The notes beneath the pieces are model-generated. The model was not told where the DNA came from, made no database searches, and saw only the letters and a list, made by a program, of their open reading frames with translations. Positions 1 to 64,000 of a DNA stretch of 64,000 nucleotides are shown here, in pieces (within the stretch, counting starts at the first letter, position 1; each line of letters opens with the position of its first letter). Source of the stretch: Thiothrix litoralis (lineage in GTDB: Bacteria > Pseudomonadota > Gammaproteobacteria > Thiotrichales > Thiotrichaceae). Location of the stretch: assembly GCF_017901135.1 (NCBI RefSeq), contig NZ_CP072801.1:1488001-1552000 (forward strand). Reading direction: 5' to 3'. Position numbers and translations under genes: made by a program.

Positions 1-277
1 GGCTGTTTTTGCTGCAAATCGCTTTCAGCCCTTCAACCACGTTGTCTTCCGAACCCATCACGGCGGCGATTTGATCCATCGCACTGGTTTGCAGCGGAAT
101 GGGTTCGCGGAAGTGGCGCACGAAAAACACTTTGCCGAAGGCGGTACAACCTTGCGCCCCGTGCAACATCGGAATGGCACGGTGAAAGCCGAGGAAGGCG
201 AGTGCTGCGCCGATGGTTTGGCTTGCTTTCAGAGGGCTGACGGACAGGGCTTTGTTGCGCTTGGTGATCTCAGCCAT
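1..277 (-). CDS. nifN: Nitrogenase FeMo-cofactor scaffold protein NifN, N-terminal part (cut by window edge)
   Basis: Only the first 92 codons lie in the window; the gene continues past position 1. NifN forms the NifE2N2 scaffold on which the NifB-derived Fe-S precursor is matured to FeMo-co in the cytoplasm. The start [17 protein letters not shown], the segment [22 protein letters not shown] and the following [16 protein letters not shown] are typical of the NifN/NifK-like N terminus. The ATG at 277-275 overlaps the nifE stop by 8 bp, so the two subunits are translationally coupled, as is usual for nifEN. Confidence 0.93.
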
Positions 278-1670
278 GAGCGGCCTCCTTGGATACTGCC
301 CACGGCGCGGGTTTGCGGACAGCCTGCCAGATCGGGCTTTCGACCGTCAGGGCGAGTTGTTTGGCGAGTTCCAGCATCCCTTCGTAGCCTGCGTAACCAA
401 ATTCGCGTTCCTGATTGATGTCGAGGAACGGGATACGAGCTTTGAGCGCAGTGTACATATTGCGTCCACCTGCGATGAGGATGTCCACGTTGTATTCACG
501 CACGATATTGATCAGGGAACGCGGGCTGCCGTCTTCGACCATTTTGGTGTCTGCGCCCATGATTTCACGGATGCGGGCTTTGTCTTCTTCGGTGGATTTG
601 TTCGTCCCCGTCGCCACCACCGTCATGCCCAAATCTTGCAGGGCGGAAACGATTGACCAGGATTTCACCCCGCCGGTATACAGCAATACGCGCTTGCCCT
701 TGAGACGTTGCCGCCACGGTTCTAAGGCTTTGTTAATGCGGGCTTCTTCGCTGGCAATCAGGGCTTCGGTGCGTTCGGTGAGGTACGGGTCGTCGATCAG
801 GCGGGCGAAATCGCGCAAGGCATTGTTCATGTCTTGCACCCCGTAGAAGCTGCCTTCAAACCATTTGGTGCCGAATGCGTCTTCGAGCTTGCGAGCCACG
901 TTGAGCATTGCTTTGGAACACACCATCATGTTCACTTTGGCGCGGTGCATGGTTTGCACTTCGTGGAAACGCGCATCGCCGGAGAGGGTGCAAAGCACGC
1001 GGATGCCGAGGTGGTCGAGCAGTGGCAAGACGTGCCAGAGTTCGCCCGCGATATTGTATTCGCCGACCAGATTCACGTCGTGGACTTTGACGGTGTCGCT
1101 TTCTGCGCCGTGTGGCAGCGGGTCGGGTTCGCGGGTTCCGCACACGTGTTTCACCATTGCGTCACCGGCGATGCGGTTGCCGAGGTTTTTCGTGCCGTAA
1201 AATCCGGCGCAATCAATCGGCACGACGGGCGTTCCCCAGCGTTCTTGCGCAGATTTGCAGATGGCTTCGATGTCGTCGCCGATCAGCGCGGGGATGCAGG
1301 TGTTGTAGACGAAGACGGCGGAAGGGCTGTAGCTGTCGATCGCTTGTTTGATGGAATGGAACAGGCGTTTTTCACCGCGCCCCATGATCACATCCTGTTC
1401 GGTCAGGTCAGTGGTCATGCCAATCTTGAACAGGCGCGAACCGCTGGAACGTGTGCCACGATTGTCCCACGAGCTGCCAGCACAGGCGATGCTGCCGTGG
1501 ACAATGTGCGCCACGTCTGCAATCGGCAACAGCGCGATTTGTGCGCCATCGAACGCGCAACCACCCGCCGATGCGCCGGGTTTGGGGCGGGCGCAGCCGG
1601 ACTTTTCCTTTTTGTTGTGGGTACAAGCTGGTTCGTCCAGCAGTGCGGCAATGTCTTTGGACTTCATCAT
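270..1670 (-). CDS. nifE: Nitrogenase FeMo-cofactor scaffold protein NifE
   Basis: 466 aa, the usual length for NifE, the partner of NifN in the cofactor-assembly scaffold. The N-terminal cysteine-rich stretch and the segment [19 protein letters not shown] are characteristic; [10 protein letters not shown] and [13 protein letters not shown] belong to the NifD/NifE-type fold. The start is the first of two adjacent ATG codons, preceded by a GAGGTAA ribosome-binding site. A minus-strand sigma-54 promoter lies 36-51 bp upstream (1706-1721), with a NifA site further up. It is transcribed leftward into nifN; nifDK would be expected elsewhere. Confidence 0.96.
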
Positions 1671-1705
1671 GGGGCGTTACCTCGGTCAGTCGTTGGGAAG
1701 GACGT

Positions 1706-1721
1706 TGCAAGGGGTGTGCCA
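1706..1721 (-). promoter_or_regulatory. Sigma-54 (-24/-12) promoter of nifEN
   Basis: On the minus strand the bases read TGGCACACCCCTTGCA, an exact TGGCAC-N5-TTGCA element. It is 36 bp upstream of the nifE start and about 46 bp from a TGT-N10-ACA NifA site. Confidence 0.88.
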
Positions 1722-1766
1722 GATCTTTAAGTTGTTGTTATTTATATAAAGTATTGACGAGCTAAT

Positions 1767-1782
1767 TGTCGTGAACACGACA
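1767..1782. promoter_or_regulatory. NifA upstream activator site between nifE and the rightward nif operon
   Basis: TGT-CGTGAACACG-ACA fits TGT-N10-ACA. It is the core of a longer perfect palindrome with 8-bp arms (TTGTCGTG / CACGACAA). A weaker dyad (GTGTTT-N5-AAACAC, 1801-1817) follows. The site can serve both divergent sigma-54 promoters. Confidence 0.85.
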
Positions 1783-1867
1783 AGCTCAAGTTTCTCAGAG
1801 GTGTTTATGACAAACACCTGCCAATACTTAACCTCTAACCTAATGATAAATAAAAGGCTTGCAGTAC

Positions 1868-1883
1868 TGGCACGTTTCCTGCT
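1868..1883 (+). promoter_or_regulatory. Sigma-54 promoter of the rightward nif-linked operon
   Basis: TGGCACGTTTCCTGCT matches TGGCAC-N5-TTGCW with one mismatch (C for the first T of the -12 box). It lies 40 bp before the ATG at 1923. Confidence 0.78.
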
Positions 1884-1922
1884 CTACCACTGGCATTTGC
1901 TCATATGACAGGAGATTCCCCC

Positions 1923-2483
1923 ATGTTGCTGGATACCTACAAAGCCAACGAACTCATTTGGCTCACCACCATCAACGGCAAAACCAAAAACGGCCTGAAT
2001 GCATTCCGTGGCGACCTGATCGTCAAGCTCGGTGACTTCAACGAAGTCGCCAACAAACGCAACCCACCCGAAGCCGCCATCAAAGAAGCCGTGATTCTCG
2101 CCGACGACACCAGCCTGTTAATGGTCGTTGGCAACTTCAGCGACATCCTCGAATTGCCGGAATTCATCAGCCGTTTCACCGCCGATCTTGCCGCCGATTG
2201 CAAACCAATTTTCTTCATCGACAACCTCACAGAAAGCGTGGTGGTGGATGTGGACGGGCGGCAATACACCCTCATCTCATTGCCTGCTGGGATGATCTGG
2301 AACGAATTGCTGGATCTGTGCTTCCTCGACAAGCACGACCTCAAGGGACAGTCGACTGAAGATAAAGTCGTCACCGTTTATAACGCTCTGAAAACTTACA
2401 AACCTAAATTCAAGGCTTCCACCCTCGATGAAGCCATCGCCAACCGTAACAGCGTCAAACGTCAAGTTTGGGGCGCAGTTTAA
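1923..2483 (+). CDS. Unrecognised nif-linked protein, 186 aa
   Basis: I do not recognise this family. The ATG at 1923 is preferred over one at 1905 because a GGAG sits 9-10 bp before it. The protein (MLLDTYKANELIWLTTINGK...) is soluble, acidic in its first two thirds and without signal peptide or cysteine motif. It is the first gene of an apparent five-gene operon (unknown, glutaredoxin, SagB-type oxidoreductase, 66-aa protein, DadA) behind a NifA/sigma-54 promoter shared divergently with nifEN. A role in nitrogenase assembly or protection is inferred only from this position. Confidence 0.8.
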   Translation: MLLDTYKANELIWLTTINGKTKNGLNAFRGDLIVKLGDFNEVANKRNPPEAAIKEAVILADDTSLLMVVGNFSDILELPEFISRFTADLAADCKPIFFIDNLTESVVVDVDGRQYTLISLPAGMIWNELLDLCFLDKHDLKGQSTEDKVVTVYNALKTYKPKFKASTLDEAIANRNSVKRQVWGAV

Positions 2484-2493
2484 GGAACATACC

Positions 2494-2901
2494 ATGAGCA
2501 GCAACAAAACCCTCGACAAAATCCAACAGCAAGTCACCGAAAACGCGGTAATGATCTACATGAAAGGCACGCCCGACGCGCCCGAATGCGGCTTTTCCGG
2601 CAAAGCAGTCGGCTACCTGAAAAAGACTGGGGTGGAGTTCGCCTACGTCAACGTGCTGAAATCGCCCTTCATTTACGAATACCTGCCGCGCTTTTCGCAA
2701 TTCCCCACCTTCCCGCAAGTTTTCGTGGGCGGCGAATTGGTCGGTGGCAGCGACATCGTGGAAGAGCTGTACAACAGCGGTGAATTGCAAACCCAACTCG
2801 CGGCACTGGTAAAACAAGGGAAACTGCCAGAACCCAGCGTTTCCGCTACCATCAGCAGTGAACCGGCAACCGCCGACAATCTGGTACAACTCACGCTGTA
2901 A
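2494..2901 (+). CDS. grxD: Monothiol CGFS glutaredoxin (Grx4/GrxD type)
   Basis: 135 aa. The active site is CGFS in APECGFSGKAV (about residues 28-38), followed by FPTFPQVFVGGELVGGSDIV, the glutathione and Fe-S binding face of monothiol glutaredoxins. Proteins of this family bind a glutathione-ligated [2Fe-2S] cluster and pass it on to targets. A tail of about 25 residues extends past the usual end. The start at 2494 is chosen because it begins at MSSNKTLDKI, 10 bp after the previous stop. The stop overlaps the next ATG by one base (TAATG). Its place in a NifA-controlled operon suggests a cluster carrier for nitrogenase. Confidence 0.92.
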   Translation: MSSNKTLDKIQQQVTENAVMIYMKGTPDAPECGFSGKAVGYLKKTGVEFAYVNVLKSPFIYEYLPRFSQFPTFPQVFVGGELVGGSDIVEELYNSGELQTQLAALVKQGKLPEPSVSATISSEPATADNLVQLTL

Positions 2902-4409
2902 TGGATACCACACAAACGGTACGTGCCTACCACGAACGCACCAAACACCGTCTGGATGCCTATGCCAAAGGCCCGGAGTTTCTGGACTGGGATCAGCAAC
3001 CGAACCCGTTCCGGCGGTTCGTGGGCGCGGACGTGGTGGAATTGGCGTTGGAAGATAGCGAGGGAATTGCCGCCCTGCTGCAACTCTCCCTCGGCCTATC
3101 CGCGTGGAAACAATACGGCTCCGACCGCTGGGCATTGCGTTGCAACCCCTCCAGCGGCAACCTGCATCCTACCGAAGGCTACGTTATCGCCAATGGTATC
3201 GGCGAGCTGGGCGATGGTGTTTACCACTACGCCCCCCACGAACACGCACTGGAATTACGCGGCAAACTGGCTGACAGCGATTCCCCGCCACAACTTCTGC
3301 TCAGCTTGAGCAGCATCGCATGGCGCGAAGCCTGGAAATACGGCGAACGCGCCTTCCGCTACGTGCAACTCGATGCCGGTCACGCGCTGGGCGCAATCCG
3401 CTACGCTGCCGCAGCACTGGGCTTGCAGGTAGAACTACTCCCCGTCGCCGATACCGAAATTTCCACATTGTTAGGGCTGGATCGGGCAGAAGATTTCACG
3501 GATGCCGAAGCCGAACACCCCGACATGCTACTCCGCATCCACACAGGTTCTGCCGCCCCCTTCCACCTCCCCACCGTCACCCAATGGCACGGCAAAGCCA
3601 ACGCACTAGGCGGCCTCCCCAAATACAACTGGCCAATTATCGACGAAGTAACCACCGCCACCGTATCTACCCGTAGGGGCGTATCGCATACGCCCTCTTC
3701 AGGCATTCGTGAACCCCAATCCGACCTAATCCCACTGATCCGGCAACGCCGCAGCGCCCAAGCCTTCAGCGGCAAAACCAGCACCCTACCCCGCGACACT
3801 TTTTACGCGATGCTGTCTGCCTTACTGCCTGCCAACAATCCCGTACCGTGGGACGTATGGACACTGCCCATTCGCCTCCACCCAATCTTATTCGTGCATC
3901 GTGTCGAAGGCTTACCCGCTGGCCTATACGCCCTGCCCCGCCATGAAGAAGCCGCAACCACCTTACGCACTGCCATGAACCCCGATTTCGGCTGGCAAAC
4001 CCCAGAAGGCTGCCCCGATAACCTGCCCCTATTCCACCTACTAACAGCCGATGCCCGCAAAACCGCCCGCACGCTTTCTTGCCACCAAGACATCGCCTCC
4101 ACCAGCAGTTTCAGCCTCGGCATGTTGGCGGCATTCGACGCAGGTTTGGCGGAAGGCGCACCCGTTTACCGCCACCTTTACTGGGAAGCAGGCTTAATCG
4201 GGCAAATCCTCTACCTGCAAGCCGAAGCCGCCGGAGCACGCGGCACGGGCATCGGCTGCTTCTTCGACGACAGCGTGCATGAGGTATTGGGCTTGCGGGA
4301 TACCCAATTCCAAAGCCTCTACCATTTCACCGTCGGCAACCCCTCCATCGACACCCGGCTGGAAATGCTGCCCCCTTATTCCCACCTACCCAAAGAACGC
4401 CAGCCATGA
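2901..4409 (+). CDS. SagB/ThcOx-type nitroreductase-fold oxidoreductase, two tandem domains
   Basis: 502 aa. Two nitroreductase-like (FMN) halves are visible, about residues 50-230 and 275-490. The first contains LRCNPSSGNLHPTEGYV and YHYAPHEHALE; the second begins PLIRQRRSAQAFSG and contains LFHLLTADAR and EAGLIGQILYLQAEAAGARGTG. This pattern is that of SagB-family dehydrogenases, usually peptide azoline oxidases. No cyclodehydratase partner is seen, so the substrate is unknown. The linker between halves contains a 19-bp palindrome (3677-3695) read in frame. Translation is coupled to the glutaredoxin upstream and overlaps the small gene downstream (ATGA). Confidence 0.85.
   Translation: MDTTQTVRAYHERTKHRLDAYAKGPEFLDWDQQPNPFRRFVGADVVELALEDSEGIAALLQLSLGLSAWKQYGSDRWALRCNPSSGNLHPTEGYVIANGIGELGDGVYHYAPHEHALELRGKLADSDSPPQLLLSLSSIAWREAWKYGERAFRYVQLDAGHALGAIRYAAAALGLQVELLPVADTEISTLLGLDRAEDFTDAEAEHPDMLLRIHTGSAAPFHLPTVTQWHGKANALGGLPKYNWPIIDEVTTATVSTRRGVSHTPSSGIREPQSDLIPLIRQRRSAQAFSGKTSTLPRDTFYAMLSALLPANNPVPWDVWTLPIRLHPILFVHRVEGLPAGLYALPRHEEAATTLRTAMNPDFGWQTPEGCPDNLPLFHLLTADARKTARTLSCHQDIASTSSFSLGMLAAFDAGLAEGAPVYRHLYWEAGLIGQILYLQAEAAGARGTGIGCFFDDSVHEVLGLRDTQFQSLYHFTVGNPSIDTRLEMLPPYSHLPKERQP
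3677..3695. repeat. Palindromic element inside the SagB-type gene
   Basis: GGGCGTAT-CGC-ATACGCCC is a perfect inverted repeat with 8-bp arms and a 3-bp loop. It lies in the interdomain linker and is translated in frame (RRGVSHTPSS). It resembles a short REP-type insertion tolerated in a linker. Confidence 0.6.
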
Positions 4410-4606
4410 CCGTAGCCGAAGAACTCGTCGACCTGAAAGCCCGCATCGCCACGGTATTCGCCCAACGCGAAAGCCTCAAACAAGCGATGGGTGAAGGCAA
4501 AATGCCACCCCGCCAAGGTTTCCGCGAACTGGAAAGCGTGGATACGGAACTTTCCGCGCTGGATTTGCGCTTCAAACAATTGTGGGATGCACAACAACAG
4601 CGGTAA
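4406..4606 (+). CDS. Small charged helical protein, 66 aa, unknown
   Basis: Unrecognised. MTVAEELVDLKARIATVF... is charged and rich in L, E, K, R and Q, predicting one or two long helices, possibly a coiled coil. The ATG overlaps the preceding stop (ATGA) and the next gene starts 7 bp after its stop, so it is embedded in the operon and probably translated. No cysteine, no signal peptide. Function unknown. Confidence 0.72.
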   Translation: MTVAEELVDLKARIATVFAQRESLKQAMGEGKMPPRQGFRELESVDTELSALDLRFKQLWDAQQQR

Positions 4607-4612
4607 AACACC

Positions 4613-5866
4613 ATGAAAGTACTAGTCCTAGGCGGCGGAGTCATTGGGGTCAGCACTGCCTATTACCTTGCCAAGGCAGGGCATGAGGTGCAACTGGTGG
4701 AACGCCAATCCGAGGTGGCATTCGAGACCAGCCACGCCAATGCAGGGCAAATTTCACCCGGTTATTCCGCGCCTTGGGCTGCTCCCGGCATCCCGCTCAA
4801 GGCCCTGCATTGGATGCTGATGGAACACAGCCCGCTGCATGTTTACCCACATCTGGATTGGGCAATGTGGCGGTGGCTGGGCGCTTTCCTAAGGAATTGC
4901 ACCTTATCCCGTTACCAGCTCAACAAAGCCCGCATGGTACGGCTGGCAGAATACAGCCGCGATTGCTTGCGCGAATTACGGGCAGAAACCGGCATTCGTT
5001 ACGACGAACGCAGCCTCGGCACGCTCCAATTATTCCGCACCCAGCAACAATTGGACGGTATCCACAAAGATGCCGCTATCCTGCAAGCGCAAGGAGTGCC
5101 GTTCAACATCCTCGACCGGGAAGGCGTGATCCGCCACGAACCGGCACTGGCGCAGGTGCAGCACAAATACGTCGGTGGCCTGCATTTGCCGGATGATGAA
5201 ACCGGCGACTGTTTCCGCTTCACCCAAACCTTATCGGGCATGGCGGAACAGATGGGCGTGATTTTCCACTGCAATACCACCGTTCAAGGCTTAGTCGCCA
5301 GCGGGCAAACCTTAAGCTGTGTGCAAACCAGCAAGGGCTTGATGCAGGCTGATGCGTATGTGCTGGCGTTGGGCAGCCATTCCCCGTTGCTGCTCAAGCC
5401 TTTGGGTATCCGTTTACCGATTTATCCGGTGAAAGGCTATTCCCTCACCGTACCGATTACCCACCCGGAACACGCCCCCGAATCCACCGTCATGGATGAA
5501 ACCCACAAGGTTGCCATTACCCGTTTGGGGGAGCGCATCCGCTTGGGGGGAACGGCGGAACTGAACGGTTTTGACCTGAGCCTGCCAGCCAAACGCCTTG
5601 CCACGCTGCAATACGTATTGTCTGACCTGTTTCCCAACGGCAGCGACCCCAGCAAAGCCAGTTTCTGGGCAGGATTGCGCCCCATGACCCCCGATGGCAC
5701 ACCCATCCTTGGCAAAACGCCGTATTCCGGTTTATTTCTCAACACCGGGCATGGCACGCTGGGTTGGACGATGGCAGCAGGCAGCGGGCGGATACTGGCA
5801 GCCATGCTCAGCGGGCAAACGGCGGACATCGCACTGGAAGGGCTGGGCATGGAACGTTACGGGTAA
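4613..5866 (+). CDS. dadA: D-amino acid dehydrogenase small subunit (DadA-like FAD oxidoreductase)
   Basis: 417 aa, matching DadA length. The N terminus has the dinucleotide-binding motif VLGGGVIGVSTAYYLAKAGH, followed by the DadA hallmark ETSHANAGQISPGYSAPWAAPG. The C terminus has WAGLRPMTPDGTPILG and NTGHGTLGWTMA. DadA oxidises D-amino acids to 2-oxo acids and ammonia, feeding electrons to the respiratory chain. No alanine racemase (DadX) accompanies it. It is the last gene of a NifA-promoter operon, an unexpected setting, and may have been recruited for another amine or amino acid. Confidence 0.88.
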   Translation: MKVLVLGGGVIGVSTAYYLAKAGHEVQLVERQSEVAFETSHANAGQISPGYSAPWAAPGIPLKALHWMLMEHSPLHVYPHLDWAMWRWLGAFLRNCTLSRYQLNKARMVRLAEYSRDCLRELRAETGIRYDERSLGTLQLFRTQQQLDGIHKDAAILQAQGVPFNILDREGVIRHEPALAQVQHKYVGGLHLPDDETGDCFRFTQTLSGMAEQMGVIFHCNTTVQGLVASGQTLSCVQTSKGLMQADAYVLALGSHSPLLLKPLGIRLPIYPVKGYSLTVPITHPEHAPESTVMDETHKVAITRLGERIRLGGTAELNGFDLSLPAKRLATLQYVLSDLFPNGSDPSKASFWAGLRPMTPDGTPILGKTPYSGLFLNTGHGTLGWTMAAGSGRILAAMLSGQTADIALEGLGMERYG

Positions 5867-5901
5867 TGTCGGTTTCCACACAGTTCCCACCCGTCCGCGT
5901 G

Positions 5902-5917
5902 TGTCGCAGACTCGACA
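5902..5917. promoter_or_regulatory. NifA upstream activator site for nifV
   Basis: TGT-CGCAGACTCG-ACA fits TGT-N10-ACA and lies 53 bp upstream of the nifV -24 element. Confidence 0.85.
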
Positions 5918-5970
5918 AAACCAATGAAAAATTCACTACTATTTTATTAAAAACAACAGCTTAAAAACTA

Positions 5971-5986
5971 TGGCACAAGTATTGCT
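5971..5986 (+). promoter_or_regulatory. Sigma-54 promoter of nifV-cysE
   Basis: TGGCACAAGTATTGCT is an exact TGGCAC-N5-TTGCT element, 35 bp before the nifV start and paired with the NifA site at 5902. Confidence 0.9.
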
Positions 5987-6021
5987 GACATCAAGCAAAG
6001 ATCATCAGCAAGGCGAACACC

Positions 6022-7173
6022 ATGCACCACAGCAAGCGTTTCATCACCATCAACGACACCACCCTGCGCGACGGCGAACAATCCGCTAGCGTGGCGTTTT
6101 CCCTTGCGGAAAAGCTAGCGATTGCACGCGGGCTGGATGCCTTGGGTGTTCCCGAACTCGAAGTCGGCATCCCCGCGATGGGCGAGGAAGAACGCGACTC
6201 CATCCGCGCCGTTGCCGACCTTGGGTTAAATGCTCGGCTGATGGTGTGGAGCCGGATGCGCCGCGACGACATCCTGCTGTGCCGCGATTTGGGGGTGGAT
6301 ATGATCGACATTTCCATCTCGGTTTCCGACCAGCAAATTTTCCACAAACTCAAGCGTGACCGCGCTTGGGTGTTGCAACAAATCTGGGCGCACGTACAAA
6401 TCGCCAAAGATTTGGGCATTGGCGTGTGCGTCGGTGGCGAAGATGCTTCCCGCGCTGACCGTGACTTCCTGCTGCAAGTGCTGGCAACGGCACAAGCGGC
6501 AGGCGCACAACGCTTCCGCTTCGCCGACACCGTGGGCATCCTCGAACCGTTCGCCACCCACGACTGGATAGCTTCACTGCGGGCGCATACCGACATGGAA
6601 ATCGAAATGCACGCCCACGACGACCTCGGTCTTGCTACTGCTAATTCTCTCGCCGCCGCCCGCGCAGGCGCTACCCACATCAATACTACCGTCCATGGGC
6701 TTGGCGAACGCGCTGGCAATGCGCCGTTGGAGGAAGTCGCGCTGGGGCTGGGGCGATTGTACGGGCTGGATTGCGGCGTTAACCTAAAACGCTTCCCCAA
6801 ACTCTCCTTGCTGGTGGAAAAAGCCTCCGGTCGTCCGGTCGGCTGGCAAAAAAGTCTGGTCGGCGAAGGCGTGTTCACCCACGAATCCGGCATCCACGTC
6901 GATGGCTTGCTGAAAGATTCGCGCAATTACCAAGGTGTCGATCCGGCGGACATGGGGCGGCACCACCAATTGGTGCTGGGCAAACATTCCGGCAGCCACG
7001 GGGTGCAACGTGCCTACGCCCTGCTCGGCGTACCGCTGGAGCATGAACAGGCCGAAGCGATTCTCGCGCTGGTACGGCGTTTTTCCACCCAACACAAACG
7101 CCCACCGACGGCGGATGATTTGCAGCAGTTTTTGCAACAGACTTGTGTGGCGGAGGTGGGGATATGTTGTTAG
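6022..7173 (+). CDS. nifV: Homocitrate synthase NifV
   Basis: 383 aa. NifV condenses acetyl-CoA with 2-oxoglutarate to give homocitrate, the organic ligand of FeMo-co. The DRE-TIM motif is in [17 protein letters not shown] (about residues 10-26), the metal-binding HAHDDLG is near residue 195, and the [14 protein letters not shown] loop follows. [16 protein letters not shown] is also typical. It has its own NifA/sigma-54 promoter, and its last codons overlap the start of the serine acetyltransferase gene. Confidence 0.95.
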
Positions 7174-7937
7174 AACTGATTGGCGAAGACATCACCTGCG
7201 TCTTCCAACGCGACCCCGCCGCCCGTTCGCGGCTGGAAGTTGCCACGCTCTACCCTGGCATCCACGCGGTGATGTTGCAGCGCATTGCCCACAGCCTGTG
7301 GAAGCGCAACTGGCGCTATTTCCCGCGCTTCCTTTCGTACTTTGCCCGCTTCTGGACGAATATCGACATCCACCCCGGTGCGAAAATCGGGCGACGCTTT
7401 TTCATCGACCACGGCGCTTGCGTGGTGATCGGCGAAACCGCCGAGATCGGTGACGATGTAACGCTCTACCACGGCGTGACCCTCGGCGGCGTATCCTGGA
7501 ATAAGGGCAAACGCCACCCTACCCTCGGCAATCGCGTGGTGGTCGGGGCAGGCGCAAAGATTCTCGGCCCGATTGAACTGGGCAACGACGTGCGCGTTGG
7601 CTCGAATTCCGTGGTGGTCAAAAACATTCCGGCGGGCAAGACCGTGGTCGGCATCCCCGGCAAAATCGTGCAAAACAAAGTCGCCCGCAACGACAACCCC
7701 GAAGGCATCGACCTCAACCACCATCTGATTCCCGACCCGGTGGCAGGCGCAATCCAGTGCCTGCTCGACCGCATCCGTTTGCTGGAAGAAGCCGCAGGCA
7801 CACGCGGCTGCTTGCCCGAACAAGAAGACGACAGCGCGGAATGCCATCATTGCGATGCCCGCGATCTGTGCGACGACGAATTACCTAACACACCCATCAC
7901 CGAACATCCGATTCACTTTAAAAAATCAGGGGACTAA
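7164..7937 (+). CDS. nifP: Serine O-acetyltransferase, nif-associated (NifP/CysE)
   Basis: 257 aa. It acetylates L-serine with acetyl-CoA to give O-acetylserine, the precursor of the cysteine that NifS uses as sulfur donor. The left-handed beta-helix hexapeptides run from about residue 70: [43 protein letters not shown], then [15 protein letters not shown]. The ATG at 7164 overlaps nifV by 10 bp and follows a GGAGGTGGGG site. The cysteine-containing C-terminal tail ([10 protein letters not shown]) is longer than in housekeeping CysE. The location directly after nifV matches Azotobacter cysE1. Confidence 0.92.
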
Positions 7938-7941
7938 CATC

Positions 7942-8475
7942 ATGGATTTGCAGGATTTTGAAGCCGAAGACCTTTATTTCAACGCCACCATCGACCCTGA
8001 AATCGCCGCATTATTGGAGGAAGCCTCCAACCTTTACCCAGAACCGGAGGCCGAAACCCTGCTACTTCGTGCTTATTTCCTCGCCCCCGAAGATTTGAAC
8101 GTGCTGGTCGCACTGTACCGCTATTTCTACTACCAACATCGCCTGCCGGATGCGCTAAACGTGGCACACAAAGCCATCGCCGTCAGCGGCAAACGTTTGC
8201 ACCTGCCGGAAGATTGGCGGCATTTGACCCGTTTGCATCTGGGGCAAGGTGTGCTGGTTTCCATGACCTTGACGCGCTTCTACCTGATGGCGCACAAGGG
8301 CGCGGGCTATCTGGAAATGCGGCTGGGGGAACTGGCGGATGCGGTCGGGCGGCTGCAAACGCTGGTGGATATTGATAGCAACGACCGGCTGGGCGCGAAG
8401 GCGTTGCTGGTGCTGGCGCAGGAGCATTTGTATGAGCAGCAAGGGGTGGCGGTGTTGCGCAAGGCGGCGGGTTAA
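7942..8475 (+). CDS. Unrecognised helical (TPR-like) nif-operon protein, 177 aa
   Basis: I do not recognise a named family. The start at 7942 lies 4 bp after the cysE stop and follows AGGGGAC. The sequence (ALLEEASNLYPEPEAETLLLRAYFLAPED, then VLVALYRYFYYQ and ALNVAHKAIAV) has the alternating large/small pattern of tetratricopeptide helices. Its position between cysE and the nifW promoter points to a nif accessory role. The stop codon overlaps the stop of the convergent Fic gene, so the foreign block begins immediately at its 3' end. Confidence 0.8.
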   Translation: MDLQDFEAEDLYFNATIDPEIAALLEEASNLYPEPEAETLLLRAYFLAPEDLNVLVALYRYFYYQHRLPDALNVAHKAIAVSGKRLHLPEDWRHLTRLHLGQGVLVSMTLTRFYLMAHKGAGYLEMRLGELADAVGRLQTLVDIDSNDRLGAKALLVLAQEHLYEQQGVAVLRKAAG

Positions 8476-9950
8476 TCCGACCAATAGCGGCGCACGACTG
8501 CTACCATCGCTGCTCCTAACGCAGCGTCTTGCAGCGCCGGATATTCCTTCTGGATTTTGCGTGACAAACCAGCGGGATTTTCACGTATCGAACGGATAAT
8601 CCGGTCAATGTCAGCGTCCGGGGCTTCCAGCAGCGCCTTGATTGCTAGCCGCGCCTGCCGCATGGTTTGCAAATAGACTGCTTCCTCACGCATTTCCTGT
8701 TCCAGCGTTTGCGCCACTACCTCGGCGAGGTATTCGGTCTGCGCCGTCAAATCGGGGTAACGCCAAGCGTGCAACGCGTCGGCATAAGCGTGAAAATGCA
8801 GGTTGTAACGCACCCCATCCGCCGCTTCCTGCTCTTCCCCAAACGCATACTGTCCACGATAACGCTGCATCAGCGGGCGCGAAAAGGCTTCCAGTGCTTG
8901 ATCATAGGCTCGCCGTGCTGCCGGATTACGGTTGATGGTAGCGGAAACAGGCAAGATATACGGTGCAGGTATTACCCCGTCACGGCGCAAGATGTCATTG
9001 ACCAGAAAGCGCGACACCCGCCCGTTCCCGTCCACCAGCGGATGCAGGTAGACAAACCCGAACGCCAACAATGCCGCCCGTAACACACTGGCTTGCCCAC
9101 GAGTACGCTGTTCCACTGTTGCCAGACCTGCCAACAGCGCGGGCGTATCGTCCCAATGCGGCGCGATGTAATGCACCACGGGCAGAAAACCTTGCACCTC
9201 ACCGACAAACACGGGGGAACGGCGTAGCCCGTAACGGGTAGCCTTATCGCCGAGGATTTCCCGCTGCAATGCGGTCAGAAAATCCGCTGCCAACGGGGTG
9301 GGGGCTTGTCCGCAATGCCGTTCCATCGCAGTGGCGAAGCGTTGCACCCGGTCGGTTTGCTGACCTTCGTGTTCCAGCGTGAAACTGGCGAGGCTTTCTT
9401 TCACCGTTAGCCAAACAGCACTGCGTATCAACAGGTCTTCGCCGTAAGCCTGTTCCAGATGCTGCAAATGCTGGGCGCAATCGTAAGTTTCTGCTGCTTG
9501 AATCGCTGCCGTGCGGCGAATGAGCGGGCAATAAGCCGCCGTTCCGAGCAGATTGTCGCGCACGCGCCAGCGCGGGTTATTGGTGGCGGTGTGGGCGGTG
9601 AAATAGTGTTGTGGATTCAGTACATTCACGTAATTGCCGACTGTTACCCCCGCAAACGCCAGCCGCTGCCCGGTTAGCCATTCGTAAAAAAAACCTGCCC
9701 GCCGTGCGTATTGCCCGCTGGGTTCTTGCGCCAGCCATACCTCTAGTTCCTGCACCGGCAGCAGCACAAACAGACGCGACAGGCATTCAAGGTGAACGCC
9801 TTCGTATTTGAAAGCAAACGTCAAGTGACCTGCCAAGGTATCCGCAGGGCGCGTGCTGGGCAAACGGGCAGGCGTGAGGAATGGCTGGGCAGGTTCTAGC
9901 CCGTAATGGTGCGCCAACCAGCGATAACCGGACAAGGTGGACATGAGCAA
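8472..9950 (-). CDS. Fic-domain protein with N-terminal inhibitory motif, 492 aa
   Basis: The Fic active-site motif is present as HPLVDGNGRVSR (residues 303-314), with the catalytic histidine and the GNGR anion-binding loop; the usual phenylalanine is leucine. Fic enzymes transfer AMP or related groups from nucleotides to target proteins. A candidate self-inhibitory motif (S/T)xxxE(G/N) is seen as TLEHEG (191-196), upstream of the Fic core, as in class II Fic proteins. The C-terminal 150 residues are helical. It is encoded opposite to the nif genes and ends exactly on the stop of the 177-aa gene. Confidence 0.88.
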   Translation of the reverse strand: MLMSTLSGYRWLAHHYGLEPAQPFLTPARLPSTRPADTLAGHLTFAFKYEGVHLECLSRLFVLLPVQELEVWLAQEPSGQYARRAGFFYEWLTGQRLAFAGVTVGNYVNVLNPQHYFTAHTATNNPRWRVRDNLLGTAAYCPLIRRTAAIQAAETYDCAQHLQHLEQAYGEDLLIRSAVWLTVKESLASFTLEHEGQQTDRVQRFATAMERHCGQAPTPLAADFLTALQREILGDKATRYGLRRSPVFVGEVQGFLPVVHYIAPHWDDTPALLAGLATVEQRTRGQASVLRAALLAFGFVYLHPLVDGNGRVSRFLVNDILRRDGVIPAPYILPVSATINRNPAARRAYDQALEAFSRPLMQRYRGQYAFGEEQEAADGVRYNLHFHAYADALHAWRYPDLTAQTEYLAEVVAQTLEQEMREEAVYLQTMRQARLAIKALLEAPDADIDRIIRSIRENPAGLSRKIQKEYPALQDAALGAAMVAVVRRYWSD

Positions 9951-10023
9951 GCATTCCTGTGGGGGTGGATTTTGTATAATGCCTGCAAATTTTATATAGA
10001 AAAAGGTTTTTATACTGAAAAAC

Positions 10024-10848
10024 TTATAATTCTGCCAGTATCACCCGCTGCGTATCCAGCATGGAATCGGCGATGAAATCTAGAAACGGCTCAATATCTC
10101 CCCTATCCGCCGCCGCTAAGGCTTGCAGGTAAATCCGCCGTTTGGTGGTGCGCACAATCACGGGAGTATAGCCTTGTATCAGCAGGATCAGGTTCATCAA
10201 TATTCGCGCCCCACGCCCGTTACCATCGTCGAAGGGGTGAATCCGCACCATGTTGTAATGGGCAATCCCCGCCACTGTGATTGCGTGAAGCTGGCTCAGA
10301 TTTGAGTTCACCCAGTCGCATAATTGCTGCATTTCCAGCGGGACTTGTAGCGGTTCGATGTAATGGTGGATTGAACCGTCCTGTTGCAACACATGATTCG
10401 GCTGCGATTTATACTGCCCCGGTGTGGCGGGCTTTTGTACCCGTTGCCCTTGTGAATTCAGTGCAGGGGTAGATTGCACGCCCGCCAGCAATAGCGCATT
10501 GAGTTCCTTGATCAGCCCTTCGCTGATGGCGCGTTTTTGTGCTACCACATCAAACAGCAGGTCGATGGCTTCGGCATGATTGCGGGCATCGAGAAAATCC
10601 TTGAACGGTTTGCCCTCTACCGTCAGCCCTTCCTGCAAAAAGAAGATGGTTTCACCGAGCGTCAGCGTGCTGCCTTCGATGGCGTTGCTGTCATACGTCC
10701 ATTCAGCGCGGAGCTTTTGCTGGATGGGTTGCCAGCGGTCAGTTTGTTGCGCACGCAAACGCTGGATGTCCGCTTGCGCGGCATCAATGGCTGCCAGTTT
10801 GCTGGTCAACTGGGCGGAGGGCTGGAATTGGTAGGAAGGGTTTTGCAT
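10024..10848 (-). CDS. Fic-domain protein, 274 aa
   Basis: A compact Fic protein. The core motif HPFDDGNGRGAR is at 204-215, and the inhibitory motif SNAIEG is at 54-59 inside TYDSNAIEGSTLTLGET, the usual N-terminal arrangement of self-inhibited (class II) Fic AMP-transferases. It is a different subfamily from the 492-aa Fic protein downstream; two dissimilar Fic genes side by side are unusual. Upstream is the GTPase gene, same strand, with a gap of only 40 bp, so all three may be cotranscribed. Confidence 0.9.
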   Translation of the reverse strand: MQNPSYQFQPSAQLTSKLAAIDAAQADIQRLRAQQTDRWQPIQQKLRAEWTYDSNAIEGSTLTLGETIFFLQEGLTVEGKPFKDFLDARNHAEAIDLLFDVVAQKRAISEGLIKELNALLLAGVQSTPALNSQGQRVQKPATPGQYKSQPNHVLQQDGSIHHYIEPLQVPLEMQQLCDWVNSNLSQLHAITVAGIAHYNMVRIHPFDDGNGRGARILMNLILLIQGYTPVIVRTTKRRIYLQALAAADRGDIEPFLDFIADSMLDTQRVILAEL

Positions 10849-10888
10849 ACGTCATACTTTTAGCATATTTACCAACAACACCGTTAGT

Positions 10889-13771
10889 TTAGGAAAGCAA
10901 AGCCGCTGCCGCCGTCACTGCTGTCCCTATCGCTGCCTGATGTTCAACAACGAATCCGCCAACATCGGTCATGTCTTTGGCAACGTTGGTGAGTTCACGG
11001 ATACCGCCCCAGAGTTTGCCCAACACCGATTGGCTTTTCTCTGTTGGCTGTTTTTCGTCAGTTTTGACCGCTTTGCGCACATCATAAACAGCTTCCAGCA
11101 CATCGTCCGATAGGTTGGCTTTGTGGCGCAGCATTTCATCTAGCACAGAACTGATGATTTGGCGTTGGTCGGCTGTCACTGTGATGGTGGTATTGTCCGA
11201 ATGGGATTTTTGAGTGTTGTGGTCGCCGATGATGACTTGCCCGTTGGTGACGTTAATATTGCCTGTACTTGCCATTTTTCTTACCTCTTGGAAAATTTGG
11301 TCGTAACTGTTGATCTGCGCCAGCACTTTAACCAAGCCTTCGCCGGAATGCACCGAGAATGATTGCTGGTTGAACAATACCGATGGATGAATCTGTTCCG
11401 GTCGGATACCGTTCGGACTCACCAGCACCGCTTTCAGATGCGTGAAGAACTCGCGTAACAGCGAGGAAAATGCCTTCAAATCTCCGGTCAGCACCATTTC
11501 GATGACATTTTTTCGCAGTAGGTAATGTACGACCGCCTGACTTGTTGTACCCGCCTTCAGGATGAAACCTTGCCGCCAAATGTTTTGAGGGTCATGAATG
11601 CCCACTTCGCTATGCGGCACAAACAATTTATGCACCAATCTTGCATGGAAACCCAGTGGCAGGTAAGGCAGGTCGAAACGCAGTATTAGTTTGTTCTGTT
11701 GATTCAGTAGTTCGCTGACCAAAAGCGGCTCATCTGCTCGCGTTGCATCTGGAAAGAAATACTTGCCATTATCCTGTAACCGAATACACAGAGAACGTTC
11801 ATTGAGAAAGCTGACCAGATATTCCACATGGTCTTCATCCACTTTGCCTGCAAATACTTGCTCCAACTCGGTCAAATTCAGAATACCGTTGGCTTGGCGC
11901 AATGCGGGGGAATAAAGCAATTGGTAGGCGTTGTCTACCGCCCATGCGGGTTTGAGGCAGTAGCGGCTCTTGCCCTTCTCGACCTGTACCAGAAAACCAA
12001 GTTGTTGCAACTGATTGAGGGTACTATCGGTATTTTTTGCATCTTGAATATTAGCCGCAATCAGTTCGCGTAACTTGCTTTCACGCACGAAAACGGTATC
12101 CCCGTCTTTGTATTGCGCATCCAATGCCCGTTGTACATCCAGCGTTTCCTTCAGAACCATTTTCTGGCTGTCGAGGCTGGCTTTTACCAAGGATTGCACG
12201 AAGCGTTTAAAATCTGGCTCATCTTTGTCGAGACAAGAGAAGTAGAAGAAACTTTCATCCGAAAACTGCTTGGGGAATTCGCGCCGTAAACGGGTTTTAT
12301 TCTGGTAAGTTTCACATTGTTCATACCAATTGGTGACAAGTAGCACTTTTACTTGTGAGCCTGCTAAGTGGCGGATTTGGTGAAGCCATTCATCGGGAGC
12401 TTGTTCGTGGCGGCTATCCACTACTAACACGTAAACGCAGTTTTCATGCAGAAACGCACTATGCAAACCGTGGAAAATAGTTTGTCCACCGAAGTCCCAC
12501 AAAAATAAATCTAGTTTTTTACCATCCAGGCCACAATCGGGAAAAGTGTCGAGTACATTAATGGATTGATGTTGGAGATAATCAACACCAACAGTTGGTT
12601 GCTTAATATATTGAACCATATTTCCTTGCAAACGATCAGCTAATGAGCTTTTTCCAGCACCTCCTGGGCCTAACAAGATTACTCGCGCTGAATGCGTTGT
12701 TTCAATTTTCGCTCCAAGAACAGCAAGTTGTAGTGCGATAGGATCATTAGTAATTGCAACAGAAAACTCTTTTAGATAATTTTGAGCATGTGGCTCAGGA
12801 AAATCACCATTCCATAAATTTTTTAAATCTTCAGCAAGAAACTCCAACTTAAGTTGACGTAAGTTTCCTAGTAATCCAGATTCCCATTCTAGTATTTTTT
12901 TGGGCTTTTTATCATATAATTTTTTTATTGAAAATAATGGAATAGAGTCCTGAAAAAAATCAGTTTCATAGAGCCAATTAAAATCATTTCGAGCCATTGC
13001 AACTGATTCAGCTTCAATCTTCGCTGCTCTAGCTGCAATAACCATTGTTTCAGCAATAGCACTCTTTGTATCGTTGAGTACGACATCTACAATTCTGACG
13101 ACAGCCGCAGCCGCTTCAGCAGTGGAAACTTCATCTGCGATGGCTTTAGCCCTAACTACAGCCTTTTTGGCCTCGCAATCAATTGATTGGGAAATTGCAG
13201 CAGATTCAGCCGCATCTGATGCTCTGGCTGCTTGCTTGGCAGCAATAGATTCTGCTCTTTCCGCTGCAATGCAGGCAGAATCAGCATTAGCTCTCACAAA
13301 ATCTAACTTACTAGTATCAGTAATAAATCTGACAATACTATTTTTAGAAAATGCAATATCTCTGGCTTTTATAGCAATTGTTCTAGCAGTCTCTGCATCA
13401 ATCTTCGCAGAAGCCGCAGCTTGTCGTTCCGACGCTGCCAAAAAGTCAGTCTTTGCAGCAAATATCTCCGCATCCGTCACGGCTGTTCCATCTTTAGTTG
13501 CAGCAACAGCTCTAGTTGCTTCCAATCCCACGGTATTGATAACAGATTGTGCTCGCTCTTTAGCTATTAACCATTGTTGAATAACAATTGGAATGCGCAA
13601 AATTAAGTAAATATTTTCTACTAGCTTATCAGGCCAAACTTCCTCAAGAGATAAACTCCCTAAAATTGGTAAAATTCGTAGTGTATTCCTCCACGCATAC
13701 CACACCAGCGCATCATGCCCTTTCTCATGGTAGAGCTTCTCAAGTTCTTCTTCGGTAGGGAGTTCTGCCAT
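10889..13771 (-). CDS. Large Roc-type GTPase with alanine-rich helical N terminus, 960 aa
   Basis: Residue numbers are from the ATG at 13771. Residues 75-260 are alanine-rich with charged residues (for example IAAERAESIAAKQAARASDA), predicting a long helix or coiled coil. Residues 363-520 form a Ras/Roc-like GTPase: Walker A LLGPGGAGKSSL, G3 as WDFGGQ, G4 as LLVTNW. A COR-like region follows (about 530-780). The last 130 residues start with GNINVTNGQVIIGDHNTQ and end in a hydrophobic helix. This architecture resembles multidomain NTPase conflict or defence proteins; a defence role is inference. The 5' part (about 12500-13770) is visibly AT-richer than the 3' part, suggesting a mosaic gene. 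Confidence 0.82.
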   Translation of the reverse strand: MAELPTEEELEKLYHEKGHDALVWYAWRNTLRILPILGSLSLEEVWPDKLVENIYLILRIPIVIQQWLIAKERAQSVINTVGLEATRAVAATKDGTAVTDAEIFAAKTDFLAASERQAAASAKIDAETARTIAIKARDIAFSKNSIVRFITDTSKLDFVRANADSACIAAERAESIAAKQAARASDAAESAAISQSIDCEAKKAVVRAKAIADEVSTAEAAAAVVRIVDVVLNDTKSAIAETMVIAARAAKIEAESVAMARNDFNWLYETDFFQDSIPLFSIKKLYDKKPKKILEWESGLLGNLRQLKLEFLAEDLKNLWNGDFPEPHAQNYLKEFSVAITNDPIALQLAVLGAKIETTHSARVILLGPGGAGKSSLADRLQGNMVQYIKQPTVGVDYLQHQSINVLDTFPDCGLDGKKLDLFLWDFGGQTIFHGLHSAFLHENCVYVLVVDSRHEQAPDEWLHQIRHLAGSQVKVLLVTNWYEQCETYQNKTRLRREFPKQFSDESFFYFSCLDKDEPDFKRFVQSLVKASLDSQKMVLKETLDVQRALDAQYKDGDTVFVRESKLRELIAANIQDAKNTDSTLNQLQQLGFLVQVEKGKSRYCLKPAWAVDNAYQLLYSPALRQANGILNLTELEQVFAGKVDEDHVEYLVSFLNERSLCIRLQDNGKYFFPDATRADEPLLVSELLNQQNKLILRFDLPYLPLGFHARLVHKLFVPHSEVGIHDPQNIWRQGFILKAGTTSQAVVHYLLRKNVIEMVLTGDLKAFSSLLREFFTHLKAVLVSPNGIRPEQIHPSVLFNQQSFSVHSGEGLVKVLAQINSYDQIFQEVRKMASTGNINVTNGQVIIGDHNTQKSHSDNTTITVTADQRQIISSVLDEMLRHKANLSDDVLEAVYDVRKAVKTDEKQPTEKSQSVLGKLWGGIRELTNVAKDMTDVGGFVVEHQAAIGTAVTAAAALLS

Positions 13772-13855
13772 ACAAACCCTGCTTTGTGGTTGGGGAAGAT
13801 GCGAGCATTTTGGCACGGATAGGAAAAGAATTCAGCAAGTTACACACGCTGCCCA

Positions 13856-14293
13856 TCATGTCAGATTACGCAAGTCTTCAAGGTCTTTCGGTCTGCCACT
13901 CGCCGCCTTATTTTTCTTGAAATCCTCAAGACTGATAACATGAACAGTCAAGCCACCATATTCCACATCCAGACGCTGAGAATAACTGCTGGAGAAATCC
14001 ACGCCATCCGGTTGGGTAAGCAAATCAATGCGTAAAGGCGGGTAGCCAAGCTGGATCACATTACCTAGTTTGGTGAAATCATCGGTACTCAAATCAAGTT
14101 CGCCGAAGCCAAACGCCTCCAGCACTGCCATGACTTTTTCGGCGTTGACCTGCTCAGGCTTGACCCAAATATCCATATCGCCGGTATAGCGCGGATAGCC
14201 GTGAATACCGAGCGCGTAACCACCCACCAGCAGGTATTCAACCCCGTGATTGTTCAGTAACTCGATAAACTCTTTGAAGTCGCGGTGGAACAT
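13856..14293 (-). CDS. Nucleotidyltransferase-fold protein (MNT/AbiEii-like), 145 aa
   Basis: The motif LLVGGYALGIHGYPRYTGDMDIWV (about residues 20-43) is the GG...DxD signature of the polymerase-beta-type nucleotidyltransferase fold, and RIDLLT supplies a third acidic position. Such proteins occur as toxins or antitoxins in MNT/HEPN- or AbiE-like modules. It overlaps the preceding small gene by 56 bp. Enzymatic activity is not established from sequence. Confidence 0.82.
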   Translation of the reverse strand: MFHRDFKEFIELLNNHGVEYLLVGGYALGIHGYPRYTGDMDIWVKPEQVNAEKVMAVLEAFGFGELDLSTDDFTKLGNVIQLGYPPLRIDLLTQPDGVDFSSSYSQRLDVEYGGLTVHVISLEDFKKNKAASGRPKDLEDLRNLT

Positions 14294-14456
14294 CTTGACG
14301 GAAACTCAAATAAGATTGGCGGAGCATTTCAATGGCATCAATGCGTTCTGCAATCGGGCGCGTGACCCAATACTGGTAGTCAGACGGTTGGTCTTTGTTA
14401 GTGGTGATGCATACCACCTTCCTAATCATGCGCGGAGCGGGTGCGGCTTGTTCCAT
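14238..14456 (-). CDS. Small partner protein of the nucleotidyltransferase, 72 aa
   Basis: MEQAAPAPRMIRKVVCITTN continues into a stretch with YQYWVTRPIAERIDAIEML and RLQRVYRV. I recall similar short proteins encoded just upstream of nucleotidyltransferases of this type, but I cannot name the family. The overlap of 56 bp with the nucleotidyltransferase implies coupled translation, as in two-gene toxin-antitoxin modules. Which member would be the toxin is unknown. Confidence 0.68.
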   Translation of the reverse strand: MEQAAPAPRMIRKVVCITTNKDQPSDYQYWVTRPIAERIDAIEMLRQSYLSFRQDVPPRLQRVYRVTEQSRG

Positions 14457-14533
14457 ACTGATCCCGGTTGCCTGTGAACTGAAGGTTGATTATAGCATTG
14501 GCATTCCCCACCAGTTTGCTATTAATGTGGCAA

Positions 14534-14549
14534 TGTCCCCTTTCCCACA
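14534..14549. promoter_or_regulatory. NifA upstream activator site 1 for nifW
   Basis: TGT-CCCCTTTCCC-ACA fits TGT-N10-ACA, 87 bp before the -24 box. It is one of two sites spaced 35 bp apart. Confidence 0.7.
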
Positions 14550-14568
14550 ATCTCCCACCTCCCGTCAC

Positions 14569-14584
14569 TGTACCAAACCCGACA
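14569..14584. promoter_or_regulatory. NifA upstream activator site 2 for nifW
   Basis: TGT-ACCAAACCCG-ACA fits TGT-N10-ACA, 52 bp before the -24 box, the same spacing as at nifV. Confidence 0.82.
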
Positions 14585-14636
14585 TACCCCACATCAACAA
14601 CGCCCAAGCTATTGAATAACAAACAATTTAACAACA

Positions 14637-14652
14637 TGGCACGCCCTTTGCT
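14637..14652 (+). promoter_or_regulatory. Sigma-54 promoter of nifWZM-clpX
   Basis: TGGCACGCCCTTTGCT is an exact TGGCAC-N5-TTGCT element, 32 bp before the nifW ATG. Confidence 0.92.
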
Positions 14653-14684
14653 TGATCTTCCTCATTTGGCACAAGGAGCACGAC

Positions 14685-15008
14685 ATGACCGATACCGACC
14701 TCACCCTCGACCTCGAAGAACTGGTCAGCGCGGAAGACTTCCTCAACTATTTCGACATCGCGTTTGACCAGACCGTGGTGCATGTCAACCGCCTGCACAT
14801 CCTGCAACGCTTCCACAACTACCTGACGAAAGAGCCAGTCGCCAGCAACGACGATGCCATGCGCGAACAGTACACGCGCCTGCTCACCAAGGCGTATACC
14901 GATTTCGTGGGTTCTGACGCCAAGACCGAAAAAGTGCTGAAAGTCTACCGTATGAACGAACCGCAAACCGCTTTCGTCACGCTGGAAAGCCTGTTCGGGA
15001 AGGGGTAA
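14685..15008 (+). CDS. nifW: Nitrogenase-stabilising/protective protein NifW
   Basis: 107 aa, the normal NifW length. LEELVSAEDFLNYFDIAFDQ and VNRLHILQRFHNYL are characteristic of NifW, which binds the MoFe protein and helps protect or mature it. The ATG at 14685 has an AAGGAG site 7 bp upstream and gives a better start than an in-frame ATG at 14652, which lies inside the promoter. nifZ follows 4 bp later. Confidence 0.93.
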   Translation: MTDTDLTLDLEELVSAEDFLNYFDIAFDQTVVHVNRLHILQRFHNYLTKEPVASNDDAMREQYTRLLTKAYTDFVGSDAKTEKVLKVYRMNEPQTAFVTLESLFGKG

Positions 15009-15012
15009 GGCC

Positions 15013-15453
15013 ATGCCCCAATACGAATACGGCGCGAAAGTGCGCGTGATCCGCAACGTGCGTGACGACGGCACGTTTTACGGCGCAGCCATCGGCAACC
15101 TGCTGGTGAAGCGTGGCAGTGTCGGCTACGTGCGCGATGTTGGTACATTCCTGCAAGACCAGATCATCTACTCGGTGCATTTCCTCGACGAACAAAAAAC
15201 CGTCGGTTGCCGCGAAGAAGAGCTGATCGGCGGCGACGATCCGTGGGAACCCAGCCTCTACCAATTCCGCGACAAAGTGACCACCAAAGTCACCCTCGCC
15301 ATCGAAGGCGAAGTCATCGCCAACCCCGGCGATGTCGGCGAAATCCTCAAAGTGATCAGCGGCCTACCCACAAGCTTCGCCTACCATGTACGCTTCCCCG
15401 GCAGAACGCTGCAAGTCCCCGAAAAGCTGCTGGAGGAAGTCCCCGATGCCTAA
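15013..15453 (+). CDS. nifZ: Nitrogenase MoFe protein maturation factor NifZ
   Basis: 146 aa. The repeated NifZ fold is visible twice: FEYGAKV-like start, NVRDDGTFYG, LVKRGSVGYVRDVGTFLQDQIIYSVHF, then a second half with VIANPGDVGEIL. NifZ acts as a chaperone in formation of the second P-cluster of the MoFe protein. Its end overlaps the nifM ATG by 8 bp. Confidence 0.93.
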   Translation: MPQYEYGAKVRVIRNVRDDGTFYGAAIGNLLVKRGSVGYVRDVGTFLQDQIIYSVHFLDEQKTVGCREEELIGGDDPWEPSLYQFRDKVTTKVTLAIEGEVIANPGDVGEILKVISGLPTSFAYHVRFPGRTLQVPEKLLEEVPDA

Positions 15454-16327
15454 CTTAAGTTTCGCCATCATGGGCAAACCGCCCGCCTACCGCTACCACC
15501 TGCTGCGCAATGCGCTGGAAGCCTTCCAGAAAAACCTGCCGCATCTGGATGAAAAGGAATTCAACCGCGTCTGCCAACGCGCCGACCGCAGTTTCCACCT
15601 CGAATCACTCGCCCTGCAAAGCCCCGAAGCCAGCCAGATCCTCATCCAGCCCGAACGGGTGGATATGGCACTGCAAGAAATTGCCGACCGCTATCCCAAC
15701 GACGAAGACTTCACCATCGACCTCAGCCAGAACGGTCTGACACCCGACACCCTGCGCCAAGCCCTGCAACGCGAATTGTTGTTCGATGGCATCCTGCAAA
15801 AAGTCGCCTCCCGCAGCATCACCATCGGCGACATCGACGTACAGCTCTATTACGAGATGAACCGCGAACGTTTCACCCAACCCGAAACCCGGCTGGTGCG
15901 GCAAATCCTCGTCACCGTCAACAACGATTACGCCGAAAACCAGTACGACACCGTGCTGCAACGCATCCGCAGCATTGCCGCGCAAGCCACGGGCAACGTC
16001 AAACAATTCGGCAAGCTGGCACGCCAATATTCCGAATGCCCCACCGCAATGGAAGGCGGCAAGCTCGGCAACCTGCCCTACGGCAAACTCTACCCACAAC
16101 TCGATGCCGCACTGTTCGCCCTGAGTGCGGGGCAAGTCAGCGCCCCCATCGAAACCGAACTCGGTTTCCACCTATTGCTGTGCGAACACATTTACCCCGC
16201 GCAACAAGTCTCCCTGACCAAAGCCAAAGCGCAAATCCGTACCCAGTTGCAAGAACGCGCCCAGCGCAACTGCCAGAAAGAATGGTTAAAGCAATTGCAA
16301 GCCACCACCCCGGAGGTATCCTCATGA
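15446..16327 (+). CDS. nifM: NifM, PpiC-type peptidyl-prolyl isomerase for Fe-protein maturation
   Basis: 293 aa. The N-terminal half is helical (SurA-like); the C-terminal parvulin domain spans about residues 150-245 (RQILVTVNNDY, FGKLARQYSECPTAMEGGKLGNL and LGFHLLL). NifM is required for folding of NifH. The ATG at 15446 lies within the end of nifZ and follows GGAGGAAG, so translation is coupled. The stop overlaps the clpX ATG (ATGA). Confidence 0.92.
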   Translation: MPNLSFAIMGKPPAYRYHLLRNALEAFQKNLPHLDEKEFNRVCQRADRSFHLESLALQSPEASQILIQPERVDMALQEIADRYPNDEDFTIDLSQNGLTPDTLRQALQRELLFDGILQKVASRSITIGDIDVQLYYEMNRERFTQPETRLVRQILVTVNNDYAENQYDTVLQRIRSIAAQATGNVKQFGKLARQYSECPTAMEGGKLGNLPYGKLYPQLDAALFALSAGQVSAPIETELGFHLLLCEHIYPAQQVSLTKAKAQIRTQLQERAQRNCQKEWLKQLQATTPEVSS

Positions 16328-17601
16328 GCGATAAAACAGCCGCCTGTTCCTTCTGCGGACAAGAGCAAACCGCGCACATCCCACTGATTGCCGGGATGAA
16401 CGGACACATTTGCGAAGCCTGCGTGCGCCTTGCCCACCAAGTCATCAGCACCTGGAGCCGCAAGCGCAGCATGAGCGAACCGCTCAAAACCCCGCCCAAA
16501 CCGCTGCAAATCAAGGCGATCCTCGACGGCTACGTAATCGGGCAAGACACCGCCAAAGAAACCCTTGCCGTCGCGGTTTACAACCATTTCAAACGCCTGA
16601 ATCTGGAAACCGACAAGCCGCGCATCTGCACCCGCACAGACAAATCAGTGGTCGAACTCGACAAATCCAACATCCTGCTGCTAGGGCCTTCCGGCACGGG
16701 CAAAACCCTGTTGGCCAGCACCTTGGCGCGGATCGTCGGCGTACCTTTCGTCATCGCCGATGCCACCACTCTGACGCAAGCAGGCTACGTCGGTGAAGAC
16801 GTGGAAAGCATCATTGCCCGCCTGCTCGACAGCGCCGATGGCAACAAAGAACTGGCAGAATGGGGCATCGTTTACATCGACGAAATCGACAAGCTCGCCC
16901 GCAGCGGTGAAAACTCGCATGGCACGCGCGATGTGGGCGGCGAAGGCGTGCAACAAGCCCTGCTCAAACTGGTGGAAGGCACGACCGTCAAAGTCACCGC
17001 CAAAGGCCGCAAAGACCAAGCACCGGTGATGCTCGACACGCGCAATATCCTGTTTATCGTTGGCGGCGCATTCTCAGGTCTGGAAAAGCTGCTGGAAAAA
17101 CGCCTGAAACCGGGCGCAAAAGGCATCGGCTTCCACTCCACGCACACGCCGGATGACCCCAAAGCCGACAAGCTGCGCCTGTTCAGCGAAGTGCAACCGG
17201 AAGACTTACGCCATTTCGGGCTGATCCCCGAATTCATCGGACGCTTCCCGGTCATCACCGCGCTGCACGAACTCGACGAAGACGCGCTGGTGCGCATCCT
17301 CACCGAACCGCAAAACGCCCTGACCAAGCAATACCAGCAACTGTTCGCGCTGGATAATGCCGAACTGGAATTCACCAACGAGGCACTGCGGGCGATTGCA
17401 CAGAAAGCCATTGCGCATGGCACGGGGGCACGCGGTTTGCGCGGGGTACTGGAAACCTTGTTGCGCAAGCTGATGTTTACCTTACCATCGGAAGAGAATG
17501 TGTCACGGTGTGTAGTAACAGAAGACGTAGTGAAGGGCGAAGCCGAGATTACGCTGGAATACCGCGAACCGGAAACCACCCAAATCGAAGCCACCGCGTA
17601 G
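16324..17601 (+). CDS. clpX: ATP-dependent protease specificity subunit ClpX, nif-linked copy
   Basis: 425 aa. An N-terminal C4 zinc finger (CSFCGQ...CEAC) is followed by the AAA+ core: Walker A GPSGTGKT, Walker B VYIDEIDK, pore-loop region GYVGEDVES, and a C-terminal GARGLRGVLE sensor 2. ClpX unfolds substrates for ClpP. A second clpX next to nifM is also known in Azotobacter (clpX2), where it takes part in turnover of cofactor-assembly proteins. No clpP is adjacent. The stop codon TAG is the first TAG of a palindromic repeat that begins at 17598. Confidence 0.93.
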   Translation: MSDKTAACSFCGQEQTAHIPLIAGMNGHICEACVRLAHQVISTWSRKRSMSEPLKTPPKPLQIKAILDGYVIGQDTAKETLAVAVYNHFKRLNLETDKPRICTRTDKSVVELDKSNILLLGPSGTGKTLLASTLARIVGVPFVIADATTLTQAGYVGEDVESIIARLLDSADGNKELAEWGIVYIDEIDKLARSGENSHGTRDVGGEGVQQALLKLVEGTTVKVTAKGRKDQAPVMLDTRNILFIVGGAFSGLEKLLEKRLKPGAKGIGFHSTHTPDDPKADKLRLFSEVQPEDLRHFGLIPEFIGRFPVITALHELDEDALVRILTEPQNALTKQYQQLFALDNAELEFTNEALRAIAQKAIAHGTGARGLRGVLETLLRKLMFTLPSEENVSRCVVTEDVVKGEAEITLEYREPETTQIEATA

Positions 17602-17703
17602 GGTGGGTGGAGCGAATGCGATACCCACCGACTTCAACCGAGTTTCAAATGTATCATTGTGCTGAAGAGTGGTGGGTATCGCGTTCCGCTCCACCCACCC
17701 TAC
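17598..17703. repeat. Palindromic repeat family A, copy 1
   Basis: Two inverted arms of about 32 bp (GTAGGGTGGGTGGAGCG... and its complement, with one or two mismatches) flank a 40-bp centre. Both convergent genes stop in it: clpX at TAG 17599-17601 and modC at TAG 17702-17700. Related copies are at 35566, 41298 and 48968. The hairpin could also act as a bidirectional terminator. Confidence 0.88.
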
Positions 17704-18791
17704 ACAATCGCGGTGGCCTTGATCTGCGCAAACACCGCCATCCCCACCTTCAACCCCAGTTGCACCGCTGATTTCTGGGTAATGTGTGCCAGCAATGGCA
17801 CGCCGCCCATGTTCAAACGCACCATCACCTGCCCTGCCACTGGCTTTGCCATACCGGTAATACTGGCGGGCAACACATTAAGGATGCTGGTTTGCGCCGG
17901 TTGTTGCAGCGTCAAACTGACATCGCGGGCATCAATGCGCAAACGTAACGGCGTACCCACTGCCGTTGCCTGCTGGTAAGGCAAGCTGATCACGCCCCCG
18001 GCAAAACCGACGTGACTGAGATGAAACTCCGGCTCATGATCCCACACTTTCACCTGCAAGACGCTGGAGGCTTCTTTGCCTTGCGCCATTGGCGAATCCA
18101 GCCGCGTCAGCACCTCCGCCAATGCGCCCGAAGCCACCACCCTGCCTGCTTCCAGCACCACCAGATGGTCGGCAAGCTGGGCCACTTCCTGCGGTGAATG
18201 CGTCACGTACAAAATCGGAATGTCGAGTTCGCGGTGCAAGCGTTCCAGAAACGGCAGGATTTCCTGCTTGCGTTTGAGGTCGAGCGCAGCAAGCGGTTCA
18301 TCCATCAGCAACACTTGCGGCTTGAGGGCAAGGGCGCGGGCAATGCCGACCCGCTGGCGTTCCCCGCCGGATAATTGCGCAGGGATTTTATCCAACAAAT
18401 GCTCAATTCCCAGCATCTCCACAATCGCTGCCAGTTCGGCATCATTGGCGGATTGCGCGGCACGTTTGCGCCCGTAATCCATATTCTTGCGTGCGGTCAG
18501 ATGCGGGAACAGGCTGGCTTCCTGAAACACATCCCCCAAGGGGCGTTGGTGCGTCGGCAAAAATACCCCCTTCGCGCTGTCTTGCCACACCTGCCCACGC
18601 ACTTGCAGGAAACCACTGTCCGGGCGTTGCAATCCGGCAATGCAGCGCAACAAGGTGGTTTTGCCAGAGCCGGAATGCCCAAACAATGCGGTTACACCAC
18701 GCCCCGGCAATTGCAAATCGGTTTCCAACTGGAAGCCACTAAAAGACAGTTGAAAGCGGGCGTGTAAATTGTCGTGTGGTGTATTGCTCAT
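17700..18791 (-). CDS. modC: Molybdate ABC transporter ATP-binding protein ModC
   Basis: 363 aa. Walker A GHSGSGKTT, signature LSGGERQRVGIARAL, Walker B VLLMDEPLAALD, then a C-terminal TOBE/Mop domain (RIDARDVSLTLQQPAQTSILN) that senses molybdate. Molybdenum is needed for FeMo-co, explaining the position inside the nif region. The start overlaps modB (ATGA). The stop codon lies in the terminal bases of palindromic repeat copy 1. Confidence 0.95.
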   Translation of the reverse strand: MSNTPHDNLHARFQLSFSGFQLETDLQLPGRGVTALFGHSGSGKTTLLRCIAGLQRPDSGFLQVRGQVWQDSAKGVFLPTHQRPLGDVFQEASLFPHLTARKNMDYGRKRAAQSANDAELAAIVEMLGIEHLLDKIPAQLSGGERQRVGIARALALKPQVLLMDEPLAALDLKRKQEILPFLERLHRELDIPILYVTHSPQEVAQLADHLVVLEAGRVVASGALAEVLTRLDSPMAQGKEASSVLQVKVWDHEPEFHLSHVGFAGGVISLPYQQATAVGTPLRLRIDARDVSLTLQQPAQTSILNVLPASITGMAKPVAGQVMVRLNMGGVPLLAHITQKSAVQLGLKVGMAVFAQIKATAIV

Positions 18792-19468
18792 ATTTTTGAC
18801 ACCCTAATCCCACGGTTAAGCGTATACATCAGCAACAACACGATGAAGGAAAACACCACCATGCCACCCGCCAACCAGTGGGCTTGCGCGTATTCCATTG
18901 ACTCCACATGGTCGTAAATCTGTACTGACACCACGCGGGTTTTGTCGGGAATATTGCCGCCGATCATTAACACCACGCCGAATTCGCCCACGGTATGCGC
19001 AAACCCCAGAATGCAGGCAGTGAGAAAACCGGGGCGAGCCATCGGTAACGCCACGCTGAAAAACGCATCCAGCGGTTTTGCCCGCAGCGTGCTTGCCGCC
19101 TCCATCAGCCGCATATCCAGCGTTTCAAACGCATTCTGGATGGGCTGTACCACAAACGGCAGCGAATAGAACACCGAAGCCACCAGCAAACCCGTGAAGG
19201 TGAACGGCAATGTTCCCCAGCCCAACGCACTGGTCAATTGCCCAATCGGCCCTTTAGGGCCAAGGGTGATCAACAGGTAAAACCCGATCACGGTAGGTGG
19301 CAGCACAATCGGCAACGCCACCACCGCGCTCAACGGGGCTTTCCACCAGCGGCGGGTACGTGCCAGATGCCATGCCAGCGGTGTGCCAATGACCAGCAAA
19401 ATCAAAGTCGTCAGGCTGGCAAGTTTAAAGGTGAGCCAAATGGCAGACCAATCACTGGGGGAAAGCAT
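18788..19468 (-). CDS. modB: Molybdate ABC transporter permease ModB
   Basis: 226 aa with about five to six membrane segments. The ABC-permease EAA-type loop is EAASTLRAKPLDAFFSVALPMARPG. Typical ModB features are WLTFKLA near the start, PIVLPPTVIGFYLL and HTVGEFGVVLMIGGNIP. It starts 2 bp after the modA stop and overlaps modC. Confidence 0.95.
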   Translation of the reverse strand: MLSPSDWSAIWLTFKLASLTTLILLVIGTPLAWHLARTRRWWKAPLSAVVALPIVLPPTVIGFYLLITLGPKGPIGQLTSALGWGTLPFTFTGLLVASVFYSLPFVVQPIQNAFETLDMRLMEAASTLRAKPLDAFFSVALPMARPGFLTACILGFAHTVGEFGVVLMIGGNIPDKTRVVSVQIYDHVESMEYAQAHWLAGGMVVFSFIVLLLMYTLNRGIRVSKI

Positions 19469-19470
19469 GA

Positions 19471-20265
<795 letters not shown>

Positions 20266-20290
20266 CTAGTGAGGAAAAATCAGTTGTTTA

Positions 20291-21091
20291 TCAATTGGAT
20301 ACAGCAATGATAATGTGCGATGCCTTGATCAAAGCGCAGGCTTTGTCCCCGACTTTCAGTTCCATATCCTGCACACTGTCGTTGGTAATAATCGCGGTGA
20401 CGGTTTTGCCACCGGGTAATTCAATGATGACTTCGGCATTGACCGCACCTTCTTGCAAGCTGACGATCGTGCCGCGCAAATTGTTGCGGGCGCTGGTTTT
20501 GATCTTGCCGTCGTCCTTGGCGAGGATCACCCACGGGGCTTTGACCAGTGCGTAGGCTTGTACGCCGGGGGCAAGGCCAAGATGGTCAACGCTGTTGTGG
20601 GTAATGACAGCAACGAGTTCGTCACCGCCACCAATGTCGAGGATGACTTCGGAATTAATCGGCCCGTTGGTCACTTTGGTGACAGTGCCAAGAAACTGGT
20701 TCCGGCTGCTGGTTTGCATGTCGAATTTCCTTATCAGTTGAAAATATTGCTCGAAATTGTCCGCCACCTGCCCCAGTTGCGAGAGGATACGGGCGTGTTC
20801 TTTTTCCAGATGGCGGTAAACCATCACCATGCGCCGCCCGTAAGCGGTCAGGTTGGTGCCGCCGCCGTGTTGTCCACCCGCTTGCCGTTCGACCACGGGT
20901 TCTTCTGACAGGTTGTTGACCATTAGCACCGCTTCCCACGCGGCTTTGTAGCTCATCCCCATCGCTTTGGAAGCGGCGGAAATTGAGCCGGTGGCATCAA
21001 TGCGTTCCAGTAATTCCAGATAGTCCCAGCGTCGCCCGTGGCGTAACGGGGTTGCCATCAGTTGTTGCATTTGCTTGGTGATTTCTTTCAT
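20291..21091 (-). CDS. modE: Molybdate-responsive transcription regulator ModE (full length)
   Basis: 266 aa. An N-terminal LysR-like winged helix (LELLERIDATGSISAASKAMGMSYKAAWEAV) is followed by two tandem Mop (TOBE) domains, SRNQFLGTVTKVTNGPINSEV and ARNNLRGTIVSLQEGAVNAEV, which bind molybdate. ModE represses molybdate uptake genes when molybdate is plentiful. The ATG at 21091 follows GGAGG; the ModE-type box at 21100-21124 abuts the ribosome-binding site, suggesting autorepression of modEABC. Confidence 0.94.
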   Translation of the reverse strand: MKEITKQMQQLMATPLRHGRRWDYLELLERIDATGSISAASKAMGMSYKAAWEAVLMVNNLSEEPVVERQAGGQHGGGTNLTAYGRRMVMVYRHLEKEHARILSQLGQVADNFEQYFQLIRKFDMQTSSRNQFLGTVTKVTNGPINSEVILDIGGGDELVAVITHNSVDHLGLAPGVQAYALVKAPWVILAKDDGKIKTSARNNLRGTIVSLQEGAVNAEVIIELPGGKTVTAIITNDSVQDMELKVGDKACALIKASHIIIAVSN

Positions 21092-21099
21092 ACGGCCTC

Positions 21100-21124
21100 C
21101 GTTATTACCTGCTACCACATAACG
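21100..21124. promoter_or_regulatory. Candidate ModE box at modE start
   Basis: CGTTAT-N13-ATAACG dyad, immediately upstream of the modE ribosome-binding site. The spacing is one base longer than in the perfect box at 21686. Confidence 0.6.
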
Positions 21125-21262
21125 GGTTACACAAGTTTCCGATTTTCAAATCCTACATAGCAAAAGCCATGCCACGAGAACAATCTCAATATTTTCAATT
21201 ATTTGATAAAATAACTATCTGTCGCAGACCTAACAAATTTCATAATCCTGTTGGATTTACTA

Positions 21263-21315
21263 CGTTATGTTGTTGTAGTGCATAACCATTTCGCTATTCC
21301 CAAAAAAACATAACG
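21263..21315. promoter_or_regulatory. Two further candidate ModE boxes
   Basis: CGTTATGT-N9-GCATAACC (21263-21287) and CGCTATTC-N8-ACATAACG (21292-21315) share half-sites with the perfect box at 21686. The first has imperfect spacing and the second one weak half. They lie in the 238-bp gap between modE and the short ModE-like gene. Confidence 0.55.
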
Positions 21316-21329
21316 AGTAGCAAAAAATT

Positions 21330-21680
21330 TTACAGGGTCAGGGATTCAGAACGCTTTGCCAGAAAAGCGTCAAAATCAGCGCGGACTGCATGGTAAAGCG
21401 CAATGGCTTTTTCGCCCGTTTCGGTAAGGCTTGCGCCGCCGCCGCCCTTCCCGCCCGTGGCACTGCTGACCAGCGGCGTGTGGCTGTACGTGTTCATTGA
21501 GTTGACGAGTGCCCATGCTTGGCGGTAAGACATTTCGATGGAGCGTGCCGCCGCGCTGATCGAGCCGTGTTCTCGGATACGTTCCAGCAAGGCAACACGG
21601 CCTTGACCGAGGAAGGTTCCTTGAGGGCTTTCGATCCAAAAGCGTCCGCGCAGGTGGTAGGTGTTGGGTACTGTATTCAT
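21330..21680 (-). CDS. Short ModE-like regulator, DNA-binding domain only, 116 aa
   Basis: The protein is the LysR-like winged helix of ModE without Mop domains: IREHGSISAAARSIEMSYRQAWALVNSMN followed by VSSATGGKGGGGASLTETGEKAI. Without a molybdate-binding part it would need a partner or sense nothing directly. The ATG at 21680 is preferred because the perfect ModE box (21686-21709) lies just upstream of it; longer starts would read through the box. It is probably controlled by ModE or itself. Confidence 0.85.
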   Translation of the reverse strand: MNTVPNTYHLRGRFWIESPQGTFLGQGRVALLERIREHGSISAAARSIEMSYRQAWALVNSMNTYSHTPLVSSATGGKGGGGASLTETGEKAIALYHAVRADFDAFLAKRSESLTL

Positions 21681-21685
21681 GGTTT

Positions 21686-21709
21686 CGTTATGTATCATAA
21701 AACATAACG
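21686..21709. promoter_or_regulatory. Perfect ModE-type box (Mo box)
   Basis: CGTTATGT-N8-ACATAACG is a perfect inverted repeat with 8-bp arms. It lies 6 bp upstream of the short ModE-like gene and 10 bp upstream of the -24 element of the divergent sensor gene, so one bound dimer could block both. Confidence 0.82.
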
Positions 21710-21718
21710 GCAATGCAA

Positions 21719-21734
21719 TGGCATGGATATTGCT
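21719..21734 (+). promoter_or_regulatory. Sigma-54 promoter of the membrane sensor gene
   Basis: TGGCATGGATATTGCT fits TGGCAY-N5-TTGCT. No TGT-N10-ACA site was found upstream, so the activator is not obvious. Confidence 0.75.
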
Positions 21735-21772
21735 GCAACTGCACAAAATAACCTGAGAAAGGGAGCTAAGCT

Positions 21773-22381
21773 ATGTCTGAAATGAGTTACATCCAGATCA
21801 TCGAGCATTACCACCAACACACCGCCTCGATCAACGAGCTGATGGGGTCTATCCTCAGCGGCATCAACGACGAAACCTTGTTTCAAGATGAGGCTCGCCA
21901 ACAGAAAGCCATTGATTGCCTTATGGAAAGTTACCCGTTTGTGGACTTGCCCTACACCCTCGACCCTAGCGGGCAGCAACTCAGCCACAATGTCGCCCCC
22001 GGTAACACCTTGGCTGATCAGCAAGGCGGCGTGGGCAAAGACCGCAGCCACCGCCCGTATTTTCTACAAGCCAAAGACAGCCGTGCCACCATCGTCACTG
22101 CACCGTATTTGTCGGTTGCCAGCCGCAGCTTGTGCATTTCGGCGGCGGTGGAGGTGCGTTCTGCTACCGATGTCTTGCTGGGTTACATCGTGCTGGACAT
22201 TGATTTGTCACGCACCATCGAGTTTTTGATGGGCGATTCGCAGCGGCTCAAGTTCAGTGTGCTGTTTAAGAGCATCTACGCCGCGATTGCGCTGGGCTTG
22301 TTCAGTGTGGTCGGGCTGTTGTTCTATTTTTCGTTGGAAGGCCAGCCGCCATATACGCCCGCCAGCCCCCCAATTGCGTAA
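21773..22381 (+). CDS. PDC/Cache-type membrane sensor protein lacking an output domain, 202 aa
   Basis: Residues 10-155 look like a PDC (Cache) ligand-binding domain: RSHRPYFLQAKDSRATIVTAPYL and SLCISAAVEV, then VLLGYIVLDIDLSRTIEFL. A membrane segment (SIYAAIALGLFSVVGLLFYFS) follows near the C terminus and the protein then ends. There is no kinase, cyclase or chemoreceptor domain. There is also no N-terminal membrane helix, so topology is unclear. It has a sigma-54 promoter overlapping a ModE-regulated region. The last 80 bp overlap the convergent allophanate hydrolase gene. Confidence 0.78.
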   Translation: MSEMSYIQIIEHYHQHTASINELMGSILSGINDETLFQDEARQQKAIDCLMESYPFVDLPYTLDPSGQQLSHNVAPGNTLADQQGGVGKDRSHRPYFLQAKDSRATIVTAPYLSVASRSLCISAAVEVRSATDVLLGYIVLDIDLSRTIEFLMGDSQRLKFSVLFKSIYAAIALGLFSVVGLLFYFSLEGQPPYTPASPPIA

Positions 22382-24140
22382 TATCGGTCGCACTTGCCAG
22401 CGCATACGGCTCGCAAATAAACCCGCTGTACCAGCGCCCATCAGCCAGTTCCACCTTGCCTATCCCCAGCGGGGCGGGGATACCCGCCACAAACGAGCCG
22501 AATTGCGCGGTGGGCAAACGCCAGATTTCCACCTCAATCGCCCTGCCATCCGCTTCATCCCTGACCATGCCGGGGCGGAATGGCGGGCCACCTGCCAAGG
22601 CATACAGGCGGTAACAGGCCGCGCTGTACGTTTTCGTCACCAACTCGCCACCGCGCTCGGTCAACTGCCAGTTCAGCGGCAAACCTTGCAAGTGTGCGCC
22701 GCATACCACTACCTCAATCCGGTCATCAACACCAACCGCAGGCGCGGTTGAAGCGGGCAATGCCACTCCCGTTGCCCCCAAGGGCAGTTGCAAGGCTTGC
22801 TGCCAACGGTTGGCAAGGCTCAGCAAACGATTGTCGCTAAACGCCCGCGCAAACAAGGTCACGCCAAACGGCAAACCATTTTCCATAAAGCCCGCAGGCA
22901 TTGCCACCGCCGCACAATCCAGCAAATTCATGAAATTGGTGTAATACCCCAGATGGCTATTGAGGCGGATCGGGTCGGCTTCGACCTCAGCAATGGTGTA
23001 CAGCGTTCCGGCAGTCGGTGTCAGCAGGCAATCGAAATGCGCCAGAATCGGCGTCACCTGCTGGATATAGGCTTGCAACTGGTATTGCGCCCCAAACAGA
23101 TCTTCCGCCTTCGCCTCGACCTGACCGGCAAGGATGTCGCGGATCACTGGCAACATCGCCGCAGGATCAACGCCTGCGGTAGCAATGCGCCGCTCCGCCA
23201 CCCAAGGGCCTTCGTACAGCAGCTTTGCCGCTTGCAGAAAAGGGGTAAAATCCAGCCGCTGACATTCGCCGCCCAGACCCTCCAATTTCTCCACCGCCGC
23301 CGCGAAACAGGCTTGCGCACTGGCATTGCCAAAGAATTGCAATTGCTCTGCCAACGGAACGGCAAAACGGAACGCAGGCTTGGCAGGCATACCGTAATTG
23401 CGCCGGTTGGTATCCGGGTTGGGGCGGGCATAGGCATCTTGCGCATCAAACTGGGCAGTCAGTGCCAATACTTGGGCTGCATCATCGGTGGTGGCGGCAA
23501 AAATACTCACGCAATCCAGACTGCGGCAGGCTGGCACAACCCCGCGCGTACTCAGCAAACCCTTGCTGGGTTTCAGCCCCACAATATTGTTGAATGCCGC
23601 TGGCACACGCCCCGAACCTGCGGTATCCGTTCCCAAGGCAAACGTTACCAGCCCCAACGCTACTGCCACCGCCGAACCGGAACTCGACCCACCAGACAGG
23701 TAGTTCGGGTTGAAACTGTTGCGGCACGCCCCCCACGGCGAACGTACCCCCACCAAGCCGGTAGCAAACTGATCCAGATTGGTTTTCCCCAATGGAATGG
23801 CCCCCGCCTTGAGCAATTGCGCCACCACAAACGCATCCTCGGACGGCACGTAAGCAAACTCGGCGCACCCCGCAGTGGTCGGAATCGCGGCAAGATCGAT
23901 ATTGTCCTTGATCGCAAACGGCACGCCATACAAAGGCAAAGTATCCGGGCTATGCCCTTCCAGCGCCTCCAGATAAGGCTGAAGCTGTTCCCGGCTCAGG
24001 CGCGTGATCCAGATATGGTGCTCAGCATAGCTGTCACAGCGGATCAGCAGTTCATCCAGCAATTGCGCAGGCGTTAATGTGCCGCTGCGATAGGCTGCCT
24101 GAAGTGCCGGAATCGTCAGGTTGAGTATCGACATTGCCAT
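22302..24140 (-). CDS. atzF: Allophanate hydrolase AtzF
   Basis: 612 aa. An amidase-signature domain is present with the Ser-cisSer-Lys triad region GGSSSGSAVAVALG and GTDTAGSGRVPAAFNNIVGLKPSKG. A C-terminal domain of about 120 residues ends at QLGGWRAYMAAG. The enzyme converts allophanate to two CO2 and two NH3. It starts 1 bp after the carboxylase stop. In the guanidine pathway it receives allophanate made by the DUF1989 deiminase. ATG codons at 24140 and 24134 are both possible starts. Confidence 0.93.
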   Translation of the reverse strand: MAMSILNLTIPALQAAYRSGTLTPAQLLDELLIRCDSYAEHHIWITRLSREQLQPYLEALEGHSPDTLPLYGVPFAIKDNIDLAAIPTTAGCAEFAYVPSEDAFVVAQLLKAGAIPLGKTNLDQFATGLVGVRSPWGACRNSFNPNYLSGGSSSGSAVAVALGLVTFALGTDTAGSGRVPAAFNNIVGLKPSKGLLSTRGVVPACRSLDCVSIFAATTDDAAQVLALTAQFDAQDAYARPNPDTNRRNYGMPAKPAFRFAVPLAEQLQFFGNASAQACFAAAVEKLEGLGGECQRLDFTPFLQAAKLLYEGPWVAERRIATAGVDPAAMLPVIRDILAGQVEAKAEDLFGAQYQLQAYIQQVTPILAHFDCLLTPTAGTLYTIAEVEADPIRLNSHLGYYTNFMNLLDCAAVAMPAGFMENGLPFGVTLFARAFSDNRLLSLANRWQQALQLPLGATGVALPASTAPAVGVDDRIEVVVCGAHLQGLPLNWQLTERGGELVTKTYSAACYRLYALAGGPPFRPGMVRDEADGRAIEVEIWRLPTAQFGSFVAGIPAPLGIGKVELADGRWYSGFICEPYALASATDITQLGGWRAYMAAGLPTKNRTTARPH

Positions 24141-24141
24141 A

Positions 24142-27100
24142 TTATTGCACCTCCAGTACCAGTAAACGTTCGCCCGCCGCCACTTGCGCCCCGGCTTGGC
24201 GTTGCAGGGATAACACCACGCCATCGCACGGTGCTTCCAGTTTGATCTCCATTTTCATCGCCTCCAGTATCAGCAGGGTATCGCCAGCCTTGACCGCCAT
24301 CCCCGGCTCGACCAGCACTTGCCAGATGGAACAGGCCAGCGGGCTATCCACCGCAGTGTGGTGTTCATCGAGGGTTTCGCGTTCGGCTTCGGCGTTTCCA
24401 GCTTGCGATTCGCTTTCAAAATGGAATTGCCCGCTGTCGATCCAGTGCTGCAATTCGGTGTCAAACGCCGCCTGCCGGTGCGCAGTGAACGTAGCAATAT
24501 CAGCGCGGTTTTGCTCCAGCAAGGCATTGTAGTCACGCAGGCTGAAGGTGGTTTCCTCAATGCGCAGCGGGTAACGGCCTTGCGGGAAATCCTGACGGAT
24601 ACGCTGCAATTCCTCGTGGCTGACTTCATAGAAACGGATTTGGTCGAAAAAGCGCAGCAACCACGGCTGGGTAAACTCGCGGGTCTGGCGGTAACGGTTC
24701 CACATTTGCAAGGTACGCCCGACAAACTGGTAGCCACCGGGGCCTTCCATGCCGTAGACGCACAGGTAAGAGCCGCCGATACCCACTGAATTTTCCGCTG
24801 TCCAGGTGCGTGCCGGGTTGTATTTGGTCGTCACCAGCCGATGACGCGGGTCAAGCGGCGTGGCAACTGGCGCACCCAGATACACATCGCCCAAGCCCAT
24901 CACCAGATAACTCGCTTCAAACACAATCCGCTTGACCTCCTCAAGCGACGCCAGCCCATTGATGCGGCGGATGAATTCGATATTGCTCGGACACCAGGGC
25001 GCATCCTTGCGCACCGACTGCTGATATTTGGCAATGGCTTCACGGCAGGCGATGTCATCCCACGACAGGGGCAGATACACAATGCGGGCAGGCACTTGCA
25101 TATCCTCAATGCCTTGCAGGGCTTGTTCCGCCCGTTCCAGCCATGCCAGCAACGCCTCCACAGACAAGGTTTGGCTGTCGTAATGCACTTGCAACGAACG
25201 GATACCGGGGGTGAGTTCGCGCACGCCCTCGATTTGCTGTTCCTGCAACCACAACATCAACGCATGGACACGGAAACGCAGGTTAATGTCCAGCACCATT
25301 GCGCCGTATTCGACCAGCAGGTAGTGGTCGCCGCAGGGGCGGTAGGTGATACCGACGGGGTGTTGGGTGGGTGGAATGGATTTGAGGATAGGCGTTGCCC
25401 GACTTGTCGGACTAAAGTCCGACCTACGCAGTGGTTGCAACCCATTAATCGCTTGCTGTTGCGCCCGCTCCAACGCCACCGCATCCGCCAGCGACACTGG
25501 CACAAACCGCACTTTGTCGCCTGCCCGCAATTGCCCCAGTTTCCACAGTTCGGCAGTAATCACCGTGGCAGGGCAAACAAATCCGCCAAGGGACGGACCA
25601 TCCGGCCCCAGAATCACTGGCATATCGCCAGTAAAATCAATCGTGCCAACCGCATAGGCATTATCGTGCAGGTTGGACGGGTGCATCCCCGCTTCGCCGC
25701 CATCGGAACGCGCCCATTGCGGTTTGGGGCCAATCAGGCGGATGCCGGTACGGCTGGAGTTGTAATGCACTTCCCAGTCGGTGGCAAAAAAGGTGTCGAT
25801 GTCCTGCACGGTGAAAAAATCCGGCGCACCGTGGGGGCCGTAGATCACCTTGATTTCCCAGTCAGTACTTATCTCCGGCAACAGGCTGGCAGGCAAGGTT
25901 GCAATTTCCGGCAACACCACTGGCAAGGTCGGCAGGTGCAACACATCGCCACTGCGCAACACCCTTCCGGCGTGTCCGCCAAATTGCCCCAGCGTGAAAG
26001 TGGCGCGTGACCCCAGATAGTGCGGGCATTGCACCCCGCCTTGCAGCAGCAAATACGCCCGCGTGCCAGCGGCTTGCACCTTGCCCAGCTTCAGGGTGCT
26101 GCCTGCGGCTACGGTGATGACTTGCCAGAATGGAATAACAACGCCATCCAGCGTCGCTTCCATCTGCGCCCCCGTTAGCACCATGCGGGTAGCGGTGTTG
26201 AAGCGCAAGGTCGGGCCACTCAAGGTAATTTCCAGCCCCGCACACTCCTGCGCATTGCCCAGCAAACGGTTGCCGAGACGGAATGACCAGGCGTCGAAAG
26301 GCCCCGAAGGTGGCACGCCAATATCCCAATACCCTTGCCGCCCCGGATAATCCTGCACGCTGATTTGTGTGCCGGGGGCAAGCACATCCACGCTGTGCGG
26401 CTGCCAAGCCAGACTGTTGAGGTAACGGGTGGTGATGTGTCCGGCGCGGAAGGTGTCGGTTGCCAGCACTTGCCGCACGTAGGCGATATTGGTTTCAATG
26501 CCGTAAATCTCGGTGGCAGCGAGTGCGGCATCCAGTTGCTGACAGGCAGCCGCCCGATCCGGCGCGTGGCAGATGATTTTGGCCAGCATCGGGTCGAAAA
26601 ACGGTGAAACGGTCATACCCGCCTCAATCCAGTGGTCAATACGCAAACCGGCTGTCTGCGGGAATGCCACATGGCTGAGCAACCCGGCGCACGGCTGGAA
26701 TTGCTTGTTGGGGTCTTCGGCATACACACGGGTCTGGATAGCGTGCCCATTGGCGCGTAACGCTTCAGTCGGGAACGCGAATTCACCCGCGCCCAGTTCC
26801 AGCATCCAGCGCACAATGTCCACGCCGTACACCTGTTCGGTGACACCGTGTTCTACCTGCAAGCGCGTGTTCACCTCCAGAAAATAGAACGCAGCGGTTT
26901 GCTGGTCGTAGACATATTCCACCGTGCCTGCGCTGCGGTATTGCACGGCACTCATCAGCCGCACCGCTACGGCTTGAAGTTCGTGGCGCACCGCATCCGG
27001 CAAATTGGGCGCTGGGGTTTCTTCGATCACTTTCTGGTTGCGGCGTTGCGCGGAACAGTCGCGTTCACCGAGAGCCAACACCTGCCCCTGCCCATCGCCG

Positions 27101-27738
27101 AACACTTGTACTTCGATATGGCGGGCGTGGGTAATGAATTTTTCGAGGAATACGCCGCTGTTGGCGAAATTGTTGGCCCCCAAACGCCGCACCGATTCAT
27201 ACGCGGCACTGAGTTCAGCAGCATTGTCACAGCGTTGCATCCCGATACCGCCGCCACCGGCAGTGGATTTCAGCATTAGCGGGTAGCCAATGCTTTCGGC
27301 GGCGGCAAGGGCAGCGTCAAGCGAGTCGAGCAAATCCGAACCCGGCAGTAACGGCACCTGATTGTGCAAGGCCAGTTCCCGGGCGCGGTGTTTCAAACCA
27401 AACGCTTCCATTTGCGCCGGGGTTGGCCCCAGAAACACAATGCCTGCGGCTTCGCAGCGTTGCGCAAACGCGGTATTTTCGCTGAGGAAACCGTAGCCCG
27501 GATGCACGGCTTGTGCGCCACTGGCAGCGATGATTTCCAGCAAACGCGGCTGGTTCAGATAGGTTTCTGCCGCCGAACCTTCGCCCAGTGACCAGGCTTC
27601 GTCGGCGTATTGAACATGCAGGGAATCGCGGTCGGCTTCGGCATACACCGCCACCGCTTTGACCCCCAGCGCACGCAGGGTACGGATAATACGCACGGCA
27701 ATCGCGCCGCGATTGGCAATCAGGACTTTGTTGAACAT
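24142..27738 (-). CDS. Biotin-dependent urea/guanidine carboxylase
   Basis: 1198 aa. The biotin carboxylase domain fills residues 1-450 (ANRGAIAVRIIRTLRALG, STAGGGGIGMQ and FLEVNTRLQVEHGVTE). A KipA-like half (AHS2) and a KipI-like half (AHS1) follow, and the biotinyl domain at the end carries the lysine in LEAMKMEIK. Enzymes of this architecture carboxylate urea or guanidine with ATP and bicarbonate. The neighbouring DUF1989 pair and the upstream guanidine-I riboswitch make guanidine the likely substrate. An 18-bp palindrome is translated in frame near residue 775. Confidence 0.93.
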   Translation of the reverse strand: MFNKVLIANRGAIAVRIIRTLRALGVKAVAVYAEADRDSLHVQYADEAWSLGEGSAAETYLNQPRLLEIIAASGAQAVHPGYGFLSENTAFAQRCEAAGIVFLGPTPAQMEAFGLKHRARELALHNQVPLLPGSDLLDSLDAALAAAESIGYPLMLKSTAGGGGIGMQRCDNAAELSAAYESVRRLGANNFANSGVFLEKFITHARHIEVQVFGDGQGQVLALGERDCSAQRRNQKVIEETPAPNLPDAVRHELQAVAVRLMSAVQYRSAGTVEYVYDQQTAAFYFLEVNTRLQVEHGVTEQVYGVDIVRWMLELGAGEFAFPTEALRANGHAIQTRVYAEDPNKQFQPCAGLLSHVAFPQTAGLRIDHWIEAGMTVSPFFDPMLAKIICHAPDRAAACQQLDAALAATEIYGIETNIAYVRQVLATDTFRAGHITTRYLNSLAWQPHSVDVLAPGTQISVQDYPGRQGYWDIGVPPSGPFDAWSFRLGNRLLGNAQECAGLEITLSGPTLRFNTATRMVLTGAQMEATLDGVVIPFWQVITVAAGSTLKLGKVQAAGTRAYLLLQGGVQCPHYLGSRATFTLGQFGGHAGRVLRSGDVLHLPTLPVVLPEIATLPASLLPEISTDWEIKVIYGPHGAPDFFTVQDIDTFFATDWEVHYNSSRTGIRLIGPKPQWARSDGGEAGMHPSNLHDNAYAVGTIDFTGDMPVILGPDGPSLGGFVCPATVITAELWKLGQLRAGDKVRFVPVSLADAVALERAQQQAINGLQPLRRSDFSPTSRATPILKSIPPTQHPVGITYRPCGDHYLLVEYGAMVLDINLRFRVHALMLWLQEQQIEGVRELTPGIRSLQVHYDSQTLSVEALLAWLERAEQALQGIEDMQVPARIVYLPLSWDDIACREAIAKYQQSVRKDAPWCPSNIEFIRRINGLASLEEVKRIVFEASYLVMGLGDVYLGAPVATPLDPRHRLVTTKYNPARTWTAENSVGIGGSYLCVYGMEGPGGYQFVGRTLQMWNRYRQTREFTQPWLLRFFDQIRFYEVSHEELQRIRQDFPQGRYPLRIEETTFSLRDYNALLEQNRADIATFTAHRQAAFDTELQHWIDSGQFHFESESQAGNAEAERETLDEHHTAVDSPLACSIWQVLVEPGMAVKAGDTLLILEAMKMEIKLEAPCDGVVLSLQRQAGAQVAAGERLLVLEVQ
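25404..25427. repeat. Palindromic element inside the carboxylase gene
   Basis: GTCGGACT-AA-AGTCCGAC (25406-25423) is a perfect inverted repeat with 8-bp arms. It is read in frame on the minus strand as part of LRRSDFSPTSRA in the linker between the two KipA/KipI-like halves. It looks like a REP-type insertion. Confidence 0.62.
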
Positions 27739-27756
27739 GGCAGTCTTCCCGCTGGG

Positions 27757-28395
27757 TTAATTCCAGATCAGCACGTCGATCGGGGTCGGATTGTAGGCAT
27801 TGCACGGGTTATTGAGCTGCGGGCAGTTGGAAATCAGCACAATCACGTCCATGTGCGCCCGCATTTCCACGTATTTGCCCGCATCCGAAATGCCATCGGC
27901 AAAGCTCAAACCCCCGTCAGGCGTGACCGGCACATTCATGAAAAAATTGATATTATGGGTAATGTCGCGCTTGCTCATGCCGAATTCGGGGTGGGAAGCC
28001 ACCGCCAGCATCCAGCTATCGCGGCAGGCGTGCATACACTTTTTTTCCAGCGCGTAACGCACGGTGTTGGATTCGGTGGCGCACGCCCCACCCAGGGTAT
28101 CGTGCCGCCCGCAGGTATCGGCAGTGATTTCCAGCATCACATTGCCAAGATTCGACAGCAAAGGCGTACCCGCCGTCAGGTACACATTGCCCTGCTCGCG
28201 GATGGTATCCACGGCTGAATAACGCTCCGACGGGTCAGCCGCGTTGTAAAACAGGGTATCGGCAGCCTGATTGCCTTCCCGATCGAGAATGCGCAGGGTT
28301 TGCCCCGCCTTGACCACCTGCATCCAGTAATCACCCGCTGGAACGGTTGCGCGGTAACGGGCAGCGGCTGCCTGTAATGGACTTTCCTTGATCAT
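27757..28395 (-). CDS. DUF1989 urea carboxylase-associated protein, probable carboxyguanidine deiminase subunit
   Basis: 212 aa. DUF1989 features: [23 protein letters not shown], then [19 protein letters not shown] and [18 protein letters not shown]. The cysteines and [17 protein letters not shown] near the C terminus resemble metal or active-site positions in this family. In guanidine-degrading bacteria two such proteins together deiminate carboxyguanidine to allophanate. The gene precedes the carboxylase in the same operon. Assignment to the first or second subunit was not attempted. Confidence 0.85.
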
Positions 28396-28405
28396 GAGTG
28401 CCTCC

Positions 28406-29161
28406 TCAACAGCAGCCGTGCGGGTGCTTGCCCTGTAAATGGTAGATGTGGTTGTTCTGGAATCCGCGCTGGTTTTCCGGGCGGAAGTTCATGCAGTAAT
28501 CGTCTGCGGCGACCGGGGCAGCCGTGTGTAGCTGGTAGGCAATCGGCTTTTTGGGGTATTCCGCCGCCGGGTTCAATGGGTGTGGGCAGGTGTGGAACAG
28601 CACTAGCGTATCCATTTCAAAGCGCAGTTCAACGCTATCGCCTGCCTTGCTGTGGTCGGGGACGAAATGCAGGTTGCCATCATCATCCGGCGCAACCTTG
28701 CTGAACAGGTTGAGGTTGGCTGCCATGTCGCGGCGGTTGAGGCCGTATTTTGCCAGTTCCACCAGAAAGGCTTGTTCGCCACTGATGATCCAGTCGTTGC
28801 GGAAATCCTGATAGGTTTTCACCCCCCATTTGCGTTGCAGTGCGGCGGTACTCAGGTTGCCGCCGACGGTATCGTGCCAGCCGACGCTATCGGCCACGAT
28901 GGAGCAGAAAATCCGCCCCATGTCGGAATACAGGCAATGCCCACGGGTCAGTTTGAAGGTGTGCTGGCATTTGAGGGTGTCGGGGGCATTGTAGCGTTCC
29001 AGCTTTTCCAGCGGGTTATAGAACAACATGCCGACATTCGCGCCACCTTCCAGGTCAATCAGGCGCAGGCTGGTTCCCTGCCGTAGCAGTAATGACCAGT
29101 GTGCGCCGCCGGGGATGCGGTCTTCATACAACAAGGTAGAGGGGGAAGGGGTTTCAGTCAT
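28406..29161 (-). CDS. DUF1989 urea carboxylase-associated protein, second subunit
   Basis: 251 aa, homologous to its neighbour: [38 protein letters not shown] and [19 protein letters not shown]. It ends in a histidine/cysteine-rich tail (GKHPHGCC). Paired DUF1989 genes beside the carboxylase are the established arrangement of the guanidine route. It overlaps the ABC ATPase gene by 8 bp. Confidence 0.85.
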
Positions 29162-29927
29162 GGTTGGCTCCCAGCGATTGTTGGATGGTCTGCAAGGTCA
29201 TCCGGTCGGTATGCCCAAGCGGAATGTCGTAGGTAATGGTGGCCCCAAAGCGGTTGGGGGCTTGCGGGTCGTGCCGCCGTTTGTCGAATACCCATAGGCG
29301 CGTGCCGAGGTAAAAACCTTCCTTGAGGTCGTGGGTAATCATGAAAATGGTCAGGCCGGTCTGTCGCCAGATGGAGAGGATCAACTGGTGCATATCGGCA
29401 CGGATACCGGGGTCGAGTGCGCCGAACGGCTCATCCAGCAACAGGATACGTGGCTTTTTAATCAGGGCTTGCGCGAGAGCCAAGCGTTGCTGCATCCCAC
29501 CGGACAGTTCCGACGGGTATTTGAGCAAAGCTGTCCCCAAACCGACCGATTCCAGCATCGCCACTGCTTGCTCACGGATGGCGCGACGGCGTTTGCCAAA
29601 GGTGCGTCCCCAGAAAGGTGAAGCTGCCAGTTCTGCCCCCAGCATGACGTTTTCCAGCACATTCAAATGCGGAAACACCGAATAACGCTGGAACACGATA
29701 CCGCGATCCGCATTGGGTTCATGCGGCAAAGGTTTGCCATCCAGCAGCAAGTCGCCACGGGTAGCGGTTTCTACCCCCAGCAGCAGTTTCAGGAAGGTGG
29801 TTTTGCCACAGCCGGACGTGCCGACCACGGTAATGAATTCCCCTGCCTTGACCGCCAGACTGACGTTTTCCAGCACCACATTGTCGCCGTACTCTTTCCA
29901 CAAGTGGCGGGCTTCGATGACGTTCAT
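29154..29927 (-). CDS. ABC transporter ATP-binding protein (nitrate/taurine type), guanidine operon
   Basis: 257 aa. Walker A is in VVGTSGCGKTTFLKLLLG, the signature is LSGGMQQRLALAQAL, and Walker B is ILLLDEPFGALD. The start at 29927 overlaps the permease stop (ATGA). This is the energy-coupling subunit of a TauABC/NrtABC-type importer, likely for guanidine given the operon leader. Confidence 0.92.
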   Translation of the reverse strand: MNVIEARHLWKEYGDNVVLENVSLAVKAGEFITVVGTSGCGKTTFLKLLLGVETATRGDLLLDGKPLPHEPNADRGIVFQRYSVFPHLNVLENVMLGAELAASPFWGRTFGKRRRAIREQAVAMLESVGLGTALLKYPSELSGGMQQRLALAQALIKKPRILLLDEPFGALDPGIRADMHQLILSIWRQTGLTIFMITHDLKEGFYLGTRLWVFDKRRHDPQAPNRFGATITYDIPLGHTDRMTLQTIQQSLGANHD

Positions 29928-30745
29928 GGTTTGCCTCCGTGGTAGTACCAAGGGAAGCTGCGCCGGGTCAGCACCCGCAACAGGTAATCGGTGAGGAAGG
30001 CCAGCAAGGTAATCCACAGCACATAGGGCAAAATCACATCCATCGACAGGTAGCGGCGCACCAGAAAAATCCGGTAGCCCAAACCTTCGGTGGCTGCAAT
30101 CGCTTCGGCGGCAATCAGGAACAACCACGCCGAACCCAGACTCAGGCGCACCGCATCCAGCAAACGCGGCAATACTTGCGGCAAGATCACCCGCAGGATC
30201 AATTGCCAGCTACTCGCCCCGAGGGTTTGCGCCTTGATGAACTGTTCTTCCGGCAATTCCAGCACCCGTTGCTGCATGTCCCGGATCAGGTAGGGCGCGA
30301 TACCAATCGTAATCAGCGCCACCTTGGAGACTTCCCCCAAGCCGAACACAATGAACAGCACCGGCAAAATTGCCATCGGCGGAATCAGTGACAGAGCCAT
30401 CACCAGCGGCGAAAGCCCTGCCCGAAACAGTGGAACCGCGCCATTGGCCACCCCAATCACCAGCCCCATCAAGGCACTCAGCAAGACACCCAAGCCCAGC
30501 CGTTGCAAGCTGGCGAGGGTATCGACCCACAACAGGTAGTTGCTGCTGCGCTTGTCGGCTTCAAACGCCATGCTCCAGATGGCTTCGCCAATGCTGCTGA
30601 AAGCGGGCAACAGTTTGTCGTTCGGGTTGGCTGCCAGCCGCAGTTCCGATGCCCACAGATAGGCCAGCAACAGCAAGGCAAAGGGCAAAATCCCCAACGC
30701 AAGCTGGGCGGCGCGGGATGGATGCTGGTTAATGAGTCTTTTCAT
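29924..30745 (-). CDS. ABC transporter permease, guanidine operon
   Basis: 273 aa with about six membrane helices. The permease loop is AQTLGASSWQLILRVILPQVLPRLLDAVR, in the usual EAA position. It is of the taurine/nitrate permease family, translated between the binding protein and the ATPase. Confidence 0.92.
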   Translation of the reverse strand: MKRLINQHPSRAAQLALGILPFALLLLAYLWASELRLAANPNDKLLPAFSSIGEAIWSMAFEADKRSSNYLLWVDTLASLQRLGLGVLLSALMGLVIGVANGAVPLFRAGLSPLVMALSLIPPMAILPVLFIVFGLGEVSKVALITIGIAPYLIRDMQQRVLELPEEQFIKAQTLGASSWQLILRVILPQVLPRLLDAVRLSLGSAWLFLIAAEAIAATEGLGYRIFLVRRYLSMDVILPYVLWITLLAFLTDYLLRVLTRRSFPWYYHGGKP

Positions 30746-30769
30746 GGCACGGTTCCCCTGTGCGTTCGC

Positions 30770-31834
30770 TTACAGGCTACTGTCTGCTGCCATTTTCATG
30801 TAGGTGCTATCAAAGCGCAGTTTGACATTGGCCTTGTCGCCGGTAATGTTGTCGCCACTGAACGCCATGCCCACCGTACCGGCATCTTTGGCCCCACTGC
30901 CCAGCAAGCCATGGTCAAACGAAAACTGGCTGACCAGTTGCATGGTTTTGGGCAGTTCCGCACTGTCGGTGAAAGCCACCGCATCCGCTGGGGCGTAGAA
31001 CATTTTGGTGGCATCCAGTTGTGCTTTGTAACCTGCCAAATCCGTACCGGAGGCTTTCGCCATCGCTGTCAGGGCGGTTTCGTCGCCTTGTTTCATCAAG
31101 CCCATGATTTCATACCATGCACCGACCAGGGCTTTGCCGAGTTTGGGGTTGTCTTTGAGGGTATCGCTGTTGACCACCATCAGGTCGATGATTTCGCCGG
31201 GAATTTCGCTGGAATCGAACACCTTGCTGGTATCCGGCAGCGCAGTGATTTCAGACAGCAACGGATTCCAGGTCACGGCAGAGGTCACATCGCTGGAGCT
31301 GAAGGTGGCGACCATATCGGCATCCGAGGTATTGACCACGGTAATGTCTTTTTCCGACAGGCCGACTTTTTCCAGACCGCGTGCCAGCAGGTAGTGCGAA
31401 ACCGAGAGTTCCACCAGATTGACTTTCTGCCCCTTGATGTCAGCCAGCTTCTTGTCTTTGCCCTTGAGGACTACCCCGTCGTTGCCGTTGGAAAAGTCGC
31501 CTACAATCAGCGCGGTGGAATCGACCCCGCCTGCTGCCGGAATGGTCAGCGCATCCATATTGGTCATGACGCAGCCATCAAAACCGCCAGCGGTGTACTG
31601 GTTGATGGATTCGACGTAATCGTTGATTTGCACAATATCGACGCTGATGCCGTATTTGTCCGCCCATTTTTTCATGATGCCGGAACTGTCGGCGTAATCC
31701 CACGGCATCCAGCCTGCGTAGATCGACCAGGCAATTTTGAAGGAATCTTTGGCTTCAGCCTGAGCGTTGAGGCTGAACAGGAGTGCAGGTATGAGCAGCA
31801 AGGCGCTGAGTTTGTTACGGAAATGACCAGTCAT
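30770..31834 (-). CDS. Periplasmic substrate-binding protein, guanidine operon
   Basis: 354 aa. A signal peptide (KLSALLLIPALLFSLNAQAEA) precedes DSFKIAWSIYAGWMPWDYAD, typical of NrtA/TauA-like binding proteins. The ATG at 31834 follows GGAG and gives the intact signal peptide; an in-frame start at 31861 is less likely. First gene after the riboswitch. Confidence 0.91.
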   Translation of the reverse strand: MTGHFRNKLSALLLIPALLFSLNAQAEAKDSFKIAWSIYAGWMPWDYADSSGIMKKWADKYGISVDIVQINDYVESINQYTAGGFDGCVMTNMDALTIPAAGGVDSTALIVGDFSNGNDGVVLKGKDKKLADIKGQKVNLVELSVSHYLLARGLEKVGLSEKDITVVNTSDADMVATFSSSDVTSAVTWNPLLSEITALPDTSKVFDSSEIPGEIIDLMVVNSDTLKDNPKLGKALVGAWYEIMGLMKQGDETALTAMAKASGTDLAGYKAQLDATKMFYAPADAVAFTDSAELPKTMQLVSQFSFDHGLLGSGAKDAGTVGMAFSGDNITGDKANVKLRFDSTYMKMAADSSL

Positions 31835-31896
31835 CAGAGTATCTCCACAGTTTCGGTTCAAGATAAATACGGCACGCGAGAGTATCCATAACGATA

Positions 31897-32000
31897 ACCT
31901 CCCGGGCTTTTATCCCGCCGTGTAACCTTGCTGTGAAGGTCGGTTGCTCTCGGACCAGCATCGCCAAGCTACTGCTTGCCAACCGGAACCCTAGCGACCT
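31897..32000 (-). ncRNA. Guanidine-I riboswitch (ykkC class)
   Basis: On the minus strand the conserved blocks of this class appear in order: CTAGGGTTCCG (near 31990), GGTCCGAGAGCAAC (near 31950), and ACACGGCGGGATAAAAGCC followed by CGGGAGG (31923-31898). The aptamer starts about 10 bp downstream of a promoter and ends about 60 bp before the binding-protein ATG. It predicts induction of the whole operon by guanidine. I could not resolve the expression platform. Confidence 0.95.
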
Positions 32001-32008
32001 ATTTGCCA

Positions 32009-32037
32009 AATTGTCCTGCGAGCGGCTCAATGGTCAA
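32009..32037 (-). promoter_or_regulatory. Sigma-70-type promoter of the guanidine operon
   Basis: On the minus strand TTGACC (-35) is 17 bp from ACAATT (-10), placing transcription start at about 32002, right at the 5' end of the riboswitch. Confidence 0.65.
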
Positions 32038-32194
32038 GGTGACTGATTACTCTCGCGCATGGAAAAGACAATGCAAGTGTTGTGCCATGTGTGAAGTGGC
32101 GGTTTTATTGGTGTTGGGGCGCGAAAGATGGAGCTAGATGCACTATTGGCGTGAGTGCGACGGGGTGTTTGCCCTGTCAGAGTGCAGCCTAAAA

Positions 32195-32530
32195 TCATCC
32201 GGTGCTGGCTGACAGGCTCACTTCCTGACGATCGCGGAAGCTTACCCATGCCTGCCAGCCGCCTTCCAGATTGTAGACTTGGGTGTAACCGAAACCACCC
32301 AGCAAGCGGCACAGGTCACGGCTGCTGTTGCCGTGGTAGCAATAGACCAGCACCGGCTGCGCCTTGTTCCTGCCCCGGATCAGGCGGGCAATGTTCGCCT
32401 CGTCAGCGGGTTTGGCATTCGGCAAATGCCCTTGAGCAAAACTGTGCGGGTCGCGGGTATCCAGCACCACCAGGTCGGCTTGCTCCAGCAATTCAGGCAC
32501 TTGCTCTGCCAATAGCGATTCATAACTCAT
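32195..32530 (-). CDS. Single-domain rhodanese (GlpE-like sulfurtransferase)
   Basis: 111 aa. LLEQADLVVLDTRDPHSFAQGHLPNA is followed by the active-site loop CYHGNSSRDL, with the catalytic cysteine and the CxHGxSS form of GlpE-type enzymes, and ends NLEGGWQAW. The start at 32530 is chosen because upstream sequence has no rhodanese similarity. A rhodanese (rhdN) is also part of Azotobacter nif regions, so a sulfur role in cluster synthesis is possible but not shown. Confidence 0.9.
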   Translation of the reverse strand: MSYESLLAEQVPELLEQADLVVLDTRDPHSFAQGHLPNAKPADEANIARLIRGRNKAQPVLVYCYHGNSSRDLCRLLGGFGYTQVYNLEGGWQAWVSFRDRQEVSLSASTG

Positions 32531-32776
32531 GGTCAAACTTTTTCTTCCAACATTTACCCGATAATGCCGGGTTCTGTTGCAAGGTGTGTGCCATTTCTCA
32601 AGGCATTGATTTTCAAATGACTTTAATCTTGGGCGTTGTTGGTTTTGCGACAAGTGAAATTTGTAACACCCGATATGCTGGGCTATACAGGGTGAAATCA
32701 GTGGACAAAATCAATTGAAGAGATAGCATGACGGGTAACTATTTATGCTGCGGAGTACGAAAAATCATGAAGCCAG

Positions 32777-33100
32777 ATGATGCGCCCAAATAAAGATACC
32801 GTCATTTCATGGGGTTGCGTTTTCAAAATCACGTTTCCCAATGGGAAAATTTATGTCGGTAGCGACACTGCCTGCACTGCACGTCTCGATTTTTTCAAAT
32901 ATTTTGGCTCGCCTCGTAAGGCTAAAACTGACATGCTTCACGAATTAGGCACATACCTGACGACGGGTGATGCTTATGTTCTTCAGAAGGAAATTCTTTA
33001 TGCCCAAGAAGACGTAAGAGTTGGTGACATACTTCGGATGGAACAGCAATACATAAAAGCCCTAAATGCTAAAGACCCCAATATCGGCTACAACAGGTAA
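32777..33100 (+). CDS. GIY-YIG-like small protein, 107 aa
   Basis: GCVFKITFPNGKIYVGSDT resembles the GIY-YIG strand pair, with later EILYAQ, MEQQYIKALNAKDPNIGYNR as in standalone GIY-YIG domains. The first motif is degenerate (VFK for GIY, YVG for YIG), so nuclease activity is uncertain. It is isolated on the plus strand between rhodanese and the rnf accessory genes, without a clear ribosome-binding site. Confidence 0.7.
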   Translation: MMRPNKDTVISWGCVFKITFPNGKIYVGSDTACTARLDFFKYFGSPRKAKTDMLHELGTYLTTGDAYVLQKEILYAQEDVRVGDILRMEQQYIKALNAKDPNIGYNR

Positions 33101-33117
33101 TAGGCAGGTAACTTACA

Positions 33118-33462
33118 TCACCCAAACACCCCCTCCGCCCGAATCATTCCCTTAAACCCCTTCATCACCGGGCGGGAAATAATCGTTTCCGCCAACACGC
33201 GCTTTTCATACACAAATTCCCGAATATCGTCATCCTCATGGGAATGTCGGGCAGTTTCGATCAGCGCATGAATATCCGTCCCTAAAATCACTCCAGGGCA
33301 GCCTTTCACCGCGTCATACAGCAACGCCATGACGGCCTTTTCCTCCGCATCCATCTTGCACTTGCCATCGAGGATTTTGAGCATGACGGCGGTGGCGCAA
33401 TCGACATGGGCGGGCGAGAGCGGATGTTCCAGCACCCACTGGCGCACATACTCAGCAGTCAT
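33118..33462 (-). CDS. Unrecognised small protein at the end of the rnf operon, 114 aa
   Basis: MTAEYVRQWVLEHPLSPAHVDCATAVML... has no domain I recognise and no signal or membrane segment. It overlaps the AAA+ ATPase gene by 11 bp, so the two are translationally coupled and it may be an ATPase partner. Confidence 0.75.
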   Translation of the reverse strand: MTAEYVRQWVLEHPLSPAHVDCATAVMLKILDGKCKMDAEEKAVMALLYDAVKGCPGVILGTDIHALIETARHSHEDDDIREFVYEKRVLAETIISRPVMKGFKGMIRAEGVFG

Positions 33463-35155
33463 GTGTCAGCTCCAAGCCACGGAACATGCTACAGCATTTG
33501 AACACTGCCAGCGTCGGCGGCACGGCTTTGTGGTGGCAGTATTTGGCAACCAGTTTCGCCAAGCCCTTGATGTCGCGCCCGCTGGCATCCGGGAACAGTT
33601 CCGCAAGCTGGTGGATCAGGTCAGTGTCGATTGCCAGCCCGAATTGTTCGGTCATCACGCGCCAGATTTTGCGGCGGTCTTCGAGGCCGGGCGGATGGTA
33701 TTTAATCAGGGCAATGCAGCGCGAAATGATGGCTTCGTCAATGTCGTCCACCCGGTTGGTGGTGAGGAACAGCAGGCCATTGAAGTATTCCAGCACCCGC
33801 AAAAACACCCCGACCACCGCATTGGCGGCAATATTGTCCTGACGGCGCTTGATGTACACGTCGGCTTCGTCGATCAGCATCACCGCGCCCCAGCGTTGCG
33901 CCCGTGTCAGGGTGTTTTTCAGCGCGGTTTCCATTTCCCCCACGTTCAAACCCAGTTGCCCGGAATGCACCCGGTAGAGCGGGCGTTTGATGATTTCGGA
34001 ATAGACTTCGGCGGTCAGGGTCTTGCCTACCCCCGGCGGCCCGGCGCACAGCACAGTCGTGCCGCCGGATTTGCCTTCCACGATGTCGTCCATCAGCACG
34101 TCCATTTCGGCGGTGAGGATGTCGATCAGGTCGGTTTGTTCGGGCGGCAGGATCAGCTTGTCCTTGAGTTCGGGCTGGTACACATAGGGTTGCATGTCAT
34201 CGACGTGTACCCACAAATGCTGGTGCAGTTCGAGGTGGAAGGCGAGGATGTAGCCATGCACCGGCAATTCGGTAAATAGCCCCGGTGGAATGTCGGTTTG
34301 CAGGGCTTCGGTAGCGTTTTCGACCTTGCTGTTGTAGTTGTTGCTGCGCCCCGCCTTGCGCAAGTATTTGCCGAGAATGTCGCCGGAAGCATCCAGCGTC
34401 AGCACCCGTTCCTTGATGATTTCTTCGTCGTTAACCAGCCGCGCCCAGCCACCGCCAGACGACAGCACCACCACGTTTTTGCGTGCCCAGTCGGTATTGC
34501 GGTGGGTGGCAGTCGGGTCTTCGGCAACAATGCCTGTGCCACGCCCGGAGAACTGCCGCCCGTAATCGGCACGCCACGTGAAATAACGTTCGGCGGAGTG
34601 TTCGTAAGCGGCGATCAGTTCCGGGGTTTCCTTGAAGAAGCCTTTGGCGGCGAGCATTTCGGGGATGGTTTGCCCAATCATGTCGCGTTCGCGGATCATC
34701 AGGTTGACGGTAGCAACTTTCGCCATGCTGTTGGCTTTGAGGTCAAGCAGGATGCGTCCCGTCTCTTCTTCGCCCGGTGGAGTGAAATCAATCCGTGCCA
34801 GCAAAAACGCCAGCGGCTTGCCTGCATTATTGGCCTTGAACAGCCAGCCCCGGATGCCGTCGCGGATCAGGAATTCGGTAATGTCGGGCACGAGGCGTTC
34901 CAGTTCGCCTTCCTGATAGCGTTTGCCGCCGCCGTGCAGGGCGCGTTGCAGGGTGGCAAGCTGGGCAGCCCGCCCTTGCATGGCAGCCCCCGCCACTGCG
35001 TACAGACTATGCAGGAAAGCGAGCTGGGGCGCGGAGAGCTGCTGGCAAGGCCACTCGGCTTTGTTGCCGAATTTCAGTTGCTCTTGCAGCAGCGCAAGCT
35101 CAGGAAATTCGCGGACTAAAGCTTCGACGTAGGGGCGTTCGATCTGGAGTTTCAT
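33452..35155 (-). CDS. AAA+ ATPase with a large unknown N-terminal region, 567 aa
   Basis: The AAA core is C-terminal: Walker A AGPPGVGKT (371-379), Walker B VMLIDEADV (425-433), sensor 1 LTTNRVDDID (464-473) and ISRC. Residues 1-340 are not recognised. It follows rnfH, ferredoxin and a 126-aa gene on the same strand and appears to be part of the NifA-driven rnf transcript. A chaperone or remodelling role for Rnf or nitrogenase is inference from position. Confidence 0.85.
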   Translation of the reverse strand: MKLQIERPYVEALVREFPELALLQEQLKFGNKAEWPCQQLSAPQLAFLHSLYAVAGAAMQGRAAQLATLQRALHGGGKRYQEGELERLVPDITEFLIRDGIRGWLFKANNAGKPLAFLLARIDFTPPGEEETGRILLDLKANSMAKVATVNLMIRERDMIGQTIPEMLAAKGFFKETPELIAAYEHSAERYFTWRADYGRQFSGRGTGIVAEDPTATHRNTDWARKNVVVLSSGGGWARLVNDEEIIKERVLTLDASGDILGKYLRKAGRSNNYNSKVENATEALQTDIPPGLFTELPVHGYILAFHLELHQHLWVHVDDMQPYVYQPELKDKLILPPEQTDLIDILTAEMDVLMDDIVEGKSGGTTVLCAGPPGVGKTLTAEVYSEIIKRPLYRVHSGQLGLNVGEMETALKNTLTRAQRWGAVMLIDEADVYIKRRQDNIAANAVVGVFLRVLEYFNGLLFLTTNRVDDIDEAIISRCIALIKYHPPGLEDRRKIWRVMTEQFGLAIDTDLIHQLAELFPDASGRDIKGLAKLVAKYCHHKAVPPTLAVFKCCSMFRGLELTHDC

Positions 35156-35175
35156 TGCAGCATATCACGCATGAC

Positions 35176-35556
35176 CTACTCCCCCAACGCAGGCAATAAA
35201 CGCGGGTCGCCCTTGATGTCGTCACCCTTGCCCCACGCTGTCACCGCCTCCACAAACCACTGGCGCTTGGTCGGGTGCGGTTGCAACACGTCGTATTCGG
35301 CAAAGAACGTCCCATCCGCATGGAACAGCAGCGAACCCGTTTTGTAGCCGCTGGTGGGGTGCATCCACACCCCCAGCAGCGAATCCAGCCCCGAAAACGT
35401 ATCGCGTTGCAGGCTGTATTGCACATGGCTACCTAGCGTCACCTCGGCACGTTCGGGCGGAAAACCCAGCTTGATGATTTGCCGATTGAGTTCCGCACAA
35501 ATGCTGACGGCTTGTGGCGCAGCCACCTTGATTTTATCTGCCAAACTGTCGTTCAT
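35176..35556 (-). CDS. Unrecognised rnf-linked protein, 126 aa
   Basis: A soluble protein (MNDSLADKIKVAAPQAVSIC...) without recognised domain. The pattern LLGVWMHPTSGYKTGSLLFHADGTFFAEYDV suggests a beta-rich fold. The GGAG ribosome-binding site sits at the very edge of palindromic repeat copy 2. It lies between the ferredoxin and the ATPase genes. Confidence 0.75.
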   Translation of the reverse strand: MNDSLADKIKVAAPQAVSICAELNRQIIKLGFPPERAEVTLGSHVQYSLQRDTFSGLDSLLGVWMHPTSGYKTGSLLFHADGTFFAEYDVLQPHPTKRQWFVEAVTAWGKGDDIKGDPRLLPALGE

Positions 35557-35565
35557 GGTCGCTCC

Positions 35566-35654
35566 GTAGGGTGGGTGGAGCGGAACGCGATACCCACCGT
35601 TTCATAAAGGTATACCGAAGATGGTGGGTATCGCATTCGCTCCACCCACCCTAC
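35566..35654. repeat. Palindromic repeat family A, copy 2
   Basis: The same inverted arms as at 17598, with a shorter centre. It lies between the ferredoxin stop (35656) and the ribosome-binding site of the 126-aa gene, inside the rnf operon. As a hairpin it could attenuate downstream transcription. Confidence 0.88.
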
Positions 35655-35655
35655 A

Positions 35656-35985
35656 TTAGCCCCAATGCTCAGCAGGCATCAGCAAACTTTCTACCGGCTG
35701 ACCACCCACCAAATGCTGGTCAATTACCGTAGGAATATCCGCCTGCGTAATGCCGCGATACATCACCCCTTCCAGGTAAACCAGCACGCTGACGCCCTGA
35801 TTACACGGCCCCATGCAGCCGGTGGAGGTGAGCTGCACCTTGTTGTACAGCCCACGCTGATCCAGTTCCATACTAAATGCGGCATACACCGAAAAGGCGT
35901 CCCGGTCTGCCCCGCACGAACCGCGCGGATGCCCCTGCGGGCGTTGCTGGGTACAAATAAAAACGTGTTTCTCTGGCTTCGCCAT
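35656..35985 (-). CDS. Thioredoxin-like [2Fe-2S] ferredoxin, 109 aa
   Basis: The cysteine pattern of thioredoxin-fold ferredoxins is visible: FICTQQ near residue 11, GSCGA near 24, and TGCMGPCNQGVSVLVY near 56-60. These are small electron carriers related to the Clostridium pasteurianum [2Fe-2S] ferredoxin. Position directly after rnfH suggests electron transfer between Rnf and nitrogenase. A strong AAGGAG site precedes the ATG. Confidence 0.88.
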   Translation of the reverse strand: MAKPEKHVFICTQQRPQGHPRGSCGADRDAFSVYAAFSMELDQRGLYNKVQLTSTGCMGPCNQGVSVLVYLEGVMYRGITQADIPTVIDQHLVGGQPVESLLMPAEHWG

Positions 35986-36003
35986 TACCTACTCCTTGTT
36001 GCA

Positions 36004-36279
36004 CTATTCGTCATCATTATTGCGGTCACGCCGCTCCACTGTCTCCGGGTCAGCCGTAATCGGGCGGTAAATCTCCACCCGGTCACCATCCTCCACCTTG
36101 GTATCCAGCTTGCTGACCTTGCCAAAAATTCCCACGGCCTGATTCTCCAGATCAATATCCGGGAACTGCTTGAGCAAGCCGGAAAACTCAAGAGCTTCTT
36201 TGATGGTGCTACCATCCGGCACTTCCAGCTTCAACCACGTTTGCTTGAACTTATCCGCGTAAGCAATTCCTACGTTCAT
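36004..36279 (-). CDS. rnfH: RnfH family protein
   Basis: 91 aa. MNVGIAYADKFKQTWLKLEVPDGSTIKEAL and DGDRVEIYRPITADPETVERR are typical of RnfH, a ubiquitin-like-fold protein of unknown exact role encoded with rnf genes. The start at 36279 overlaps the rnfE stop; an upstream in-frame ATG at 36297 lies further inside rnfE. Confidence 0.92.
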   Translation of the reverse strand: MNVGIAYADKFKQTWLKLEVPDGSTIKEALEFSGLLKQFPDIDLENQAVGIFGKVSKLDTKVEDGDRVEIYRPITADPETVERRDRNNDDE

Positions 36280-36914
36280 GTTTTTCTCCCATCCCACACC
36301 CGTTTCCCCGCCAGCAGGAAACCCAGTGCCATAAACCCACCCGGCGGCAAAATCATCAACAAAAAGCCTTTGTAATCGGGGATAATAGTCAGTTCCATAA
36401 AGGAAAACGCCTTGCCCAGCAACAGCGATGCACTGGCAAACAACGTGCCGCTACCCAGCACTTCGCGCACCCCGCCAAGGATCACCAACGCCAGCGTGAA
36501 CCCCAGCCCCATCATCAGCCCGTCCACCATTGACGGCACCAGCGAGTTCTTGGATGCATACGATTCCGCCCGCCCCAAAATCGCACAGTTGACCACGATC
36601 AGCGCGATGAACAAGCCCAATACCTTGTAAAGCTCATGCACCCACGCATTCAGTGCCATATCCACCAGCGTCACCAGTGTCGCAATCAGCACAATGTAAA
36701 CCGGAATCCGCACCGCTGGACTGACAATATTGCGCACCGACGACACCAGCAGGTTGGAAACCACCAACACTGCCGTGGTTGCCAGCCCCATCCCCAAGCC
36801 ATTGGTCGCGGTGCTGGTCACAGCCAGCGTCGGGCACAGTGCCAAGCCTTGCGCGAACACCACATTGTTGTCCCACAACCCATCACGGGTGAGGCGTGCA
36901 TAATCGGTACTCAT
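36276..36914 (-). CDS. rnfE: Rnf electron transport complex subunit RnfE
   Basis: 212 aa integral membrane protein with six hydrophobic segments. DGLWDNNVVFAQGLALCPTLAVT is the RnfE/NqrD N-terminal signature with the membrane cysteine that helps ligate a [2Fe-2S] cluster with RnfA. Overlaps rnfG and rnfH. Confidence 0.95.
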   Translation of the reverse strand: MSTDYARLTRDGLWDNNVVFAQGLALCPTLAVTSTATNGLGMGLATTAVLVVSNLLVSSVRNIVSPAVRIPVYIVLIATLVTLVDMALNAWVHELYKVLGLFIALIVVNCAILGRAESYASKNSLVPSMVDGLMMGLGFTLALVILGGVREVLGSGTLFASASLLLGKAFSFMELTIIPDYKGFLLMILPPGGFMALGFLLAGKRVWDGRKT

Positions 36915-37537
36915 GGTTTTACCTCCAGCATTTCCGCCTTGTGGGCTTCAAAGAATTGCAATGCTTCGTGCAGGCTTTTCACCACCGCACGCGGGGTAAT
37001 GGTTGCACCGCTGAACTGATCAAATTGCCCGCCGTCTTTTTTCACTTTCCACTGGTCTTCGGGCGGATTGCCCAAGGAAAGCCCGGTGAACTTGGTAATC
37101 CAGTCAGCCTTGGCGGCTTCGATCTTGTCACCCAGCCCCGGTGTTTCCTTGTGTGACAACACCCGCGTACCAAGGATTTTGCCTTCCGGGTCAAGTGCAA
37201 TGATGGTGCGGATTTCGCCCGCGTAGCCGAAGCCGACGGTTTCCCACACCAGCGCGGTGACTTTGCCTGCTTTAGTGCCTTGGTAAACCTTGACCTCCTT
37301 GCCATCTGCGCCCATCAATAGCAAGGGTTTGGCGACGATGTTGTTATCGTGCAAATCATCCGGCACGACTTGCGCCAGTGATTGTTGCAGGTCTTCCATC
37401 TTGCGCTGCGCAATCGGTTCGCGGGTGGCGTTATCCACCCCCAACAGCAAAGCGGCGGCAATCGCGGCACACGCACCCAACAGGATTGCTTGGTAGGGAA
37501 TGCGTTCCAGCAACGGGGTTTTGGCTTCAGTCGTCAT
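36911..37537 (-). CDS. rnfG: Rnf electron transport complex subunit RnfG
   Basis: 208 aa. An N-terminal membrane anchor (AILLGACAAIAAALLLGV) precedes a periplasmic FMN-binding domain; the covalent FMN-threonine motif is FSGATITPRAVV near residue 178. Start and stop overlap neighbouring rnf genes. Confidence 0.95.
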   Translation of the reverse strand: MTTEAKTPLLERIPYQAILLGACAAIAAALLLGVDNATREPIAQRKMEDLQQSLAQVVPDDLHDNNIVAKPLLLMGADGKEVKVYQGTKAGKVTALVWETVGFGYAGEIRTIIALDPEGKILGTRVLSHKETPGLGDKIEAAKADWITKFTGLSLGNPPEDQWKVKKDGGQFDQFSGATITPRAVVKSLHEALQFFEAHKAEMLEVKP

Positions 37538-38538
37538 TATTTGTTCTCCCCGCTGGCATAGTTGAGGGGTTCACCCTTACGGTCACGCCCGTAAATGCGT
37601 GGGCGGAAATAGTGGTCAATCAGCGGGGTAACAGCATTCATGAGCAATACCGCGAACGCCATGCCTTCCGGGTAGCCTGCCCAGGTGCGAATCACGTACA
37701 CCAGCAAGCCACAGCCCACGCCGAATATCAGTTGTCCGGTCGGAGACACAGGGGATGTGACCAGATCAGTAGCGATGAAGAACGCACCTAACAAGGTAGC
37801 CCCCGCCAGCAAATGCACTTCCACACCGGGGTAAACATCAGGGTTAACAGCGTGCATGATCCCCGCCAACACCAACAGCGTGCCAATTATCGACACAGGA
37901 ATGTGCCAAGTAATAATGCGTTTCCACAGCAGGAACAAGCCGCCAAGCAGCAGCAATACCGACGAGGTTTCGCCCATGCTGCCGCCCATCATTCCCAGCC
38001 CCATGTCGCTGACACTCGGCAAAATGTCGGCAAGGCTCGTCAAGGTATGCCCCTGCCCGGTTTCAGTACGGATATGCCCCAGCTGGGTCGCACCGCTAAC
38101 CCCATCGACTGTCACCCACGTGGTCATTTCCAGCGGGAAGGAAATCAGCAACGCCACCCGCGCTACCATTGCCGGGTTGAACAGGTTTTGCCCGATGCCA
38201 CCGAACACTTGCTTGCCAATAATGATGGCGAGAAACGCGCCCAATAGCCCAATCCACCAGGGCGCAGTCGGTGGCAAACTCATTGCCAGCAACCAGCCGG
38301 TGAGAATCGCCGAACCGTCGCTAAGGTATTTGCCTACGGGCTTGCCCATGATTTTCAGCGCTATCGCCTCCGCCAGCACGCAGCCGAGGATGGTGATCAA
38401 AAACAGGCTGATGGCAGGCAAACCGAACAGGTACAAGCCGAAAACGGTCGCGGGGGCAAGTGCCAGCATCACCAGCAACATGGTGGTGTGGACACTTTTG
38501 CCGGAATGGGTGTGTGGGCTGGAAATCAATAGGCTCAT
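37537..38538 (-). CDS. rnfD: Rnf electron transport complex subunit RnfD
   Basis: 333 aa with eight to ten membrane segments. The covalent FMN attachment site is visible as DGVSGATQLG (threonine near residue 150). LLISSPHTHSGKSVHTTM begins the protein, as in other RnfD/NqrB proteins. Confidence 0.95.
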   Translation of the reverse strand: MSLLISSPHTHSGKSVHTTMLLVMLALAPATVFGLYLFGLPAISLFLITILGCVLAEAIALKIMGKPVGKYLSDGSAILTGWLLAMSLPPTAPWWIGLLGAFLAIIIGKQVFGGIGQNLFNPAMVARVALLISFPLEMTTWVTVDGVSGATQLGHIRTETGQGHTLTSLADILPSVSDMGLGMMGGSMGETSSVLLLLGGLFLLWKRIITWHIPVSIIGTLLVLAGIMHAVNPDVYPGVEVHLLAGATLLGAFFIATDLVTSPVSPTGQLIFGVGCGLLVYVIRTWAGYPEGMAFAVLLMNAVTPLIDHYFRPRIYGRDRKGEPLNYASGENK

Positions 38539-40025
38539 GCGCTTGCCTCCTGTGCGGTTTTGGCAGCAGCCGCCGCTGCGGCAGCTTTTTTGGCTGCGGC
38601 TTCGCGTTTGCGGCGTTCCATCATTTCCTTCTTGGCACGTTCTTGGGCTGCCATGCGTTCGTTGCGCTGTTCAATCAGGCGTTTGGTTTCGTCCTGCTTG
38701 TGCTTGGCGCGTTGGCGGCTGGCGAGTTCACCTTTGGCGTAGTTGAAATATTGCACCAGCGGAATGTGCGCGGGGCAAACGTAGGAACACGAACCGCAAG
38801 CGATGCAATCCATCAGCCCCAGTTTGGTGACGGCATCGAGGTTGCCAGCGCGGGCATTGGCTGCCATTTCCAGCGGCAACAACCCACACGGGCAGGCTTG
38901 CACGCAACTGGCGCAGCGGATGCAGGGCGATTCCTGATTTTCCGACACCTCTTTGGCTGTGAGGGCGAGGATGCCGTTGCAACCTTTCACCAGCGGTACG
39001 CGGGTATCGGGCAGCAGGTTGCCCATCATCGGCCCACCACTGATCAGGCGGGCAGGTTCGACGTTGAAACCTTCGCAATGGTCGATCACGTCCTGCACTT
39101 TTGTACCGAGCAATACGCGCAGGTTGCGTGGCTGGCGCACTGCCCCGCCGGAAACGGTAACGACGCGGGAGACTAACGGTTTACCTTCTCGTAAAGCATC
39201 GCGGACTGCCAGCGCGGTTGCCGGGTTATGCACCACAATGCCAATGTCAGCGGTCAAGCCGCGTGCAGGCGTTTCCAGCCCGGTGAGGGTTTGCACCAGA
39301 TGCTTTTCCGACCCCATCGGGTAGCGCATCGGTAAGCCGACGACCTGGATGTTGGGGAAGACGGTGGCGGTTTCGCGCATCGCGGCTTGCGCTTCGGGCT
39401 TGTTGTTTTCGATGCCGATGATGATGTTTTCCACCCCCAGTGCGTAAGCCATGATGCGGATGCCGTCGATGGTATGCGCGGAATATTCGCGCATCAGGCG
39501 GTCGTCGCAGGTCAGGTAGGGTTCGCATTCCGCGCCGTTGATCACCAGCGTGTGCAGCTTGTAACGGTTACGCAGGTTGAGTTTGACGGCGGAGGGGAAG
39601 GTTGCGCCGCCCATGCCGACGATTCCGGCAGCGGCAACGCGAGTGGCGATTTCGGCAGGTTCGAGCGCGAACGGGTCAGCGGGTGGGTTGAGTTCGCCCC
39701 ACTCATCCTTGCCGTCGGGTTGCAGGGTGATGGTGTGTACCGACAGGCCGGAGGCGTGGTGCGCGGGGTAATGCCCGACCCCGACGATGCGCCCGGAGGT
39801 GGGGGCATGGATGGGCGCGGAAATCATTCCTTGGCTGTTAGCCAGCAATTGCCCTTTGAGGACGTGATCGCCGCGCTTGACCGCCGGTTTCGCCGCTGCG
39901 CCAATGTGCTGCTGCAAAGGAATGTGCAATAAGCTCGGCATCGGCAGGTTTTCGATGGCTTTGTCCTCGCTCAGGATCTTGCAATCGTGCGGGTGTACGC
40001 CGCCACGGATGCTGAATAATTTCAT
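38535..40025 (-). CDS. rnfC: Rnf electron transport complex subunit RnfC
   Basis: 496 aa. FSIRGGVHPHDCKILS begins the protein, a Nuo51-like flavin/NADH region (GMGGATFPSAVKLN) follows, and two [4Fe-4S] motifs occur near residues 365-415 (CIRCASCVQACPCG and CIACGSCSYVCPA). The C-terminal tail is rich in lysine and alanine, typical for RnfC. The start at 40025 overlaps the rnfB stop (ATGA). Confidence 0.95.
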   Translation of the reverse strand: MKLFSIRGGVHPHDCKILSEDKAIENLPMPSLLHIPLQQHIGAAAKPAVKRGDHVLKGQLLANSQGMISAPIHAPTSGRIVGVGHYPAHHASGLSVHTITLQPDGKDEWGELNPPADPFALEPAEIATRVAAAGIVGMGGATFPSAVKLNLRNRYKLHTLVINGAECEPYLTCDDRLMREYSAHTIDGIRIMAYALGVENIIIGIENNKPEAQAAMRETATVFPNIQVVGLPMRYPMGSEKHLVQTLTGLETPARGLTADIGIVVHNPATALAVRDALREGKPLVSRVVTVSGGAVRQPRNLRVLLGTKVQDVIDHCEGFNVEPARLISGGPMMGNLLPDTRVPLVKGCNGILALTAKEVSENQESPCIRCASCVQACPCGLLPLEMAANARAGNLDAVTKLGLMDCIACGSCSYVCPAHIPLVQYFNYAKGELASRQRAKHKQDETKRLIEQRNERMAAQERAKKEMMERRKREAAAKKAAAAAAAAKTAQEASA

Positions 40026-40558
40026 ACTGCAACTCCTGTCATGATCGGACTCGGCCAATACCACGTCTGCACCGTATGCGTCAGCGGGCGCATCTCAATA
40101 CATTCCGTTGGGCAAACCTCAAAGCACTTCTCACAGCCGGTGCAAGCATCCGCAAACACCGCATGAATCTGCTTGGAACTGCCCACAATGGCATCCGTCG
40201 GGCAACGCTTAAAGCACTTGGTGCAGCCGATGCACAAGTTTTCATGCACATACGCAATCATCGGCCCCTTATCCGCCACGCCGGAAAGATCAATGCTGAC
40301 ACCCAGCTTCGCCGCCAGTGTTTCCGCCAACGCCTTACCACCGGGCGGGCAAGCAGTCACGGGCGCTGCACCGTTGGCAATCGCTTCCGCCGCTGGCGCA
40401 CAGCCGGGAAAACCACACTGCCCACATTGCGAACCGGGCATCAACGCCTCAATTTCTTCCTGTAACGGATTGCCTTCCACCTTGAAATATTGTCCTGCCA
40501 GCCCTAACAGCCCGCCCAGCAACAACCCCAAGGTCATCAGAATCAAAATCGCAGTCAT
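40022..40558 (-). CDS. rnfB: Rnf electron transport complex subunit RnfB
   Basis: 178 aa. An N-terminal membrane helix (ILILMTLGLLLGGLLGLAGQYF) precedes a four-cysteine cluster motif CGQCGFPGC and two ferredoxin motifs CIGCTKCFKRCP and CTGCEKCFEVCP. RnfB is the ferredoxin-interacting subunit. The start at 40558 follows AAAGGGAG. Confidence 0.95.
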   Translation of the reverse strand: MTAILILMTLGLLLGGLLGLAGQYFKVEGNPLQEEIEALMPGSQCGQCGFPGCAPAAEAIANGAAPVTACPPGGKALAETLAAKLGVSIDLSGVADKGPMIAYVHENLCIGCTKCFKRCPTDAIVGSSKQIHAVFADACTGCEKCFEVCPTECIEMRPLTHTVQTWYWPSPIMTGVAV

Positions 40559-40574
40559 GCTCTTTCTCCCTTTC

Positions 40575-41153
40575 CTATTGGCTCGCCAGCCCCGCAAAAC
40601 CCATAAACGCCAGCGACAACAACCCGGCAACAATGAACGCAATCGGCAACCCGCCAAACGCCGCTGGCACTTGCGCCAACGCCAGCCGTTCACGCAAACC
40701 TGCAAAAATCACCAGCACCAAAGTAAACCCCACCGCCGACCCAAACCCATACAGCAAGGTTTGCAGAAAACTGTGCTGTTCTTGCACATTCAGCAGCGCC
40801 ACGCCCAGCACCGCGCAATTGGTGGTAATCAGCGGCAGGAAAATCCCCAACACCTGATACAGCGCGGGCGACACCTTCTTAATCACCATTTCGGTAAACT
40901 GCACCATCGCCGCAATCACCAAAATAAACGACAAAATCCGCAGGAAACCCAGATCAAACGGCTGCAATACCCAGTGTTCCAGCATCCAGCCCGCCACCGA
41001 CGCCAGCGTCAGCACAAACGTCGTCGCCATGCCCATGCCAATCGCCGAGTCAATCTGCTTGGAAACCCCCATGAACGGACAAAGCCCCAGGAACTTGACC
41101 AACACCACGTTGTTCACCAGTACCGTACCGAGCAAGATCATGAAATATTCCAT
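40575..41153 (-). CDS. rnfA: Rnf electron transport complex subunit RnfA
   Basis: 192 aa membrane protein, six hydrophobic segments. [19 protein letters not shown] and [11 protein letters not shown] carry the membrane cysteines that ligate a cluster with RnfE. The ATG at 41153 follows AGGGA. It is the first gene of the nif-type rnf operon, about 40 bp after a minus-strand sigma-54 promoter. Confidence 0.95.
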
Positions 41154-41189
41154 CGCACATTCCCTGAGAATCATCTGTGAGGAAGGCAA

Positions 41190-41205
41190 TGCAGGGAGCG
41201 TGCCA
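41190..41205 (-). promoter_or_regulatory. Sigma-54 promoter of the rnf operon
   Basis: On the minus strand TGGCACGCTCCCTGCA fits TGGCAC-N5-TTGCA with one mismatch. It is 37 bp upstream of rnfA; the NifA site at 41280 lies 75 bp further up. Confidence 0.82.
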
Positions 41206-41279
41206 GCCGCTGCAAGCCTTGCGTGGCTTGGGTTTGCGGCGGATTTTGCGGGGTGGGGTTTGTGACAAAGGAGGGGAAT

Positions 41280-41295
41280 TGTCGGGTTTGCGACA
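41280..41295. promoter_or_regulatory. NifA upstream activator site between rnfA and nifL
   Basis: TGT-CGGGTTTGCG-ACA fits TGT-N10-ACA. It is 74 bp from the rnf promoter and 55 bp from the nifL promoter, so it can serve both. Confidence 0.83.
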
Positions 41296-41297
41296 AC

Positions 41298-41347
41298 GTA
41301 GGGTGGGTGGAGCGAACGCGATACCCACCATTTACCATGCGTTGTAG
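41298..41347. repeat. Palindromic repeat family A, copy 3 (half copy)
   Basis: One arm (GTAGGGTGGGTGGAGCG... to CCCACCAT, 41298-41331) with a degenerate remainder to about 41347. It occupies the interval between the NifA site and the nifL -24 element. Confidence 0.78.
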
Positions 41348-41350
41348 GGC

Positions 41351-41366
41351 TGGCACGCCTATTGCA
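41351..41366 (+). promoter_or_regulatory. Sigma-54 promoter of nifLA
   Basis: TGGCACGCCTATTGCA is an exact TGGCAC-N5-TTGCA element, 32 bp before the nifL ATG. With the NifA site at 41280 it predicts positive autoregulation of nifLA. Confidence 0.9.
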
Positions 41367-41398
41367 CCGCAATAAACACAGCAACCGTGGAAACCGTT

Positions 41399-42967
41399 AT
41401 GCACAAGCCAAGCACCTCATTCGCCGAACACTACGCCGACCTCTCGCACATTGCCGGATTCGAGCATGTGACCCCCGGCTTATCGCTGCAAGCCATCCTT
41501 GAAACCGTGGAGCAAGCCCCGGTTGCGATTTCCATTACCGACACCCGCGCCAATATCCTCTACGTGAACAGCGCGTTTGAGGAATTAACCGGCTATTCCC
41601 GCGACGAGATTTGCGGGCAAAACGAATCGGTACTGTCCTGCAAAACCACACCGCTGGAAATTTACCGCACGTTATGGCGCACCATCCAAAGCGGCAAAGA
41701 ATGGCGCGGTACGCTGATTAACCGCAACAAAGCGGGCGACCGCTACCTCGCCGAAGTCACCGTTGCGCCTGTGCTGGATGCTCAGCGCAATATCACCAAC
41801 TTTCTCGGAATGCACCGCGACATATCGGTGATCCATAACCTCGAACAGCAACTCAAACACCAAAAAATCCTCTCCGACACCATTTTCGATCTCGCTCCGG
41901 CCATCGTGGTATTGCTCGATAGCAATCGTAATATCTTGATGGATAACAAAGCCTACAAACACCTCAAAGTCGAATTCGGTACAATCGAACCCATCCACCT
42001 ATTCCTCGACGCACTCAAGGATCGCTTGCCCTCGCTTGACGGTGAAACCTTCGACAACTTCCACGATGTGCAAATCCGTTTCGACGCGCCCAATGGCAAC
42101 GAATGCTGGTTCACCCTGTCCGGCATCCACGTCGAAGAACTCGACGATGCCGCCAAAAACTATTTCGCCCTAACCAGCAGCGGCGGGCATTACCTGCTGT
42201 TGGTTGCCACCGACATCACCACCCGCAAGGCCGAGCTGGAACGCGCCCGCATCCAACACCTCAAAGTGCAAATGGCGGAACAAGAACTCACCAGCAGCGT
42301 CCGCGAAACTTTGGCAGGCGCGATTTTTCAACTGGAAACTCCGCTCAACGTGATCCAAGCCGCTCTGGTCATGCCGCCCTCTTCCACCGAAGCCTTGTAC
42401 CCGGTGCTGCAACAAGTGCTGGAATCGTCTTATCGCGCCATCAACGCCATGCGCATGGCAATCCCCAGAGCCGAACACGGCACGTATTCCTTGGTCAACA
42501 TCAATCAGGTGCTCAAAGACTTGCTCATTATTGCCACCGACCGGATGCTCTCGGAAGGCGTGGTCGTCGATTGGCGACCCGAACCCGTGCTACCCACCAT
42601 CATGGGCAACGAAGCCTCCTTGCGGCGCATGTTCAACTACCTGCTCGACAATGCCCTGCTCGCGCTGCACGAAGCGGGGCGCGTACACCGCGAATTGCGC
42701 ATTCACACCCGTTTACACGACGACAGCATTAGCGTGGAAATCACCGACAACGGCATCGGCATTCCCCCCGCACTACGCCTGAAAGTATTTGAACCCTTCC
42801 ACAGTGGCTGGAAACGCGGCAACGGCAATGTCGGCATGGGCTTGTGCATGGCGCAAGAAATCGTCAACAACCACGACGGCAGTATCAGCATCGACCCCGA
42901 TTACCCCAACGGTTGCCGTATCCGCGTCAACCTACCCCTAAAAGCCAGCAACGGGGGGATGGAATGA
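41399..42967 (+). CDS. nifL: Nitrogen fixation negative regulator NifL
   Basis: 522 aa. PAS1 (about 30-140) binds FAD and senses redox state; ITDTRANILYVNSAFEELTGYSRDEI and FLGMHRDI are typical. A second PAS region (150-290) and a GHKL ATP-binding domain (about 390-515; NYLLDNALLAL, DNGIGIPP, GMGLCMAQEI) follow. The H-box segment (ETLAGAIFQLETPLNV) has no phosphoacceptor histidine, consistent with NifL working by ADP-dependent binding to NifA. Start ATG 41399; a GTG at 41387 is possible. It overlaps nifA by 4 bp. Confidence 0.95.
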   Translation: MHKPSTSFAEHYADLSHIAGFEHVTPGLSLQAILETVEQAPVAISITDTRANILYVNSAFEELTGYSRDEICGQNESVLSCKTTPLEIYRTLWRTIQSGKEWRGTLINRNKAGDRYLAEVTVAPVLDAQRNITNFLGMHRDISVIHNLEQQLKHQKILSDTIFDLAPAIVVLLDSNRNILMDNKAYKHLKVEFGTIEPIHLFLDALKDRLPSLDGETFDNFHDVQIRFDAPNGNECWFTLSGIHVEELDDAAKNYFALTSSGGHYLLLVATDITTRKAELERARIQHLKVQMAEQELTSSVRETLAGAIFQLETPLNVIQAALVMPPSSTEALYPVLQQVLESSYRAINAMRMAIPRAEHGTYSLVNINQVLKDLLIIATDRMLSEGVVVDWRPEPVLPTIMGNEASLRRMFNYLLDNALLALHEAGRVHRELRIHTRLHDDSISVEITDNGIGIPPALRLKVFEPFHSGWKRGNGNVGMGLCMAQEIVNNHDGSISIDPDYPNGCRIRVNLPLKASNGGME

Positions 42968-44526
42968 GCCACGACAACGCGCAATTGCAACAAACCCTCA
43001 ACTTGCTGGAAGACGAACTTGCCTGTATTTACGCCGTCAGCAAGGTGTTAAGCCGCTCCCTCAACCTCAAGGAAACCTTGCGCGAAGTGCTGCGCGTACT
43101 GCACGAAGAAGGCCAGCTCGAACACGGCATGGTCAGCTTGCTGGACGGCGATAGCGGCGATTTGCTGCTGCTGGAATTGCACCGTGCCGACAAACTTACC
43201 GTAGAAAACGTGCGCTACCGTGCAGGCGAAGGCATTATGGGGCTGGCGATTGAAATGGATAAGCCGCTGATTATCCGCAAGTTAGCCGACGAACCGCGTT
43301 TCCTCGACAAACTCGGCGTATACAACCCAGTGTTGCCGCTGATTGCCGTGCCGATCCGCGCCCGTGGCGATGAAATCGTCGGCGTATTAGCTGCACAACC
43401 GCCCGCTGAATTGCATTTGCTGGGCGAACGCCGCCGTTTCCTTGAAATGATTGGCAACCTGATCGGGCAAAATGTAGTCCTTGCCAACGAAGTCGCCAGC
43501 GACAAGCAGGAACTGCAAAAAGAACGCGACTCCTTGCGCCGCAAGGTCAAAGGCGAATCCGGTTTCGCCAACCTGATCGGACGCACCCGCGTGATGCAAG
43601 TCGTGTTCGACCAAGCGCGGCAAGTTGCCAAGTGGAACACTACTGTACTCATTCGCGGTGAATCCGGCACGGGTAAAGAGCTGATCGCCAACGCCATCCA
43701 CTACCATTCACCCCGCGCTAATAATGCTTTCATCAAACTCAACTGCGCCGCTTTGCCGGACAATTTGTTGGAATCCGAACTATTCGGACATGAAAAAGGC
43801 GCATTTACTGGCGCGGTCAGCCAGCGCAAAGGGCGTTTTGAGCAAGCCGACGGCGGCACGCTGTTTCTGGATGAAATCGGCGAAATCACCCCCGCGTTCC
43901 AAGCCAAATTGCTACGGGTCTTGCAGGAAGGCGAGTTCGAGCGCGTCGGCGGTACGCGCACTCTCAAGGTCGAGGTGCGCGTCATCGCCGCCACCAACCG
44001 CAATCTGGAACAGGAAGTGCGGGCGGGCGAGTTCCGCGAAGACTTGTATTACCGCCTCAACGTGATGCCGATCATCATGCCGCCATTGCGCGAACGCTTA
44101 GAAGACATTCCCGACCTTGCCCGCTTTCTGGTCAATAAAATCAGCAACAAGCAAGGGCGACCACTGGATATTGGCGACAGTGCCATCCGTGCGCTGATGC
44201 ACCACGGCTGGCCGGGCAATGTGCGTGAGCTGGAAAACTGCATGGAACGTGCCGCAATTCTCAGCACCGATGGGCATATTGACCAGCAAGTGATCCACCT
44301 GACGGGGTTGGATAGCCATTTCCCGGTAGAAACCAGCAGCACTACTGTCAAACAGCCACCCAAGATTGATCTGGATTCGCCGGATCTGGACGAACGTGAG
44401 CGCGTGATTACGGCTCTGGAAGAAGCGGGTTGGGTGCAAGCCAAGGCCGCGCGGTTGCTGAATATGACACCGCGCCAAATTGCCTACCGTATCCAAATAC
44501 TCAATATTCAGGTGCGACAAATCTGA
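42964..44526 (+). CDS. nifA: Nif-specific sigma-54 activator NifA
   Basis: 520 aa. A GAF domain (about 25-180), the AAA+ sigma-54 activation domain with Walker [10 protein letters not shown], the GAFTGA loop and Walker [12 protein letters not shown], and a C-terminal Fis-type helix-turn-helix ([29 protein letters not shown]). The interdomain linker has no CxxxxC motif, so this NifA should not sense oxygen itself and depends on NifL. It probably binds the TGT-N10-ACA sites listed here. Confidence 0.97.
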
Positions 44527-44569
44527 TACCGACAAGTCCGACTCCACCTCCGGTATCTCCCTCTCCTCT

Positions 44570-44592
44570 GCGACCTTCGGGTCGCTTTTTTT
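44570..44592 (+). terminator. Rho-independent terminator of nifLA
   Basis: A GCGACC-TTCG-GGTCGC hairpin with a perfect 6-bp stem and UUCG tetraloop is followed by seven T residues, 44 bp after the nifA stop. The rest of the 365-bp gap before nifB holds only the NifA and sigma-54 sites. Confidence 0.93.
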
Positions 44593-44758
44593 CAGTCTCC
44601 ATGACGGCGCATTTGCCGGAAGATTTCCGCTCAGGCAAAAGAATTTGCTGTGCTGGTAGATGGCTTCATGGCAGGCAGTCGTCTTGCCTTAAAGTTTCGG
44701 TTTTATACGGTGTCATCTTCCCTACATCACATTCCCGACATTCCCCCTCAAACCCCTT

Positions 44759-44774
44759 TGTCGCACACCCAACA
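44759..44774. promoter_or_regulatory. NifA upstream activator site for nifB
   Basis: TGT-CGCACACCCA-ACA fits TGT-N10-ACA, 52 bp before the -24 element of nifB. Confidence 0.82.
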
Positions 44775-44826
44775 ACAAAATCCCAACCAACTGTAAATAA
44801 AAGAAAAATTACCAAGCATCGTCACT

Positions 44827-44842
44827 TGGCACGCAAATTGAA
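44827..44842 (+). promoter_or_regulatory. Sigma-54 promoter of nifB
   Basis: TGGCACGCAAATTGAA matches with one change in the -12 box (TTGAA for TTGCA), 49 bp before the nifB start. Confidence 0.8.
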
Positions 44843-44891
44843 CTACCCATGCAAACACCCTCACGAAACCCCTACGTCACGGAGAATACGC

Positions 44892-46400
44892 ATGGAACTG
44901 ACTGTTTTAGGGCAAAGCCAAACCACCGCCCCCGAAGCCGGGGGCTGCGCCTCCAGCGGTTGCGGGAGCAACGACGATCAACTGAACCACCTGCCGGAAC
45001 ACATCCGCGCCAAGGTGCATAATCACCCGTGCTACTCCGAAGAGGCACACCACCATTACGCCCGGATGCACGTTGCGGTTGCCCCGGCCTGCAACATCCA
45101 GTGCCACTATTGCAACCGCAAATACGACTGTTCCAACGAATCGCGCCCCGGCGTAGTTTCCGAACTGCTCACCCCCGATCAGGCGGTGAAAAAGGTCATG
45201 ACCGTGGCGGCGAATATCCCGCAAATGACCGTGCTGGGCATCGCAGGCCCCGGCGACCCGCTTGCCAATCCGGAACGCACCTTCGACACCTTCCGCCAAC
45301 TGACCGAAAAAGCACCGGACATCAAACTGTGCGTCTCCACCAACGGTCTGGCACTGCCGGAACTGGTCGACGAACTGTGCAAACACAATATCGACCACGT
45401 AACCATGACCATCAACTGCGTTGACCCCGACATCGGCGCACAAATTTACCCGTGGATTTTCTGGAAAAACCGCCGCGTGTACGGGCGTAAAGGCGCAGAA
45501 ATCCTCATCAAGCAGCAGCAAAAAGGGCTGCAAATGCTGGTCGATCGCGGCATCTTGGTCAAGGTCAACTCGGTGATGATCCCCGGTGTCAACGACAAGC
45601 ATCTGGAAGAAGTCAGCAAAGCGGTCAAAGCCAAAGGCGCATTCCTGCACAACGTCATGCCGCTGATTGCCGAAGCCGAACACGGCACGTTCTACGGCGT
45701 GATGGGGCAACGCGGCCCGACCCACGACGAATTGCAGGAACTGCAAGATGCCTGTTCCGGCGACATGAACATGATGCGCCACTGCCGCCAATGCCGCGCC
45801 GATGCGGTCGGAATGCTGGGCGAAGACCGTGGCGATGAGTTCACGATGGACAAAATCGAAGCCGTGGATGTCGACTACGCCGCCGCGATGGTCAAACGCA
45901 CCGAAGTCCACGCCGCCATCGAAGCCACCCTCGCCGCCAAACATCAGAAGAAGAATGAAACCTTCATCTCGCTGTCCAGCTTAAGCATTCCGAAAAAGGA
46001 AACACGCCCGGTACTGATGGCAATCGCCACTTCTGGCGGCGGCATCATCAACCAGCACTTCGGTCATGCGCGTGAATTCCTGATTTACGAAGCCAATGCC
46101 CACGACGTGCGCTTCATCAGCCACCGCAAAACTGACCTGTATTGCAGCGGCGATGACACCTGCGGCGACGGCGAAAGCGTGCTGCAAAAAACCATCAACG
46201 CGCTGAAAGGCTGCGAAGTGGTGCTGTGTTCCAAAATCGGCTACGAGCCGTGGGGAATGCTGGAAGAAGCCGGAATCATGCCCAACGGTGAACACGCGCT
46301 GGAAGCCATCGAAGACGCGGTTGCCGCCGTCTACAAGGAAATGGGCGAAAAAGGCTTGCTCGACAAGAAACTGGAAACCAAGCAACGCGCCACCGCGTAA
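44892..46400 (+). CDS. nifB: FeMo-cofactor biosynthesis radical SAM protein NifB
   Basis: 502 aa. The radical SAM motif CNIQCHYC (CxxxCxxC) with the following NRKYDC is near residue 73; GIAGPGDPLANP and STNGL are also typical. A C-terminal NifX-like domain (about 375-485; MAIATSGGGIINQHFGHAREFLIY) gives the long fused form of NifB. NifB makes the 8Fe-9S-C NifB-cofactor precursor. ATG 44892 follows GGAG and gives the conserved N terminus. Confidence 0.97.
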   Translation: MELTVLGQSQTTAPEAGGCASSGCGSNDDQLNHLPEHIRAKVHNHPCYSEEAHHHYARMHVAVAPACNIQCHYCNRKYDCSNESRPGVVSELLTPDQAVKKVMTVAANIPQMTVLGIAGPGDPLANPERTFDTFRQLTEKAPDIKLCVSTNGLALPELVDELCKHNIDHVTMTINCVDPDIGAQIYPWIFWKNRRVYGRKGAEILIKQQQKGLQMLVDRGILVKVNSVMIPGVNDKHLEEVSKAVKAKGAFLHNVMPLIAEAEHGTFYGVMGQRGPTHDELQELQDACSGDMNMMRHCRQCRADAVGMLGEDRGDEFTMDKIEAVDVDYAAAMVKRTEVHAAIEATLAAKHQKKNETFISLSSLSIPKKETRPVLMAIATSGGGIINQHFGHAREFLIYEANAHDVRFISHRKTDLYCSGDDTCGDGESVLQKTINALKGCEVVLCSKIGYEPWGMLEEAGIMPNGEHALEAIEDAVAAVYKEMGEKGLLDKKLETKQRATA

Positions 46401-46411
46401 GGAGCTGCATC

Positions 46412-46690
46412 ATGGCATTACAAATCGTTGACGGCTGCGTGAACTGCTGGGCGTGCGAACCGCTCTGCCCCAGCAAAGCCATTTACGCCGCGATCCCGCA
46501 TTTCCTGATCGACGCCAAGAAATGCACCGAATGCGACGGCGACTACGCCGATAAGCAATGCGCCAGCATCTGTCCGGTCGAACAAGTGATCGTGGACAGT
46601 CAGGGTGAAGCCCTGAATCCGCCGGGTTCGCTGACCGGGATTCCGCCGGAACGGTGGGAACAGGTGCGGGCGGAGATACAGGCAAGATAA
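46412..46690 (+). CDS. fdxN: nif-associated 2[4Fe-4S] ferredoxin FdxN
   Basis: 92 aa. Cluster motifs CVNCWACEPLCP and CTECDGDYADKQCASICP, the second with the long loop typical of NifB-linked ferredoxins. It probably supplies electrons or clusters for NifB. 11 bp after nifB. Confidence 0.94.
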   Translation: MALQIVDGCVNCWACEPLCPSKAIYAAIPHFLIDAKKCTECDGDYADKQCASICPVEQVIVDSQGEALNPPGSLTGIPPERWEQVRAEIQAR

Positions 46691-46693
46691 GAA

Positions 46694-46792
46694 CCCCCTC
46701 ACCCCCTAGCCCCCTCTCCCTCAAGGGGCGAGGGGGAACAAGAGATTTTCTTAGCCCCTCTCCCCTTGAGGGAGAGGGGTTGGGGTGAGGGG
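46694..46792. repeat. Palindromic repeat family B, copy 1 (inverted pair)
   Basis: CCCCTCACCCCCTAGCCCC... is followed by its imperfect inverted copy ending TTGGGGTGAGGGG. Each half contains its own CCCTCTCCC / GGGAGAGGG hairpin. A related copy is at 53693. It lies between fdxN and a 51-aa gene. Confidence 0.85.
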
Positions 46793-46830
46793 TAAGTTCG
46801 GAGAACGCTATTCCACACGAGGACACAGCC

Positions 46831-46986
46831 ATGCAATCACGTTTACTAAAATTCTTGCAGACTTTCCGCCGTCACGGACAGGTCGACCCGGCACTCAAAC
46901 GCGCCTACCCGAACCTGCCCAACTGCCTGATCAAACGCCATTCCGCGCTGTTGAGCATGAGTCTTGCAGGCAACCGTCATGGCTGA
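46831..46986 (+). CDS. Small basic protein between fdxN and the flavodiiron gene, 51 aa
   Basis: MQSRLLKFLQTFRRHGQVDP... is basic and probably helical. A GAGGA site stands about 10 bp upstream. The stop overlaps the flavodiiron ATG by 8 bp (ATGGCTGA), the same coupling as nifE-nifN and nifZ-nifM. I do not recognise a family. Confidence 0.6.
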   Translation: MQSRLLKFLQTFRRHGQVDPALKRAYPNLPNCLIKRHSALLSMSLAGNRHG

Positions 46987-48268
46987 CACCCCGCTCAACG
47001 TTTCCACATGGAAGGAAGCGGTCGAATTCGCCCCCGGCGTCCACTGGATCGGCGCACTCGACCCCACCTTGCGCACCTTCGACATCATCCTCAAAACCGC
47101 CAACGGCACGACTTACAACTCGTATCTGGTACGCGGCAGCGAAGGCGTTGCCATCATCGACACGGTGAAAGAAGGTTTTGAGGACGAATTTTTCCATCGG
47201 CTGGAATCGGTAGCGCGTTACGACGAAATCAAAGTGATCGTGCTCAACCATCTGGAGCCTGATCATAGCGGCGCACTGCCGGAACTGATGCGCCGCGCCC
47301 CACAAGCACGGCTGTACATTTCCACCCGCGCCACGACCATGCTCAAAGCCTTGTTGCGTCCCAACCGCGAAGAGCCGTTTGAATACACCACCGTCACCAC
47401 CAATGACCGGGTAAGCCTCGGCGACCGCCATTTACGCTTCCTGCACACGCCATTCCTACACTGGCCGGATACGCAATGCACCTATCTGGAAGAGCAACAA
47501 GTGCTGTTTTCTGGTGATGTGTTTGGCTGCCATTACTGCGATGTGCGCCTGTTTAACGACCGGGTGGGCGATTTCCGCTTTTCATTCGATTACTACTACG
47601 CGCACATCATGCGCCCGTTCAAGCAGTGGGTGATGGAAGCACTCGCCTTGATCGAACCGTTGAAGATGAAAATCGTCGCGCCAACACACGGCCCGATTCT
47701 GCGCGAACGCCCACGCCGTTACGTGGCGCATTACCGCGAGCTATCCACCTCCACCCTTAGCCGCGAAATCGGCGACACCAACAAGTCGTTGATCATTTTC
47801 TACATGAGTTCCTACGGTAATACGGCACGCATGGCAGAAGCGATTTACAGCGGTGCGGATACGGTCGAAGGCGTGCGCGTATCGCTGTACGACCTCGAAG
47901 GCGGCGAAGTCGCGCCTTTCGTTGACCTGATTGAAGACGCCGACGCGTTGCTGTTCGGTTCCCCCACCATCAACGGCGATGCGGTCAAGCCGGTATGGGA
48001 TTTGCTCTCGTCGCTGGCAGTGGTGAACCTCAAAGGCAAGATCGGCGCAGCGTTCGGCTCGTATGGCTGGAGCGGCGAAGCAGTGCGCATGGTCGAAGAC
48101 CGGATGCGCGGGCTGAAAATGCGGGTTCCGCGTGAAGGCATCCGCGTCAAACTGATTCCAACACAAGAAGAATTGGATGAATGCACAGGGTTTGGTAGAG
48201 AAATAGCCAATATTCTGGTGGGCAAGGAAGTGCAGCGCGGGGTCATTGAATTCGGCGACCTCACCTGA
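46979..48268 (+). CDS. Flavodiiron protein (FprA-type O2/NO reductase)
   Basis: 429 aa. A metallo-beta-lactamase-like domain carries the diiron ligands in NHLEPDHSGALP, FSGDVFGCHYCD and PTHGPILRERP. A flavodoxin domain starts near residue 265 (LIIFYMSSYGNTARMAEAI; later FGSYGWSGEAV). Such proteins reduce O2 to water or NO to N2O. Position between fdxN and two ferredoxins suggests local oxygen removal for nitrogenase assembly; this is inference. Confidence 0.92.
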   Translation: MADTPLNVSTWKEAVEFAPGVHWIGALDPTLRTFDIILKTANGTTYNSYLVRGSEGVAIIDTVKEGFEDEFFHRLESVARYDEIKVIVLNHLEPDHSGALPELMRRAPQARLYISTRATTMLKALLRPNREEPFEYTTVTTNDRVSLGDRHLRFLHTPFLHWPDTQCTYLEEQQVLFSGDVFGCHYCDVRLFNDRVGDFRFSFDYYYAHIMRPFKQWVMEALALIEPLKMKIVAPTHGPILRERPRRYVAHYRELSTSTLSREIGDTNKSLIIFYMSSYGNTARMAEAIYSGADTVEGVRVSLYDLEGGEVAPFVDLIEDADALLFGSPTINGDAVKPVWDLLSSLAVVNLKGKIGAAFGSYGWSGEAVRMVEDRMRGLKMRVPREGIRVKLIPTQEELDECTGFGREIANILVGKEVQRGVIEFGDLT

Positions 48269-48305
48269 ACACCCCAACTACCTGATAATTTTTAGCAATG
48301 ATTGA

Positions 48306-48602
<297 letters not shown>

Positions 48603-48617
48603 TTCAAGGAGAACAAC

Positions 48618-48965
48618 ATGGCATTAATTACTTTTTCCAGCCCCGAATACAAGGACAAAACCGTGTACGCGGTGGCAGGCAGCTTCACCGAAACCGTGCT
48701 GAAAATTGCCAAAACCAACAAGATTCCGATCCAGTTTTCCTGCGGTGATGGCGAATGCGGCACTTGCGTGGTTAAGGTCACGCAACTGGGCGACAAAGCG
48801 CCAATGGGCTATCACCTGGAAGAAAAGGAAAAGACTGTCTTGCTGGAACTCGGCAAAATCACCAAAAGCGAGATGGAAGACATGATCGTTAATGATTTGC
48901 CGAGCAAATGGCGGCTGGCTTGCCAATTTATTCCGCGTGATGAGGATGTTTTCGTCGAGTATTGA
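48618..48965 (+). CDS. [2Fe-2S] ferredoxin, 115 aa
   Basis: CGDGECGTCVVKV is the cluster loop and RLACQFIPRDEDVFVEY the C-terminal part with the last ligand. It resembles nif-linked ferredoxins such as Azotobacter FeSII, which protects nitrogenase by complex formation; whether this one does so is unknown. Strong AAGGAG upstream. Confidence 0.9.
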   Translation: MALITFSSPEYKDKTVYAVAGSFTETVLKIAKTNKIPIQFSCGDGECGTCVVKVTQLGDKAPMGYHLEEKEKTVLLELGKITKSEMEDMIVNDLPSKWRLACQFIPRDEDVFVEY

Positions 48966-48967
48966 TC

Positions 48968-49071
48968 GTAGGGTGGGTGTAGCCAAAGGCGATACCCACC
49001 ATTTCCCCATGCACCTCATTTTTCCCCATTTCAAAAACGGTGGGTATCGCGTTCCGCTCCACCCACCCTAC
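48968..49071. repeat. Palindromic repeat family A, copy 4
   Basis: The same inverted arms as at 17598 with a 40-bp centre. Its right end is 7 bp from the nifQ -24 element, where upstream activator sites would be expected. Confidence 0.88.
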
Positions 49072-49078
49072 AGCCTCA

Positions 49079-49094
49079 TGGCACGTTTATTGAA
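49079..49094 (+). promoter_or_regulatory. Sigma-54 promoter of nifQ
   Basis: TGGCACGTTTATTGAA, the same -12 variant as at nifB, 41 bp before nifQ. No TGT-N10-ACA site is visible in the repeat upstream. Confidence 0.75.
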
Positions 49095-49135
49095 TCAATC
49101 CCTATAAACGTGCCAATTGTAGGAAACCATTCATT

Positions 49136-49705
49136 ATGACCGCCATGCCCAAACCACCTAACCTCTTGCAAACGCATTATGCCTACCTAATACAGCACCG
49201 CCGTGGCGAAACCAACGAGCACCTGTTGGCAACCATGTACGCCTCTGCCCTGTGCGGACAAGGCGCAATGCCGCTCTACCTCGGCTTACCGCTGGACATT
49301 TTCCGCACGATGATGGAATACCATTTCCCGACCCTGCCACAATTACCGCTACCTGCTCACGTCGCATCGCTGGATTTTGCACGTCTGCCAGAACTTGATG
49401 ACCTACGCACCCTTCTCCAACAAAACCTCAGCCAATCGTCACCGATGGCAGGCTGGATGACCGAAATACTCATCGCGGGATGTACGGGCAACGATCACCT
49501 CTGGCAAGACCTCGGATTGTGGTCGCGCAAAGACTTATCCGCTCTCATGCACGATAATTTCCGTCCCCTCGCCGAACGGAACGACAAAGACATGAAGTGG
49601 AAAAAATTCCTCTACAAGCAAATGTGCATTGGCGAAGGCGTTTACGTGTGCCGTGCGCCTTCCTGTGAAGTTTGCGTGGATTACGCCGCATGTTTCGGGG
49701 AATAG
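49136..49705 (+). CDS. nifQ: Molybdenum donor protein NifQ
   Basis: 189 aa. The C-terminal motif CRAPSCEVCVDYAACF (Cx5Cx2Cx5C) ligates the [Mo-Fe-S] cluster that NifQ donates to NifEN. EILIAGCTGNDHLWQDLGL and KKFLYKQMC are also NifQ-like. It overlaps draG by 16 bp. Confidence 0.93.
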   Translation: MTAMPKPPNLLQTHYAYLIQHRRGETNEHLLATMYASALCGQGAMPLYLGLPLDIFRTMMEYHFPTLPQLPLPAHVASLDFARLPELDDLRTLLQQNLSQSSPMAGWMTEILIAGCTGNDHLWQDLGLWSRKDLSALMHDNFRPLAERNDKDMKWKKFLYKQMCIGEGVYVCRAPSCEVCVDYAACFGE

Positions 49706-50577
49706 CCGCCTACCTCGGCCTTGCCATCGGTGATGCCTTGGGTGCAACGGTCGAATTCATGACCCCGGCAGAAATCCGCCACGAATACGGCACGCACCAA
49801 CACATCATCGGCGGCGGCTGGCTGAAACTCAAAGCGGGCGAAATCACCGACGACACCGAAATGAGCCTTGCCTTAGGCGATGCCATCCTTGCTGCGGGCA
49901 AAGTCGACCCCACCAGCGTGGCGGAAGCCTTCAGTCAATGGATGCGCAGCAAACCCAAAGACATCGGCAATACCGTGCGACGTGGCATCGTGCAATTCCG
50001 CCGCACCGGACAAACCATCATGCCGGAAAGCGAACACGACGCAGGCAATGGCGCGTGTATGCGCTGCCTGCCCGTAGCCCTTGCCACCGTGCATTCGTCA
50101 TGGACAGACGTGCAAACAGCCTCCCGCCTGCAAGCCCATACCACCCATAACAACCCGGTATCGGACGCAGGCACTGAATGCATTATCCAGATGGTGCAAG
50201 CCGCCATTCGCGGCAAATCACTGGCAGAATTGGAATTACTCGCGCACCAACTGGTGCAAGATTACCCCGTGTTTGAATACCGCCACCGCCAACGCCGCCG
50301 CGACAACCCCAGCGGCTACATCGTCGATACCTTGCAAGCCGTGTTCCAGTCACTATTTTCCACCGACAACTTTGAAGCCGCCCTAGTTGATGTGGTCAAC
50401 CGGGGCGGCGATGCCGACACCACGGGCGCAATCCTCGGCATGGTGGCTGGCGCACTGTACGGCATAGACAACATCCCCACCCGCTGGCTGGAACGGCTCG
50501 ACCCCAACATCCGCGCCCAATGCACCCAACAAGCCCGCGCCCTTTACCAACTGGCACAACAAGGACACACCCCATGA
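49690..50577 (+). CDS. draG: ADP-ribosyl-[dinitrogen reductase] hydrolase-like protein DraG
   Basis: 295 aa. ADP-ribosylglycohydrolase fold: GLAIGDALGATVEFM, ITDDTEMSLALGDA (metal-binding TDDT), GNGACMRCLP, and NRGGDADTTGAILGMVAGA with the second metal site. DraG removes ADP-ribose from inactivated NifH. The partner DraT is not in the window. The start at 49690 is chosen over a GTG at 49672. Confidence 0.92.
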   Translation: MFRGIAAYLGLAIGDALGATVEFMTPAEIRHEYGTHQHIIGGGWLKLKAGEITDDTEMSLALGDAILAAGKVDPTSVAEAFSQWMRSKPKDIGNTVRRGIVQFRRTGQTIMPESEHDAGNGACMRCLPVALATVHSSWTDVQTASRLQAHTTHNNPVSDAGTECIIQMVQAAIRGKSLAELELLAHQLVQDYPVFEYRHRQRRRDNPSGYIVDTLQAVFQSLFSTDNFEAALVDVVNRGGDADTTGAILGMVAGALYGIDNIPTRWLERLDPNIRAQCTQQARALYQLAQQGHTP

Positions 50578-51074
50578 GACTTTCCCGCAAAGACGAACAC
50601 TCCATCACCGCGATGCTGTCACTGGCTGCCACTGACCGCTACGCCGCCCCGATCAGCCTCACCGAATTGTCGGAGTCGCTGGGCATTTCCACCTCGTATC
50701 TGGAACACATTTTCAGCGGCCTACGCAAACACGGCTTGGTCGAAGGCTTGCGCGGCGTAGGCGGCGGCTACCGGCTGGCACGCCCTGCCACACAGATCAG
50801 CATTGCCGACATCCTCCACGCCACCCACGCGCTGACAGATGAGGACACGCTAGAAAGCACGCTTGCAACCGTGGATACACGCGGGCTGGAAGCTGCCCAA
50901 GGGTGGGTGGAACTCAGCCGCCGTATCCGCGACTTTCTCGGCGAACTCACCCTTGCCGATTTCGCCAGCACCAAACCCAGCAGTGTGTGGAAACAGCGTG
51001 AAGATTCCGTCAGCAATTACATCGCCACCATGTTTCCGCCGCACACCGTCTACAACAACAGTATGTCTGCTTAA
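50574..51074 (+). CDS. Rrf2-family transcription regulator without Fe-S cysteines
   Basis: 166 aa. An Rrf2/IscR winged helix: DEHSITAMLSLAATDRYAAPISLTELSESLGIS, then LEHIFSGLRKHGLVEGLRGVGGGYRLAR. The protein contains no cysteine at all, so it cannot hold the [2Fe-2S] cluster of IscR through the usual ligands. It is coupled to draG (ATGA) and lies just before nif-iscA, nifU and nifS, whose promoter it may regulate. Confidence 0.88.
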   Translation: MRLSRKDEHSITAMLSLAATDRYAAPISLTELSESLGISTSYLEHIFSGLRKHGLVEGLRGVGGGYRLARPATQISIADILHATHALTDEDTLESTLATVDTRGLEAAQGWVELSRRIRDFLGELTLADFASTKPSSVWKQREDSVSNYIATMFPPHTVYNNSMSA

Positions 51075-51079
51075 CGACA
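51064..51079. promoter_or_regulatory. NifA upstream activator site 1 for iscA-nifUS
   Basis: TGT-CTGCTTAACG-ACA fits TGT-N10-ACA and overlaps the 3' end of the Rrf2 gene. Confidence 0.72.
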
Positions 51080-51097
51080 AGCCTAGCGCAACTGACC

Positions 51098-51113
51098 TGT
51101 GCCAAATCCTACA
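51098..51113. promoter_or_regulatory. NifA upstream activator site 2 for iscA-nifUS
   Basis: TGT-GCCAAATCCT-ACA fits TGT-N10-ACA, 51 bp before the -24 element and 34 bp from site 1. Confidence 0.82.
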
Positions 51114-51164
51114 AAACCGCTCGAACAATGCAAAAAATCCTTAAAAATCAACAATAAAACTACT

Positions 51165-51180
51165 TGGCACAGGCTTTGCA
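51165..51180 (+). promoter_or_regulatory. Sigma-54 promoter of iscA-nifUS
   Basis: TGGCACAGGCTTTGCA is an exact TGGCAC-N5-TTGCA element, 37 bp before the iscA ATG. Confidence 0.92.
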
Positions 51181-51217
51181 ATATTCCCGTAAAGCACTTT
51201 ACAACGGGAGATAACGC

Positions 51218-51541
51218 ATGATCATACTGACCGACAATGCCCAGAAAGCCCTCGGACGTTTCATTGAAGGCGCAGACAAATCCATCGCTGGCTTGCGCAT
51301 TGGCGTTTCCGGCGGCGGCTGTTCCGGCTTGCAATATTCGATGAGCTTGGTCGAAGCCAAAGCCGACGGCGATCTGGAAGTCCCATTCCCTGCACTGACC
51401 GTCTTCGTTGACCCCGAAAGTGCGCCGAAACTGGAAGGTTTAACCGTGGATTTCATCGACGGTATCGACGGCAGCGGTTTCAAGTTTGAAAACCCCAATG
51501 CCACCAATAGCTGCGGTTGCGGCAAATCATTCGCTGCCTGA
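51218..51541 (+). CDS. iscA: nif-specific A-type Fe-S carrier (IscA/HesB family)
   Basis: 107 aa. The three conserved cysteines are in GGGCSGLQY and NSCGCGKSF. It carries Fe-S clusters between NifU and target proteins. First gene of iscA-nifU-nifS; nifU follows after 33 bp. Confidence 0.94.
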   Translation: MIILTDNAQKALGRFIEGADKSIAGLRIGVSGGGCSGLQYSMSLVEAKADGDLEVPFPALTVFVDPESAPKLEGLTVDFIDGIDGSGFKFENPNATNSCGCGKSFAA

Positions 51542-51574
51542 TTCACGACGCCACGCCAACAGGAGACCCAAGCC

Positions 51575-52456
51575 ATGTGGGATTATTCAGAAAAGGTACA
51601 AGACCATTTTTTCAACCCGCGTAACGCTGGTGCAGTCGCACAAGCCAATGCCACTGGCGATGTGGGTTCACTCAGTTGCGGCGACGCGCTACGCCTGACC
51701 CTCAAGGTCAACCCTGAAACCGACATTATCGAAGACGCTGGCTTCCAAACCTTTGGTTGCGGCTCAGCAGTCGCCTCCAGCTCTGCTCTGACCGAAATGG
51801 TCAAGGGCATGACGGTAGATGATGCGCTGAAAATTTCCAACCAAGACATTGCCGACTACCTCGACGGTTTGCCGCCGGAAAAAATGCACTGCTCGGTGAT
51901 GGGGCGCGAAGCCTTGCAAGCCGCCGTTGCTAATTACCGTGGCGAAGAGTGGAAAGACGACCACGAAGAAGGCGCGTTGATCTGCAAATGCTTCGCGGTG
52001 GATGCGGTGTTGATCGAAGAAACCATTCGTGCCAATAACCTCAGCACGGTGGAAGAAGTCACCTTCTACACCAAAGCCGGTGGCGGTTGTTCCGCGTGTT
52101 TTGAAGGCATCGAAGAAATCCTCAACAAAGTCATGCTGGAACGCGATGAAGAAGAAGTCGTCGCACCATCACCCGAACCCGTCAAACCTGCCAAAGCCCC
52201 GTTGACCAATCTGCAACGGATGCGCCGCATCGAACACACGCTGGAAGCGATTCGCCCGCAATTGCAAGCCGACCGGGGCGACATCGAGCTGGTGGAAGTC
52301 GATTTCGACAAGAAAATCGCCTTCGTTAACCTCAGCGGCGCATGTTCCGGTTGCCAGATGGCAGCGGCTACTTTGGGTGGCGTGCAACAGCGCGTCATGG
52401 AAGATCTGGGTGAATTCATCCGCGTATTGCCTGCGACTGAAATGGGCAAGTTTTAA
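51575..52456 (+). CDS. nifU: Nitrogenase Fe-S scaffold protein NifU
   Basis: 293 aa, three domains: an IscU-like part (about 1-125; [30 protein letters not shown]), a central permanent [2Fe-2S] ferredoxin-like part (ICKCFAVD ... GGGCSACF) and a C-terminal NifU domain (CSGCQMA). It assembles [4Fe-4S] clusters for NifH and the NifB precursor. Confidence 0.97.
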
Positions 52457-52467
52457 GGAGTGGTGTG

Positions 52468-53685
52468 ATGAGTGAAGGTATTTATCTCGATAACAATGCG
52501 ACTACGATGGTGTCGCCGGAAGTGGTGCAAGCCATGCTGCCGTATTTCACCGAGCAGTTCGGCAACCCGTCTTCCATCCACCAGTTTGGCAACAAGGTTG
52601 GGCTGGCGATTAAAGCTGCCCGCAAGCAAGTGCAAAAGCTGCTGGGTGCGGAACACGATTCCGAGATCGTTTTCACTTCGTGCGGCACCGAATCCGATTC
52701 CACCGCGATCCTCTCCGCCCTCAAAGCACAGCCGGAACGCAAGGAAATCATCACCACCGTGGTGGAGCATCCTGCCATCCTGACCCTGTGCGAAAATCTG
52801 GAAAAAGACGGCTACACCGTGCATTACCTCAAGGTAGACGGCAAAGGTCGGCTGGATCTGGATGAGTACGCCAAGCTGCTCACCGACAACGTGGCGATTG
52901 TGTCGGCGATGTGGGCGAACAACGAAAGCGGCACGTATTTCCCCGTGGTGGAAATGGCTGAAATGGCGAACGCGGCGGGCATCATGTTCCACACCGATGC
53001 GGTACAAGCGGTCGGCAAAATCCCGATGAGTCTGAAAGACACCAAGATCGACATGCTGTCGGTTTCCGGGCATAAATTGCACGCGCCCAAAGGCATTGGT
53101 GTGCTGTATTTGCGCCGGGGTACACGCTTCCGTCCGCTGTTGCGTGGTGGGCATCAGGAACGTGGGCGGCGGGCGGGGACGGAAAATGCGGCTTCCATCG
53201 TCGCGCTCGGCAAGGCGGCTGAAATGGCGCTGGAACACATGGAGCATGAAAACATTTGCGTGCGTGCCATGCGTGACCGTCTGAAAGAAGGCTTGCTGGC
53301 TGCCATCCCCAACTGTTTCGTGACCGGCGACCCGGACAATTGCTTGCCGAATACGCTCAATATCGCGTTTGAATACATCGAAGGCGAAGCGATTTTGCTG
53401 ATGCTCAACAAGCAAGGCATCGCGGCTTCCAGCGGTTCGGCGTGTACGTCTGGCTCACTTGAACCGTCGCACGTGATGCGGGCAATGGGCATTCCTTATA
53501 CGGCTGCGCATGGCACGATCCGCTTCTCGCTGTCGCGTTACAACAATATGCCGGAAATCGAGAAAGTCATCGCCGTTGTTCCGCCGATTATTGCGCAACT
53601 GCGCAAGCTGTCGCCGTATTGGGATGCTGCCAATAATGTGCCAGTGGAAGAGCCGGAAAAGGCGTTTGCTCCGGCTTATGCCTGA
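52468..53685 (+). CDS. nifS: Cysteine desulfurase NifS
   Basis: 405 aa. The PLP lysine is in SVSGHKLHAPKGIGVLY (about residue 203) and the catalytic cysteine in SSGSACTSGSLEPSHV (about 328). It provides sulfur from cysteine to NifU. ATG 52468 follows AAGGAG; a GTG three bases earlier is less likely. Confidence 0.97.
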   Translation: MSEGIYLDNNATTMVSPEVVQAMLPYFTEQFGNPSSIHQFGNKVGLAIKAARKQVQKLLGAEHDSEIVFTSCGTESDSTAILSALKAQPERKEIITTVVEHPAILTLCENLEKDGYTVHYLKVDGKGRLDLDEYAKLLTDNVAIVSAMWANNESGTYFPVVEMAEMANAAGIMFHTDAVQAVGKIPMSLKDTKIDMLSVSGHKLHAPKGIGVLYLRRGTRFRPLLRGGHQERGRRAGTENAASIVALGKAAEMALEHMEHENICVRAMRDRLKEGLLAAIPNCFVTGDPDNCLPNTLNIAFEYIEGEAILLMLNKQGIAASSGSACTSGSLEPSHVMRAMGIPYTAAHGTIRFSLSRYNNMPEIEKVIAVVPPIIAQLRKLSPYWDAANNVPVEEPEKAFAPAYA

Positions 53686-53692
53686 AGCCCCC

Positions 53693-53735
53693 TCACCCCC
53701 CAGCCCCCTCTCCCAGAGGTAGAGGGGGAGTAAGA
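53693..53735. repeat. Palindromic repeat family B, copy 2
   Basis: CCCCTCACCCCCCAGCCCC... with the hairpin CCCCCTCT-N9-AGAGGGGG. It resembles half of the element at 46694 and lies directly after nifS. Confidence 0.82.
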
Positions 53736-53758
53736 GATTGTTTTGTATCGGAGATGAC

Positions 53759-54016
53759 ATGGATATTGCTCAAATTCAACCCGGTGACATGGTGTTTGCT
53801 GCTGCCGACTTGTTCAGTGACGGCGAAATTCCGGGCTATGCCGAAGGAGCGCTGGTCGTTAAAGCGGGGACTCGCGGGGTGCTGATCAATACCGGGCATT
53901 ATGAGGAATACCCGGATGTGGAGTTTTATCTGGTGCAGTTTGAGGATGAGAGCGGGACGTTGGGGGTGTCGTTGGGGTGTTGGGCGGAGGAGTTGGCGAC
54001 TGAAACAGCTCCATAA
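53759..54016 (+). CDS. Short NifZ-like protein, 85 aa
   Basis: DLFSDGEIPGYAEGALVVKAGTRGVLINTG matches the pattern of one NifZ half (DGTxxG, LVxxGxxGxVxxxG), followed by VEFYLVQF and GCWAEEL. It is half the length of the true NifZ at 15013. Its position after nifS suggests it is the last gene of the iscA-nifUS operon. Related only by pattern. Confidence 0.68.
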   Translation: MDIAQIQPGDMVFAAADLFSDGEIPGYAEGALVVKAGTRGVLINTGHYEEYPDVEFYLVQFEDESGTLGVSLGCWAEELATETAP

Positions 54017-54119
54017 TACATCAGCCTTTAGTTAAACGCTGCCCCCACCATAAATTCAGTAACTGTCATTTACCAGTATTACATGTAGCATAATCGGTCA
54101 TCTAGCTAGGGAGTGAACA

Positions 54120-54160
54120 CAATAGATAGAATATCAACCTATCTATTGTACGATATTTTT
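54120..54160. terminator. Hairpin terminator between the nif region and the AT-rich island
   Basis: CAATAGATAG-N9-CTATCTATTG is a perfect 10-bp inverted repeat followed by ATATTTTTTCATT. It can end transcription from the nif side; leftward transcription of the restriction gene also ends here. Confidence 0.72.
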
Positions 54161-54167
54161 TCATTAA

Positions 54168-56426
54168 TTAATGAATGCACTTTGCATTATCGAATAAATA
54201 ATAAATATCAAGTGTTTCCCACCATTCGCTATAAATTCTAACTAATCTACTTTGAGATGAATTAATAAATTTTTCGGCTCCATTTTTATCCCACAGTATT
54301 TCTTCACCAGCCCCTAATCCTTTCATTTGTTCTTGTGTAAGAAAACTATTTTCAAAATCTTCTGGTGTTTTTATTTTTTCTTTTGCTAAGATATTTCTAT
54401 CTGAACGATTTTCTTCATAAGGTATTGCTCGAAGATTGCCGATATGATTAACAAACTCTCTGCATATCAGCATATATCTTTTATTTCTTCTATTGTAGAG
54501 AGTTGATGCTGGCAGAATATGATCGTAATCCCAAGGTCTATTATAGTTTTCCCAAAATGAAATATTTGAAGGATCATAACCAGTAAACTGGTTACTCATA
54601 TACTTTCTTTGTGCATAGCTAAGCAAACTGACAATTCTTTGTGATTTATCTCTTCTACAAATACTTATAAAATGAGCTCTTTTTATATCATCATTCCAAA
54701 GCTGTGAAACTGCTTGATTCCAAGCCTCATTTCTTCCTTCTTTATCAATCCATGCATCAATGTCATCACCAATAAAATCTATATTTAGTTTATCTGGAGA
54801 CATGCAAACAGGATTGGCATCATCTTCTGGAGAAAAAATCCCATTAAAATCAGATTTTTTCATGGAATTATCCTTGAGTTTTTTAAAGACAAGATTGATT
54901 CGCTTATTTTTTTCAGTTTGTGATTTGTTCAATGAAAACCAATGAATTGATGTTGCCAGTCCTAATATATATTTACAACATTCTTGAGTCTTATATTTTG
55001 CAGTATCCAAGTTATAACTAGTAGTTTCTAGTTCACGCTTTGCCAGCCAAAAGAGCAGCAAATAAACCTCACCAGATTGCTTAGCTATCTCGCTTCGAAT
55101 AAATGGAGGCAATCCAAAATCATGGTTATTTGAGTAAAGTAGCCAGTAGTCTATTAACCTGCAACAAAGAATTATTTTATCTTCGCTAAAAATATTTTCT
55201 AAAGCATCTTTTTTTTGATATTCATTGTTTGTATTTTTTGCTATTTGTCGTATTTCTCTTACGTCAATTGGCGGATGTATTTTTTCATCTTTTGCTGTAG
55301 TAATTGCTGCTCTTATGATTAAACTTACAAACTCAGCATCTGGCAAATGCAACAAGCCCTTCTCTTTAAGCTCTGTGATTTTTTCTTCAAAAACAGGCCA
55401 ATATGCCTTTATCATTGAATATATTCTATCGTGTGGACTTAATGGAGTTCCTTTTGAATTCAACCGATCAAATAAATGTTCAATATTTGATATATTTTCT
55501 GGTTCACTCTCTTCTTCATTATAATTTTTTATTTTTTTACCGTCATTGATTTCTTGGTGTGTTTCTTCTGCTATTACAGAATTAGGTACTTCAATAAGAA
55601 CAAGCTCTGACTCTAAAGATTGTTTAGCTTTTGAATATATTTTCTTTTTAACAGAAAGGCTAGTTAAGTCTGTATCTTCAATATATTTAGCAAGTGCCTC
55701 ATTGAAGTTTTTATAATATTCTGGCCTAACAATAGAATAACTATCAAACTTGCTTTTAATTTTAACCCAAAATTCCTCTTCATCTGATGTAGCATTAACT
55801 GCTTCTAACAACCAAGCAAAAGGAATAGGCAAGTTGGCTTCATAAGGCCAAGAATAACCTACACTAGGACGTCCTTGTTTTTTTGGCACGAGTTCATCCT
55901 CTCGCCACCCAAACCTCACCAATGCTTTTCTTATATCCCCTGTATTTAATATGAAGTTTTTCTGTATGGAATCTTTTGACTCATCTTTTTTATATCCCCA
56001 AGGATGTGATTCCGTTGTCACCCGAAATAAGAATGATCGAGTGCTACTATCGCTAATTTGTGGATTTATATCCAACCAAATTGCTTCATATACATTTTCT
56101 TTTATGAATGGATCAACGAATCCTAACGTAATGGCATTACTGCGTTGTTGTCCATCAAGGAGGTGGTGTGTTGGATTTTCACACTTGCCGTATTTGGCCT
56201 TGACATTATTTTGTGTTTGTAAATGGGGACAAATAATGAAAGAGCCTATTGGAAACCCGCGCAATAATGAATCCCATAAAAGTTCAACTTGTTCTGGTTT
56301 CCAAACAGCACCGCGTTGTAGAGATGGAATACAAACTTTTACTTTATCTTTTTCGGATAGCTGATGTTTTTCTGATAACTGCCAATCAGCTATTTCTCTA
56401 AGAGATAACTTCCTTACTTTCCCCAT
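54168..56426 (-). CDS. GmrSD-type restriction protein (DUF262 plus HNH/DUF1524), 752 aa
   Basis: The N-terminal DUF262 part has IPSLQRGAVWKPEQVELLWDSLL, LRGFPIGSFIICP and the signature HHLLDGQQRSNAI (DGQQR at 91-95). The C-terminal DUF1524 nuclease part has WDYDHILPAS and a later NHIGNLRAIP, matching the HNH-like DHxxP...N motif. Fused GmrS-GmrD proteins are type IV restriction enzymes that attack modified phage DNA; some are Brx/Ssp-like. Base composition is far more AT-rich than the nif genes, a sign of transfer. No methylase or other partner is adjacent. Confidence 0.88.
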   Translation of the reverse strand: MGKVRKLSLREIADWQLSEKHQLSEKDKVKVCIPSLQRGAVWKPEQVELLWDSLLRGFPIGSFIICPHLQTQNNVKAKYGKCENPTHHLLDGQQRSNAITLGFVDPFIKENVYEAIWLDINPQISDSSTRSFLFRVTTESHPWGYKKDESKDSIQKNFILNTGDIRKALVRFGWREDELVPKKQGRPSVGYSWPYEANLPIPFAWLLEAVNATSDEEEFWVKIKSKFDSYSIVRPEYYKNFNEALAKYIEDTDLTSLSVKKKIYSKAKQSLESELVLIEVPNSVIAEETHQEINDGKKIKNYNEEESEPENISNIEHLFDRLNSKGTPLSPHDRIYSMIKAYWPVFEEKITELKEKGLLHLPDAEFVSLIIRAAITTAKDEKIHPPIDVREIRQIAKNTNNEYQKKDALENIFSEDKIILCCRLIDYWLLYSNNHDFGLPPFIRSEIAKQSGEVYLLLFWLAKRELETTSYNLDTAKYKTQECCKYILGLATSIHWFSLNKSQTEKNKRINLVFKKLKDNSMKKSDFNGIFSPEDDANPVCMSPDKLNIDFIGDDIDAWIDKEGRNEAWNQAVSQLWNDDIKRAHFISICRRDKSQRIVSLLSYAQRKYMSNQFTGYDPSNISFWENYNRPWDYDHILPASTLYNRRNKRYMLICREFVNHIGNLRAIPYEENRSDRNILAKEKIKTPEDFENSFLTQEQMKGLGAGEEILWDKNGAEKFINSSQSRLVRIYSEWWETLDIYYLFDNAKCIH

Positions 56427-56651
56427 TACCCTTTCCCCATGAGATATTTAATAAAGCCATAGATTATTGCACTAGATCAAGTATTATACTGAGCAAATAT
56501 CAAACAGCAAGCATTTTAATTATGGCTCACTATGTATTTCAGTGTCTTGGCCTGTCTGTCGTGTTATAACTTTTTGGTGGCACGAGGCTTACCGCCAGAG
56601 CATAGACGGCAAGACCTCGAAAACCAGATAGAGCCTAATGCAATATAAAAA

Positions 56652-57212
56652 CTACAACAAAAACCCATAAAGCTCATTCACATCCATTTCCAGCCCAACA
56701 GATTCCAGTGTGAGTTTCTGGCCTTCGGTGTAAATCTCTTTTCCCCATTCGCTGCGGCGACGGTAAATCTCGACGTATGGGACTTCTTGCGAACACAGCA
56801 CGTATTCTTGCAACGCCGGAATCAGGCGATAAGCCGCCAGTTTTTCGGTGCGGTCTTTGCGGGCAGTGGCATCCGACAGGACTTCTACAATCAGGCACGG
56901 GGAAGTGTTGTAGTAAGTCGCGGTTTCTTCTTCGCAAGTGACTTGTACATCAGGGTAGTAATAGCGGGTGTCGCCGATGGTTTCGATCCCCACCTTCATG
57001 TCGGACTGGAAAACTTCGCAACTGCTACCCTTCAAATGCAGGGACAGCGCAAGGAAAAAATTGCCAGCAACCCGATTATGCCCACGGCTCGCGCCTGCCA
57101 TTGCGTAGATTTGCCCGTTGACGTATTCGTACTTTTCCCCATCGGCACGGTCATTTTCGCCGAGCAGGTATTCTTCCGGGGAAATGTAGGCAGATTTTGG
57201 CAATGCGCCCAT
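56652..57212 (-). CDS. Uma2-family (DUF820) endonuclease-fold protein, 186 aa
   Basis: SAYISPEEYLLGENDRADGEKYEYVNGQIYAMAG begins the domain; YYYPDVQVTC, SPCLIVEVLSDATARKDRTEKLAAYRLIP and LQEYVLCSQE carry the PD-(D/E)xK positions of Uma2 proteins. These are common in cyanobacteria and filamentous bacteria and have no established role. The start at 57212 follows GGAG. The 225-bp gap between this gene and the restriction gene holds no feature I recognise. Confidence 0.88.
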   Translation of the reverse strand: MGALPKSAYISPEEYLLGENDRADGEKYEYVNGQIYAMAGASRGHNRVAGNFFLALSLHLKGSSCEVFQSDMKVGIETIGDTRYYYPDVQVTCEEETATYYNTSPCLIVEVLSDATARKDRTEKLAAYRLIPALQEYVLCSQEVPYVEIYRRRSEWGKEIYTEGQKLTLESVGLEMDVNELYGFLL

Positions 57213-57312
57213 GTAAGCGTCTCCTGAGTTTGGTTTCATGCCTTGCTTGCTTTTCCAAGAATAGCATGAAACATTCAGGCTATCCTTATGCCACATTGCC
57301 ACGCCAACCCTT

Positions 57313-58179
57313 ATGACACATGTAGTCTGCCAGTTTTCCCAATTAACCCAACAGTTTGATACCAAAACCGTATTTTCAGGGCTTTCCTCCACCCTGACCG
57401 ACGGATTGACCGGGCTGGTCGGACGTAACGGGCAAGGCAAATCAGTCTTGCTTGCCCTGCTCGCGCAAGATTTTCCACCCACCGGCGGCAGCATCCGCTG
57501 GCTTGTGCCGTTCTATTGGGTGCGGCAACTGCAACGCCTGCAAGGTTTGAATCTGGCGGATGCGCTCGGCGTTGGCACGTTGTATGACAGTTTCGAGCGC
57601 ATCCAGTCCGGTGAAGCCAGCGCGGAAGATTTTGCACAGGTCGAAGACCGTTGGCATCTCCCCGCCTTGTGGGAACAGGAACTGCATGAAGCGGGTCTGG
57701 ATTTGCCCCTGTCGACACCCGTCCAACATCTCAGCGGCGGCGAACAAACCCGGCTGGCACTGTGCCGAGCGTTCCTGCAACCTGATCACTACCTGCTGCT
57801 GGACGAACCCAGCAACCATCTGGATACGGAAGGTCGGCACTGGCTACTGGCAAAACTGACCCAACACCCGGCGGGCGCATTGGTCGCTACCCACGACCGC
57901 GAATTGCTGCAACAGGTGGAACGGATTCTGGAACTGGATCAGCACGGCCTGAACGAATACGGCGGCAATTACGCCATCTACCACACCATCCGCGATGCCC
58001 AAGTTGCCGCCACGGAACAGCAACTGGCAACACTCAAACACAACCGCCAGCAACAAAAACTCGAACAACAAGCTGCATTGGAAAAATCCGCCCATCGCCG
58101 CAAACAGGGTGAACGCCAACCTTGCAGGGCTTTGCGCTGTAACACCAATGCGCGATTTTGTGCTGTTGTTCGGCGATGA
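57313..58179 (+). pseudogene. Truncated ABC-F ATPase gene
   Basis: The first ABC domain is intact: Walker A VGRNGQGKS, signature HLSGGEQTRLALCRAF, Walker B YLLLDEPSNHLD and THDREL. The reading frame then enters the interdomain linker (ALEKSAHRRKQGERQ) and stops after an unrelated tail of about 23 residues. ABC-F proteins have two ABC domains and about 530 residues; the second is missing. The break is at about 58115. The product may be stable but is not a full ABC-F factor. Confidence 0.82.
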
Positions 58180-58600
58180 AACGCCTGGCTTTATTATCCC
58201 ATTCCACCACGGTTTTCTCATGTACCTGATCAGCTTCGCAAACAGCTTGTCATCCAACGCGACGGCGGAGCGGATGGTATCACTGTTTTTGCTGACCATG
58301 CTGCTAACTTTCGCAATCGCTAGCCACGCCTGATTGCCGAGCGCGTGTTTGTTGGGTAGACAGCCACTATGCCCGCTTCCTGCATCAGACTGCGGGCTTG
58401 ATCCCGCGAGCCTGTCTATTCTGATGGCGATACTTGGTGTGCATCCTCAGCACTAATACGGCAGTTACGCCAGACAGCTTGTCGCCAATGAAACCAATCC
58501 CAATCAGTTACAACAGGAAGCCGTTTTTTTCAGTGTCAAAAACACCTTTGACAAGGCAACTGAATCCAGTAGCAAGCACTTGATTGAGCCACTCTAGATT
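58180..58600. other. Gap with no gene recognised (recombination scar)
   Basis: This stretch between the truncated ABC-F gene and the HigBA operators has no convincing coding sequence on either strand. A minus-strand open frame (ending inside the ABC-F gene) starts MVSKNSDTIRSAVALDDKLF but has no recognised match. The region probably marks a deletion or insertion that removed the ABC-F 3' half. Confidence 0.45.
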
Positions 58601-58601
58601 G

Positions 58602-58652
58602 TTCACATATTGTGAATTGATAGGTTTGTTGTTAAAGTTCACCTATAGTGAA
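58602..58652. promoter_or_regulatory. Tandem HigA-type operators
   Basis: Two palindromes with identical arms, TTCAC-N5-GTGAA, lie at 58602-58616 and 58638-58652, 36 bp apart centre to centre. They immediately precede the higB ribosome-binding site and are the expected autoregulatory operators. Confidence 0.82.
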
Positions 58653-58663
58653 TCAGGAGCGTT

Positions 58664-58978
58664 GTGTTGCACGTCATATCCAGAAAACCTTTCAATGAGG
58701 CAAGCCTGAACTTTCCCAATGATGCTGATGCGATTGATGCGGCTTACAAGACTCTTCGGAATGGCAGTTTTGCCAACCCTTTGGAGTTGAAAGCCGTGTT
58801 TCCCAGTCTGGATAATTTTCGTTACAAGGACAAATGGTGGGTTATCGACATTGGTGGCAATAACCTGCGCTTACTGGCCTTCATTGAATTCCGCGATAAC
58901 CGTATGTATGTAAAGCATATTGTTACCCACGCCGACTATGACAAACTCTGCAAGAAATACGCACGGGAGGCAGATTGA
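58664..58978 (+). CDS. higB: HigB-type mRNA interferase toxin
   Basis: 104 aa. LELKAVFPSLDNFRYKDKWWVIDIGGNNLRLLAFIEF and VKHIVTHADYDKLCKKY match the HigB/RelE toxin family, which cleaves ribosome-bound mRNA. The start is GTG at 58664 after CAGGAGC. The stop overlaps the antitoxin start (TGATG). Toxin-first order is typical of higBA. Confidence 0.9.
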   Translation: MLHVISRKPFNEASLNFPNDADAIDAAYKTLRNGSFANPLELKAVFPSLDNFRYKDKWWVIDIGGNNLRLLAFIEFRDNRMYVKHIVTHADYDKLCKKYAREAD

Positions 58979-59436
58979 TGGACTTTGCTGCTGTAAAAAT
59001 CAAAGCGAAAGAGCTGTTCGCACAAACCAGCTTCCTGACTGAGATTCGGGATGATATTGACTATGAAAATGCCTTGGCATTGATGGAAGAGTTGCTGGAA
59101 GATTATGACGAACAACGCACCTTGATCGGTATTCTCGCCAATACGATTGAGGAATGGGAAAATGTCGCACCAGCGTTTGCCGAATTTAACCAGCGGGTGG
59201 CGAAACTGGATGATGGGGTAGCAGTGCTGAGGACGTTAATAGATCAATACCAACTTAAAGCCGAAGACCTGAAAGAGGAAATCGGCAGCAAGAGTTTGGT
59301 TTCGATGATCCTGAATGGTTCGCGCAACCTGACCCGTGAACATATCCAAGCCTTGTCTTTGCGATTCAAGCTAAACCCTGCGATTTTTTTCCATACAACG
59401 GCTTTGCGGTTGGTCTCAACGTCAAGGACAGCGTAA
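58978..59436 (+). CDS. higA: HigA-type antitoxin
   Basis: 152 aa. AFAEFNQRVAKLDDGVAVLRTLIDQYQLKAEDL followed by GSKSLVSMILNGSRNLTREHIQALSLRF is the HigA helix-turn-helix. It neutralises HigB and represses the operon through the tandem palindromes upstream. ATG 58978; a TTG at 58975 is possible. Confidence 0.9.
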   Translation: MDFAAVKIKAKELFAQTSFLTEIRDDIDYENALALMEELLEDYDEQRTLIGILANTIEEWENVAPAFAEFNQRVAKLDDGVAVLRTLIDQYQLKAEDLKEEIGSKSLVSMILNGSRNLTREHIQALSLRFKLNPAIFFHTTALRLVSTSRTA

Positions 59437-59755
59437 GTAGTTATTCTTTGCGTCGTACAACACATCGCCCTCTTACAGGAAGAAAACTCAACAACCATCT
59501 TCAATCAGTGAGCAATAAGTGAAATGCTGCTCACAGGGTTCGTCAAGCTCAGGACAATAGATCTTACTGATTTCAGCTCAACGCTCAATCGCTTGACCCT
59601 AAACACATGAAACATATAGTATAAAAAACACGCTATTCATAGGCGCAGAGGTTAGGAAAAAGAAACGCTACGTTATTGATTGATATAGGCCGTTTTAACG
59701 ATCTTTAGGAAAAATGAACCAACTTAAATTATTGATTTAAATGATTTTTCAAACC
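59437..59755. other. AT-rich gap with no gene recognised
   Basis: A stretch of about 320 bp between higA and the tRNA-Leu fragment. It has no open frame with a credible ribosome-binding site and no structured RNA that I could identify. Confidence 0.5.
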
Positions 59756-59812
59756 GACTTAAAATCCCTCGGTGGCGACACCGTGCCGGTTCGATTCCGG
59801 CTCCGGGCACCA
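59756..59812 (+). other. 3' fragment of a tRNA-Leu(UAA) gene, probable attachment site
   Basis: The bases run from the anticodon loop (GACTTAAAATCCC) through the variable arm (TCGGTGGCGACACCG), the T arm (GGTTCGATTCC) and the acceptor end to CCA, as in bacterial tRNA-Leu(UAA). The 5' half is absent: the preceding bases (ATTTTTCAAACC) are unrelated. Such 3' tRNA copies mark att sites of integrative elements. Extension beyond 59812 is possible. Confidence 0.85.
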
Positions 59813-59950
59813 AATTTTTCAAGCACTTGGCACTTTTCGCCCTGCCCTGTTTTTTGCCCGTTTCGGTCGGGGTCATGTTGGGGTCATGCTTGCCTCAATT
59901 TCGGGGACAATTCACAAGGGATTACTGCCCTACCCTATGGGCAAAAAAAG

Positions 59951-59975
59951 GCCGCAACGGGTGCGGCTCTTTTCT
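59951..59975 (+). terminator. Rho-independent terminator
   Basis: GCCGCA-ACGGG-TGCGGC hairpin followed by TCTTTTCTT; the seven A residues in front allow it to work on the other strand too. Confidence 0.75.
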
Positions 59976-59992
59976 TGATCGGGTTTTGACTG

Positions 59993-60268
59993 TCAGGGTA
60001 AAAAACTGGCTGCCAATGCCAGACCTGACATAAACAACCCACGCCTGACCTGCATCACATCTCTATCCCTATTCCAATCAAAACGCCTATTTTTTGGGAA
60101 TAACATTCCCGCCGATATTAAAAACAATGACACTTGAACCCATCCGGGAAATTCCAATTTTGAATACAAGCTAATTGCCCACGGTTGGGATAAGTGCCAC
60201 GCTATAAACAAGCTAAACACTGAATATAAAAGCCTTGCCAATTGAATCAAATCCAAATACATAAACAT
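59993..60268 (-). CDS. Small membrane protein of the mobile region, 91 aa
   Basis: MFMYLDLIQLARLLYSVFSLFIAWHL... has three hydrophobic stretches (about 10-26, 44-58, 77-90). An AGAGGTGA ribosome-binding site directly precedes the ATG. No family recognised. It is downstream of and on the same strand as the interrupted membrane protein gene. Confidence 0.55.
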   Translation of the reverse strand: MFMYLDLIQLARLLYSVFSLFIAWHLSQPWAISLYSKLEFPGWVQVSLFLISAGMLFPKNRRFDWNRDRDVMQVRRGLFMSGLALAASFLP

Positions 60269-60325
60269 TCACCTCTTTTAAAATCATCTTCTGAAAACGC
60301 CAATTCTCTCACAACATAAAAGACA

Positions 60326-60347
60326 AAGCCGGGAACTTTCCCGGCTT
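60326..60347 (-). terminator. Terminator after the interrupted membrane-protein gene
   Basis: AAGCCGGG-N6-CCCGGCTT hairpin with an 8-bp stem, followed on the minus strand by TGTCTTTTATG. It lies 56 bp past the stop at 60403. Confidence 0.72.
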
Positions 60348-60402
60348 CGTTGGTTACTGGTGGCGGTCAGATGCTACCCTGCCCGCCGTGGTGGTCATCC
60401 GA

Positions 60403-61767
60403 TCAGGCAAGGATATATTTTGCCTTTTGGATACCTGTTCCGTCGTTGGCTGGATTCATTATCAATATGCCCTCCCCGCGCATCCGCTCAAATGCCAGCG
60501 CCGTCCAGTCCTGTCGTGCCTTGTCACTACTGCCAACGTCCCACGTCCGCAGCATTTTTTTAACGGGTACAAATGTCGGGGAAATCTCCCCCGCCTTGAC
60601 CATGATAAGCAAGCGCTGATAGGTGTCCTCTGTGAACTCCTCGCCGCTTACTGTAAGCGTAGCAGCGCTGTTTTTCACCGCTCCACGCTCTGCGCTTACT
60701 GTAAGCGTAGCAGCGCTGTTTTGCGCGGCTCCATCAACGTGCTGGATGGGCAGAGGGTAGTGCTCCTCAGCCGTCCCCAGTGCAGGATTATGGATGCCCG
60801 TTGCACCTGCACGCTGGTTGAATGGAGCAGTGGGGGCAGTGGCTGGAAGGGTCTTGGCTGTCAGCTTTTCCGCCATGCGCTCAAGGATAACGTCATTCAG
60901 TGGGGCAGGGTTTGCCATGCCTGCATATGCATCAAATACCGCTGCCTGAATCGCCGCTGGTGAGTTCGCACCACTGGCTTTTACACTGGCTTGGATTTGC
61001 TTAACCGTATCCGCTACGCTCATTTGATTAGCTTGACGGGTAGGGTAGGTAATAACAGGTTCATCCAATGCCCCAGTGGATACGACTTTCTCACCATCCC
61101 TTAATGACTCCCTGAATGTTTTTGCAGGGGCAGAGGGTTTATTTAAACCATCCAGTTTATCAGCCGCTACCTGATAAACATTTTCACGGGCATTTTGAGC
61201 GCGTGAATATTCAGTGGCGATAACCTCTGGTGAGGCTTTTAAACCCGCTTCCACTTTCTCGGCATATTCACCGACAGTTTGGCGGGCTGAATTAGCCATA
61301 CTAGTGAATGCTGATGTTGGCGCGTATTCATTGCCGGAAACACCCAATGGGGCAGGGGATGCGTATTCAGTTCCCGGCTGGTTATGGCCTGCTTTGCGGT
61401 TAATCCGTGCCAGTGCGTTGGCATAGGCAAACAGCGCCATGATGTGCTGAAGCTCAAACACGAAGATCAGCAAGCCCACAACCATTAACATGCCTGAGTT
61501 GTTATCTGTGCCAGTCGCTTTGCCAATCGCCTGAAACATGGGCTTATCAAAGTGTTCGCGGATTTTCAGCATACCCTCCACTTTGTTATCCATCGTGGCC
61601 TTCGCAGCAGTGGTGGCGAGCTGGTTGCTCATAGCCATGCTTTCACGCACAGCATCAACGCGGGCTTTGCTGCCTTCGCAGTGCTTTTCCTTGCCTTGCT
61701 TCAGACGCTCTTCACATTGTGCCAGCTTCATTTGAGCACTGGCGAAACTGTCAGCGAGGGTAGAGCC
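60403..61767 (-). pseudogene. 3' part of an IS-interrupted mobile-element membrane protein gene
   Basis: This part encodes the last 451 residues of what was a gene of about 608 codons; the 5' part is at 63174-63644. After the junction come LADSFASAQMKLAQCEERLK, a charged helical region, one membrane segment (NSGMLMVVGLLIFVFELQHIMALFAYANAL) and a long low-complexity tail with a 30-bp direct repeat (60645 and 60693). The element supplies an ATG at 61770 (MYKEMGSTLAD) that might allow expression of the fragment. The family is not recognised; the layout suggests a conjugation or phage-assembly membrane protein. Confidence 0.75.
60645..60722. repeat. In-frame 30-bp direct repeat
   Basis: CGCTTACTGTAAGCGTAGCA... 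(30 bp) occurs at 60645-60674 and again at 60693-60722, 48 bp apart, so the frame is kept. It encodes two copies of NSAATLTVS in the C-terminal tail of the membrane protein. Confidence 0.88.
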
Positions 61768-63173
61768 CATCTCTTTATACACAAATCAGTCCTTCCCCCA
61801 ATTCACTAGCCATCTGAATCCCATAAATACAGTCCAGCACCCTTGAGTAGCCCAACCAGATACTTTTAGCTCCCGGTTCGCCATCGCATTTTCTGCCCAG
61901 AAAGCCCCCCAGTTCTGCCAGATTGCGGATCACTTGATTGAGGGTAGGTATGCCATCGGGCAGTGCTTTTTTGCCGAGCCGGAAGGATACTTTCCATTCC
62001 AGCGGGTCAAACACCAGCTCAGCCGGAAGTTCTGGGCAGGTACGCCCCAACCGCATCAGAAACATAATCCGCCAGGCCACCATGATGTAGAGCGCGAGGG
62101 CTTTTTCGATGCGCTCTTTAGTGTCCAGTTGCAGTTTTTCGACGCGACAGCCAACTTTCAGGACATCAAAAAACATTTCGATTTCCCAACGCGCCCGATA
62201 CCAGTCGATGAGTTCACAAGCGGCATCGGCGGTCTCTACACAACGGTTGGTGACTAAACGCCAAATGAGGGGCGATTTTCCGGCGGGTGGGTTGATTTCT
62301 TTGGCTTGAACCAAGGTCAATAGCATCGGGTGCTTGCTCTTGGGACGCAGGGTATAACGTAACACCTTGATTTCCTGTACCACTTTGCGGGCTTTTTCAC
62401 CCTGCTTGCGCGGTTTGGTAAAGGTGATGCGGGTCAACGCCTGTTGTTGCTCAATGGCATCCCACAGTTTGAGGTCATCTCCTAAGGCACGGTTATGTTG
62501 CGCCCGTATCAGCAGGTCAGCCGGGTAATCCAAGGCTTGTGCCCGTTTGAGCAAGTCGTAAAAGTCGCTTTCACGGTCGCCCGTATAGATGAGCCGGTGT
62601 CCGGGGCAGCGTGCCGCCAGTTCGGCTACCCGTTCATACCCTTCGATCCAGCGACGGCTTTCTTTGATGCTGGGGTTCGCTTGGTCGGCGGCTTTGCTCA
62701 AGCCCCGTGACCACATCCACGTATCGGTGATGCCCAACGGCAGGCGTTCCGGGGTGATACACAAGGTCGGATGCAGGTACATCCCGCGTTGCTTATCGTA
62801 GGATAACCGCCCCAAGCCCTCGGTTTCCTGTCCATTGAAGTCCAATTCGGTGGTGTCTTGAATGCACAGGATAATCTTCGAGTCTTGTTGACGGATTCGG
62901 CACTCTGTCGCTTCAAAGTGGGATGCCATCAAAGCATCATGGCTCACCGCCTCATTCCAGAAGAAACGGTACGTCGCCAAGGTACTTGACCAACTCTGGC
63001 AAGCCTTGGGGAGGCTGGATTGGGGCGCTTTCAGCATGGCATTGAGAATATGGGCGGCGCGTGTTTCGAGGCGCTTGTCTCCCAAATCAAGATCGGTGAG
63101 TTCGCTAGATGACCAGTTCATAGGTGAAAATTGCTTATCTTACATCAGCTTGGGACTTGTGTATAAGGAGATG
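61768..63173 (-). mobile_element. IS4-family insertion sequence (IS50-like), 1406 bp
   Basis: The ends are inverted repeats: CATCTCTTTATACACAAATC on the left and the complement of the right end reads CATCTCCTTATACACAAGTC (18 of 20 identical). The element is flanked by a 9-bp direct duplication, GGTAGAGCC, at 61759-61767 and 63174-63182. It contains one transposase gene. Confidence 0.92.
61775..63121 (-). CDS. tnp: IS4-family (IS50/Tn5-type) transposase
   Basis: 448 aa. DDE catalytic residues are visible in CIQDTTELDF, YTGDRESDFYDLL and the YRxRWEIE box (WYRARWEIEMFFDVLK). The N-terminal SSSELTDLDLGDKRLETRAAHIL and SLPKACQSWSSTLATYRFFWNE are typical of the Tn5 transposase DNA-binding part. 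The gene is full length with no frameshift, so the copy is probably active. Confidence 0.93.
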   Translation of the reverse strand: MNWSSSELTDLDLGDKRLETRAAHILNAMLKAPQSSLPKACQSWSSTLATYRFFWNEAVSHDALMASHFEATECRIRQQDSKIILCIQDTTELDFNGQETEGLGRLSYDKQRGMYLHPTLCITPERLPLGITDTWMWSRGLSKAADQANPSIKESRRWIEGYERVAELAARCPGHRLIYTGDRESDFYDLLKRAQALDYPADLLIRAQHNRALGDDLKLWDAIEQQQALTRITFTKPRKQGEKARKVVQEIKVLRYTLRPKSKHPMLLTLVQAKEINPPAGKSPLIWRLVTNRCVETADAACELIDWYRARWEIEMFFDVLKVGCRVEKLQLDTKERIEKALALYIMVAWRIMFLMRLGRTCPELPAELVFDPLEWKVSFRLGKKALPDGIPTLNQVIRNLAELGGFLGRKCDGEPGAKSIWLGYSRVLDCIYGIQMASELGEGLICV

Positions 63174-63644
63174 GGTAGAGCCACCGATCAAGGATACATT
63201 CGTACCTTGGATGGATTGCATCATGCTGGATTGTTCCGCCGCCGTGTTGGCAATGTGCTGCTGATTGTTGGTGGTGCTGAACATTTCAAACAGGATGCCG
63301 GATGACAGGAACAAGCCCATAGCCGCGTATTGGCTTGGCTTTAGCTTCCAGCCCTCAGATCGGTGAATAGCAATGTCTTCATATACCGCCTCCTTGCTGG
63401 ATGCGAGGAAGAACGCCAGCACAAAACTGATGAAGGAGAAGATAGCCAAGGCTATGTACTCATTGCTGTTTTTCTCCACGAAGGAGGCGATACCCCACAC
63501 GTCAGAGACGTACAGCATGAACACGGCGACGATATACAGCCCGAAGGTGGCGACTTTCGCCCACTGCATCAGACGATGGTTTTTAATGGCGCGGTGATGG
63601 TCAGTTGGCAACAGGCCGCTGGATTTTGGAAGTTGGATTTTCAT
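63174..63644 (-). pseudogene. 5' part of the IS-interrupted membrane protein gene
   Basis: 157 codons up to the insertion point: MKIQLPKSSGLLPTDHHRAI, then two to three membrane segments (YIVAVFMLYVSDVWG, ALAIFSFISFVLAFFLA, YAAMGLFLSSGILFEMF) and QGTNVSLIGGST. Removing the IS and one copy of the 9-bp duplication joins GGST to LADSFASAQ in frame with the downstream part, restoring a protein of about 608 residues. As it stands the frame ends inside the IS (HLLIHKSQADVR). Confidence 0.82.
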
Positions 63645-63654
63645 AAATTACCCC

Positions 63655-64000
63655 TTAGAAACTATTCGCTAAAATGTACATGCCGATGGATGCCATCATG
63701 ACCCTCAGGCCGTCTGTAGTGCTCCACACGGTCATTAGGAAGAACACCCCGATCATGAGTTGCCCCAAGAATGCCAACGCTGAAACCCCGAAGTAGTGGG
63801 CATAGAACAGAAACGTGCTCAACACGTACAGGAAGCCCACCGCATTCAGGGCGATAGCCGCACGGATGAACAGCTTGTTCCAGTCAACCCGATCGACCAG
63901 CGCCGATAGGGTGGATACAGTGCTATCCAATCCGCCCCGGTGGTGGCTACGTACTGCATTGATGTGTGCCTGTTCGGATGCGGTTAAGAGTGGATTATTC
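63655..64000 (-). CDS. Membrane protein of the mobile region, cut by the right edge
   Basis: The frame is open to the end of the window, so the N terminus is missing; a TTG at 63930 is an unconvincing start. The visible part has NPLLTASEQAHINAVRSHHR then three hydrophobic stretches (RAAIALNAVGFLYVLSTFLFY, FLGQLMIGVFFLMTVW, RVMMASIGMYILANSF). It ends 11 bp before the next gene and probably belongs to the same transfer or assembly operon. Family unknown. Confidence 0.6.
   Translation of the reverse strand, partial: NNPLLTASEQAHINAVRSHHRGGLDSTVSTLSALVDRVDWNKLFIRAAIALNAVGFLYVLSTFLFYAHYFGVSALAFLGQLMIGVFFLMTVWSTTDGLRVMMASIGMYILANSF

Follow-up and report, generated by a model that had tools for sequence, protein, structure and literature searches.

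Putative defence genes and a mosaic Roco GTPase in a variable slot between two nif operons of Thiothrix

In the window (the whole stretch of 64,000 nucleotides of Thiothrix litoralis analysed here), five minus-strand genes lie between two plus-strand genes, tpr and nifW, and the question is why two Fic proteins, a Roco GTPase and a nucleotidyltransferase with a small partner should be found in a nitrogen fixation region. An earlier note had proposed that they are conflict-type genes which interrupt a nif operon, act as one system and could stabilise the region. The gene identities and their common strand are as first described, with the coordinates below ('tpr' is a label coined in this analysis for the 177-aa gene upstream of the slot).

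7942..8475, plus strand: tpr, 177 aa, left anchor of the slot, with a match in 13 of 16 Thiothrix genomes
8472..9950, minus strand: Fic1, 492 aa, PADLOC PDC-S24 (profile match), with the motif HPLVDGNGRVSR and the inhibitory-type motif TLEHEG
10024..10848, minus strand: Fic2, 274 aa, nearest PADLOC model PDC-S04 (profile match), with the motif HPFDDGNGRGAR and the inhibitory-type motif SNAIEG
10889..13771, minus strand: Roco GTPase, 960 aa (PF08477, PF16095; fold match to 3dpu)
13856..14293, minus strand: nucleotidyltransferase, 145 aa, DUF6036 (profile match)
14238..14456, minus strand: 72-aa partner, overlapping the nucleotidyltransferase gene (conserved pairing; no matches in Pfam or NCBIfam)
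14685..15008, plus strand: nifW, right anchor of the slot (PF03206)

The block does not interrupt an operon. Its neighbours are nifV-cysE-tpr, which ends on one side of it, and nifWZM-clpX, which has its own promoter, on the other. Of the cysE-nifW interval first suggested for comparison, nifW remains the right anchor while the left anchor is tpr (which has no match in Pfam, PADLOC or NCBIfam) instead of cysE. The block does end on the stop codon of the upstream gene, as had been noted, with the Fic1 stop (8472-8474) overlapping that of tpr (8473-8475). The sequence also bears out that nifW has its own NifA-type promoter, and these sites are kept in all 12 genomes with nifW.

8476..14531, no strand: variable slot (hotspot), from the tpr stop to the first NifA-type site, defined by DNA similarity borders and gap lengths
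14534..14549, plus strand: distal NifA-type site, TGT-N10-ACA, right border of the slot (sequence motif)
14569..14584, plus strand: proximal NifA-type site, TGT-N10-ACA (sequence motif)
14637..14651, plus strand: sigma54-type -24/-12 promoter of nifW, TGGCACG-N4-TTGC (sequence motif)

No minus-strand sigma54-type site was found near the slot border, and NifA control of the block was rejected on this ground. Between 8300 and 14800, sigma70-type promoters (5 against 6.2 in shuffled sequences) show no excess, and terminators (10 against 8.2) were counted as showing none. The position of the block is what could suggest that it serves nitrogen fixation, for example through a Fic protein modifying a nitrogenase-related protein or through Roco sensing nitrogen status. 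This is highly improbable given the lack of a minus-strand sigma54-type site at the border, the different contents of the slot among nif-bearing relatives, and the presence of both Fic2 and Roco in two genomes (G048 and G052) without a nifW match.

The comparison set comprised 16 Thiothrix genomes. tpr and nifW occur in one place in nine of these, and the hotspot rests on these nine, one per species and all from a single genus. In every one, the gap between tpr and nifW is large (981-10122 nt), while seven neighbouring junctions do not exceed 206 nt, the count being limited to junctions with a match for both genes in the stretch compared (dadA, for example, was unmatched in L017, L018 and L021). 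In L018, nifV and the nitroreductase-like gene are separated by another gene. DNA similarity to relatives stops at the tpr stop and resumes at 14532 or later. Thus bordered, the slot has the same flanking core genes and variable content in 9/9 genomes, including, according to the genome, Fic, PIN, TumE, DUF4258/HTH, CHAT-NB-ARC-TPR or AAA/STAND-like genes. The CHAT-NB-ARC-TPR and AAA/STAND-like proteins occupy the same slot in G059 and G056. All nine slots contain at least one toxin- or defence-type gene (a count of the slot contents themselves), which supports the conflict-type character first proposed. In two further genomes (G062 and G054) tpr and nifW are far apart, and nifW has no match in 4 of the 16. 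A search, not made in depth, for an insertion mechanism for the slot found none; block DNA appeared in six plasmid records, none covering more than 21% of it; and no Fic2 was recognised on inspection of the moaA-side flanks of G000, G059 and G060.

We consider it probable (roughly 0.75) that a core-gene-flanked defence hotspot lies here and that the block is what it contains in this genome: separable abortive-infection-type modules, among them an NLR-like Roco receptor. Comparison shows that the stretch from the last stop codon of nifV-cysE-tpr to the first NifA-type site of nifWZM-clpX tolerates insertions and that Thiothrix genomes have repeatedly filled it with growth-arrest and immune-type genes. 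The slot marks where defence genes can gather harmlessly in a nif region: up to, and not into, the enhancer sites. In Pseudomonas aeruginosa, cDHS1 and cDHS2 have been described as core defence hotspots (PMC10250203). The Thiothrix slot is like these in having core genes on both sides and variable immune-type genes between; it differs in being smaller (1-10 kb), in lying between two nif operons, in ending at a NifA-type site and in the putative nature of its defence genes.

A doubtful but appreciable alternative is a neutral landing site, where insertions between operons are tolerated and the content mirrors how common genes of this kind are in Thiothrix at large, with no selection for the place or the combination. 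It overlaps the hotspot reading and differs from it only on selection. That inserts leave both the tpr stop and the NifA-type sites intact, that Fic genes are common throughout the genus (3-15 per genome) and that many modules are broken would all agree with neutrality. It accounts less well for the same functional class in 9/9 slots and for the genes flanking the variable Roco cassette, which are as conserved as the nif genes (nucleotidyltransferase 99-100%, Fic2 95-98%).

It was also proposed that the block stabilises the nif region, as addiction modules would if loss of the region left a long-lived toxin that kills the cell. The presence of one or more toxin-type or Fic genes in all nine slots and the resemblance of the nucleotidyltransferase and its small partner to a two-gene toxin-antitoxin unit are in keeping with this. 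We found no evidence for stabilisation, and regard it as quite unlikely: nifW is without a match in a quarter of the genus genomes (4/16), tpr and nifW are separated in G062 and G054, the modules also occur at non-nif sites, and some copies of Fic2 and Roco are broken or shortened with nif still retained. In addition, Fic proteins with built-in inhibition are not known to require an unstable antitoxin.

The proposal of one combined system, in which Roco would be the sensor or switch, the roles of effector and control would fall to the Fic proteins and the nucleotidyltransferase, and all would be inherited and act as a unit, can draw on the common strand and close order of the genes. The order nucleotidyltransferase-small-Roco-Fic2 is, moreover, kept at the nif slot in G049, G061 and the window, and is found elsewhere in G062; and 7 of 14 full-length Roco genes adjoin an intact Fic gene. 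The distribution of the genes nevertheless led us to reject a single four-gene system, and a dedicated set of four or five genes is improbable. Fic1 is present at high identity in just 2 of the 16 genomes (one other, near-identical copy), and Fic2, the nucleotidyltransferase-small pair and Roco are each found without the others. Six of the 14 Roco genes have no adjoining Fic, and in the other pairs the Fic gene belongs to a different family; Fic2 occurs without adjoining Roco in G055, G059, G048 and G052; and of 10 further loci that have the small protein, 8 show it with the nucleotidyltransferase and without Roco (within the 2-3 kb examined). The earlier note had asked about co-occurrence of the families and had named independence without linkage elsewhere as grounds for refuting its view; such independent occurrence is largely what is seen. 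The only recurrent pairs are nucleotidyltransferase-small and, more weakly, Roco-Fic.

Taken singly, the modules resemble known types to different degrees. Class II Fic proteins are defined by a Fic motif together with an N-terminal (S/T)xxxE(G/N) motif, and both Fic1 and Fic2 carry the two by motif sequence. Both also match PADLOC candidate-defence models: Fic1 matches PDC-S24 over nearly its full length (profile positions 46-489 of 497, E 4.1e-164) and Fic2 matches PDC-S04 and the SoFic models. SoFic is an anti-phage Fic protein (PMC12249575); both Thiothrix proteins fall below the NCBIfam SoFic equivalog cut-off (Fic2 with 29.3 bits against 550, Fic1 with no match listed). Fic2 was found in 69 plasmid records, all below 60% identity, and no Fic1 was found in phages. 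Relief of self-inhibition in either protein would lead to AMPylation of a host protein and cell arrest.

The nucleotidyltransferase and its 72-aa partner are paired in all six genus loci (one nucleotidyltransferase being shortened) and in 8 of a further 10, several of which are partial. A nucleotidyltransferase with a conserved adjoining partner is the arrangement of this type of toxin-antitoxin system, and the pair may form such a unit. PADLOC gave no match for the nucleotidyltransferase, and no solved structural relative was found at E 0.1.

Bacterial Roco proteins are relatives of human LRRK2. The window protein (960 aa counted from ATG; the frame stays open to a GTG at 13816) has a Roc domain with a P-loop followed by COR, PF08477 and PF16095 being above the cut-off and COR-B below it, and its predicted fold matches 3dpu (E 2.2e-17). 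PADLOC gave no match. A STAND receptor in the strict sense was rejected, the core being a Ras-like Roc GTPase, although an NLR-like mode of working is possible. Close relatives were found here only in Thiotrichaceae; Roco matches on plasmids (six records) were all cyanobacterial, with 22-35% identity.

Comparison reveals the Roco genes as mosaics, with a conserved Roc-COR core, exchanged ends and, in most members, a hypervariable Ala-rich region.

12694..13771, minus strand: exchangeable N-terminal Roco cassette (short head, hypervariable Ala-rich region and link to Roc), recognised by a similarity break, 15% identity in the variable region and 40% GC

Similarity of the window gene to those of G061 and G060 breaks at 12693. 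Across the Roco set (66 pairs, L014 and L016 excluded) mean identity is 15% in the variable region versus 73% in Roc. At the same locus in G061, a TIR domain replaces the N-terminal part, with 86% identity from residue 372. G062 and the window are nearly identical in nucleotidyltransferase (100%), small partner (97%) and Fic2 (96%), but Roco residues 291-975 are only 62% identical, with 20-codon windows as low as 35% in DNA identity. New versions may arise by recombination in conserved flanks, formed at one end by the nucleotidyltransferase gene and at the other by Fic2 together with the Roco tail.

In the mechanism that we infer, Roco would be NLR-like, its GTP-controlled Roc-COR switch being joined to an N-terminal module and a tail that can be exchanged. 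The switch would be tripped by a sign of infection, leading to cell arrest or death, through NAD consumption in the TIR version and through the helical ends, perhaps with Fic2, in that of the window. Any assignment of the sensing and acting roles to the two ends is a guess because the N-terminal region gave a weak model (mean pLDDT 54.5) and matched no fold at E 0.001.

More tentatively, the window Roco may belong to an undescribed family of Roco immune receptors that diversifies by cassette exchange, Ala-rich helical or TIR fronts and tails being swapped around the Roc-COR switch, with many members working in partnership with a Fic protein encoded alongside. Among the matches listed, no title or abstract was recognised as describing a TIR-Roc-COR or Roco-Fic defence system in bacteria. 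The Roco of Chlorobium tepidum (PDB 3dpu, 6hlu) shares the Roc-COR core, both in sequence and in predicted fold; it has leucine-rich repeats (LRRs) in front, where the Thiothrix proteins, whose tails vary, have either a hypervariable Ala-rich helical region or TIR. Roc-COR GTPases have been placed in predicted ternary conflict systems of prokaryotes (PMC7159879), which similarly combine Roc and COR in a setting of biological conflict; a vWA component is a feature of those in cyanobacteria and verrucomicrobia. In brown algae, ROCO genes are candidate immune receptors with shuffled LRR exons (PMC11378527). The likeness lies in a family that is proposed as immune receptors and whose variable part has been diversified by shuffling, and the difference in the parts exchanged, here bacterial N-terminal cassettes and tails.

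The Roco family outweighs the slot in importance: sister species carry, at one locus, the same GTPase core behind either TIR or a hypervariable helical region, an arrangement that makes an immune role directly testable. If correct, the cassette-swapping family would give bacteria a GTPase-based equivalent of NLR receptors, and the shuffled ROCO genes of brown algae would have a parallel among prokaryotes.

The interval between tpr (our label for a conserved 177-aa gene that follows cysE, 7942-8475, plus strand) and nifW (14685) carries five genes in the window, given here in order of transcription:

14238-14456, minus strand: 72-aa protein ('small'), first to be transcribed
13856-14293, minus strand: nucleotidyltransferase (NTase), overlapping the 72-aa gene; DUF6036 (Pfam)
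13771 (ATG) to 10889, minus strand: Roco GTPase, 960 aa; Roc and COR-A over the Pfam cut-off
10024-10848, minus strand: Fic2; Fic (Pfam), nearest in PADLOC to PDC-S04 and SoFic
8472-9950, minus strand: Fic1; Fic (Pfam), PADLOC PDC-S24 (4.1e-164), last to be transcribed

The Pfam and PADLOC matches confirm that the genes named in the earlier note are real and that it rightly suspected a conflict-type block. PADLOC, run on the proteins other than the 72-aa one, gave no match for either the Roco protein or the NTase, and tpr has none in Pfam, PADLOC or NCBIfam. The Fic motifs of Fic1 and Fic2 are complete (Fic1 with L for F), and in both the inhibitory motif is of the class II type. The solved structures nearest to Fic2 are 3cuc and FICD; the resemblance of Fic1 to solved Fic proteins is no more than weak. 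GC content is 58.0% in Fic1, 54.1% in Fic2, 48.9% in the NTase, and 47.0% in the core and tail of the Roco gene with 40.1% in its N-terminal part; the flanking nif genes have 57.5-59.2%.

The interval is a slot with variable content. A nifW match was found in 12 of 63 family genomes, every one within the 16 of the genus, Thiothrix, and a tpr match in 13 of these 16. The two genes lie in one place in nine genomes including that of the window, with gaps between the matched parts of 981, 998, 1735, 4669, 4945, 6212, 6517, 8352 and 10122 nt. At seven neighbouring junctions, each assessed in the 5 to 12 genomes with a match to both of its genes, the gap is always 206 nt or less. In genomes G062 and G054 tpr is far from nifW, and in G053 it is on a separate contig.

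On the left, DNA similarity to relatives stops at 8440-8477. On the right, in the eight relatives whose slot lacks the NTase module, it starts at 14532 in four loci (L013, L017, L019 and L023), and at 14534 (L021), 14568 (L018), 14613 (L015) and 14637 (L022) in the others. In all 12 nifW genomes two TGT-N10-ACA sites precede a TGGCACG-N4-TTGC promoter, by 103 and 68 nt (in a single genome by 104 and 69 nt), and the first site begins at 14534. The insertions therefore separate one transcription unit from the next and leave the NifA-type control region intact. In locus L017 (G055), cysE of the nif operon matches at residues 2-96 and 223-264 only and so seems to be shortened.

Slot contents in relatives. 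G049 is taken as Thiothrix caldifontis DSM 21228 and G056 as Candidatus Thiothrix singaporensis SSD2.
G049: Fic2, Roco, NTase, small
G061: DUF3368 gene, Fic2, TIR-Roco, NTase, small
G060: Fic1, broken Fic2, PIN_3 gene with an adjoining small gene (sub-threshold Arc match), Roco, NTase, small
G055: Fic2 and about 0.6 kb without assignment
G059: PIN_3, DUF3368, Fic2 (84-nt internal deletion), AAA gene, 1181-aa CHAT, NB-ARC and TPR protein
G056: PIN gene; 940-aa protein with AAA above cut-off, sub-threshold nSTAND1 and WD40-like repeats (by eye)
G058: DUF4258 and HTH genes
G057: PIN_3 gene
G053, nifW side: TumE gene with HVO_A0114-type partner, Roco remnant, Fic2; neighbours other than tpr

Counting slots alone, toxin- or defence-type genes are thus present in all nine that share the place. 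In G053 (L013:10451-13544), Fic2 abuts an MFS-type gene preceded by GAPDH-like and ArsR-like genes (labels by eye), so on this side the slot has become linked to a different region.

Core-gene-flanked hotspots (PMC10250203), an abortive-infection Fic protein (PMC12249575) and predicted conflict systems with Roc-COR (PMC7159879) are already described; PMC8195603 also enters this comparison. The passages of a Thiothrix comparative paper (PMC8570282) name the nif cluster and place toxin-antitoxin genes among the unique genes, with no mention of the slot. The slot adds a new hotspot to a kind already known, and the Roco family with its apparently swapped ends sets it apart as a variant.

The modules of the block are separable. 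Fic1 has a single near-identical copy (96%, same place, in G060). More distant relatives, at 31-33%, occur in G048, G059 and G060, and G049 has a fragment at 30%. Fic2 occurs at 85-98% identity in 10 of 16 genus genomes, some copies being shortened or broken. It adjoins Roco in the window, G049, G061 and G062, adjoins the Roco remnant in G053, is broken in G060, and has no adjacent Roco in G055, G059, G048 and G052. The Fic2-Roco-NTase-small unit of G062 adjoins a moaA-like gene (label by eye). In G048, Fic2 shares the 84-nt deletion of G059 and adjoins the counterpart of that moaA-like gene (97% identical), and a relative (67%) of the G059 CHAT protein lies about 2.7 kb beyond it. The moaA-like flank (L063 of G062, L066 of G048) is a second variable site, with transposase-like frames in the G048 version. 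Small and NTase are paired at all six genus loci examined (one NTase shortened) and at 8 of 10 further loci, several partial; L092 has the small protein and no NTase at E 1. The small protein was found in 9 of 369 class genomes. The other exception among the 10, an orphan copy, 82% identical and with a 20-residue NTase remnant, lies elsewhere in the window's own genome (L099, G000:C1:3674513-3674707). The proposal of one combined system does not agree with these separate distributions of Fic1, Fic2, NTase-small and Roco, and a role of the block in stabilising the nif region likewise found no support.

The Roco gene is itself a mosaic. In an alignment search of the 63 family genomes the family has 14 full-length members: Thiothrix accounts for 12, G038 (taken as Thiofilum flexile) and G039 (taken as Thiolinea disciformis) for one apiece. 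Cut or broken ones lie in G062, G035, G023, G050 and G053; the remaining matches are distant Roc proteins. A single genome-collection scan with two peptide patterns detected close relatives in just these three genera and in one marine metagenome genome, which has the same contig as G057. Among 12 members (66 pairs, L014 and L016 set aside), mean identity is highest in Roc (73%), followed by COR (59%), the 66-residue head (57%) and the link to Roc (45%). It falls to 34% in the tail, 29% in the C-terminal linker and 15% in the region after the head, which is 97-219 residues long and 11-50% alanine. The G061 protein has a TIR domain (TIR_2, 8e-21) as its N-terminal part, and over residues 372-975 it shares 86% identity with the Roco protein of the window; DNA similarity of the window to both G061 and G060 breaks at 12693, just ahead of the P-loop. 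G062 matches the window at 100% in NTase, 97% in small and 96% in Fic2, yet at only 62% in Roco residues 291-975, with 20-codon windows as low as 35% before the tail returns to 88-100%. In the C-terminal linker (codon window that begins at residue 855), DNA identity is 91% for G061-G062, 86% for window-G049 and 41-50% in the other five comparisons. From these alignments the pattern looks like cassette exchange; ROCO shuffling is described in brown algae (PMC11378527). Modelled at full length with AlphaFold (mean pLDDT 62.6), the protein matches the C. tepidum Roco, 3dpu (E 2.2e-17); its N-terminal region is predicted to be helical at low confidence (54.5), with no fold match at E 0.001. Two Roco paralogues (L071 and L072) have hydrophobic stretches at the C-terminus, as judged by eye. 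Another Roco gene, in G062 (L074:5993-9516), is split by transposase-like frames; immediately upstream of it lie a PIN-like gene and a small gene (labels by eye).

We suggest that the modules would act as anti-phage or growth-arrest devices, with NTase and small as putative toxin and antitoxin and Roc-COR as a switch that may govern one or both Roco ends. With the CHAT-NB-ARC-TPR protein of G059 and the AAA/STAND-like protein of G056, the slot is used by three kinds of large nucleotide-switch protein. This favours an NLR-like way of working for the Roco protein, which does not imply membership of the STAND family.

Fic2 may serve Roco. Half of the full-length Roco genes (7 of 14) are directly followed on the same strand by an intact Fic gene: Fic2 in the window, G049, G061 and G062, and a second Fic family (232-234 aa) in G049, G060 and G062. 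In G060 a Roco gene is followed by a PIN gene and then the broken Fic2, and the other six (G048, G054, G056, G057, G038 and G039) have no Fic next. Because Fic genes abound in the genus (3 to 15 in each genome) and conflict genes cluster, this link is a lead, not proof. The second-family genes lie directly downstream of Roco paralogues, at most 10 nt away (4-nt overlap in L072):

L071:5372-6070, second Fic family
L072:8884-9585, second Fic family
L073:5922-6626, second Fic family

They are over the Pfam cut-off, and the catalytic motif is replaced by QFFYDVNKRMGR, so this family is without the catalytic histidine. Despite this loss, the three copies look nearly alike.
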